A DNA stretch of 34,898 nt, taken from an uncultured Methanomicrobiales archaeon (GTDB taxonomy: Archaea; Halobacteriota; Methanomicrobia; Methanomicrobiales; Methanospirillaceae). Numbering within the stretch: position 1 is the stretch's first letter; each line of letters starts with the position of its first letter. Below, one piece after another: positions 1-34,898 of the stretch. Made by a program: the position numbers and the translations under genes. The stretch is taken from positions 1 through 34,898 of the forward strand of contig CAIJED010000098.1 of NCBI GenBank assembly GCA_903819595.1, in the 5' to 3' direction. The notes under the pieces were generated by a model, which was not told the origin of the DNA, did no database searches, and was given only the letters and a program-made list of their open reading frames with translations.

Positions 1-426
1 CACCCCTCGCGGGTGTGTGGATTGAAATCTGTAACATGGTAATTCTGCAACCCCGGATGAGTTGTCACACCCCTCGCGGGTGTGTGGATTGAAATTTACG
101 GATCATGGTTGTTTCTCATGGTACTCAAGTCACACCCCTCGCGGGTGTGTGGATTGAAATACCAGCGTTGGAAAACACGTCTGGCAAAAACCATCGTCAC
201 ACCCCTCGCGGGTGTGTGGATTGAAATGAATCTACAAACGGCGATCGGCGATACAACAACCGTCACACCCCTCGCGGGTGTGTGGATTGAAATACAACCA
301 TAAACATATCCCCAACTTTGAAACCCATGTCACACCCCTCGCGGGTGTGTGGATTGAAATCAACCTGTTGTGGGCTTAACTCCTGCAATACTGCGTCACA
401 CCCCTCGCGGGTGTGTGGATTGAAAT
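1..426 (+). CRISPR. CRISPR array, leader-distal end, type I-C-like repeats
   Basis: Seven copies of a 32-nt repeat lie at 1-28 (cut by the window edge), 64-95, 129-160, 196-227, 262-293, 329-360 and 395-426. They separate six unique spacers of 35, 33, 35, 34, 35 and 34 nt. All visible copies look identical, including the last one. The repeat contains a short inverted repeat, CACACCC-CTCGC-GGGTGTG, and ends in GGATTGAAAT. This matches the form of type I-C repeats, where the ATTGAAA(N) end becomes the 5' handle of the crRNA. On that rule the array is transcribed rightwards, the leader is off the left edge, and 426 is the oldest end. No cas genes are in the window, so the subtype is inferred from the repeat alone. 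Short ORFs across the array are translations of repeats, not genes. Confidence 0.97.
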
Positions 427-477
427 TGGGATAGTATCTTCCTCTATTACCAGTGGTAAGGTTGTTATGAAAAAATA

Positions 478-2100
478 TCAGAGTGACCGGAGTTTCTGGC
501 CAAACACCGGCAGGAAATCCTTTTTCCTTGACATCACACGCTCAAGCCTGACGGGTTGCACGGCATACTCGAGCCCGAGAAGCATGTTCCGGTCCCCTGC
601 AGCCAGGAGGAAACTGGTTGTGGTCATCACGTTGGTAAAAAGGACCAGATACAGGTGTACGCCATGCTCTTTCCTGAGAATTTCGAGTTCCTTCCTGACC
701 TCTTCAGCCCGGCACACGGGGTAATCATCTGATGCCATCATCACCTGTGCGATAATCACGTCCCGGCCAAACAGCGTGTACTGTTTCGTATCGGCCAACA
801 GAAGGTCACGGGGTGTAGCATGGACAAGGTCCATTCCCTGCTCTATCAGGGTGGCCCCGAATTCGGCAGCGTCAAGGCCCGTGACACCTTCAAGGAAAGC
901 AACGGCCTTTTTATCTTTTTCTGTCGTTGTTGACATCCGCAGGCCGAGCGTATCAGAGAGAATGCCCGCAAGGAGCATCCCTGCTGCAGGGACCGTTGGG
1001 ACCTGCCCGGTTTCCATAAATTTATGGGTGATAATTGTTGAAGTTGAGCCTACAGGTTCATTCAGGAACGAAACCGGCTTTAACGTGGTAATTGCCCCAA
1101 GGCGGTGGTGGTCGATAATCTCGAGAATATCGGCGGACTCGATCCCATCAACAGACTGGGTAAACTCGTTATGGTCGAGCAGGATGACGGACTTATGGAT
1201 CTCTTCGAGGAAGGTATTTCTCGATATCATGCCGAGGAGCACCCCCACACTGTCGACCACACATGCGGTCCGGTAACGGGAGTTTGAAACCATCTGTTTT
1301 GCATAGGCGAGTGGGTCTTCGGGCCGTACCACCGGGACGTCAGTTGCCATCACCTGGCCGGCCGGTCGTGAGAGGTGGATCATCCTGCCAACGCTGAACG
1401 CGTCCAGTGGCGTCGCAAGGATGGAGACATTCCTGCCTTGTGCCGCAGAGATGACCCGGTCCCCTACCGGCGCACCTTCCGCAATAATCAGGGCTGCAAT
1501 CCCGGCAGAGACAAGGGCCAGTTGGGAGGGCTCATTATCTCCTGTAATTGCCACATCCTGTCCTGTCAGGGTGGACAGGGCATTATGGAGCGCATCGATA
1601 ACGATGATCACCCGGCCGTTCAGTTCCTCCGAACAGGATACGAGGACCCTGGCTTCCAGGATACGGGCGAGCGTGGCCTGTGATATCGGCCCGATGACCA
1701 GCTGTTCCCGCCGTTCCGGCGTGACATATGCCCGGGCAAGTCCGTACTCGCTGACAAGGCCAATCACCCTGCCTTCCCGGTTGGTCACCGGGATATTCCG
1801 GATCTCATGTTCATCCATCATCAGGGCCACATCAATGGCAGGCATCTCCTCCGGGGCTCGGTGCGGGTACAGGAACGGGATATCTGCGACCGATGGTTCA
1901 ACCGATTCCACCAGTTCGGGAGGCTGGAGCGAAAATTCCGACAGGACAAAGCGTGTCTCTGCATTCAGTTCACCGCACCGTGCCGGGATGTACCGGCCAG
2001 GCTCCTGCCTGTTGAGTAGTTCCGCGTAACCGATTACGCTTGCAATACTATCCGTGTCGGGATGGCAGTGCCCGATAACATAGACGTTCTGGCTGCTCAT
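478..2100 (-). CDS. Manganese-dependent inorganic pyrophosphatase, family II, with CBS-DRTGG regulatory insert
   Basis: A 540-residue cytosolic enzyme that hydrolyses pyrophosphate to phosphate, using Mn2+/Co2+ by family knowledge. The DHH core is split: GHCHPDTDS at residues 10-18, then a regulatory insert, then DHN at 309-311, DHH at 330-332 and SDT at 382-384. The C-terminal DHHA2 domain carries the SRKK signature at 524-527. The insert reads as CBS (about 72-130), DRTGG-like (about 135-245) and CBS (about 250-300). In characterised family II enzymes such inserts bind adenine nucleotides and control activity. I start at the ATG at 2100 because the metal-binding motif follows at once; the open frame continues upstream to 2400, but that part does not look like protein. 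The gene ends 51 nt from the last CRISPR repeat and converges on it. Confidence 0.93.
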   Translation of the reverse strand: MSSQNVYVIGHCHPDTDSIASVIGYAELLNRQEPGRYIPARCGELNAETRFVLSEFSLQPPELVESVEPSVADIPFLYPHRAPEEMPAIDVALMMDEHEIRNIPVTNREGRVIGLVSEYGLARAYVTPERREQLVIGPISQATLARILEARVLVSCSEELNGRVIIVIDALHNALSTLTGQDVAITGDNEPSQLALVSAGIAALIIAEGAPVGDRVISAAQGRNVSILATPLDAFSVGRMIHLSRPAGQVMATDVPVVRPEDPLAYAKQMVSNSRYRTACVVDSVGVLLGMISRNTFLEEIHKSVILLDHNEFTQSVDGIESADILEIIDHHRLGAITTLKPVSFLNEPVGSTSTIITHKFMETGQVPTVPAAGMLLAGILSDTLGLRMSTTTEKDKKAVAFLEGVTGLDAAEFGATLIEQGMDLVHATPRDLLLADTKQYTLFGRDVIIAQVMMASDDYPVCRAEEVRKELEILRKEHGVHLYLVLFTNVMTTTSFLLAAGDRNMLLGLEYAVQPVRLERVMSRKKDFLPVFGQKLRSL

Positions 2101-2513
2101 TTCTACGAAACCCCTGGTCTCCAAACCCTGACCGGGCGATAAGCTACACCGGCAGACTGTCTTAACATATCGACTCACCTCCCCTATAATGTTCACTGGA
2201 GAACGGGACGGTAGAAATCGCTTCCGGAACCAGGGTATATCGGGTTGCCCGGATGGTGGTCGTGATGCATCCTGGAGATCAGGAAGATTGACTGGGCGAG
2301 GATAGTTGTTAATTCGGAAATTTCCTGATATCTCATACGTACACAGGGTATCGGAAGATTCAATTGCATTACGGACTCTAAAATTTGGCCCGGATACCAT
2401 GGAGCAGGATCGTCATATGGAAACGGATCTTGATAATCCAGGCGTATGGAGAATACGCTGGCGCAACCGATCTCTTTATTGCAATATTTTACCAGAAATG
2501 TACCACAATAACC
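2101..2513. other. Intergenic region between divergent genes
   Basis: About 410 nt separate the start of the pyrophosphatase gene (leftward) and the META-domain gene (rightward), so both promoters should lie here. Open frames crossing it look like extensions or shadows. I see no RNA gene and no strong inverted repeat. Confidence 0.5.
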
Positions 2514-3668
2514 ATGCCAATCGAAAATATAATTCACCAAAGGCTGATGACGGTTATCGCCGTGATTTTTGTTACCTGTCTCGTGTGTATGGGTGGGGCG
2601 CTGGGATCGGTCATCACGAAACCCGGAACAGAAAATCACCCTGTTACAAATCGTTCGCTGGCAGACACGGGGTGGCAGCTGGTCTCGTATGAGCGTGGTG
2701 ATGCGCAAATCCCGGTAGTATCCGGTTCAAAAATCACCCTCAATTTTAATACAGATGGCAGTATTGACGGTTCAGGTGGGATTAACCACTATTTTGGATC
2801 ATACACACAAAACGGACTGTTGATCACATTCGGCACCGTCGGGTGTACCGAGATGGCAGGCCCGGAACCACTGATGGACCAGGAAAGTGCTTATTTCCGT
2901 CTCCTTGATTCGGTCAGGTCATCCCGCACGGTAGGGAGTACACTTGAGTTGCAGGAGGCATCAGGTCGTGTCGTATTAACATTTCAGTCGGATAATAATG
3001 GCGGGAATATACACAGTCCCACCGGTAAGGACCCCGAAACTGCATTACCTGGTACCGAATGGCAACTCTCGTCATATACATACGGGAATACCGGGGTCTC
3101 AGGACCGGACATCAACGTCGTTACGCTGAAATTTGATGATACAGGCAATCTTAATGGATATAGCGGTGTGAACACATATTCGGGCAGTTACCACCTGGTA
3201 GGAGCGAAAATCTCAATCGGGCCACTCGCAACCACAAAGATGGCGGGTCCGGAACCCCGGATGGGACTCGAATCGGTGTACCTTTACCTGCTTGGATCAA
3301 TAACGGGTGCCAGCCTGACAGGTGATTCACTCAGCCTGACCGATAATAATGGAAATGTGGTGTTGGTATTCGGGCAAAAAAGCATCCCGTCACAAGACCG
3401 TTTCAGTGCATTCTTTTCACCGGCCACGTCACATACGACAGTCTCACCAGGTGCCGGACAAGCGTTACCAACGGCATTTATTGAAGGGTTTTCCCACACT
3501 CATATGATAAGCAGCGTAAATGGAGGATTTTTTGCGGACCTGGTCCAACCAGTGAGGGCGACCAGTACGATCCCAACCACTGGAAATCTTCAAAGTCCGT
3601 CGTTGATACCCCGGTACAATGATTCAGTCATCCCGCCGATGACGTATCCCGGTAGACCGTATTATTAA
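2514..3668 (+). CDS. Secreted protein with two META (HslJ-like) domains
   Basis: A 385-residue exported protein. Residues 12-32 form a hydrophobic signal or anchor segment. Two META-type repeats follow, at about 52-158 and 182-287. Each begins with a (T/E)WQL(V/S)SY strand and carries the G(I/V)N.Y.GSY and MAGPEP signatures followed by an E..Y..LL helix. The usual META cysteines are largely absent, since MAGPEP replaces the common MAC motif. Residues 288-385 are Ser/Thr/Pro-rich with no fold I recognise. META domains occur in secreted or envelope proteins such as HslJ; their molecular role is poorly defined. An alternative start is the ATG at 2547, which has AAAGG just upstream and would shorten the N-terminus by 11 residues. 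Confidence 0.85.
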   Translation: MPIENIIHQRLMTVIAVIFVTCLVCMGGALGSVITKPGTENHPVTNRSLADTGWQLVSYERGDAQIPVVSGSKITLNFNTDGSIDGSGGINHYFGSYTQNGLLITFGTVGCTEMAGPEPLMDQESAYFRLLDSVRSSRTVGSTLELQEASGRVVLTFQSDNNGGNIHSPTGKDPETALPGTEWQLSSYTYGNTGVSGPDINVVTLKFDDTGNLNGYSGVNTYSGSYHLVGAKISIGPLATTKMAGPEPRMGLESVYLYLLGSITGASLTGDSLSLTDNNGNVVLVFGQKSIPSQDRFSAFFSPATSHTTVSPGAGQALPTAFIEGFSHTHMISSVNGGFFADLVQPVRATSTIPTTGNLQSPSLIPRYNDSVIPPMTYPGRPYY

Positions 3669-3967
3669 CCTTTTTTCACCGTTGGTACACGAATTAACCG
3701 GGCACCTCCATCACCGGGTACATGGAAATTAGTTCCGTGTATGCCTGAAAATTCTCCTCGGAAAATCAGATGCACCTCATTTCGAAAAACAGTCAAAATT
3801 GTTGTTTCCCGGAAGTCCTGTAAAACAGGGCAAAATTTTCCGGCAAAACAGGGGTGGTGCCCGACCGGAAATACCGGCCAAAAATCCCTCCGGGAAGACG
3901 AAAACGAAGTTTCTCTTCAGATGGTGAACAGGGATATTCAGTGGGACATCCCGGGGTGGGACACTCT
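3669..3967. other. Intergenic region between convergent genes
   Basis: About 300 nt between the META gene and the ABC ATPase gene, which converge. It is rich in CCGG and AAAACAGG words. A 92-codon frame across it looks non-coding. I see no clear terminator hairpin. Confidence 0.4.
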
Positions 3968-4639
3968 TCAGGGATGTACTACCTTGCCATCTTTTAAGTG
4001 GATAATCCGGTCGAAGTAGTCTTTGTGCCAGTCCTCGTGGGAGACCATCACGATAGTCTGCTGCATCTTTTCATTAATCTCGCGGAAAAGGTCCAGTACC
4101 ACCCGGGAATTTTCGGAGTCAAGGTTGGCACAGGGCTCGTCGGCAAACAAAATATCCGGCTTGTTCACCATCGCCCGGGCGATCGAGACACGCTGCTGCT
4201 GGCCCCCGGAGAGCTCACGGGGGATGTGATCACGACGATCAGAGAGACCGATCTTCTGGAGTATCCCGTAACTGTCGTTTCTGGTCTGCTCTTCGGTCCG
4301 GTCGCTCCGGAGCATTGCCGGCAGGGAGACGTTTTCCATCACCGTCAGATCGGGCACCAGCGCATAGTCCTGGAAAACGTACCCGAGCTTGTATAGCCGG
4401 AACATCGTCTTCTCGTAATCGGTGAGTGCCAATACGTCCGTGTCATCAATCACGATCTTCCCTGACGTGGGCAGGTCGAGAAGACCGAGCATGTGCAGGA
4501 GGGTGGTTTTCCCACTGCCGCTTGCCCCCATGATCCCCAGGAATTCACCTTTTTGGATCTCAAGCGAGAGACCATCCAGGGCATTCACCTGGACATCCCC
4601 CATCTGGTAGACCTTTGTCAAGTCAGTAATGCTGATCAT
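3968..4639 (-). CDS. ABC transporter ATPase, LolD/MacB-like
   Basis: A 223-residue ATPase that powers the permease encoded just upstream. Walker A is GASGSGKTT at residues 38-46, the Q-loop Gln is residue 90, the signature LSGGQQQR is at 143-150, Walker B ILFADEP is at 163-169, and the switch His is residue 201. Length and motifs match the MacB/LolD/FtsE class, which drives mechanotransmission-type export or extraction of envelope proteins and lipids rather than classical solute import. One nucleotide separates it from the permease stop codon, so the two are co-transcribed. It is the last gene of a three-gene operon that starts at 7099. Confidence 0.95.
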   Translation of the reverse strand: MISITDLTKVYQMGDVQVNALDGLSLEIQKGEFLGIMGASGSGKTTLLHMLGLLDLPTSGKIVIDDTDVLALTDYEKTMFRLYKLGYVFQDYALVPDLTVMENVSLPAMLRSDRTEEQTRNDSYGILQKIGLSDRRDHIPRELSGGQQQRVSIARAMVNKPDILFADEPCANLDSENSRVVLDLFREINEKMQQTIVMVSHEDWHKDYFDRIIHLKDGKVVHP

Positions 4640-4640
4640 A

Positions 4641-5861
4641 TCAGGCCCTCATCGCAGTCTGGATGTCCTCCCGCGAGACCTGGTAGGCAGGTACATATCC
4701 GGCGACGATGGCAGCAATGAACAGGATGATGGAATTGATGATGAGGTCCATGGGTGTCAGGTACATTGTGGCAGACCATTCCGGCGTGACAATGGGGGAA
4801 TATGCCATGTATGTGGCGAGGACCAGGGTGATGCCGATGCCGAGAAGAATCCCAAGGAAACCGAGAATGATCACCTGGAACCCGTAATTATGCATAATCA
4901 CTTCTTTATCGACACCGATCGCCTTTAAGATCCCAATCTGTTTTCGGCTGTTGAGTGTTTTGATCGTAATGACAATGAACAGTACCACCGTTGTAATAAT
5001 GATACTGACAATCAGGGAGACCATGTTGATGATAGCAAAACTCTGGAGAGCCCGGCCCATACTCTTGCTTAAAAGGTCTCCGGTGGTCTGGACCTTCCCG
5101 TTCACCCCGACTCCGTACGAGAGGAGTTCGTCCTTGATGAACTGCTCGGAGTACCCGGGCTTTTCTTTGACCGTGATCAAATTTGCCTTGTCCAGTGTCT
5201 TTCCTTCCACCTGCTCCATATCAGTCCAGGTGACATATGCCCCGCTGTCCACGGGGCTCCATCCGGTGGCATAAATACCTTTGACCCGGTAATCCTTCGT
5301 GTACCCGTTGCCGTACTCGATGGTAACGGAGTCCCCGACCCGGACGCCGCCAAGAGACTCCTGGAACTCATCTTCCTGGCGTACAGATGCGTCACCGGCG
5401 ACCGGTCTGCCGATGATCACCTCACCGGTATCGCCTTCCCCAAGATAACTGCCGGCAATCATTTTGGTATAGATCGGCGATACTTCCTTCTCATCGGTTG
5501 GAGATATTGCCCGTACATTGACTCCAAGAGTCCGTTGCCGGAATTTGAAGGTTGCCCCCTTCGAATATTGGGGGGATGCCCGTTGTACTCCCGGCATGCC
5601 GTTGATCAAATCAAGCGTGGCACCAAGGTCCGTGATATACTGGTCACCGGATTTTGGACTGACAAGGACATTTGACACCTCGTAATCCACGATCTGTTTC
5701 GTAATGCTCTGGCCGATACCATTGAACAGGGAGGGGAGGAAGATCATGTTGGTAAAGCACATCCCGATGATCAGGACCGTCAGGACTACACTTGAGCGGC
5801 TTCCCCGCTGGAGTGACCGCATCGCAAGGAGGGCCGCGACCTTCAGTTCTTTTTTACCCAT
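4641..5861 (-). CDS. FtsX/MacB-family ABC transporter permease
   Basis: A 406-residue membrane protein with the MacB-type topology. TM1 lies at about residues 25-45, a large extracellular domain at about 46-270, and three further segments at about 275-300, 328-352 and 371-393. The conserved cytoplasmic stretch after TM2 (SRKQIGILKAIG, near 305-316) is the coupling region of FtsX-like permeases. It pairs with the ATPase at 3968-4639. Its start overlaps the end of the COG1361 gene by 19 nt, which implies translational coupling. By family it should act on an envelope substrate; the COG1361 neighbour is the obvious candidate partner. Confidence 0.94.
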   Translation of the reverse strand: MGKKELKVAALLAMRSLQRGSRSSVVLTVLIIGMCFTNMIFLPSLFNGIGQSITKQIVDYEVSNVLVSPKSGDQYITDLGATLDLINGMPGVQRASPQYSKGATFKFRQRTLGVNVRAISPTDEKEVSPIYTKMIAGSYLGEGDTGEVIIGRPVAGDASVRQEDEFQESLGGVRVGDSVTIEYGNGYTKDYRVKGIYATGWSPVDSGAYVTWTDMEQVEGKTLDKANLITVKEKPGYSEQFIKDELLSYGVGVNGKVQTTGDLLSKSMGRALQSFAIINMVSLIVSIIITTVVLFIVITIKTLNSRKQIGILKAIGVDKEVIMHNYGFQVIILGFLGILLGIGITLVLATYMAYSPIVTPEWSATMYLTPMDLIINSIILFIAAIVAGYVPAYQVSREDIQTAMRA

Positions 5862-7099
5862 GGGAGGGCTCCGGTGCCGTTTTTCTTTGGCAGATACCAG
5901 TACCGGTATGCTAAGATTCCACCAATGATAACGATCAGCAGGACAAGGATGACGATTCCCGTATTGTCCTCTGGGCTGACCCTGACGGACATCGGACTTG
6001 ATATCGCATGATTCCCAAGGTCATCCACGTACGTAATGTTTGTCATATACTCGTAGGTGCCACCCTTTGCCCCGTCAAGTGAAAAAACAGCAGGTGCATC
6101 GTTGCCTGGCTTGATCTTGCCGATGAACGCCTGTTTTGTACCGGTCATCTGGAGGTTTACGGTTGCAACTACCTGTTTTGCTTCCCCGGTACCGGTATTT
6201 TCGATCCTGATGGTCAGGTCGAATGGCTGGTTTGCTACAAGCCTCCTCGGGCTTGTATCAACCGATACAAAGCCAAGCTCGGCTTTCCCCTTCATCATGA
6301 CTCCGATAGAAGTTGCTTCTGTATGCACTGACCCGTCAATCCAGTTGTACTGAAGTGTCACCGGTACACGGACCAGCCCCGGGGGTGTATTCTTGTCTGA
6401 CAACAGGACCACGTCGAAGGTCCGGGAAGCATTGGCACTTATCGGACCGATATTATAGAGATCGGTTGTTTTTGGCGCGATCATGCTGCTGACATTATTA
6501 ATCCTGACCGTTACATCATCCGCGCTGGTCTCCCCCCCGTTCTTCACGGTCAGCAACACCGGGATCTCGTCTCCCGGGTTGACCATATCAGGGAGCGAAC
6601 TTTCGACAATCATAATCGCTTTCTTCTGGATCCCAACCGGGGTATTCACATTGACAGGGATCGGGTACCGCGTGCTCCTCCCCCCTGTGGTATCAATCCA
6701 CACTTCAGGATAGTACATCCCGGTCTCTGGCGGTGCACGGATGGTAAATGTCAGTGGGAGAGACTGGCCGGGCCCAATCTCCCCGACATGTGCAAAATCA
6801 TTGCTGACGACCAGGATCCCTTTTCCCTCAAGCTGGACGTTTTCAATATTCACATTGATATCCGTCACTTTGGTCGTTGTGAAATCATTGGCAAAAACAC
6901 CTGCATTTTCCTTTATCGATGCGCTTGATGCCGTATTTTTTAAAACAACAGTAATTGTCCCCAGACTGTCAGGCATCAGGATCGAGGGGCTCACCTGGTA
7001 TTCACTGATCTGTACCGTGGGATCACCGGCCGCAGAGACCGGGAGCATCATCCCTGCCGTGATCGCGAGAATGATTACGAGTATATGGATTAATTTCAT
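5843..7099 (-). CDS. COG1361-type surface protein with signal peptide and C-terminal anchor
   Basis: A 418-residue exported protein. Residues 1-23 are a clear signal peptide ending in SAA. The middle consists of repeated beta-rich segments of the CARDB/COG1361 S-layer type, with phrases such as VTVRINNVSS and LTIRIENTGTGEAKQVVATVNL. A single membrane span near residues 380-398 is followed by a basic tail. It is the first gene of an operon with a MacB-like permease and ATPase, an arrangement common in methanogens. It may be an extracellular adaptor or binding subunit of the exporter, or its cargo; that is inference. The upstream region carries tandem TATA-containing elements. Confidence 0.9.
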   Translation of the reverse strand: MKLIHILVIILAITAGMMLPVSAAGDPTVQISEYQVSPSILMPDSLGTITVVLKNTASSASIKENAGVFANDFTTTKVTDINVNIENVQLEGKGILVVSNDFAHVGEIGPGQSLPLTFTIRAPPETGMYYPEVWIDTTGGRSTRYPIPVNVNTPVGIQKKAIMIVESSLPDMVNPGDEIPVLLTVKNGGETSADDVTVRINNVSSMIAPKTTDLYNIGPISANASRTFDVVLLSDKNTPPGLVRVPVTLQYNWIDGSVHTEATSIGVMMKGKAELGFVSVDTSPRRLVANQPFDLTIRIENTGTGEAKQVVATVNLQMTGTKQAFIGKIKPGNDAPAVFSLDGAKGGTYEYMTNITYVDDLGNHAISSPMSVRVSPEDNTGIVILVLLIVIIGGILAYRYWYLPKKNGTGALPWVKKN

Positions 7100-7180
7100 T
7101 TTGTTCAGCCCACCCCTGTTCAGGGAATAGTTCCAGATATCGGGACTCCATCGCTATTGAATTTACCTTTTTACTATCCA

Positions 7181-7231
7181 CTTAACCGGATTTTATATCG
7201 TTTTAATATCCTCTTAACTGGATTTTATATC
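7181..7231 (-). promoter_or_regulatory. Tandem promoter or operator element of the COG1361-ABC operon
   Basis: A 19-nt word, CTTAAC(C/T)GGATTTTATATC, occurs at 7181-7199 and again at 7213-7231. The copies differ at one base and start 32 bp apart, about three helical turns. On the operon strand each copy contains GATATAAAAT, a good archaeal TATA box. This suggests either two tandem promoters or a repressor/activator site covering a TATA box twice. The COG1361 start is at 7099. Confidence 0.55.
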
Positions 7232-7382
7232 TTTTTTATCGGTCCCCGGATAATCATGATCCCCCGTGCTGTTGATACGATCGGGATGGGGACCCCACAG
7301 GTTGTTCCGTAATTCTCCAGCTCCTGGCCGTGTCGGATCAATAGAGGATCGATTCCAGTACCCTGCTGACCGGTCTGCCAGG

Positions 7383-8225
7383 TCAGCCATGGAAGGAGTC
7401 AGATCTTGGAATCATCGGTATCCCCTGCTCCTGGAGAGCATATACTACCGTGAACCTGCCTTCGCGGTAATCCATCACTATTTTCTTCGGTCGCATCCGG
7501 CTCAGGTAAAAGGGAGGTAATATCCGGTCGAGCTCTTTTAACCCACCGGAGAAAAAGGATCGAACAGTTAATTCTGATGGATTTGTCAGGATCACTTCGA
7601 TCAACAGGGATCGTCGCTGCCGGTCCGCCACATCCAGGTCAAAAATAAGCAGGGTATCCTTGCGCCCTTCCCCTGGTGATGAATATATCCGGCCGAATTT
7701 TTCGGTGAGCTGGAAAACCTTTTCATGAGTGAGACGCCGGGAAAAGGTATCAGCAATATATCCAAACGGGAGTCCCCCGATCCCGATTGTTATGATGGAT
7801 GGTTCCTCCTCCAATGGTCCCGCAACGTTACTGGAAGAGATCGGGGTCTCGAGAATTTCGCAAATTTCGCGCAGGAGTTCTGTTTTTTCTGGTGTCAGCG
7901 AGGACATATCACACCAGACCATGAATTTTCCATCAGGCCTGCTCACCATTGCCTTCCGCTTATCCCCGGAATTCCCAACAGCCGGGACAAAATCCGGACC
8001 AAATAGTTCGACATTGACCCAAAGGGCGGATTCCCCATCCTCCAACCCTGCAATTACACCTGAAATCACTCTTCCAATCGGGGGTTGGCGAGGGTCGCAA
8101 ACAGCGTATACGGGAATGATCATGTGATCTATCGTCGCCAGGTGCTGCTTCAGGTCATCAAGGGTGGTGGCGGGATAATCTGGAAGCGTATGAGTCGTTG
8201 CGATACAGATAGATCGACGGGTCAT
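7383..8225 (-). CDS. Conserved-looking protein of unknown function
   Basis: A 280-residue soluble protein that I do not recognise. There is no signal peptide or membrane segment. The N-terminal part (about 1-120) looks beta-rich, with GRVISGVIAGLEDGESALWVNVELFG; the rest alternates helices and strands, including LLIFDLDVADRQRRSLLIEVIL and a C-terminal KKIVMDYREGRFTVVYAL. It has no cofactor motif I can name. It lies upstream of the COG1361 operon on the same strand but 283 nt away, with separate promoter-like elements between them. Its codon pattern and the long uninterrupted frame support a real gene. The start is the ATG at 8225, with an A/T-rich upstream region containing AATAAAAT. Confidence 0.75.
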   Translation of the reverse strand: MTRRSICIATTHTLPDYPATTLDDLKQHLATIDHMIIPVYAVCDPRQPPIGRVISGVIAGLEDGESALWVNVELFGPDFVPAVGNSGDKRKAMVSRPDGKFMVWCDMSSLTPEKTELLREICEILETPISSSNVAGPLEEEPSIITIGIGGLPFGYIADTFSRRLTHEKVFQLTEKFGRIYSSPGEGRKDTLLIFDLDVADRQRRSLLIEVILTNPSELTVRSFFSGGLKELDRILPPFYLSRMRPKKIVMDYREGRFTVVYALQEQGIPMIPRSDSFHG

Positions 8226-8512
8226 TGCTGATACGTATTTTCGATTTTATTGTATTAAAAAACCCTTTGTGACCTGAATAATCATGCACCCGGTGAAAAT
8301 GCCAGGCGTCCCCTGATCAATTCCCCGGCGCTAATCGGGATCATCACGGTAACGGTCTTTGAAACCAATGACGATTATATGAATCGGATAGTGACCGCCT
8401 GTACCAGGGGTGGCAGGATTCCCGGTGATGAACATCACCGATCATCACTACCTGGAGGGCCGCCTTCAAAGGGGGATTATCCGAAACATTAATGGTATTC
8501 TTCACATAATCC
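8226..8512. other. Intergenic region with a short hairpin
   Basis: This region separates two divergent genes. It holds a perfect inverted repeat, CGGTGAT-GAAC-ATCACCG, at 8423-8440, about 72 nt before the small membrane protein gene. It could be an operator or an RNA hairpin. Nothing else is evident. Confidence 0.4.
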
Positions 8513-8743
8513 ATGGGTATGGCGAATACTTCCCAGAACCTGATAATATCCGGGGTATTACTCGCGATTATCGGATTTATCGGTACATTTTCGGATACAC
8601 TCATGGCAGGTGCCATACCTCCGTCCGTGTTACCGATGCTGTCTTCGATTAAAGTCTTCGTATTCGAGCCCCTCCTTGTCATAGGGGTGATACTCCTGGT
8701 GATTGGCATCATCACCTATCCCAGGGGACCGCGGGTAACATGA
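8513..8743 (+). CDS. Small two-span membrane protein
   Basis: A 76-residue hydrophobic protein with two predicted membrane segments, about residues 9-32 and 48-68, and a short Arg-containing C-terminal tail. A second in-frame ATG six nt downstream (8519) is an equally good start. I cannot assign a family. A T-rich stretch at about 8810-8817 (eight Ts) lies downstream and could end transcription. Confidence 0.6.
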   Translation: MGMANTSQNLIISGVLLAIIGFIGTFSDTLMAGAIPPSVLPMLSSIKVFVFEPLLVIGVILLVIGIITYPRGPRVT

Positions 8744-9079
8744 TGGCGGGTCCATCAGTATTCGCACAAAATGTTGCCATTTGAGCAATTTGAGAGACTA
8801 ATCAGCCTTTTTTTTCATCCACCCTGCATGAATACTCCGGGCATGCAATGTAGATCACTGGTCAACCGGAAATTTTTCCTAAAGGTATCCCCTCCAATGG
8901 ATCCCGGCAATCCGATTTATATGCCGCCGGACCAGGCCGCTAATATTTTTTTTTATTAGGTGGTTACCGGATAGGGACAGTTCCCTGATAGTCCCAAGGG
9001 AAAAACCAGCAGGTGTACCACCCGGTAAATTCCTGTAACGAAAGAAGAGAATAAGAGCCGCTATTACCTACTACTACGT
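8744..9079. other. Intergenic region with T-tracts
   Basis: About 335 nt without a convincing gene. It contains an eight-T run near 8810 and a T-rich inverted repeat at 8940-8959. The frames across it have no protein character. Confidence 0.4.
8940..8959 (+). terminator. T-rich inverted repeat, possible terminator
   Basis: CTAAT at 8940-8944 pairs with ATTAG at 8955-8959 around a run of Ts. Archaeal intrinsic termination needs mainly a T-tract, so the run itself may be the signal. Confidence 0.35.
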
Positions 9080-9409
9080 ATGAAGTATACAGCACGTCAC
9101 GTACGAAAATTCCTCGAGCAGGGTAAGATTGACCCGGAGCTCTGGAAGGTGCACTTTCCTTCTCTCCTCGAGTCAAGAGTACCCATCTGCGAGGAGTGTG
9201 ATGACTTTAAAAGTAACCTCTGTGCCGGTGGAAAAGATCCGGTTGAATGTTTCCTTGCGATAGAAGCCTGTTCCGAAGAAAAAACTGGTGACGATTCAGG
9301 GAAACCGGTGGGAAAAGCAAAATCAAAAAAATACCAGTGGGCCAGTAAAGGAAAAGATAACATCATCCCGTCAGGTGCAAATAAGGCATATGACCAGTCG
9401 AAATTGTAA
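9080..9409 (+). CDS. Small Cys-rich protein of unknown function
   Basis: A 109-residue soluble protein. Residues 1-30 form a basic helical start (MKYTARHVRKFLEQGKID). Cysteines follow at 37, 40, 48, 57 and 64 in the pattern C-x2-C-x7-C-x8-C-x6-C, which could bind zinc or an iron-sulphur cluster. The last 40 residues are Lys/Ser/Gly-rich and probably disordered. I do not recognise a named family. It is followed after 12 nt by the convergent archaellin gene. The long open frame and clustered cysteines support a real gene. Confidence 0.7.
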   Translation: MKYTARHVRKFLEQGKIDPELWKVHFPSLLESRVPICEECDDFKSNLCAGGKDPVECFLAIEACSEEKTGDDSGKPVGKAKSKKYQWASKGKDNIIPSGANKAYDQSKL

Positions 9410-9421
9410 CCTTTTTTCCGG

Positions 9422-9970
9422 TTAATACAGGATATTAACAGGGTCCAGGCCCCGGGGGACCATCCGCCTGATGCTGAGCGGGGACCCGCCCGGGGGTTTG
9501 ACCTCAAGAATAAATTCTGTTCCCGGCGTGATCACACTACCCGGTGTCGCATCGATCGTCCAGACCTGGTTATCTGAAAGAACCCCGGTATTGCTGGAAT
9601 TCCAGGTCCCCTTCACCGCAGCACCCGTGGTATATACCAGGCTCTCAGGGAGACTAACCGAGCTGATAATTATCTGGCTATTCCTGAAATCAACAGGGGT
9701 CGCACCTGATGAAAGCCCTACGCGAAACTGGACCGTCTCTACACCGGCCGACTGATCTGAAGACAGTCCCAGGATATCCCCGACAACGATGATATTTGAA
9801 GATACACCCCGGACACCCGCATTCGCTACCTTCTGGCTGACTTCAGTGGTAAAGAAACCGGTCCCGAGTGTCACATAGGTGAACACAGAGCCGACTACGA
9901 TAAACGCGATCATGACAATAGCGGCCTCTATACCCGTAAATGCATTTTCATGCAGTCGTGACTGTTTCAT
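9422..9970 (-). CDS. Archaellin (archaeal flagellin)
   Basis: A 182-residue type IV pilin-like filament protein. The short charged leader RLHENA precedes FTGIEAAIVM (residues 11-20), the class III signal processed by the prepilin/archaellin peptidase FlaK, probably between residues 10 and 11. The hydrophobic helix runs to about residue 37 and is followed by the typical LGTGFFTTEVSQKV. The remainder is the beta-rich outer domain, with several N-x-S/T sites that could be N-glycosylated (for example NSSNT). Length and sequence fit Methanomicrobiales archaellins. It stands alone: no arl/fla accessory genes are visible nearby. Several inverted repeats lie around its promoter. Confidence 0.88.
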   Translation of the reverse strand: MKQSRLHENAFTGIEAAIVMIAFIVVGSVFTYVTLGTGFFTTEVSQKVANAGVRGVSSNIIVVGDILGLSSDQSAGVETVQFRVGLSSGATPVDFRNSQIIISSVSLPESLVYTTGAAVKGTWNSSNTGVLSDNQVWTIDATPGSVITPGTEFILEVKPPGGSPLSIRRMVPRGLDPVNILY

Positions 9971-9972
9971 GG

Positions 9973-10030
9973 GGGATCGATCCCGGATATTTCCGGGCTG
10001 ATTTTATTAAAAGGTTACCTGTGAACCTTT
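9973..10030 (-). promoter_or_regulatory. Archaellin promoter with three inverted repeats
   Basis: On the archaellin strand a TATA-like TTTTAATAAAAT lies at about 10002-10013. Just upstream of it is a perfect inverted repeat, AAAGGTT-N7-AACCTTT, at 10010-10030. Downstream, near the expected start of transcription, are a 12-bp palindrome GGGATCGATCCC at 9973-9984 and the overlapping CCCGGA-TATT-TCCGGG at 9982-9997. The set could be operators or a structured 5' UTR. Confidence 0.5.
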
Positions 10031-10085
10031 AAGTAATTGAGTGAAGTGACCTCCCGGACCATCGACGTACCGGAGATCTCATACC

Positions 10086-10120
10086 TATAAATAGTCCAGG
10101 CCGGATTGTGTAACTGGTGG
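10086..10120 (+). promoter_or_regulatory. Nitroreductase promoter: TATA box and ribosome binding site
   Basis: TATAAATA at 10086-10093 is a strong archaeal TATA box and places the transcript start near 10112-10116. GGTGG at 10116-10120 lies 10 nt before the ATG at 10131. Confidence 0.6.
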
Positions 10121-10130
10121 AACAGAAAAT

Positions 10131-10730
10131 ATGCAGTTCAAAGATATTGTCATGCAACGCTATGCGGTAAAGAAGTTTGACGGAAGGACGGTCCCGGGGG
10201 AGAAGATCGACGAACTGATTGACCTTGTCCGGTTTGCACCCTCGGCATTTAACATCCAGCCATGGAAAATCAAGGTTGTTTCTGACCAGAAATTAAAAGT
10301 ACAGCTACTGCCTGCTGCATTTAACCAGGAACAGGTCACGAGCTGTTCGCACCTGCTCGTATTTTGCGCTGACCCCGATTACGACAGCCTGATAAAAAAG
10401 CTCAGGACACTGCAGAAAGATAACCACGTCCCCGAAGAAGTGCAGGAAATGGTGACCGGCATGGCAACCGGGTTTGTGAAAGCCATGCCACCTGAACAGT
10501 GGCTCGCCTGGTCGCAGGCGCAGACATACCTCGCGCTGGGAAATGCGGTGAACGGGGCAAAATCATTGGGGCTCGACTCATGCCCGATGGGTGGATTCAA
10601 CCCGGACGAATTCATCCGGATCCTCAATATCCCAAGGCCGCTCGTCCCGGTAATGCTCTGCCCGGTTGGATACGCAGCGGATACGCCAATGCCAAAGATA
10701 CGGTTCAGAACAGAGGATATCCTTCTTTGA
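10131..10730 (+). CDS. Nitroreductase-family NAD(P)H-dependent flavoprotein
   Basis: A 199-residue FMN enzyme of the NfsB/nitroreductase family, expected to act as a cytosolic dimer that reduces nitro compounds, quinones or similar acceptors. The N-terminal RYAVKKFDG (10-18) and APSAFNIQPWKI (36-47) form the FMN phosphate and pyrimidine contacts. The GLDSCPMGGF motif and the final RFRTEDIL are also typical. The physiological substrate cannot be told from sequence. It has its own TATA box and diverges from the archaellin gene across a 160-nt region. Confidence 0.92.
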   Translation: MQFKDIVMQRYAVKKFDGRTVPGEKIDELIDLVRFAPSAFNIQPWKIKVVSDQKLKVQLLPAAFNQEQVTSCSHLLVFCADPDYDSLIKKLRTLQKDNHVPEEVQEMVTGMATGFVKAMPPEQWLAWSQAQTYLALGNAVNGAKSLGLDSCPMGGFNPDEFIRILNIPRPLVPVMLCPVGYAADTPMPKIRFRTEDILL

Positions 10731-10886
10731 AAATGGCAAAACGGGGTGTCCACCTCGTGAACCATCATGATAAATCACGGACCATCGAAATAGAAATAGT
10801 CAATCCCGCGACATCGTGATGATCGATCCAGGCCATATACCGAAGAATAATCACCCGATAACCAACAATAGTACCACTGACCAGTG

Positions 10887-11306
10887 ATGTCAACAATCAT
10901 CCGCACCCGCCCGGACTTGCCGTCCGGAATCCCCGTGGAACGACCCCGGGACCGGTTCATTGATGCTCTTGGAATAGGGTTCTTTCTCTGGTTTACCGGG
11001 TATATCGCATCCATTATCCTTTATTTTTCGGTCCCTGCCGAATTACTCGGGTGGATCCTTTTCGCCCTGTTCACACCGGTGATCATCATCATCACCGCGA
11101 TAAGATTCAGGAAAAGGTCATTATCCTTCAGATATTATGGGCTGGTGTCAGTCACATGGACAATGCTTGCAATTGTGTTTGATTTCCTGTTCATTGTATT
11201 GCTCTTTCACCCTATCAATTATTACCACCCAAGCGTGTTCGTTTATTACCTCGTCACGTTCCTTGTCCCCTTCATTGCAGGAATAATGTACCGGTCACGA
11301 TCATAA
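10887..11306 (+). CDS. Membrane protein of unknown function, four spans
   Basis: A 139-residue protein with a basic N-terminal tail of about 25 residues and four hydrophobic segments covering the rest: GIGFFLWFTGYIASIILYF, LLGWILFALFTPVIIIITA, YYGLVSVTWTMLAIVFDF and VYYLVTFLVPFIAGIMY. I recognise no family. A GTG three nt upstream (10884) is an alternative start. A possible TATA (CATATAC, near 10832) lies about 50 nt upstream. Confidence 0.65.
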   Translation: MSTIIRTRPDLPSGIPVERPRDRFIDALGIGFFLWFTGYIASIILYFSVPAELLGWILFALFTPVIIIITAIRFRKRSLSFRYYGLVSVTWTMLAIVFDFLFIVLLFHPINYYHPSVFVYYLVTFLVPFIAGIMYRSRS

Positions 11307-11401
11307 CGAATGACGAAGCGTGGCCTGGATTAAAGAGCTGAACTTCATCCCATGCAGAAGAATGGTCAGGATATCCATCGGGATCTCCGGCATCAGGCCT
11401 T

Positions 11402-11668
11402 TCATGGAAAATCGATACAGGGATCTGTATTCTCGGGCACACAACGCCGTATCCGCCTGACTGCAAGGAGCCACCCCTTAACAAAACCATGTTTCTCTAA
11501 TGCGAGTATCGCATAGCGTGAGCAGGACGGGTGAAACCGGCAGTATATCCGGTGATGACGGTTATAGCCCCGTCCCAGTTTCCCGTGCCATACATCGCGG
11601 ATTAGCATAATGGAGATCAGGACAAACGGGTTTGGCTTAATCACTACACATAATACCCGATTGAGCAA
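11402..11668 (-). CDS. yidD: YidD-like membrane protein insertion efficiency factor
   Basis: An 88-residue protein matching the small YidD family (UPF0161). The diagnostic core is [19 protein letters not shown] at residues 43-61, followed by [13 protein letters not shown] to residue 76. Bacterial YidD sits near YidC and helps insert inner-membrane proteins; the archaeal role is less clear. The first ~25 residues are hydrophobic and poorly conserved, so the true start could be an internal Met such as residue 21 (11608). With the start at 11668 it would begin only 11 nt from the divergent zinc-ribbon gene, leaving no room for promoters outside coding sequence. Confidence 0.8.
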
Positions 11669-11679
11669 TATAAAACCTG

Positions 11680-11985
11680 ATGGTACAGGAATACAAAAGA
11701 ACCTGTTATGCCTGTGAAAAGGTCTGGCATTCCCTTAAATCCCGTGAAGATACGATAAGAGCAGGTGCGTCTGCTGAAGGAGCCGGTTTTGGACGACCCG
11801 GTGGATCCGCCCAGTCCTGCACATATTGCGGAATGTGTGGCGGGTCAGTGATTACGATGGGAAATCATGGTGCAAATGGTCAGAAGAATGAACTCGATCG
11901 CCTCCGTACCTGCCCGTATTGCGGTTCCCATAATTATTTTGAAGAAGTCCTTGAGCAGGAAGTCCCGGATTACGTGGAGAGCTGA
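11680..11985 (+). CDS. Zinc-ribbon-like protein of unknown function
   Basis: A 101-residue protein with three cysteine clusters: C9-x2-C12, C47-x2-C50-x2-C53 and C78-x2-C81. This suggests one or two zinc-binding knuckles. The N-terminal [15 protein letters not shown] resembles the start of archaeal zinc-ribbon proteins. The centre is Gly/Ala-rich (about 28-45). The acidic C-terminus [16 protein letters not shown] is unstructured. No enzyme motif is visible. A hairpin at 12002-12037 follows the stop and probably ends the transcript. Confidence 0.65.
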
Positions 11986-12376
11986 CGAAGCCGTGTTTTA
12001 TTGACCGCGCCATTTCAAAAAAACAAGGCCGCGGTCATTTTATCAGAGGACTGTTCATGGCATGATCTCTGGGAAAATACGCGTAATAATGGAGTTTATT
12101 CCGGGAAATGGGTGCGAATACGCCATAACTGCCCCCTGCGAATATGCGGGAAAATTTTGCCTCTGGCGAAACCTGATCATGAGTGATAAAAAGAATGATA
12201 CGTTCATTTATTGAACTAACATGAATTTATGCGATTTTTTTCGTCAGAATAAACTGTTATCTCTTTTGATCCTTCATCATTCCACGACCGGGTACTTCCA
12301 TTACTTTCACCCTCCACCCTGCAAGACCTGATATAGCTGGCACACTCAGTCCTCCACACTCAGGAGTTGAGTGAAC
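11986..12376. other. Intergenic region
   Basis: About 390 nt between the zinc-ribbon gene and a small downstream gene. It contains the hairpin at 12002-12037 and an A/T-rich patch near 12190-12250 likely to hold the next promoter. I see no gene or RNA. Confidence 0.4.
12002..12037 (+). terminator. Hairpin downstream of the zinc-ribbon gene
   Basis: TGACCGCG at 12002-12009 pairs with CGCGGTCA at 12030-12037 around a 20-nt A-rich loop, and TTTTAT follows. It lies 16 nt after the stop codon at 11985. Confidence 0.5.
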
Positions 12377-12616
12377 ATGAGCATGACCACCGGGATGAAA
12401 AATGTGAGCGTCCGATGGAGAAAAGCATCGCGGGCATTATCGATTGACGACCAGAAATATGGGATACGTCTTGCTGAAGCACTTGAACGGCATAAGGGTC
12501 CTGAATATGCAATGTTTGACGACCCTCTTGAAGCATCAGTATTTTTCCTTCTTATCGAGATGATGAAGGAGAAAGAGAAAGGCCAGATGGCGTCACCAAC
12601 GGAAAAATCCCATTAG
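12377..12616 (+). CDS. Small soluble protein of unknown function
   Basis: A 79-residue, mostly helical protein. The centre reads RALSIDDQKYGIRLAEALERHKGPEYAMFDDPLEASVFFLLIEMMKEKEK, which has the look of a conserved archaeal protein although I cannot name a family. I choose the ATG at 12377 because AGGAG lies at 12362-12366 with a 10-nt spacing; a GTG at 12371 is too close to that site. Confidence 0.6.
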   Translation: MSMTTGMKNVSVRWRKASRALSIDDQKYGIRLAEALERHKGPEYAMFDDPLEASVFFLLIEMMKEKEKGQMASPTEKSH

Positions 12617-12940
12617 TCCGGGTTACTACACATGCATGATGGTTGGACAGGGCACTATTTACCCCGAAATGTTGTCACTGCAACGTTTCAACACGTCCTC
12701 ACCTCCCGGCGGAGTCATCGTTGCGAATGTCACCTGCCAGCAGGATGAGTATTTTTTTAAAAATCCCCGCCAGAGAGAGATAAACGAAAAAATCCTGTTC
12801 CAGGCCCACCCTTATTCAAAAAGTATGCGGAATGACAACGACACGACTGGGTCAACGGGTACAATAACAATTTTAAGAGGAATACCGTATATGCCATTCC
12901 CCCAGTCGTCCATAAAGACGATGACATTGCCAGTATAACC
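12617..12940. other. Intergenic region between convergent genes
   Basis: About 320 nt between a rightward gene and the leftward XRE regulator. A 100-codon rightward frame at 12636-12938 crosses it but lacks clear protein character and a good ribosome binding site, so I leave it out. Confidence 0.35.
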
Positions 12941-13144
12941 TTATTCCCCGATGGTATCAAGAAGAAAAATATCATCTATCCGGACATTGAAAAATTTAGC
13001 CATTCTTGCAGCAAGGATTAACGAGGGGTCATATTTTCCGTTCTCGATGGCGAGGATCGTCTGGCGTGTGACACCGACTTCGTTTGCCAATGCCTCCTGT
13101 GATAGGTCATGCATCGCCCGGTAAACTTTTATCCTGTTCTTCAT
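12941..13144 (-). CDS. XRE/Cro-family transcriptional regulator, minimal form
   Basis: A 67-residue DNA-binding protein consisting of little more than a helix-turn-helix. [28 protein letters not shown] at about 14-41 is the classic five-helix XRE core, and the C-terminal IDDIF-LLD completes the YozG/HigA-like small-regulator form. It is the second gene of a two-gene operon, starting 2 nt after the stop of the DUF2178 membrane gene. Such pairs of a small XRE regulator and a DUF2178 protein recur in archaea, and the regulator probably controls its own operon. Confidence 0.92.
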
Positions 13145-13146
13145 CG

Positions 13147-13548
13147 TTACGCCCCGTATTTTTTGTTATAATAGAGGGAGAGTATCACGTAGAGGACAAT
13201 GATTCCGCACAGCAGGACCAGGAGACGGAATCCAAAGATACCCAGTGGCCTGTTGAAATGTCGTACACCTTCTCCCAGAGCTTCAATAATAATCCAGAGT
13301 GCAAAGAGGAAGAGACCGATCCACGTGAACTGAAGGGTACGTAACGCCGTAATTTCTGTGATCTTCTTCGTCCGCTCGTCCTCGACAACTTCGTGAATAT
13401 ACATTTTCGTGAGGTAAATTCCAAGGATTCCGAGGACAATGGCAAGGACACAGGGCAACGGATCAGAGATTTCTACTGACAGCCAGAATATTGCGACCTC
13501 AAAAAAGGCCACAGCGGCCACACACAGGTAAAAAGAATTTCGCTTCAT
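13147..13548 (-). CDS. DUF2178-family membrane protein
   Basis: A 133-residue protein with four hydrophobic segments and the short conserved motif [12 protein letters not shown] between spans 2 and 3, which marks DUF2178. Function unknown. I start at the ATG at 13548, which has GGGAG 5 nt upstream; the GTG at 13554 would overlap that site. It heads the operon with the XRE regulator. A symmetrical CAGGTATC repeat lies 32-82 nt upstream. Confidence 0.85.
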
Positions 13549-13917
13549 GATCACTCCCGGGGCATACCGATTCCTAACACAGGTATCTTATCTGGAGTTG
13601 ACACGCAACAGGTAAATAACCTGATACCTGGATGTCAGGCAGGGAGGCACACCCATGGGACCATTGACCACTTCACTTTTATTGATTCCTGACAGTTATT
13701 CCTGTTCTGGTAAAGAAGCATCCGGTGGTCTGCCCTGGTACCGTGTTCTACGCAGGAGGTCACGGTTCATCACATCCGGGAATGTGCACCCTGCTTAAAA
13801 AACCGGTTCAACTTCCAGGCACTTCCCGTGCAGAAATTAAACATATGCGCTAACCCTGTCTGGTTCAACGGCGGGACCCACCAGGGTTACGACTCCCCCC
13901 TGGTCGTAGATATCTCT
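13549..13917. other. Region upstream of the XRE-DUF2178 operon
   Basis: About 370 nt between two leftward transcription units. It holds the inverted repeats described at 13580-13630. No gene is supported; a rightward frame from 13828 is a shadow of the MFS gene. Confidence 0.4.
13580..13630 (-). promoter_or_regulatory. Candidate operator of the XRE-DUF2178 operon
   Basis: CAGGTATC at 13580-13587 is the exact reverse complement of GATACCTG at 13623-13630. Between them, sharing an edge, is CAGGT-AAATA-ACCTG at 13609-13623. CAGGT half-sites therefore occur four times within 51 bp, just upstream of the operon start at 13548. TTATTTA within the element could be the TATA box. Autoregulation by the XRE protein is inferred. 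Confidence 0.5.
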
Positions 13918-15369
13918 TCATTCCCCTGGCTTTCCTGTATGAGCCCGTTGAAGAGACGCGTAGACCCCGATTACACAAAATATCGTGAACAGGATAAACG
14001 CATATTGCACACTCCGGGCAATAGCCGGGTAATATTCAGGGGTGATCTCAACATGGCCAATCACAACAGCAAAGATCATCGTGGCAATACCCATGGAGAG
14101 CATCTGGCCAAGGAGTCTCATGGTACCAACAATCCCTGACGCGACACCGTAATATTTCTTTTCGACCGCGCACATAATCGCATTCGTATTCGGGGAAGTG
14201 AAAAATCCAAAACCGGTCCCGATGAGCACGAGGGCACCGATGATGTACCAGAGCGGAGTCATATCATCAATGAACGCAAGCAGAAAAAGTCCGAATGCCG
14301 ACAATCCCATGCCAATCGATGCAATGACACCGGGGTCGATCCGATCTGACAGTTTTCCTGAAAACGGGGAGACGACCGCCTGCATCACCGGGGCTGCCAC
14401 CAGGGTCAGACCTGCGAGTACCGGAGAAAATCCACGGGAATACTGAAGGTACAGGCTCAGCAGAAAGGAGACCGCATAGGTCGCGCTATAATTAATAAGG
14501 GCGGCCAGGTTGGAATAGGCAAACACCCGGCTGCTGGTGAACAACCGGGTTTCCAGTACTGGAAATTCTCTTTTATGCTCGTAGCGGATAAATATGACGG
14601 CACAGCACACGCCGGCCACAATCAGCATAATACCTGCCGGATCCGGGAGTGTTGTGAACCCCAGCATGACTGCGACAATGGAGAGGGCATACATCACCGA
14701 ACCTGCACCATCAAACGGTTCATTTCTGCAGTCTGCCCACTCTGCTTTCAGTTTCCAGAGGATAAGTGCGATGGCAAGGATGCTGATTGGGACATTGATA
14801 TAGAAAATACTCCGCCAACCAAAATGTTCTGTCAGAATGCCGCCCAGGAAAGGTCCGATGGATAGCCCGATATAAACGGCGGTAATGTAGATCCCAAGTG
14901 CTTTGCCACGTTCACCAGGTGGAAATACCGAGGTCAGGATCGCCACCGCAGTGCCAAAGATCATGGAGCTGCCGATCCCCTGGAGGACTCTGATCATGAT
15001 AAGCATCCCGGAAGATTCCACGAGGGTCATGACAAACGATGCGGCAGCAAAGATGCCAATCCCAATGAGAAATACCCGTTTCCTTCCATAAATATCTGCT
15101 ATTTTTCCAAAAGGAACAAGAAAAATTGCTGATGCCAGCAGGTATGCAGTCGACACCCAGGATAGTGCGATCGCGTCCATGTGAAATTCGGCACCGATAA
15201 CCGGAAGGGCAATATTGACCGCCGACCCATCAAACGGCGTAATAAAGCCGGCAAGGATCGCAATCAGGAGGACAACACCTTTTACGCCAGGTGATGCAAT
15301 GGTGGCTGGTATGCAGGACAAGCCCGGCCGGTGTTGAGTCGTGGCTGGTATCGCATTTCCGGTCGTCAT
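13918..15369 (-). CDS. MFS drug-efflux transporter, DHA2 (EmrB/QacA) family
   Basis: A 483-residue membrane protein with about 14 spans. The family motifs are clear: PFDGSAVNIALPVIG in TM1, FGKIADIYGRKRVFLIG in the loop between TM2 and TM3 (motif A), and FPPGERGKALGIYIT leading into the antiporter motif C region (GPFLGGILTEHFGWRSIFYIN). These proteins use the proton gradient to export drugs, lipids or metabolites; the substrate is unknown. A close relative lies at 25411-26790 with shared phrases such as SPNTNAIM, so one probably arose by duplication or the two are old paralogues. I start at the ATG at 15369; a GTG at 15375 is possible. Confidence 0.93.
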   Translation of the reverse strand: MTTGNAIPATTQHRPGLSCIPATIASPGVKGVVLLIAILAGFITPFDGSAVNIALPVIGAEFHMDAIALSWVSTAYLLASAIFLVPFGKIADIYGRKRVFLIGIGIFAAASFVMTLVESSGMLIMIRVLQGIGSSMIFGTAVAILTSVFPPGERGKALGIYITAVYIGLSIGPFLGGILTEHFGWRSIFYINVPISILAIALILWKLKAEWADCRNEPFDGAGSVMYALSIVAVMLGFTTLPDPAGIMLIVAGVCCAVIFIRYEHKREFPVLETRLFTSSRVFAYSNLAALINYSATYAVSFLLSLYLQYSRGFSPVLAGLTLVAAPVMQAVVSPFSGKLSDRIDPGVIASIGMGLSAFGLFLLAFIDDMTPLWYIIGALVLIGTGFGFFTSPNTNAIMCAVEKKYYGVASGIVGTMRLLGQMLSMGIATMIFAVVIGHVEITPEYYPAIARSVQYAFILFTIFCVIGVYASLQRAHTGKPGE

Positions 15370-15666
15370 TTCCACCCCTGAAAAATCAATATTCTCAGAT
15401 TATCATCCGGGTGGATTGAATGTTATATCTTCTGAAAATATCATGGCAGGATCACCATGGAATCACCGGGTTCCAAGCGGCCTGACCCTTCATTGGTAGT
15501 GGCAGAGTCCGAAAAAATTGGACTAACAAGTACGCCAGTCGGGAGTATAAACAAATCCGGCACATTTATACCGATCAATGTCACCATCCCGACTTGACAA
15601 GGGGGGGTATTTTTACTGCAATTATTTGATTCTGGTGACTCGTGGCAGGAATTCGCAATGACCCGT

Positions 15667-16299
15667 TCAGATCGGAGCTGGGTCTTCTGCCTGCTTTGCA
15701 GGGCAAAAATTACAGATTGAATAAAATACTTCTTTTTCCTTGTCACGGATAAGGCAGTAATAGTCCACGCCCCTCGCTTCAACTTTGAACCCTCCGGGAA
15801 ACGGCATCCCGACAGGGTGACCGGGCTTATCCAGGACGAACATCGTAAACGCGGAGATCAGGTAATAAAACAGACGCATTTTAGGGTTGCGAAGATAAAC
15901 GTTCCGGTCAGACTGGTCATCCCATGAAAAACAGCCATCAGGGATGATCTCACAGAACTCGCGGAAGGTCACGGGGTCACGGATGGGTCCGGATAACGGG
16001 CGGGACACCTTTGAGCGGTGCATCAGGAGCAGGGCATGGTGCATACCAAAGAGCTGTTCGGTAAAGTAGGGGCTGATCGCCCCCCGGTAAGGGGAGGGAA
16101 GTTTTCTGATCTCATTTTGTAACCGTCCCCCGATCAATTGCAGATCAAAATTAGAATAGTACCCGATTTCTTCGGCAAGTATATCCAGAAGATCCACTTT
16201 GGTTGTCGCAGAACTGATCCGGAGTGCAGTTGTGCGGATCAATGTAGTTTCTGTTGGAAACTGTTCCATCAGTTGTGATACCCGGGCGTCTGGATTCAT
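15667..16299 (-). CDS. DUF2115 (UPF0305) family protein
   Basis: A 210-residue soluble protein of a family found almost only in methanogens. Supporting stretches are the YYSNFDLQLIGGRLQNEIRKLPSPYRG region (about 47-73) and the C-terminal VDYYCLIRDKEKEV...SICNFCPAKQ, where two cysteines (NFCPAKQ and the preceding SIC) could bind a metal. Function unknown. It is transcribed alone, flanked by about 300 nt upstream of the MFS gene and 210 nt after the trp operon. Confidence 0.88.
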   Translation of the reverse strand: MNPDARVSQLMEQFPTETTLIRTTALRISSATTKVDLLDILAEEIGYYSNFDLQLIGGRLQNEIRKLPSPYRGAISPYFTEQLFGMHHALLLMHRSKVSRPLSGPIRDPVTFREFCEIIPDGCFSWDDQSDRNVYLRNPKMRLFYYLISAFTMFVLDKPGHPVGMPFPGGFKVEARGVDYYCLIRDKEKEVFYSICNFCPAKQAEDPAPI

Positions 16300-16500
16300 T
16301 CAGAGATACTACATTTCTGTACGTAATGGCCAAAAACCCAGCTGATCATACATGAATGCCGTTACGAGTCAGACGCCTGTCCCGGACAACAATTGTTCAG
16401 AATACCGGCCTGTCAGGTACAGGTTGCAGGAAAAACGGTCAGAAAAAAAGCGGAGTGAGTAGTCAGTCATGTATGAGTGTAATGCCCCGGGCACATACAC

Positions 16501-16521
16501 GGGGGAGCATTATGCTCCACC
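16501..16521 (-). terminator. Strong hairpin at the trpA stop codon
   Basis: GGAGCAT at 16504-16510 and ATGCTCC at 16512-16518 form a perfect 7-bp stem around a single central base, extended by GG/CC pairs after one mismatch. The trpA stop codon lies in the centre. It could stabilise or end the trp transcript; there is no T-tract after it. Confidence 0.4.
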
Positions 16522-17319
16522 CCGGCCGTCGTCTGTGGCGACCCGCATCGAAACAGCATAATTTTTGAGGCTTTCCTTCATACATTCAGGGTCATCCCTG
16601 TGCTTCTCAATAATCGCAACAATTGCACTTCCTGCGATGGCTGCATCGGCTCCAACCCGGTATAGATCAATTGCATGGGCCGGGGTAGCTACACCGAAAC
16701 CAACCGCCAGTGGCATGCTCGTTTTTTTGCGTATATCACGGACGATTGCGGTGGCCCCGGCAGGCAGGGTGGGTAAGACCCCGGTAACACCCATGTGCGA
16801 GACCAGGTAGAGAAATCCTTTCGCATTTTCAAATATCCGGTTCAGCCGCTCCGGCGAAGTCGTCTCACAGACCATAAATACCTGGTCAATACCAGTCTTT
16901 CCTGCCACCTTCATCACGGGACCGGACTCCTCAACCGGCATATCGGCAATCAGTATCCCATCGACACCGGCGGCATCAGCCTCACGGTAGAACCGGGAGA
17001 TCCCGCGGTGGAGCACGATGTTGTAATACGTCAGGAGTACGACCGGCACCTGGGAATACTGCCTGATACGGCGGACAATTTCAAATACCATCTCCGGGGT
17101 CGCACCTCCGCAAAGAGCACGGAGATCCGCCCGCTGTATCGTGGGTCCGTCCGCAACGGGATCTGAGAACGGGACGCCTAACTCGATAATATCCGCACCA
17201 CCTTCAATGAGGGCACAGGCTGCCGCAACACAACGTTCGAAATCCGGGTCTCCCGCAACGATGAACGCGATGAACAACGGCCTTCCGGCAGACGAAAAGG
17301 CCTCCTGTATCCGGGTCAC
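16510..17319 (-). CDS. trpA: Tryptophan synthase alpha subunit
   Basis: A 269-residue TIM barrel that cleaves indole-3-glycerol phosphate to indole and glyceraldehyde 3-phosphate, passing indole to TrpB. The catalytic residues are Glu46 in [11 protein letters not shown] and Asp57 in VADGPT. The phosphate-binding end of the barrel includes [12 protein letters not shown]. Length is normal. It is the last gene of the trp operon, overlapping trpB by 4 nt. Confidence 0.98.
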
Positions 17320-18494
17320 GGGACACCACCCTGTAACGACGCCACCCCGGCAACATCCTTATCGCCCCTCCCTGACAGGTTGATGACAACGATATCATCC
17401 CGGGAGAGATCATCCTTCATCTGTATGGCCGCAGCCACCGCATGGGCCGACTCCATGGCCGGGATGATCCCTTCCCGCCGCGGGAGATAGCGGAACGCTG
17501 AAAGGGCATCGCTATCATTCACAGCGATATAGTTCACCCTCCCGGCATCTTTGAGCATGCTGTGTTCAGGGCCGACACCCGGGTAATCGAGACCGGCAGA
17601 TATACTGTGAGTCTCCCTGACCTGCCCGTTTTCATCCTGTAATAGGTAGGAAAATGCCCCGTGGAGTACGCCGGGGCTGCCCCCGCAGAGTGTAGCCCCA
17701 TGTTCACCGCTCATGAGACCATGACCCCCGGCTTCCGCACCGGTCATTGCCACAGGGTCCCTGATAAACGGGTGAAACAACCCGATCGCATTTGACCCGC
17801 CCCCAACGCAGGCGATGAGATGGTCCGGGAGCCGCCCTTCCGCCTTCATCGACTGCTTTCTCACTTCACGACCGATAACCGTCTGGAAATCCCGGACCAT
17901 CAGGGGGAACGGGTGAGGGCCGACAACGGACCCGATCAGGTAGTGCGTATCGCATGCGTTCCCTACCCAGTCACGAAGGGCTTCGTTCACCGCGTCTTTT
18001 AAGGTCCTTGACCCGGTACTGACCGGGATGACCTTTGCACCCATCAATTCCATCCGGAAGACGTTCAACATCTGGCGTGCGATGTCATCCGTCCCCATGT
18101 AGACCTCGACAGGAAGGTTCAGCATTGCCCCTGCAATGGCCGTTGCCACACCGTGCTGACCAGCCCCGGTCTCGGCAATCAGCCGCTTTTTACCCATGTA
18201 TTTTGCCAGCAATGCCTGCCCCAGGGTATTATTCAGTTTGTGAGCCCCACCATGGAGGAGGTCCTCCCGCTTAAGATAGATCCTTGCCCCAAGGTCTTTG
18301 GACATATTCGGGCAATAGGTGAGGGGTGTCGGCCGGCCGGCATAATTTTTCAGGTAGTGGTTGAGTTCCCGGACAAATTCCCTGTCCCGTGAAATTTTGC
18401 GGTATGACACTTCGAGTTCAATAAGCGCAGCCATCAGTGCTTCAGGGACGTATTGCCCTCCGAACTGGCCAAACCTGCCAGATTTTACCACCAT
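17316..18494 (-). CDS. trpB: Tryptophan synthase beta subunit
   Basis: A 392-residue PLP enzyme that joins indole and serine to make tryptophan. The PLP lysine is Lys86 in GGAHKLNNT; the catalytic Glu lies in [12 protein letters not shown]; the phosphate-binding loop is GGGSNAIG. The N-terminal [15 protein letters not shown] is that of the TrpB1 type, which works in the alpha2-beta2 complex, consistent with the adjacent trpA. The ATG follows the trpF stop directly (TGA-ATG). Confidence 0.98.
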
Positions 18495-19073
18495 TCAGCA
18501 CCCCTTCGCAGCCTGGATAAAGGCGTTAACGAGTTTATCGTCTTTTATTCCCGGGGACTTCTCAACCCCTGATGCAACATCCACCGCATAGGGCCGGATT
18601 CTTTCGATTGCATCCCTCACATTACCGGGGTTGAGACCTCCTGCAAGTATCACGGGGATCTCCGACCGCCCGACCACATCGCGGGCATAGGTGGGATCAT
18701 ACAACCGGCCTTTTCCATGGCTGTCATCAATAATCACCGCGTCACAGTCAGCCGGGATGGATTCCCCCCTCCCAATCACCCGGATCAAATGGGTTTTTAC
18801 GCCATGGGGAAACGAGAATGGATGAGATATCTGGATTGCAGAGGGGTGCAACTCCAGCATCTTTGCCATCTCATACTCAGACGTGGTGTGACTCACCGCC
18901 ACGGTCGCAGTGAACGGACCAAGGGCATCAAAGATCTCACGTGCCCGTTCCGGAGTCACCACCCGCGTTGACATTCCGCCTGAAAACACCACGACCCCGA
19001 TGGCATCTGCACCGGCAGCCTCTGCCTGGAGCGCATCCCGTACAGTAGTTATGCCACATATTTTTACGCGAAT
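18495..19073 (-). CDS. trpF: Phosphoribosylanthranilate isomerase, probable ATT start
   Basis: A 192-residue TIM barrel that isomerises N-(5-phosphoribosyl)anthranilate. The protein opens with xRVKICGITT, holding the catalytic Cys, and ends with the DVASGVE phosphate site whose Asp/Glu region completes the active site. No ATG, GTG or TTG is available near the conserved N-terminus. The only normal start in frame is an ATG at 19145, which would add 24 unconserved residues and overlap trpC by about 80 nt. Instead GGAGG at 19081-19085 sits 7 nt before an ATT codon at 19071-19073, exactly where homologues have their first Met. I therefore annotate an ATT start, overlapping trpC by 10 nt. Confidence 0.88.
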   Translation of the reverse strand: MRVKICGITTVRDALQAEAAGADAIGVVVFSGGMSTRVVTPERAREIFDALGPFTATVAVSHTTSEYEMAKMLELHPSAIQISHPFSFPHGVKTHLIRVIGRGESIPADCDAVIIDDSHGKGRLYDPTYARDVVGRSEIPVILAGGLNPGNVRDAIERIRPYAVDVASGVEKSPGIKDDKLVNAFIQAAKGC

Positions 19074-19825
19074 ACGAACCCCTCCAGTGCTTTTTTCGGG
19101 CTGGCTGATGCCATGATCGAGCTTCCGATAAGGAAGGCATCGCAATACCGCCCGAGGTACCGTACATCAAACGGCCAGTTTATACCACTCATCGAGATGA
19201 TTGTAAGACCTTTCCTGCCCATTTTTTCAGATATCAGTTTCGTCGTGGTAAGATTAGTTTCCATGGTTCTGAGGTTCCGGTTGTTAATTCCGATCAGGGT
19301 GGCCCCGGATCTGACGGCTATTTGAATCTCGTTACAGTAATGGACCTCTACCAGTGGTTCGATGCCCCACATCATACAGAACCTGACAAATTCCGGCAGG
19401 CGGTCCCCAAGTACCCCTGCAATCAGGAGTACGGCATCTGCACCAAGCATCCTCGTCTCCACGATCTGCCGTTTGTCGATGATAAAGTCCTTCCGCAGCA
19501 GTGGAATGGCAGAAACCTTCCGGATACGTGAAATATTCTTTGTGCTGCCTTTGAACCAGAAAGGTTCGGTGAGGACCGACAGTGCGACAGCACCTCCTTC
19601 TGTCATCAGGCGTGCCAGTTCCTCCGGCTCACCGCTACTCCTGATACAGCCCGCCGATGGGGATGAATACTTAATTTCTGCAATAACTGCATTCCGGTCT
19701 TCAGCGGTATGTATTGCCTGCTGCAGTCGCCCGGGTACTTCGGGACCGGCTGACCGGATACCGGAGATCTCCGGTAGCATTGCTACTCTTTCCACGGTCC
19801 GTTCTACTATTTCATCAAGTATCAT
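19064..19825 (-). CDS. trpC: Indole-3-glycerol phosphate synthase
   Basis: A 253-residue TIM-barrel enzyme converting CdRP to indole-3-glycerol phosphate. Catalytic landmarks are VIAEIKYSSPSAG (Glu, Lys, Ser-Pro), IPLLRKDFIID (Lys), IEPLVEVHY (Glu) and LIGINNRNL (Asn-Arg-Asn). Length is typical for the monofunctional form. The start overlaps the trpD stop by 4 nt. Confidence 0.97.
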   Translation of the reverse strand: MILDEIVERTVERVAMLPEISGIRSAGPEVPGRLQQAIHTAEDRNAVIAEIKYSSPSAGCIRSSGEPEELARLMTEGGAVALSVLTEPFWFKGSTKNISRIRKVSAIPLLRKDFIIDKRQIVETRMLGADAVLLIAGVLGDRLPEFVRFCMMWGIEPLVEVHYCNEIQIAVRSGATLIGINNRNLRTMETNLTTTKLISEKMGRKGLTIISMSGINWPFDVRYLGRYCDAFLIGSSIMASASPKKALEGFVFA

Positions 19826-20853
19826 GCCGCACTCCCGGTCGCATCGATGAGAGCATGGAGCTTTTCCATCGCCCTTCCGCTGTCAATGGATAGTATCGCC
19901 TCAGTGATGCCTTCCTGTATCGAGGCGGTCCTTCCTGCTGTATAAATTGCCGCACCGCTGTTGAGGAGGACAATCTCCCGGTGAGATCCTTTTTCACCCG
20001 ACAGGACATCGGTAAGGATCCTTGCATTTTCTTTTGCGTCTCCCCCTTCGATATCTCCGGATTTCGCCTCCTCAAACCCGTAATCGCTGCACCGGATTAT
20101 CCGGTCGGTAATCTGGTTACCGGATAGTTCGGTCACCTGGGTCTCTCCGGTCGTGGTGATCTCATCAAGTCCTGCACCATGGACGACCATGGCGCGTGCA
20201 GTGCCGAGCTGCCTGAGGACTTCTGCAAAAACCCGGGTAAGTGCAGGGTGATATACCCCGATCAACTGTGCGTCTGCCCCGGCCGGGTTTGTCAGAGGAC
20301 CGAGAAGGTTAAAGATGGTCCTGATCCCGATCTCGCGTCGTGTGACCGCAACCCTTTGCATTGCAGGATGATACAGCGGGGCATACAGGAAGACAATGCC
20401 GATATCCCTGATCATCTGGTTGTTCCGGAATGGTGGAACAGACAGGTTTACCCCAAGTGTTTCAAGTACATCGGCCGAGCCGCAACGGCTCGAGACACTC
20501 CGGTTCCCATGTTTCACTACGGGTACTCCTGCACCGGCTGCGACAAACGCAGCGGTAGTACTAATATTGAAACTAGCCTTCCCGTCACCTCCGGTTCCGC
20601 AGGTATCAAGGAGATGACCGGGATAACCACGGCATACTGGTACCGCCAGGCCCCTCATTACCTGGGCAAATGCCGTAATTTCACCGACAGATGGCCCTTT
20701 AACCTGCATTGCAGTCAGGAATGCACCAATTTGCGCACCTGTTGCCTCCCCTGCTACGATCTCCTTCATGACCGTCCCCGTCATGTGCGGGCTGAGATCC
20801 TGTCCAACTAACACCGTGTTGATCGCCTGCCTGATCACCAGGTCCTGGTTCAT
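19822..20853 (-). CDS. trpD: Anthranilate phosphoribosyltransferase
   Basis: A 343-residue enzyme that transfers phosphoribosyl from PRPP to anthranilate. The glycine-rich PRPP site DTCGTGGDGKASFNIST and the following VVKHGNRSVSSRCGSADVLE are intact, as is the anthranilate-site stretch RTIFNLLGPLTNPAGA. It lies third in the operon, overlapping trpG and trpC by 4 nt each. The order E-G-D-C-F-B-A differs from the E-G-C-F-B-A-D order of Methanothermobacter. Confidence 0.97.
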   Translation of the reverse strand: MNQDLVIRQAINTVLVGQDLSPHMTGTVMKEIVAGEATGAQIGAFLTAMQVKGPSVGEITAFAQVMRGLAVPVCRGYPGHLLDTCGTGGDGKASFNISTTAAFVAAGAGVPVVKHGNRSVSSRCGSADVLETLGVNLSVPPFRNNQMIRDIGIVFLYAPLYHPAMQRVAVTRREIGIRTIFNLLGPLTNPAGADAQLIGVYHPALTRVFAEVLRQLGTARAMVVHGAGLDEITTTGETQVTELSGNQITDRIIRCSDYGFEEAKSGDIEGGDAKENARILTDVLSGEKGSHREIVLLNSGAAIYTAGRTASIQEGITEAILSIDSGRAMEKLHALIDATGSAA

Positions 20854-21431
20854 GCTTTCACCCCGTCGCCATAAAGGAAATTACGGATGATAGCCATTCC
20901 GTTCTGGCAGAGAATGCTTTCAGGGTGGAACTGGACCCCCTCAACCGGGTAATCCCGGTGGCGAACACCCATCACATATCCATCATCGAGACTTCGTGCC
21001 GTGACTGTTAGGGACCCGGGCAATGATTCCGGATCAACAACCAGGGAATGGTACCTTGTAGCCACAAACGGGTTTTCGATGCCCTTGAAAATTCCCTTTC
21101 CATCATGGTTAATCAGAGATGTTTTCCCGTGCATCAGGTGGTAGCCCTGCACAACCGAAGCCCCGGCCTGATGACAGATTGCCTGGTGGCCCAGGCAGAC
21201 ACCCAGTGTGGGAACAGACCTGGATATCGTCTTTAGTGCCTGGAGACACAGCCCCGACCCTTTCGGGTGACCGGGTCCGGGGGACAGGATCACCCGGTCG
21301 GGCGAAATTTTCTCGAGAGTTTCAGGCCTCGCATCAGATTTTACAACCACCGGGTCTGCCCCAAGCGCCCCAATCAGCTGGACGAGGTTATACGTAAAAC
21401 TGTCATAGCAGTCAATGACCAGTACGTTCAT
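20850..21431 (-). CDS. trpG: Anthranilate synthase component II (glutamine amidotransferase)
   Basis: A 193-residue class I amidotransferase that supplies ammonia to TrpE. The triad is complete: Cys79 in GVCLGHQA, His169 and Glu171 in VQFHPESI. The oxyanion strand LSPGPGHP (49-56) is present. A dual role with PabB is possible but nothing here suggests it. It overlaps trpE by 4 nt. Confidence 0.97.
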   Translation of the reverse strand: MNVLVIDCYDSFTYNLVQLIGALGADPVVVKSDARPETLEKISPDRVILSPGPGHPKGSGLCLQALKTISRSVPTLGVCLGHQAICHQAGASVVQGYHLMHGKTSLINHDGKGIFKGIENPFVATRYHSLVVDPESLPGSLTVTARSLDDGYVMGVRHRDYPVEGVQFHPESILCQNGMAIIRNFLYGDGVKA

Positions 21432-23116
21432 GCCAGTCCACCTGCCAGGCGGATGGCCAACCGCATCGCCTCTGCTTTGTCATTTGTCTCTATCCATTCT
21501 TTCGACGGACATGAGTCGGCCACAATACCTGCACCTGCCTGGACAGAGGCAATTCCATCCTTTACATCCGCGGTCCTGATAGCGATCGCAAATTCCAGCT
21601 GATTATCAAACCCGATGTAGCCAACAGCACCGGCATACAGCCCCCTGGGTCCGGGTTCAAGCTCATCAATGATCTGCATGGCCCTGACCTTCGGGGCTCC
21701 CGTTACGGTCCCGGCTGGAAAACATGCCAAAAACCCGTCAAAGCGATCCGCATCATCCCTGAGCGTTCCGGTAACCGTTGAAACGATATGCTGGACATGG
21801 GAATATTTACCGATTTCCATGAACCGGGGTACCCTGACTGAGCCATAGGTGCAGACGCTCCCTGCATCATTCCTTGCGAGGTCAACCAGCATGACATGCT
21901 CGGCACGTTCTTTCTCATCGCGGAGGAGCTCGATGGCCAGTTCCGCATCTTCTTCCGGGGTGCACCCTCTTTTACGCGTACCGGCAATCGGAACGGTGGT
22001 TAAATTTTTTCCTTCTACGCGGACAAGCATCTCCGGACTGGCACCGACAACTGCATGACCGGGAAAATCAAGAAAATACATGTAAGGGCTGGGATTTACT
22101 TCCCTGAGAGCACGGTACAGGGCAATGGGTTCCTCCGTAAATGGGAATTCTTCTTTCCTTGAAATGACGGCCTGAACGATCTCTCCTTCCCGGATATATT
22201 TTTTTACAACTTTCACAGAACGGATAAATTCATTCCTTCCCTGTCCAGGAACCGGTATTCTCCCATGTTGGGCGTGGGGCGTGGTTCCTTCAGGGTGAGG
22301 TCTGGAATGTACCGTATGTTCATGATCACCGGGATGCGTTGTCCTGGAGGTTTTGTAACCAGTCTGGTCACCTGCCCGTTGAGTTGCGCCGTTCGCTACA
22401 ATTCCGTTCGCGACAGCAGGCGGGGCCGCCAGGTATCGCCGGACAAATTCAAGCCGTTTTCGCAGGGCGGAACAATGGCGCTCATATTCCCTGCCAGGTT
22501 CAATTCCTTCAGTAATCACGGCATTACTGATGAGAGACAGGGTACTGTTCCTGTGGTCAAAGACAATGCATTCCGTGCACAGCATGAACTCGGCGAGAGG
22601 AGATTCGGTGCATGGCGGGTACCTGCTTGTCCCGGTTCCCGGAATGGTTAAAAACACCAGGTCATAGGAAAAATACCCTGCAAAGCCTCCCGAAAAACGA
22701 ATGCACGGGGGTGGCAGGTACGTAAAGATTCCGGATATCTGCTTCATTATTTCGATGGCATTCGCCCCGGAAACATCTTTTACCAGGCTGACAAGGTGAG
22801 GGTCACCCGTAATACTGGTGGTACCACCGATTGAGATCCGGAGTACCGGTAAAATTCCAAGGAATGAATATGACTCTGCCTGTATACCCCGGTCCATCGA
22901 TTCAAAAAGAAATCCCCGGCCAGATGTAGTACCCTGACGACCAGTTGCTTCAGACTCATCAGTGAGTCCTTTATAGAGGTCAACGGGCGATATCCCTGTT
23001 TGGGGAATGGTGATACACAGCGGAATAATGGCAGGTTTTAATGATTCGTCTGCCAGCCTGCAAAAATCAGCCTTTGTCAGGCTGATGCCATCATCTGTTC
23101 CGCCGGATATCACCAT
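21428..23116 (-). CDS. trpE: Anthranilate synthase component I
   Basis: A 562-residue enzyme that turns chorismate into anthranilate with TrpG. Conserved chorismate-domain motifs are PIAGTRKRG (377-385), HVMLVDLARND (407-417), PAGTVTGAPK (467-476) and AGAGIVADSCPSKE (527-540). The Trp feedback site is represented by FLFES near 69-73. The protein is longer than usual because residues about 230-295 form a low-complexity linker rich in His, Gly, Pro and Thr between the N-terminal domain and the catalytic core; its sequence looks unconserved. It is the first gene of the trp operon. The ATG at 23116 overlaps the end of an upstream small ORF. Confidence 0.97.
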   Translation of the reverse strand: MVISGGTDDGISLTKADFCRLADESLKPAIIPLCITIPQTGISPVDLYKGLTDESEATGRQGTTSGRGFLFESMDRGIQAESYSFLGILPVLRISIGGTTSITGDPHLVSLVKDVSGANAIEIMKQISGIFTYLPPPCIRFSGGFAGYFSYDLVFLTIPGTGTSRYPPCTESPLAEFMLCTECIVFDHRNSTLSLISNAVITEGIEPGREYERHCSALRKRLEFVRRYLAAPPAVANGIVANGATQRAGDQTGYKTSRTTHPGDHEHTVHSRPHPEGTTPHAQHGRIPVPGQGRNEFIRSVKVVKKYIREGEIVQAVISRKEEFPFTEEPIALYRALREVNPSPYMYFLDFPGHAVVGASPEMLVRVEGKNLTTVPIAGTRKRGCTPEEDAELAIELLRDEKERAEHVMLVDLARNDAGSVCTYGSVRVPRFMEIGKYSHVQHIVSTVTGTLRDDADRFDGFLACFPAGTVTGAPKVRAMQIIDELEPGPRGLYAGAVGYIGFDNQLEFAIAIRTADVKDGIASVQAGAGIVADSCPSKEWIETNDKAEAMRLAIRLAGGLA

Positions 23117-23205
23117 TCCACCGGCATCACCTCTACGTGGCAGTACCCCGGATTTTTCGGGATCCGCACGGTTCGTATCTCCTGTTGTGAGGGGAGGTTA
23201 TTCAT
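23110..23205 (-). CDS. Possible trp leader peptide ORF ending in Trp
   Basis: A 31-codon frame between the trp promoter and trpE. It begins at an ATG at 23205 and ends EVMPVEW followed by TGA, so the only Trp codon is the last sense codon. The TGG-TGA overlaps the trpE start out of frame (ATGGTGA). This is the geometry of translational coupling and could sense charged tRNA-Trp. No homologue is known to me, the initiation site has no good Shine-Dalgarno, and a 31-codon frame can arise by chance. Confidence 0.3.
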   Translation of the reverse strand: MNNLPSQQEIRTVRIPKNPGYCHVEVMPVEW

Positions 23206-23252
23206 GTATGTTCTATTGAATTTGCATTAATAAATACATTACTGTAATTTTT

Positions 23253-23287
23253 TGTACATTGTTGTCTTATATTTTCCTTATTGTACA
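23253..23287 (-). promoter_or_regulatory. trp operon promoter with TATA box between two TRP-box hexamers
   Basis: On the operon strand TGTACA (23287-23282) is followed by AAAATATAAG (23275-23266), a good TATA box, and a second TGTACA (23258-23253). The hexamers start 29 bp apart and would cover the TFB and start-site sides of the TATA box. In Methanothermobacter the repressor TrpY binds TGTACA boxes overlapping the trp promoter in the presence of tryptophan; a similar mechanism is inferred here. The transcript would start near 23245, giving a leader of about 130 nt. Confidence 0.65.
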
Positions 23288-23694
23288 CCAGGATTATGAC
23301 CCCACTATAATGTTTATTTTAGAAATACAAGGATATTTGAGCCTGAATGATGACGTGGGCGGACCCAATACATTTGCTTTGCTTGTGTTGTCTCAGCGCC
23401 CGGAACGAATATTGTCACCCGGGGACGCAGGAGCCGATAAGGGGTACAATCATCCCGGTGGCTGCGGTATTCGATCGACTAAAACCTCCGGTATTTATCC
23501 TTGTGTAAACCAACAAATAAGGATTTTAACGGTGTATTCATTAGAATCCGTAGGAAATCCTAATTAAATAGAGATATGCCGATCCATGGGGGATCCTTTC
23601 ATCCGATTGTCCCTAACGGGTCAGCAACAGGATTGTTTTTTGTCCATTCCGTAACATAATTGTACAAGAATTTTCCCTGGGGGATCCAAAAAGT
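23288..23694. other. Intergenic region between trp operon and methyltransferase
   Basis: About 400 nt lie between the trp promoter and the divergent methyltransferase gene. It contains an imperfect inverted repeat near 23542-23567 (ATTAG...CTAAT), a repeated TGGGGGATCC word at about 23587 and 23680, and a TGTACA at 23661. Frames across it do not look coding. Confidence 0.4.
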
Positions 23695-23717
23695 ATGCCA
23701 GATAAACGTTATGTACA
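23661..23717 (+). promoter_or_regulatory. Two further TGTACA hexamers at the methyltransferase start
   Basis: TGTACA occurs at 23661-23666, 29 nt before the ATG, and at 23712-23717, inside codons 6-8. With the two at the trp promoter they form the only cluster of this hexamer that I noticed by eye in the window. Control of this gene by the trp repressor is inferred. Confidence 0.3.
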
Positions 23718-24501
23718 CGGATATTCGACCCGCGAATCGGAACGGCTCGCTGACCAGGCAGAGACGCTGACCTTTCTCCTCCACAACGATACCCGGTATC
23801 CTGCAGGGTCCCACGTGCTGGAAGCAGGCTGCGGTACCGGGGCCCAGACAATAATTCTCGCAAAAAACAGCCCCGGAGCACTGATTACTTCGGTTGACCT
23901 GTCAGATGATTCCCTGCAACAGGCTGAAAAGAAGATCCGGCAGGAAGGGATCACGAACGTGACATTCCGTCAGGGTGATATTTTCCAGCTCCCGTTCGCT
24001 CCGGGAAGTTTTGACCATATTTTTGTCTGTTTCGTGCTGGAGCACCTTGACCAGCCGGGGAGGGCACTCAGACAACTCCGTCCACTCCTGAAAGAAGGTG
24101 GTACCATTACGGTGATCGAAGGGGACCACGGTTCCACCTTTTTTCACCCTGATCACGAGGATGCCCGGCGGGCAGTGCAGTGCCTCGTGCAACTCCAGCA
24201 ACAGATGGGCGGCAATGCCTTAATCGGGAGGGAACTCTTCCCACTGGTCAGCGGTGCCGGATTCAGGGAGGTCCATGTCTCCCCCCGGATGGTATACGTG
24301 GACGCCTCCCACCCGGCTCTTGTGGAAGGATTTACAAAACTGACCTTTACTGCGATGGTGCAGGGAGTTGGCCCGGAAGTCATAAAACAAGGTCTGATGA
24401 GCTCTGATTCATGGGTACGCGGAGTCAGGGCCCTCTACCGAACCGCGGAGCCTGACGGCGTCTTCTGTTACACATTTTTCAAGGCAACCGCCAGAAAATA
24501 A
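23695..24501 (+). CDS. Class I SAM-dependent methyltransferase
   Basis: A 268-residue enzyme of the Methyltransferase_11/25 type. Motif I VLEAGCGTGAQT is at 41-52, the acidic ribose contact VDLS at 67-70, motif III QGDIFQLPF at 93-101, and the post-motif FVLEHLDQP at 113-121. The C-terminal 100 residues probably bind the substrate, which cannot be identified. Similar proteins act on small molecules. It is followed 3 nt later by a flavodoxin-fold oxidoreductase gene, so the two are likely co-transcribed. Confidence 0.9.
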   Translation: MPDKRYVHGYSTRESERLADQAETLTFLLHNDTRYPAGSHVLEAGCGTGAQTIILAKNSPGALITSVDLSDDSLQQAEKKIRQEGITNVTFRQGDIFQLPFAPGSFDHIFVCFVLEHLDQPGRALRQLRPLLKEGGTITVIEGDHGSTFFHPDHEDARRAVQCLVQLQQQMGGNALIGRELFPLVSGAGFREVHVSPRMVYVDASHPALVEGFTKLTFTAMVQGVGPEVIKQGLMSSDSWVRGVRALYRTAEPDGVFCYTFFKATARK

Positions 24502-24504
24502 ACC

Positions 24505-25119
24505 ATGAGAGATGAAATGAAGTGCTCTGTTATTCTCGCACACCCTCATCCTGGAAGTTTCAATCACGCGATCGCAGAAATGGTCACCGGCACTCTCCGG
24601 CAGAATGGCCATGAGGTATGCTTCCATGATCTCTATGCGGAGGGATTCGATCCGGTACTGCCCCGTGACGAGATCCCGCGTGGTGCAGTTCTGCCGGATA
24701 ACATCGCCCGGTACTGTGCTGAAATCGCCGCAGCCGACGGAATCACCTTCGTCCACCCTGACTGGTGGGGGATGCCGCCTGCGATCCTGAAAGGCTTCAT
24801 CGATCGTATATTCCGGCCCGGTATTGCATACCGGTTCCAGGAAGATGATTCCGGGGAAGGCATTCCTATCGGCCTCCTCCGGGCAAAGGCCGTACTGGTC
24901 CTCAACACATCCAATACTCCGTCTTGCCGGGAACAGGAGGTATTTGGCGATCCGCTCGAAAGGCTATGGAAAGACTGTATATGCGGTTTTTCGGGAGTCC
25001 CGCTCTGTCATCGGCGGATGTTTGGCGTGATCGTCACAAGTAGATCCGAACAGAGGATTCAGTGGCTCGAAGAAGTGCAGGAACTGGTCAATGATCTCTT
25101 TCCCAGCGATACCAGCTGA
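24505..25119 (+). CDS. NAD(P)H-dependent quinone/flavin oxidoreductase, flavodoxin fold
   Basis: A 204-residue protein of the NQO1/MdaB/KefF (Flavodoxin_2) family. The flavin phosphate region is AHPHPGSFNHAIAE (about 12-25) and the isoalloxazine region is HPDWWGMPPAILKGFIDRIFRPGIAY. By family it reduces quinones or similar acceptors with NAD(P)H and bound FAD/FMN. It starts 3 nt after the methyltransferase. A second in-frame ATG at 24517 could be the real start, since the homologous region begins there. A hairpin follows the stop. Confidence 0.9.
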   Translation: MRDEMKCSVILAHPHPGSFNHAIAEMVTGTLRQNGHEVCFHDLYAEGFDPVLPRDEIPRGAVLPDNIARYCAEIAAADGITFVHPDWWGMPPAILKGFIDRIFRPGIAYRFQEDDSGEGIPIGLLRAKAVLVLNTSNTPSCREQEVFGDPLERLWKDCICGFSGVPLCHRRMFGVIVTSRSEQRIQWLEEVQELVNDLFPSDTS

Positions 25120-25122
25120 CTG

Positions 25123-25144
25123 CCAGGCGATCTTTTTTGCCTGG
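25123..25144 (+). terminator. Hairpin after the oxidoreductase gene
   Basis: CCAGGC at 25123-25128 pairs with GCCTGG at 25139-25144 around GATCTTTTTT. It lies directly after the stop at 25119 and the loop carries a T-tract. The rest of the gap to 25410 holds another short inverted repeat near 25366-25390 (CCACCA...TGGTGG) and no gene. Confidence 0.5.
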
Positions 25145-25410
25145 GCCCACCGTATCTTCGAATCCGGCGAATGAATTCATGTCACCCGAACGTATTTATT
25201 TTCCCGAAAACCTTATGATCTGTATCGCTATTGTTGAAGGTGACCCGCCCCATATCCGGGGCATTTTCGATGATAATTGCCCTGGCATCATTGTTACCTG
25301 ACCGGTACGCTAAAATCAGTCTGCCGACAGACGAAGGAGAACTCATAGATAGATAGAAATCTGCTCCACCATGCCAGTGGTGGTGGTGCAGTCCAGATAT
25401 TGCAGGTCAT

Positions 25411-26790
25411 TTAAGGATGTTCCCGTACCGATCCCCTCGCATATGAAGCGGCGATACCGATCAGACCGAGTATGAAAAAAACCGCAAATGCGATATTGAC
25501 ACTCTGTTGCAGTTCGGGATACACCCCGGGAGTGATACGGACGGTCCCAATCACCGCGGAAAATACGAGCATCGCGATCGCCAGGCTGATCATCTGGCCG
25601 ATGGCCCTCATCGTTGCGACCATGCTGGAGGCAAGCCCCAGGTACCGCACCTCCACAGAACTCATAATCGCGTTGGTATTCGGCGATGAGAAGAGGCCAT
25701 ATCCAAGACCAAGAATTAAAAGCCCTGCAATAATGATTACAACCGGTGTTGTTGGGGAAAGTAGCATCAGGACCCCGAGGCCGGCGGTGGTGATCGCCAT
25801 GCCGGCAGTTGCCAGGATCCGGGGCTCAACCCTGTCAGAGAGGTGGCCGGCAGCCGGGGAGACGATCATCTGAACGACAGGCTGGGCGAGCAGTATCAGG
25901 CCCGTTGTCTCTGCATCGATACCACGGTTGTACTGGAGGTACAGGCTGAGGAGAAATCCGACGGCAAAGACCATTGCATAGTTGATCAGGGCGGCGATAT
26001 TCGAGAAGAGAAATACCGGCCTCTTCCGGAACAACGAGATCTCGACCATCGGTGCTGGTACACGGAGCTCCCACCAGATAAACAGGGCAAGGACAATAAG
26101 ACCGGACACGACCCATAGGATCCCCGAACAGGTGGGCAGCAGGGTGAGACCATAGATACACCCAAACAGCATCACGCTGTACAGGGCTGCACCGGCCAGG
26201 TCGAAGTGTTGTTCACCCCCACCAGTCCATTCCCCTGGAATAAACAGTACCGTGAGCACAATCACCAGGAGTGCAAGGGGGATGTTGACCAAAAATATGG
26301 CAGGCCAGCCAATGTTGTACGTAAGGACCCCCCCGATGAATGGTCCGAGGGAGAGGCCGGCGTAGACCGTTGCCGTGATGATCCCGATCGCACGCCCTCG
26401 TTCCCCGGGAGGAAAGACCGATGTGACAATCGCAATCGAGGTTGAGAATACCATCGCACCCCCGAGGGCCTGGATCACCCTGGCCGTGATAATGATGCCC
26501 CCGGACCACGAGATAGCAGCAAGTAATGAGCCGATTGCAAAAAGGACATTCCCGAGGAGGAAAAAACGCTTGCGCCCGTACATGTCGGCAAGTTTTCCAA
26601 ACGGGACGATGCAGATCGCTGCCGTCAGCAGGTATGCCGACGTAACCCAGCCAAGGGTCACCGCATCAATCCCAAACGATCCGCTGATGGCCGGTAATGC
26701 GACATTCAGGGATGAGACGGTATAGGGGACAAGAAAGGAAGCAAGTGAGGCGACCACCAGGATTATCCGTTTCTCACGAGCCCCGTTCAT
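25411..26790 (-). CDS. MFS drug-efflux transporter, DHA2 family, second copy
   Basis: A 459-residue transporter with about 14 spans, related to the protein at 13918-15369. Shared landmarks are the TM1 SLNVALPAISG, motif A FGKLADMYGRKRFFLLG, FPPGERGRAIGIITATVYAGLSLGPFIGGVLT, LFSNIAALINYAMVFAVGFLLSLYLQY and SSPNTNAIM. A proton-driven exporter by family; substrate unknown. It is monocistronic, converging on the oxidoreductase gene. A short inverted repeat CATCT-GAGA-AGATG overlaps the start codon. Confidence 0.93.
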   Translation of the reverse strand: MNGAREKRIILVVASLASFLVPYTVSSLNVALPAISGSFGIDAVTLGWVTSAYLLTAAICIVPFGKLADMYGRKRFFLLGNVLFAIGSLLAAISWSGGIIITARVIQALGGAMVFSTSIAIVTSVFPPGERGRAIGIITATVYAGLSLGPFIGGVLTYNIGWPAIFLVNIPLALLVIVLTVLFIPGEWTGGGEQHFDLAGAALYSVMLFGCIYGLTLLPTCSGILWVVSGLIVLALFIWWELRVPAPMVEISLFRKRPVFLFSNIAALINYAMVFAVGFLLSLYLQYNRGIDAETTGLILLAQPVVQMIVSPAAGHLSDRVEPRILATAGMAITTAGLGVLMLLSPTTPVVIIIAGLLILGLGYGLFSSPNTNAIMSSVEVRYLGLASSMVATMRAIGQMISLAIAMLVFSAVIGTVRITPGVYPELQQSVNIAFAVFFILGLIGIAASYARGSVREHP

Positions 26791-27329
26791 CTGAGAAGAT
26801 GTTGGGTGCAGGGGTTGATGAGGATTTTTGTCTGTCAGGTCATAGTTCTTACCAATTACTGCTTCCCTGATAGGATCCCCAACAGGTCAGCAGTCTGAAT
26901 TATCTGATAATGAGCAGGTCTTCGCACAACATGGCTTCACTGAAAACCTGTTTCACCACAATGAACCACGGGACACGCGGTTTTACCCGACAGCCGGTTC
27001 CTGTGTATTCCGACCCGAAAAGGAGGGAATCCTGGTAGGGAATCCACCAATAAAAGAAACCGCATCTATCCTGATCAGGATGAATAGAAGATTCCGGGTC
27101 TTCCATGAACGGCATGGGATCAGAAACCCGGGAATCCGGTATTTAAGCTGATTTATTCCCGGTTCAGCTCTCCGGACCATCCTTTAGCAAATGACCGCGA
27201 AATCATCCGGGACATGCCGGAACATCCTCGTTAAGGAAAATGTGAATCATTCGTCACATTACTTCTCCGTCACAGTACCGGTGACCTTTTTTGCCACCCG
27301 GGTCTTCCTAATACTATGGAGATGGACTG
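26791..27329. other. Intergenic region between divergent genes
   Basis: About 540 nt with the promoters of the MFS gene and the SnoaL-like gene. A leftward 71-codon frame at 26900-27115 is the best candidate for a missed gene but shows no family and no clear start signal. Near 27241-27285 four GTGA/TCAC half-sites cluster: TGTGA-N8-TCACA at 27241-27258 and GTCAC-N7-GTGAC at 27269-27285, a possible operator for the downstream gene. Confidence 0.4.
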
Positions 27330-27740
27330 ATGGACCAGACCTCAAAAATTCAGGCGATCGAATCGACGATACGGGAGATGAACAGGTGTTGGACGGAAAC
27401 ATGGAGTGAGACACGTTTCAGGGAATATATTCATCCCGATGCAGTGGCGATTGTCCCAACCATCCCGGGTCGTCTTGAAGGGCGTGATGCATATGTTGCC
27501 GGGTGGCGGGGTTTTGTCGAATCAGCAATCATCGACGTATGGGAAGAGAGCGGTCACCGAATCCTGATCTATGCATCAGGGAGCTGTGCGGTGGCCACGT
27601 ACCTGTTCTCCATCTCGTTTACCATCGGCGGGCAGCCGGTAACGATGAAAGGAAGGGATATGCTCTTCCTGGTTTGGGAATCGGGACGCTGGCTCGTTGT
27701 CGCTGACCAGTTCTCACCGGAGCCCCCGAATCAGTCGTGA
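27330..27740 (+). CDS. SnoaL/DUF4440-like protein (NTF2 fold)
   Basis: A 136-residue single-domain protein with the NTF2-like cone fold. The N-terminal helix reads IESTIREMNRCWTETW; then comes FREYIHPDAVAIVP, the typical Y.HPDA.AI.P stretch; a GRLEGRDAYVAGWRGFVE helix; and paired strands ending VWESGRWLVVADQFSPEP. This resembles the SnoaL_3/DUF4440 group, whose members include small enzymes and ligand-binding proteins. No catalytic residues can be fixed. GGAGATGG lies about 6-13 nt before the ATG, a good ribosome binding site. Confidence 0.85.
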   Translation: MDQTSKIQAIESTIREMNRCWTETWSETRFREYIHPDAVAIVPTIPGRLEGRDAYVAGWRGFVESAIIDVWEESGHRILIYASGSCAVATYLFSISFTIGGQPVTMKGRDMLFLVWESGRWLVVADQFSPEPPNQS

Positions 27741-27940
27741 CAGGGGGAATAAAACCCTGCGGTCCGGATTGGATAACCGGATGAATAAATGGATTTGCAA
27801 TGGAATCTTTTTGCACCCGGGCCCGCCTTAACCGGTTATGGTCAGGAGGGAACAGGTCAAAAAAATAGCACCGTTCTCAATAATGGTATGACTCTGCCGG
27901 ATTACTCCCACTCAATTGTTGATTAACATAGAATTCAGCG

Positions 27941-28309
27941 TTAATCAGGACCCCCGGACAACTGGGCAAGTTCGTTGAGCACCACGCTCCACTGGTACGG
28001 TTTATTGATGTAACTTAATGCACCGGCCTTTACGGCCTCCTCGATATGGGCAACCTGCCCGTCCGCAGATATAACAATAATTTTTGCGTGGGGATTTATT
28101 TCTTTAATTGCCCTGATAGTCCCGATACCGTCCAGTTTCGGCATGATCATATCGACGATGACCAGATCCGGTTTTGTCCTGGAATACTCCCTGACCCCTT
28201 CTTCTCCATCGCCTGCATCACCAGCAATCTCATACCCTCCTTTAATGAGGATTTTTTTCAAAATATCTCTCGCATATTCGGCGTCATCAATAATCAGGAC
28301 CCGCGGCAT
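27941..28309 (-). CDS. CheY-like stand-alone response regulator
   Basis: A 122-residue receiver domain with no output domain. The acidic pair Asp8-Asp9, the phosphoacceptor Asp53 in LVIVDMIMP, Ser81 (the conserved Thr/Ser) and Lys103 in YINKPYQ are all present. It should be phosphorylated by a histidine kinase encoded elsewhere. Whether it serves chemotaxis or another pathway cannot be told; no che genes are nearby. A TATA-like CGTATAAATC (28335-28344) places the transcript start close to the ATG, so the message may have almost no leader. Confidence 0.95.
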   Translation of the reverse strand: MPRVLIIDDAEYARDILKKILIKGGYEIAGDAGDGEEGVREYSRTKPDLVIVDMIMPKLDGIGTIRAIKEINPHAKIIVISADGQVAHIEEAVKAGALSYINKPYQWSVVLNELAQLSGGPD

Positions 28310-28506
28310 ATGAACGAGTATTCTGCCTTCACATCGTATAAATCTTCTTTACCAGGTCTGTCCCGGGAAAACAATTTGGCGGGAGAGAATAATGAGAAGG
28401 GGTATCCCAGGTCCCCATGCAGTAAGATAGCTTCTTCTGCTTTCGCGAAAAAATTCCCACCTGATTTCCCCTGATGCAGGAAAACAGTTAGAATTCAAAG
28501 AACCGG

Positions 28507-29916
28507 TCAAAAAGAGGCCATGTCCTTTGCTTCCCACCTCGTATATCCTTTCCTGACAAGCCCGTATGCGGGAATACCAAGGAATAGTGCGGCAATGCCA
28601 AAATATGGGTTGATAAATGAGAGTGCAATCACCACCATGACCGGGACTCCGATAAGGAACAGAAAAGCGATGAGTACCCTCACATCATAGACGAGAATAT
28701 TCGGAGTAAGCCCGGTCAGATAAATCGAAACAGAGAGGGCATACAATGAGACGGCCCCCCAGAGGACCATGGCAGGGATGAGGTACTGTACCATGCCGGT
28801 AATGATGGTAACGATCACGATGAATACAGCCGGGATCACCTGGAGCAGGGTAAATGTGCAGATCTTGCTCGTGATGAGCGTGGAAACACTGACCGGCAGA
28901 CAGGCATAAGAACTGAAGGTGTCAAACGAGGTAATCCACGTATACATCGTCGCAGAGATGATCCCGGTAGTCACCGCAAATACAAGCAGGATCGCATAAT
29001 CCGGGACGAGTGACTTCAACACCGAGAGGAAGAACCAGATCAGTCCGAGAGGGAGCAGAAACGAAAAGAGCACCTGTCCGATACCTCCGCCACTCCTCCA
29101 GAGGTCAATCAGGTCCTTTGCAGCCAGGGGCGGGGTCGGGAAGAATGATAATTTCCGTGTGAGCGGTGTTAAAAGGTTAATAAATCGTTTGGAAGTCCCC
29201 GAATATTCCGGCTTAAAAATCAGGACTGAAACCACGAACGGGATGATAACGAGAATACATGAGAGGAAAAATGATATCCATGTTGCGTTGCGGAGCAACT
29301 GGAGAGGGGGAAACAGGTCTCCCAGGCGGGTCCCGTATGACAGGAATGCCCATCCTGCCATGACCACGACTGCCGCAAATATCACGAGAAGAGCGGGTTT
29401 CGAGCGTGAATACACGGTAGAAAGAAAGAAAATCGCGGACAGCCCGAAGAGAAACGTCATCGTAAGACTTACAAAAAGGAGCAGCGGTAACATGGCGGGT
29501 ACACCGATGAACGGAGATGCAACCGCAAATCCTAAAACGAACGGGAGAACCCAGAGGAACAGGTAGTACACGATGTCCTTGATGATAAACGTGGTAAAGA
29601 TATACCGTTCAGAGAGAGGGAGGCTCCTTGCTGAATATGCAAGAAGGCTCATCTGCCCGAACCGACGGTTCATCACCTCGTTCCCGAGAAGTCCAAAGCC
29701 CCCGACCATCACCCCGAGGAGAAGGAAGACCCCAATCGTGACGAGAGCTAAGTCACCTGCCGGAAGGACCGCACGGAAAAGGGGGAGCAGAAAGGAACTC
29801 ATGAAGACAATTCCAAAAATTAACACGGGGAAGAGGGCAAAACTGATGCTCCCAAACACGGTTGAATGGAGCCGCCACTCTTCTTTCATCATGCTGGTAA
29901 AAAGTTCAAATCCCAA
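28507..29916 (-). CDS. ABC-2-type transporter permease, large
   Basis: A 469-residue integral membrane protein with about 12 hydrophobic segments along its whole length and only short loops. It follows an ABC ATPase gene by 50 nt on the same strand and is its likely partner in an exporter of the ABC-2 class. The soluble stretch near residues 240-265 (RKLSFFPTPPLAAKDLIDLWRSGG) is a cytosolic loop. Substrate unknown. The first residues MGFELFTSMMKEEWRLHSTVFG form the usual amphipathic start of such permeases. Confidence 0.85.
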   Translation of the reverse strand: MGFELFTSMMKEEWRLHSTVFGSISFALFPVLIFGIVFMSSFLLPLFRAVLPAGDLALVTIGVFLLLGVMVGGFGLLGNEVMNRRFGQMSLLAYSARSLPLSERYIFTTFIIKDIVYYLFLWVLPFVLGFAVASPFIGVPAMLPLLLFVSLTMTFLFGLSAIFFLSTVYSRSKPALLVIFAAVVVMAGWAFLSYGTRLGDLFPPLQLLRNATWISFFLSCILVIIPFVVSVLIFKPEYSGTSKRFINLLTPLTRKLSFFPTPPLAAKDLIDLWRSGGGIGQVLFSFLLPLGLIWFFLSVLKSLVPDYAILLVFAVTTGIISATMYTWITSFDTFSSYACLPVSVSTLITSKICTFTLLQVIPAVFIVIVTIITGMVQYLIPAMVLWGAVSLYALSVSIYLTGLTPNILVYDVRVLIAFLFLIGVPVMVVIALSFINPYFGIAALFLGIPAYGLVRKGYTRWEAKDMASF

Positions 29917-29966
29917 TCGTCACATCCCCTGGTGCTGGTTCATCTGTAAAACGGGCCCGTGCTCAG

Positions 29967-30680
29967 TCATATCTGTACCTGCGAAAAGAAGAACTCTGAA
30001 AGGTGCTGTTTTTTCCCGGAAAGCTCACTGATCGCCCCGCTATAGAGTAATTTACCATTATGCAGGATGGCAAACCCGGAACAGATCTCTTCCGCAATCT
30101 CGAGGATATGGGTTGAAATAAAAATTGTACCTCCGGATTTTACATAATCTGCAAGGTACCCTTTGACTTTCCGCTGCATGATCGGGTCAAAATTGATCAG
30201 GGGTTCATCGATGAGGGCCAGCACCGGTTTGTGCAGGAATGCCTGGGCAAACATCAGTTTTTGACGTGTCCCACGGCTGAGGTCTTTACACAGGACATCA
30301 CGTTTGTCTTCGAATTCTAGGAAAGAAAACCACCATGCCGCCTTTTCTTCGATATCAGGTATCTTCCTGACGGCGCCGACGAAGGCGAGATATTCCATGG
30401 CCGAAAGGAAACTCGGCGGGGTTTCCTGTTCAGGAATAATACCCACCAGCTTGCGTACCCCGACAGGGTCGTTCACGACATCAAGCCCAAGCACAGTCGC
30501 CATGCCGGTTGTTGGCCGGATCTGACCGGTAAGCATCTTGATCATCGTGGTCTTCCCTGAACCGTTCGGGCCTAGCAGACCGAACAGGGCCCCCTGTGGC
30601 ACAGACAAGGTAACATTATCCACCGCAGTGGTATTCCCGAACTGCTTCGTAAGGCCACTTGCTTCAATAACTGTAACCAT
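29967..30680 (-). CDS. ABC transporter ATPase, ABC-2 exporter type
   Basis: A 237-residue ATPase of the CcmA/NatA/DrrA class. Walker A is GPNGSGKTT at 37-45, the Q-loop is PEQE near 85-88, the signature LSRGTRQK at 136-143 is a known variant of LSGGQ, and Walker B VLALIDEP is at 155-162, followed by the switch His in STHILEIAEE. It drives the permease encoded just downstream. GGAGG precedes the ATG by about 9 nt. Confidence 0.95.
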   Translation of the reverse strand: MVTVIEASGLTKQFGNTTAVDNVTLSVPQGALFGLLGPNGSGKTTMIKMLTGQIRPTTGMATVLGLDVVNDPVGVRKLVGIIPEQETPPSFLSAMEYLAFVGAVRKIPDIEEKAAWWFSFLEFEDKRDVLCKDLSRGTRQKLMFAQAFLHKPVLALIDEPLINFDPIMQRKVKGYLADYVKSGGTIFISTHILEIAEEICSGFAILHNGKLLYSGAISELSGKKQHLSEFFFSQVQI

Positions 30681-30900
30681 TCCCGTTTCTCCTCCTGATC
30701 ATGACAGTATACCGGTCCTGTGCACCAGCCGGGGTGTCCCGGGACCGGGGTCTGACCGGACCGAACAACTGGTGGTGTTCCAGGCAATCGTTTCGCATCA
30801 CCGTTACCTGCTTTTGGTTGTGATAGTATATTGTGGTAACCCGGGGCCGGAAAACTTTGCAATCACCGGTTTTTTGGATCCCCCTGGATTGTCACATCCC

Positions 30901-30925
30901 TCATGGTCATGAAAAAAGACCATGA
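30901..30925 (-). terminator. Hairpin downstream of the flavodoxin gene
   Basis: TCATGGTC at 30901-30908 pairs perfectly with GACCATGA at 30918-30925 around a 9-nt loop that reads as a T-tract on the gene strand. It lies about 43 nt past the flavodoxin stop at 30968. The remaining gap to 30681 shows no gene. Confidence 0.45.
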
Positions 30926-30967
30926 ATACTCTTAATCAGGTACTCCCGGACAATCGATTTAGCGACG

Positions 30968-31444
30968 TTATGTCACTCCCCTGACTGAAGTGATCAGGTC
31001 ATTGATCTTTTCATTCGAGGAGATCTCCGATTTATTAAGGACAACTTCCCCCATCACCCGGACTCCTTTTTTCCCAAGTGCAGATTTCATAATCGGAAGA
31101 GTATCTTTTGCCGAACTCCCGCAGGTTGCAAAAATAACGGCGGATTTCCCATCGCACCCTTTGAGGGCAGCGATTGCCCCATTGATCGCGGGTGTTGCTT
31201 TCCAGGCCCAGACAGGAGTTCCGATAACGATCAGGTCATACGACGATACATCGATCGTATCCGGAGTGATCGGATCACAGGCCTCTTTCCTTGCGCGGAT
31301 ACACCCGAGTGAGTAGGCAGTCAGCGTTGAATACTGATCCTTAGGCGTCACTTCAATAAGGTCTCCCCCACAGGCATCCCGGATTTTTTCCGCGATGCGA
31401 CGGGTAACACCAGAATAGGAATGGTAGATGATACAGGTCTTCAT
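30968..31444 (-). CDS. Flavodoxin-like protein
   Basis: A 158-residue FMN protein. The phosphate loop is YHSYSGVTRRIAEKI (7-21), a T/S-x-T-G-like flavodoxin loop. The isoalloxazine loops are IGTPVWAWKATPAI (about 74-87) and FATCGSSAKDTLPIM (about 105-119). Length fits short-chain flavodoxin/FldA relatives common in methanogens, which carry electrons in anaerobic metabolism or serve as small flavin reductases. The start at 31444 is preceded by an A/T-rich stretch with ATAAATAAAATAAA as a likely TATA region. Confidence 0.9.
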   Translation of the reverse strand: MKTCIIYHSYSGVTRRIAEKIRDACGGDLIEVTPKDQYSTLTAYSLGCIRARKEACDPITPDTIDVSSYDLIVIGTPVWAWKATPAINGAIAALKGCDGKSAVIFATCGSSAKDTLPIMKSALGKKGVRVMGEVVLNKSEISSNEKINDLITSVRGVT

Positions 31445-32469
31445 GGTTCTCTCATCTTGTGTTTATTTTATTTATGTAAGCCATTCATACAGTGCCTTTG
31501 TCCGTATTCCCTGATACATGGCAAAAATAGTGTCTTTTGTCATACTGCTTAAGGTTTGTGATCCAGATGCCGATGACTACTACCGCTAATTACCACGGAA
31601 ACAAAGCACCGGTTCTTTTATTAGGATTCTGCCGGAACTGTTGTCTTGTCATTCGCTTCCCGGAAAGGTATTGGTCGGCAGGACCATAGCCTTATCCGGA
31701 AAAAATCACCTGGTATCACACTTGCAGGGTGAATAATGCAATCTGAACCCGCAAAATCCCTTGAAGATCAACAGCTTGGTGGTAGTCCTCTCAACGGTGC
31801 AGCAATGAGTCAGGCAGGTGCGGTGTCGAAATTCCCTGGCTGGGTAAAACGCCCTGTTTCCGGCCCTACAGCAGGTCTGGTACCGGAGGGGTGCAGTGAA
31901 TACACCTCGCCACGGGCTCGGATAACGATAAAATAGGGTCATATCGGAGACATTTTAAAATACGCTCATTTATTGACTTTTTTACCAAACTAACGAAATT
32001 CACGGCAGTACCAAGCCAATATCCCGGCACTTCCAGGAAGGGGTCGGGTAAATAGGCAGGGTAATGATTATCCCCGCTTATTTTTGTGATAAAGGGGCCG
32101 GAAAATGGAGGAATTTTTCCCGGGCTGAACTGGGCTGAAGGTTATCGTATCCTCGTTGTTTCCCAGGGTGTCATACCAACAGGATTGATGTGGCCAGATG
32201 AATTCCCGGACAGGGAAAAATCGTGTCCCTCGTCATACAATCTATTTTACGCCCTGGCAACGGCCCCGTTGTCAAACTCACCCAGGTGACCCTTCATCCG
32301 CAAACAAAAAACGGCCTGATTTCTGTCACGGTTCCTGGGTCCGGCGGCGTTTATAAAACGGCAGGGAACTGATGATGACCCTGATGATAACAACTTATCA
32401 GCTGCAGATCCATGAAGCCGAGCCATCTCATACAGGCAGCCCGCTTTTCGGGGTGAAGCTCAGGGGTTA
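31445..32469. other. One-kilobase region without a recognised gene
   Basis: About 1,025 nt between the flavodoxin start and the ABC-2 permease end. Frames of 66-78 codons cross it but overlap each other on both strands and show no protein character. It contains a hairpin-like CCCC...TTAT / ATAA...GGGG near 32072-32097 and an A/T-rich patch at 31955-31990. It may be decayed gene remains, a regulatory region or an unrecognised RNA. Confidence 0.4.
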
Positions 32470-33174
32470 TCAGGGGATTGACCGGACGATCCGTTCCTTG
32501 TTCAGGAACCGGGTCATGGCGTTGACGGCCAGGAGAAGACCACCCGTGATGACGAGGATGAGACCTTCCCCGGCCCATGAAATAGTAAACCCCGGGCCAA
32601 GGAGCTCACGGGAGAAACTGATCAGGAAGATAAGACCAAAGATCACGCCCACGTTGATGATCTGGTTTTCCCGCATTCCGAGCAGCAACTGGATAAAACC
32701 GAGCACCCCAACCCCGCACGCAATAAATGCCGGTACCACCGTGACCAGGTGGAGGATGATTGGCCCTGACGGGATGAGTATATCCCCCCGAAGGGATCCG
32801 GCGATGATGATCATCAGGGCAGTGGAAGCCAGTGTCAGTATGTAGGCAGGGATAAGCACGCCGATTACTTTGCCTAGCCAGATATCTTTTATCGGGAGTG
32901 GTCCGGCAAGGAGGGTCTCGATTGTCCCCTCCTGTTTTTCACGAAGGAAGGTCTGCCCGGAGAGGATATACCCGATAAGAAGCCCAATCATCAGCGCGAA
33001 TGTAAAGACCAGAGAGTCGATTCCGACACCTGCACCCGTTCCCCCCGTCGCAATCAATGCCGGACCGGATATTGCCCCGAATATAAAGGCCATAATGAGT
33101 GCAGAGACCATCAACTGGGTGTTATGTGTCAGCTGCCGGATCTCCTTTTTTGCAATGACGAGGATACCGTTCAT
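32470..33174 (-). CDS. ABC-2-type permease with cut-off upstream partner
   Basis: A 234-residue membrane protein starting MNGILVIAKKEIRQLTHNTQLM, the standard start of ABC-2/NosY-type permeases. Six hydrophobic segments follow, with the signature cytosolic loop FLREKQEGTIETLLAGPLPIKDIWLGK after the second. It would normally be preceded by an ATPase gene. That gene is missing because the archaeal sequence stops just upstream of this ATG and bacterial sufB sequence begins. The open frame continues past the ATG into the bacterial part to 33282, which is not native. AAAGG abuts the ATG. Confidence 0.88.
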   Translation of the reverse strand: MNGILVIAKKEIRQLTHNTQLMVSALIMAFIFGAISGPALIATGGTGAGVGIDSLVFTFALMIGLLIGYILSGQTFLREKQEGTIETLLAGPLPIKDIWLGKVIGVLIPAYILTLASTALMIIIAGSLRGDILIPSGPIILHLVTVVPAFIACGVGVLGFIQLLLGMRENQIINVGVIFGLIFLISFSRELLGPGFTISWAGEGLILVITGGLLLAVNAMTRFLNKERIVRSIP

Positions 33175-33184
33175 CCTTTGACAC
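33175..33184. other. Archaeal/bacterial junction, probable chimeric contig join
   Basis: To the left is the start of an archaeal ABC-2 permease; to the right the sufB frame reads normally up to SLSKKGV and then changes abruptly into a wrong-frame reading of the permease start. The break is therefore at about 33178-33184. No integrase, insertion sequence or target-site duplication is visible. Confidence 0.7.
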
Positions 33185-33610
33185 TCCCTTTTTCGAAAGC
33201 GAGTCCTGAATGTTGTGATAGGCCATCTCGGAATCGATCTGGGCACCGAGACCGCCAAGAAGTTTTTGTTCTTCCTTGGCAATGCCGAGTTTGTCGTAGG
33301 TTCGCCGAATTTCTTCCGGCACGTCTTCCCACTTGCGCGACGATTTATTGACCGGACTGAGGTAATAAGTGATCGCGTCGTAATCCAAGTCCCGCAACCC
33401 AGGTAACCATGCTGGCAGGTCGGTTTTCAGAAAAATGTCGAGGCTGCGATGCCGGAACTCGCGCATCCAAACCGGCTCGCCTTTCACATCGCACATGTAA
33501 TCCACGACTGAGTGCGACAAACCTTTCGGAACCGAGTGAATGGTTTTGAGATCGTCGTGAAACCCTTCTTTGTAAGGGCCGCGCGCCAACTCTGATGCCG
33601 GTGTGGTCAA
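33182..33610 (-). CDS. sufB: SufB, Fe-S cluster assembly scaffold, N-terminal fragment
   Basis: About 143 residues of a protein normally near 470. The N-terminal region is typical of SufB: GLSHSVVDYMCDVKGEPVWM, FRHRSLDIFLK, and LGGLGAQIDSEMAYHNIQDSLSKKGV. In the SufBC2D complex it receives sulphur and builds Fe-S clusters. The reading frame leaves SufB sequence at about 33182, where the contig join lies, so the C-terminal two thirds are missing. The ATG overlaps the sufC stop by 4 nt, the usual coupling in a bacterial suf operon (here in the order sufC-sufB). Confidence 0.85.
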
Positions 33611-34368
33611 GCCGAGACTCCCATCGATTTGTCACCAATAACCCAGTCGTAACCGTGTTCTTCCAAATTCCCGGCCAATTCCCGGCCGCCAGATTTTACA
33701 ATTTTTCCGTCCACGAGGATGTGAATAAAATCCGGCTGGATGTACCGGAGAATCCGCTCGTAATGCGTAATAATCAAGACGCCAAGGTTCGGGCCACGCA
33801 ATTCATTGACTCCACGCGACACGACTTTTAACGCGTCAATATCCAGTCCGGAGTCGGTCTCGTCCATGACGGCAAATTCCGGTTCGAGCATCATCATCTG
33901 CAAAATCTCATGCCGTTTCTTTTCACCGCCTGAAAAGCCTTCGTTCAGGTAACGCTTCATAAACGCGTCGTCGATGTCCAGGAACTTCATTTTCTTTTCG
34001 AGCTTGTCGTAGAACTCCATTACTTCAAGCTCCTTGCCGGCCCGGGCGTTACAGGCCAATCGGAGGAAATTACTCATGCGGACACCCGGCACCTCGCAGG
34101 GATATTGAAACGCTAGAAACAACCCCTGCCGGGCGCGCGCATCCACGTCCAACTCCAACAGGTTATTCCCTTTCATTAAAATCTGGCCGGCGGTGACGGT
34201 ATATTTCGGATTGCCGGCGATGGTATTGGCAAGAGTGCTCTTGCCAGAGCCGTTCGGCCCCATGATGGCATGGACTTCACCTTTTCGAATGGTCAGGCTC
34301 AAGCCCTTGAGGATTTCGCGCTCCTCAATTTTGGCATGCAAATCAATAATTTCCAGCGCATCAGTCAT
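33607..34368 (-). CDS. sufC: SufC, Fe-S cluster assembly ATPase
   Basis: A 253-residue ABC-type ATPase of the cytosolic SufBCD complex. Walker A is GPNGSGKST at 37-45, the SufC-type signature is FSGGEKKR at 145-152, and Walker B FAVMDE at 165-170 is followed by TDSGLDIDAL. The FQYPCEVPGV region is characteristic of SufC. GAAGGG lies a few nt before the ATG and a sigma70-type promoter lies further upstream, so the source is bacterial. Codon use differs from the archaeal genes to the left. Confidence 0.95.
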   Translation of the reverse strand: MTDALEIIDLHAKIEEREILKGLSLTIRKGEVHAIMGPNGSGKSTLANTIAGNPKYTVTAGQILMKGNNLLELDVDARARQGLFLAFQYPCEVPGVRMSNFLRLACNARAGKELEVMEFYDKLEKKMKFLDIDDAFMKRYLNEGFSGGEKKRHEILQMMMLEPEFAVMDETDSGLDIDALKVVSRGVNELRGPNLGVLIITHYERILRYIQPDFIHILVDGKIVKSGGRELAGNLEEHGYDWVIGDKSMGVSA

Positions 34369-34391
34369 TTTAGCCCTTCATTGTCGAACAA

Positions 34392-34445
34392 GACAATAAT
34401 TGTCCGATTTCAAGTCCACTATACCGTCTCACCAATTTCTGTCAA
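34392..34445 (-). promoter_or_regulatory. Bacterial sigma70 promoter and palindromic operator of the suf operon
   Basis: On the suf strand a perfect -35 TTGACA (34445-34440) and a -10 TATAGT (34423-34418) are 16 nt apart. Near the start of transcription lies the palindrome GACAAT-A-ATTGTC (34392-34404), and a further ATTGTC half-site at 34380-34385. An Fe-S-sensing Rrf2-type repressor (IscR/SufR-like) is a reasonable guess for the binder; the site does not match a consensus that I can name with certainty. Confidence 0.7.
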
Positions 34446-34554
34446 GTTCACTTCATCTAGTTTCGGTAGGATTCACTAGTGTGATATTTCCATCGCAAAT
34501 GGAGCGCCAAGATTGACAAAAGCACACCGGGTCGGTAGCATGGTTGCAGTTGAT

Positions 34555-34631
34555 GGGGACGTAGCTCAGTTGGCTAGAGCGCCTGAATGGCATTCAGGAG
34601 GTCGAGGGTTCAACTCCCTTCGTCTCCACCA
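34555..34631 (+). tRNA. tRNA-Ala(GGC) with encoded CCA
   Basis: A full cloverleaf of 77 nt. The acceptor GGGGACG pairs with CGTCTCC and includes the G3-U70 wobble pair that identifies alanine tRNAs. The anticodon stem CCTGA/TCAGG encloses the loop ATGGCAT, anticodon GGC. The T loop is GTTCAAC. The discriminator A is followed by a genomically encoded CCA, usual in bacteria. Confidence 0.97.
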
Positions 34632-34660
34632 AACTCTTTTTATTGTGCACAATCCGGTGG

Positions 34661-34898
34661 TTAGAATCTGAAGCCTACGCCGGCGTTGATTTTTTGCGAT
34701 GTGTAACCGGAGCCGAACTCAGGGGAGTAGTTCAGGAATGTGCCCAGCGTCGGCGTCCATTGCACAGACACGCCAAGCCCAATCACAATGCTGTCCGCCC
34801 CGAGCGTCGAACCGCTGGAGGTGAAGGTATCACCGTTGCCGTAGATAAAATGCGAATCAATCGAAATCCCTCTGTCGATGTATTCATGTTGCCAGGCC
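34661..34898 (-). CDS. Autotransporter-type outer-membrane beta-barrel, C-terminal fragment
   Basis: The last 78 codons of a gene that begins beyond the right edge. The translation shows alternating strands starting with AWQHEY, a stretch common in autotransporter beta-domains, and ends KINAGVGFRF, with the C-terminal Phe recognised by the BAM complex of Gram-negative bacteria. It is converging with the tRNA gene. An outer-membrane protein cannot belong to a single-membrane methanogen, which supports a foreign origin of this end. Confidence 0.75.
   Translation of the reverse strand, partial: AWQHEYIDRGISIDSHFIYGNGDTFTSSGSTLGADSIVIGLGVSVQWTPTLGTFLNYSPEFGSGYTSQKINAGVGFRF

Follow-up and report, generated by a model that had tools for sequence, protein, structure and literature searches.

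The trp operon and its surroundings

The window analyzed here is a whole contig of 34,898 nucleotides from an uncultured Methanomicrobiales archaeon (CAIJED010000098.1, assembly GCA_903819595.1), and it carries a trp operon on the minus strand. The gene order trpE-G-D-C-F-B-A of the original prediction agrees with the ORFs and with the TrpE family matches. The trpE gene lies at 21428-23116 (562 amino acids as an ATG-initiated ORF), and the rest of the operon occupies 16510-21431, where trpG (20850-21431), trpD (19822-20853), trpC (19064-19825), trpF (about 18495-19145), trpB (17316-18494), and trpA (16510-17319) are placed from ORFs and translations; all names except TrpE were assigned by reading the translations. 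The trpE product matches Chorismate_bind (6.2e-92) and Anth_synt_I_N (1.9e-18) and scores 458.7 bits against the TrpE-arch model, which is under the model cut-off of 512. In the window's genus, TrpE has a long low-complexity linker (residues about 215-290) between the N-terminal and chorismate-binding domains, and relatives in the family align just on either side of it. The operon is bordered by genes for a methyltransferase and a flavodoxin-like protein upstream and by a gene for a DUF2115 protein (PF09888, 2.2e-52; 15667-16299, same strand) downstream of trpA. A tRNA-Ala (GGC) gene is located at 34555-34631, near the window end. The most unusual feature of the region, which is missing from the original prediction, is a leader ORF of 31 codons, MNNLPSQQEIRTVRIPKNPGYCHVEVMPVEW, at 23110-23205 on the minus strand, which ends with V-M-P-V-E-W-stop.

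The trp promoter

Two TGTACA hexamers are found on the operon strand upstream of trpE, a proximal, TRP-box-like one at 23253-23258 and a distal one at 23282-23287, on either side of AAAATATAAG as had been described. The hexamer had also been called rare elsewhere in the window, which is not borne out by the five copies present, since dinucleotide shuffles give 5.13 (sd 2.34) and 55 of 100 shuffles reach five. The closely spaced pair, in turn, is unusual in the genome: TGTACA-N5..40-TGTACA occurs at two places in 3.15 Mb, this one included, and the reversed control at one. Two more copies (23661-23666 and 23712-23717) are found around position 23695, where the divergent methyltransferase gene starts.

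The sequence AAAATATAAG, previously taken as a TATA box flanked by the hexamers, is not conserved, whereas GTATTTATT at 23229-23237 (minus strand) is aligned in all four genomes of the genus. This TATA element takes the forms GTATTTATT and GTATATATT in the genus, with the leader ATG 31-33 nt downstream. Both hexamers are therefore upstream of the TATA element, the proximal one 20 bp upstream of its TGTA. Alignment of the promoters of relatives sustains the proximal hexamer, which is found at -142 to -144 from the trpE start in 4/4 genus genomes, but not the distal one, whose position shifts and has no counterpart in the other three. The upstream regions of the four genomes have ACAATGTACAATAA-n-ATACCA-n-AATGTATTTATTA in common, with variations, and the usual form in the wider family is AATGTATAAATATGTACAA, in which the TATA box stands between TGTATA and TGTACA 10 bp apart. 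A TGTACA no more than 260 nt upstream of where TrpE homology begins is present in 23 of 30 family loci, whereas 200 shuffles gave 2.3 on average and 10 at most. The offset of TGTACA from the TATA motif, scored for nearest pairs in the 20 loci with matches to both, is -21 (four loci, all of the window's genus), 9 (13), 19 (one), or 29 (two), and all 20 offsets share one helical phase.

A TrpY-family regulator and trpB2

The genome search for a TrpY homologue found a TrpY-family regulator on another contig (G000:C208:15325-15822; NCBIfam NF053754, 207.8 bits, cut-off 180), and no trpY adjoins the operon, as had been stated. Such a protein is encoded in 56 of 61 family genomes and in all 43 near-complete ones. 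A divergent trpY-trpE arrangement with shared boxes was not encountered, the neighbor of trpE being the methyltransferase gene, and boxes at the trpY genes themselves, as for autoregulation, were not seen either, with TGTACA upstream in just 1 of 30. A composite motif, AATGTATAWATATGTACAA, was searched genome-wide in the 61 family genomes with up to two mismatches; it was matched in 49 of them and its reversed control in three. The single match in the window's genome (G000), with zero mismatches, is at trpB2 (NF009057, 737.8 bits), and the motif is present at trpB2 in 4/4 genus genomes. All eight composite-motif loci read in two genera (g1 and g9) are trpB2 promoters, neither of the two read in g2 is, and variants of the motif occur upstream of trpB2 in Methanoculleus.

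TrpY-like control is plausible and appears to be the best reading of the boxes, given the conservation of the proximal box, the TrpY-family gene in the genome, and the copy of the motif at trpB2. The original proposal of such control would have been refuted by the lack of both a TrpY homologue and conserved hexamers in relatives, and neither is lacking; the flanked TATA box of that proposal, however, is not supported. Alternatively, the hexamers could be a part of the TATA/BRE region and no TrpY operators at all, a possibility that would fit the presence of TrpY in genomes with no detected trpE (e.g., G008 and G022) and the scarcity of TGTACA at trpY genes. It is made unlikely by the fixed distances of -21, 9, 19, or 29 bp in 20/20 loci and by the recurrence of the composite at trpB2 in g1 and g9. 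Read as TrpY operators, the boxes would extend the TrpY/TRP-box regulon (trpE and trpB2) to Methanomicrobiales.

A conserved leader that runs into trpE

The last codons of the leader, GAA TGG TGA, overlap the trpE ATG. Its Trp codon TGG (23113-23115) overlaps this ATG (23116-23114) in the -1 frame, and the GAA codon before it (23116-23118) is the proposed -1 slip codon, which would re-pair on GGA. Both belong to a conserved block, GGTGATGCCGGTGGAATGG (23113-23131, minus strand), which encodes V-M-P-V-E-W order-wide and includes an internal Shine-Dalgarno-like GGTGAT (GAGGTGAT here; 23126-23131) whose spacing is kept across loci. Related loci have V-M-P-[V/L]-[E/D]-W at the matching place. In the genus, the N-terminal part of the leader is equal in length in 4/4 genomes, and a stop directly follows W in three of the four.

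The block in the form GTGATGCC-NNTG-GA[A/C]-TGG is found in 122 of 232 Methanomicrobiales genomes and, judged from these genomes, is a marker of trpE. The 18-mer GTGATGCCNBTGGANTGG gave 123 matches in those 122 genomes, covering 24 of 40 genera (reversed control, 0), and all 123 have GA[A/C] at the codon before TGG. Methanoculleus, Methanospirillum, Methanogenium, Methanofollis, Methanolinea, and Methanoregula are among the bearers. Outside the order, the motif occurs in 2 of 309 genomes from other orders of the phylum, compared to 49 of 83 inside; about one match is expected by chance according to our estimate, and one of the two, L311, has no TrpE nearby. Among 30 motif-negative genomes of the order, the TrpE search found no TrpE in 22 (e.g., G110, G113, G121, G127, G129, and G134 of group g27), which suggests that tryptophan synthesis has been lost repeatedly in Methanomicrobiales. 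The eight with a TrpE match comprise two without a leader, three with a leader, and three (f3 g24) in which the matches end short of the N-terminus. Of 35 loci found through TrpE and readable upstream, 23 have a leader with GA[A/C]TGG, one (L025) has a degenerate leader whose codon 4 is AAT, and the other 11 lack a leader.

For the comparisons below, 110 loci were used, consisting of 107 of the 123 pattern matches and three TrpE-found loci without GTG before ATG. In one of them, L264 (G162:C22), the leader motif follows the end of a trpB2-like gene with no TrpE, and a second contig (L265) has a copy with trpE. The conserved block has sharp bounds, from -4 to +14, and fills the shift window, which runs from the last stop in the trpE frame to the stop of the leader.

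Evidence for translation of the leader

Own-promoter loci with a TATA match number 67, and the first ATG at least 30 nt after TATA could be scored in 58 of them. This ATG is in frame with the Trp codon in 54/58, and the frame is open to the motif in 51/58, with a mostly open leader in 14 of 17 genera. The 30-nt threshold was set after the distances were known, and the TATA-to-ATG distances cluster at 34; other thresholds from 22 nt leave the frame open in 41/64 to 50/58. The lengths from ATG to motif differ by whole codons. Where a gene directly precedes trpE, its stop overlaps the leader ATG as TGATG in 40 of 40 such loci, and the gene running into the leader in the Methanoculleus loci checked is trpB2. 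Substitutions in the N-terminal part of the leader show no codon-position bias, and therefore just its frame is kept there. Translation of the putative leader is supported by the open frame, the whole-codon lengths, and the TGATG overlaps, as are the Trp-codon overlap and the base constraint described below, and the mRNA of the leader ORF is probably leaderless.

The codon at the start of trpE

The trpE-frame codon at the overlap is ATG in 54 and CTG in 56 of the 110 loci, and never GTG or TTG; this count includes L264, with no TrpE downstream, and L281, which is an incomplete locus. Upstream of the overlap, 48 of the 56 CTG loci lack ATG, GTG, and TTG in the trpE frame, and among the 56, 31 have no start in the next 20 codons either and 16 have none in 80. 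In a TrpE tree of 107 loci, from which L264 and two short rows were left out, the first base of MTG changed between A and C at least 12 times. In contrast to this pattern, an analysis of start-codon evolution reports, for 61,358 AUG codons, 363 changes to GUG, 113 to UUG, and 2 to CUG (PMC5622118). The same base closes the GA[A/C] codon of the leader, and the chance of never seeing GAG or GAT under Glu/Asp coding alone is about 10^-11, as estimated from the codon use of each locus with one event per genus and base, pooling within genera and treating genera as independent. None of the 39 all-GAN Asp/Glu columns of Methanoculleus TrpE is restricted to A and C with both present. The codon counts and the codon-use estimate therefore indicate that this position is unlike the first base of an ordinary start codon and also unlike an ordinary third codon position. 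Together, the comparison shows an MTG that looks unlike an ordinary start codon and the absence of a normal trpE start in many species.

These data bear on the main rival to a frameshift, which is direct initiation of trpE at (A/C)TG through GGTGAT or through coupling to the leader, with the leader merely coupling or tuning expression. The codon is ATG in nearly half of the loci, a Shine-Dalgarno-like element is upstream in 109/110, TrpE homology extends back to or near the (A/C)TG codon, and the leader stop adjoins the start in most of the genus genomes. However, the prevalence of CTG with no GTG or TTG reverses the usual preference among start codons, and the Shine-Dalgarno-like element is 4-7 nt further off than in most control ORFs. 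Some leader stops are up to about 27 codons downstream, which is too far for simple reinitiation, and ribosomes held up at the Trp codon would obstruct trpE exactly when it is needed. Moreover, all 11 leaderless loci found through TrpE have an in-frame ATG. Taken together, direct initiation is rather improbable, if still the strongest of the competing explanations.

The constraint on the block could also reflect an RNA operator, in which translation is repressed by a Trp-responsive protein or RNA that attaches to GGUGAUGCC..UGGAMUGG across the start of trpE, with the Trp codon being incidental. This would account for the sharp bounds of the block and for a constraint in excess of coding need, namely the G at the third base of codon 3 and A/C only at codon 4. 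It leaves unexplained why the leader is in frame and open into the block and why TGATG overlaps are universal in the loci having a preceding gene, and comparison with Rfam gave no match at E up to 1; we consider it very unlikely. Slightly less credence still is given to arrest of the ribosome by nascent M-P-[VL]-[ED]-W at high free tryptophan, covering the trpE start in the manner of TnaC or erm leaders. The peptide is nearly invariant, and control by a stall at that site would have the right sign, but this requires trpE initiation at CTG in half of the loci and does not explain GAC and GAA without GAT and GAG.

A frameshift model for TrpE synthesis

The favored reading, to which we give an even chance, is that synthesis of TrpE depends on a -1 frameshift at the Trp codon, which scarcity of Trp-tRNA would enhance. 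The overlap of the leader Trp codon with the beginning of trpE points to a possible sensing of tryptophan shortage during translation. The trp operon would then be controlled at two levels, transcription and translation. The TGTACA/TGTAYA boxes, in 10-bp phase with the TATA element, would constitute a TrpY-type operator that is also present at trpB2, and when tryptophan is plentiful, a TrpY-family protein would probably occupy it and hinder TBP or RNA polymerase. The mRNA would start at or near the leader ORF, which runs in frame into V-M-P-[V/L]-[E/D]-W, so placed that the one Trp codon conserved in it lies across the first codon of trpE, in the -1 frame. With plentiful Trp-tRNA, TGG would be read and the ribosome would stop shortly after, resulting in poor trpE translation. 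With scarce Trp-tRNA, the ribosome would pause at TGG while tRNA-Glu or tRNA-Asp occupies GA[A/C] in the P site and the internal Shine-Dalgarno is paired upstream. From there it could move one base backward (GAM to GGA) and go on translating in the frame of trpE. We infer the slip, its Trp dependence, the sensing of Trp-tRNA, and the binding of TrpY.

Several observations are in line with the frameshift model. A TrpE match was found in 108 of the 110 loci, in all 108 in the -1 frame relative to the leader, and in the shortest cases the shift window comprises 15-18 nt upstream in addition to the Trp codon. The Shine-Dalgarno-like element is aligned 19 from the trpE MTG in 108/110 loci (one locus has GGAGG, not GGTGAT), whereas the 62 of 199 control ORFs with a match cluster at 12-15, with two at 19, and the other 137 have no match. 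Longer spacing is typical of -1 frameshifting, with a Shine-Dalgarno 9-14 nt upstream according to a frameshifting review (PMC5009743), though the distance here is 7 to 11 nt depending on how the element is delimited. The third base of codon 3 is G in 24/24 leader-bearing loci found through TrpE, even as TCG (L322) and GGG (L025), and is likewise counted in favor since re-pairing on GGA requires this G. A strong hairpin after TGG (mean z -1.8 or lower) is present in 8 of 26 genera (g3, g8, g9, g11, g13, g14, g16, and g17), and it is absent from the window's genus (mean z +1.07), from g12, and from most genera of other families; a universal 3′ hairpin is thus rejected in favor of one in some genera only. 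In g9, g16, and g11 (e.g., L029, L026, and L307), hairpins of the form GCCGYC...GRCGGC start some 7 nt downstream of the leader Trp codon and show apparently compensating changes.

Other observations count against the frameshift model. The classical X_XXY_YYZ slippery heptamer is lacking, the site being NTG-GAM-TGG, and GGA would be a poor site for the re-pairing of tRNA-Asp. Counted as far as GAM, the distance is 7 nt for GGTGAT, 9 for GGTG, and 10-11 for the AGGAGG-equivalent, so that the first two are at or below the low end of the 9-14 range. The review cited above also regards a slow A site as less important in -1 shifts than in +1 shifts (PMC5009743). The spacer ATGCC is invariant beyond the need of a spacer, the A/C-only rule at codon 4 is not accounted for by slippage, and an ATG is after all present at the overlap in 54 of the 110 loci, 18 of which have a further in-frame ATG upstream. 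The lack of codon-position bias in the N-terminal part of the leader likewise speaks against the model.

Variants of the shift were also considered. A shift in the other direction is ruled out by trpE always being in the -1 frame, and a slip of tRNA-Trp itself by the reasoning that tRNA-Trp cannot re-pair on MTG. As for other leader devices, a T-box or known trp leader RNA was rejected since no Rfam match was obtained at E up to 1 in 22900-23700, and so was terminator-based attenuation, for which the overlap of leader and trpE leaves no room (leader fold z -1.46).

Comparison with known systems

At the level of genome comparison, we show a conserved leader, its frame, a Trp codon on the trpE start, and phased TGTACA at trpE and trpB2. 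In M. thermautotrophicus, trpB2 is reportedly a TrpY target, as a paper titled 'TrpY Regulation of trpB2 transcription in Methanothermobacter thermautotrophicus' has it. The present genomes are similar in having TGTACA at the trp operon and trpB2 and in encoding a TrpY-family protein. They differ from M. thermautotrophicus in that trpY does not adjoin trpE and is without upstream TGTACA in 29/30 loci, the gene order is EGDCFBA, the box is in phase with the TATA element, and a leader ORF follows. The published trpY is autoregulated, whereas the trpY upstream regions here are mostly without TGTACA. As described in one account, the Methanothermobacter trp operon is under TrpY, and the T. kodakarensis TrpY homologue has no role in regulating trp (PMC6737238).

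At the translational level, an archaeal trp leader of this kind was not found in the open-access literature. Bacteria are the textbook case of amino-acid operons controlled through leader peptides, and in bacterial trpL attenuation, a short translated leader with Trp codons lies upstream of trpE. The archaeal leader shares with trpL a Trp codon within what appears to be a translated leader, open and in frame in most scored loci. It differs in that it has one conserved Trp codon, not a tandem, placed on the trpE start itself, and in that it is archaeal, has no room for a terminator, and has frameshifting, not transcription termination, as its proposed output.

If correct, the model would imply that TrpE N-termini have been missed in many genomes by gene calling limited to ATG, GTG, and TTG starts. 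More broadly, a hungry-codon frameshift from a single leader Trp codon into anthranilate synthase could serve as a tryptophan sensor in Methanomicrobiales, productive, induced by starvation, order-wide, and with none found outside the order, a proposal that we rate somewhat short of even. A 2016 review, where it discusses hungry codons, knows of no example in which such frameshifting makes a protein for starvation (PMC5009743). If the model holds, the trp leader would be such an example, in archaea that include cultivated methanogens.

Programmed frameshifting in bacterial RF2 (+1) and E. coli dnaX (-1) has overlapping ORFs and an internal Shine-Dalgarno in common with the site described here. 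The slow A-site codon is RF2-like, and the 3′ hairpin of some genera is shared with regulatory programmed frameshifting. Unlike RF2 and dnaX, the archaeal site has no classical slippery heptamer, its sensor would be Trp-tRNA, and the leader precedes the enzyme. E. coli pheL also has frameshifting in the leader of an aromatic amino-acid gene, as is proposed here, and the review judges it incidental to attenuation (PMC5009743). In contrast to pheL, the shifted frame in Methanomicrobiales would be that of the biosynthetic enzyme itself.
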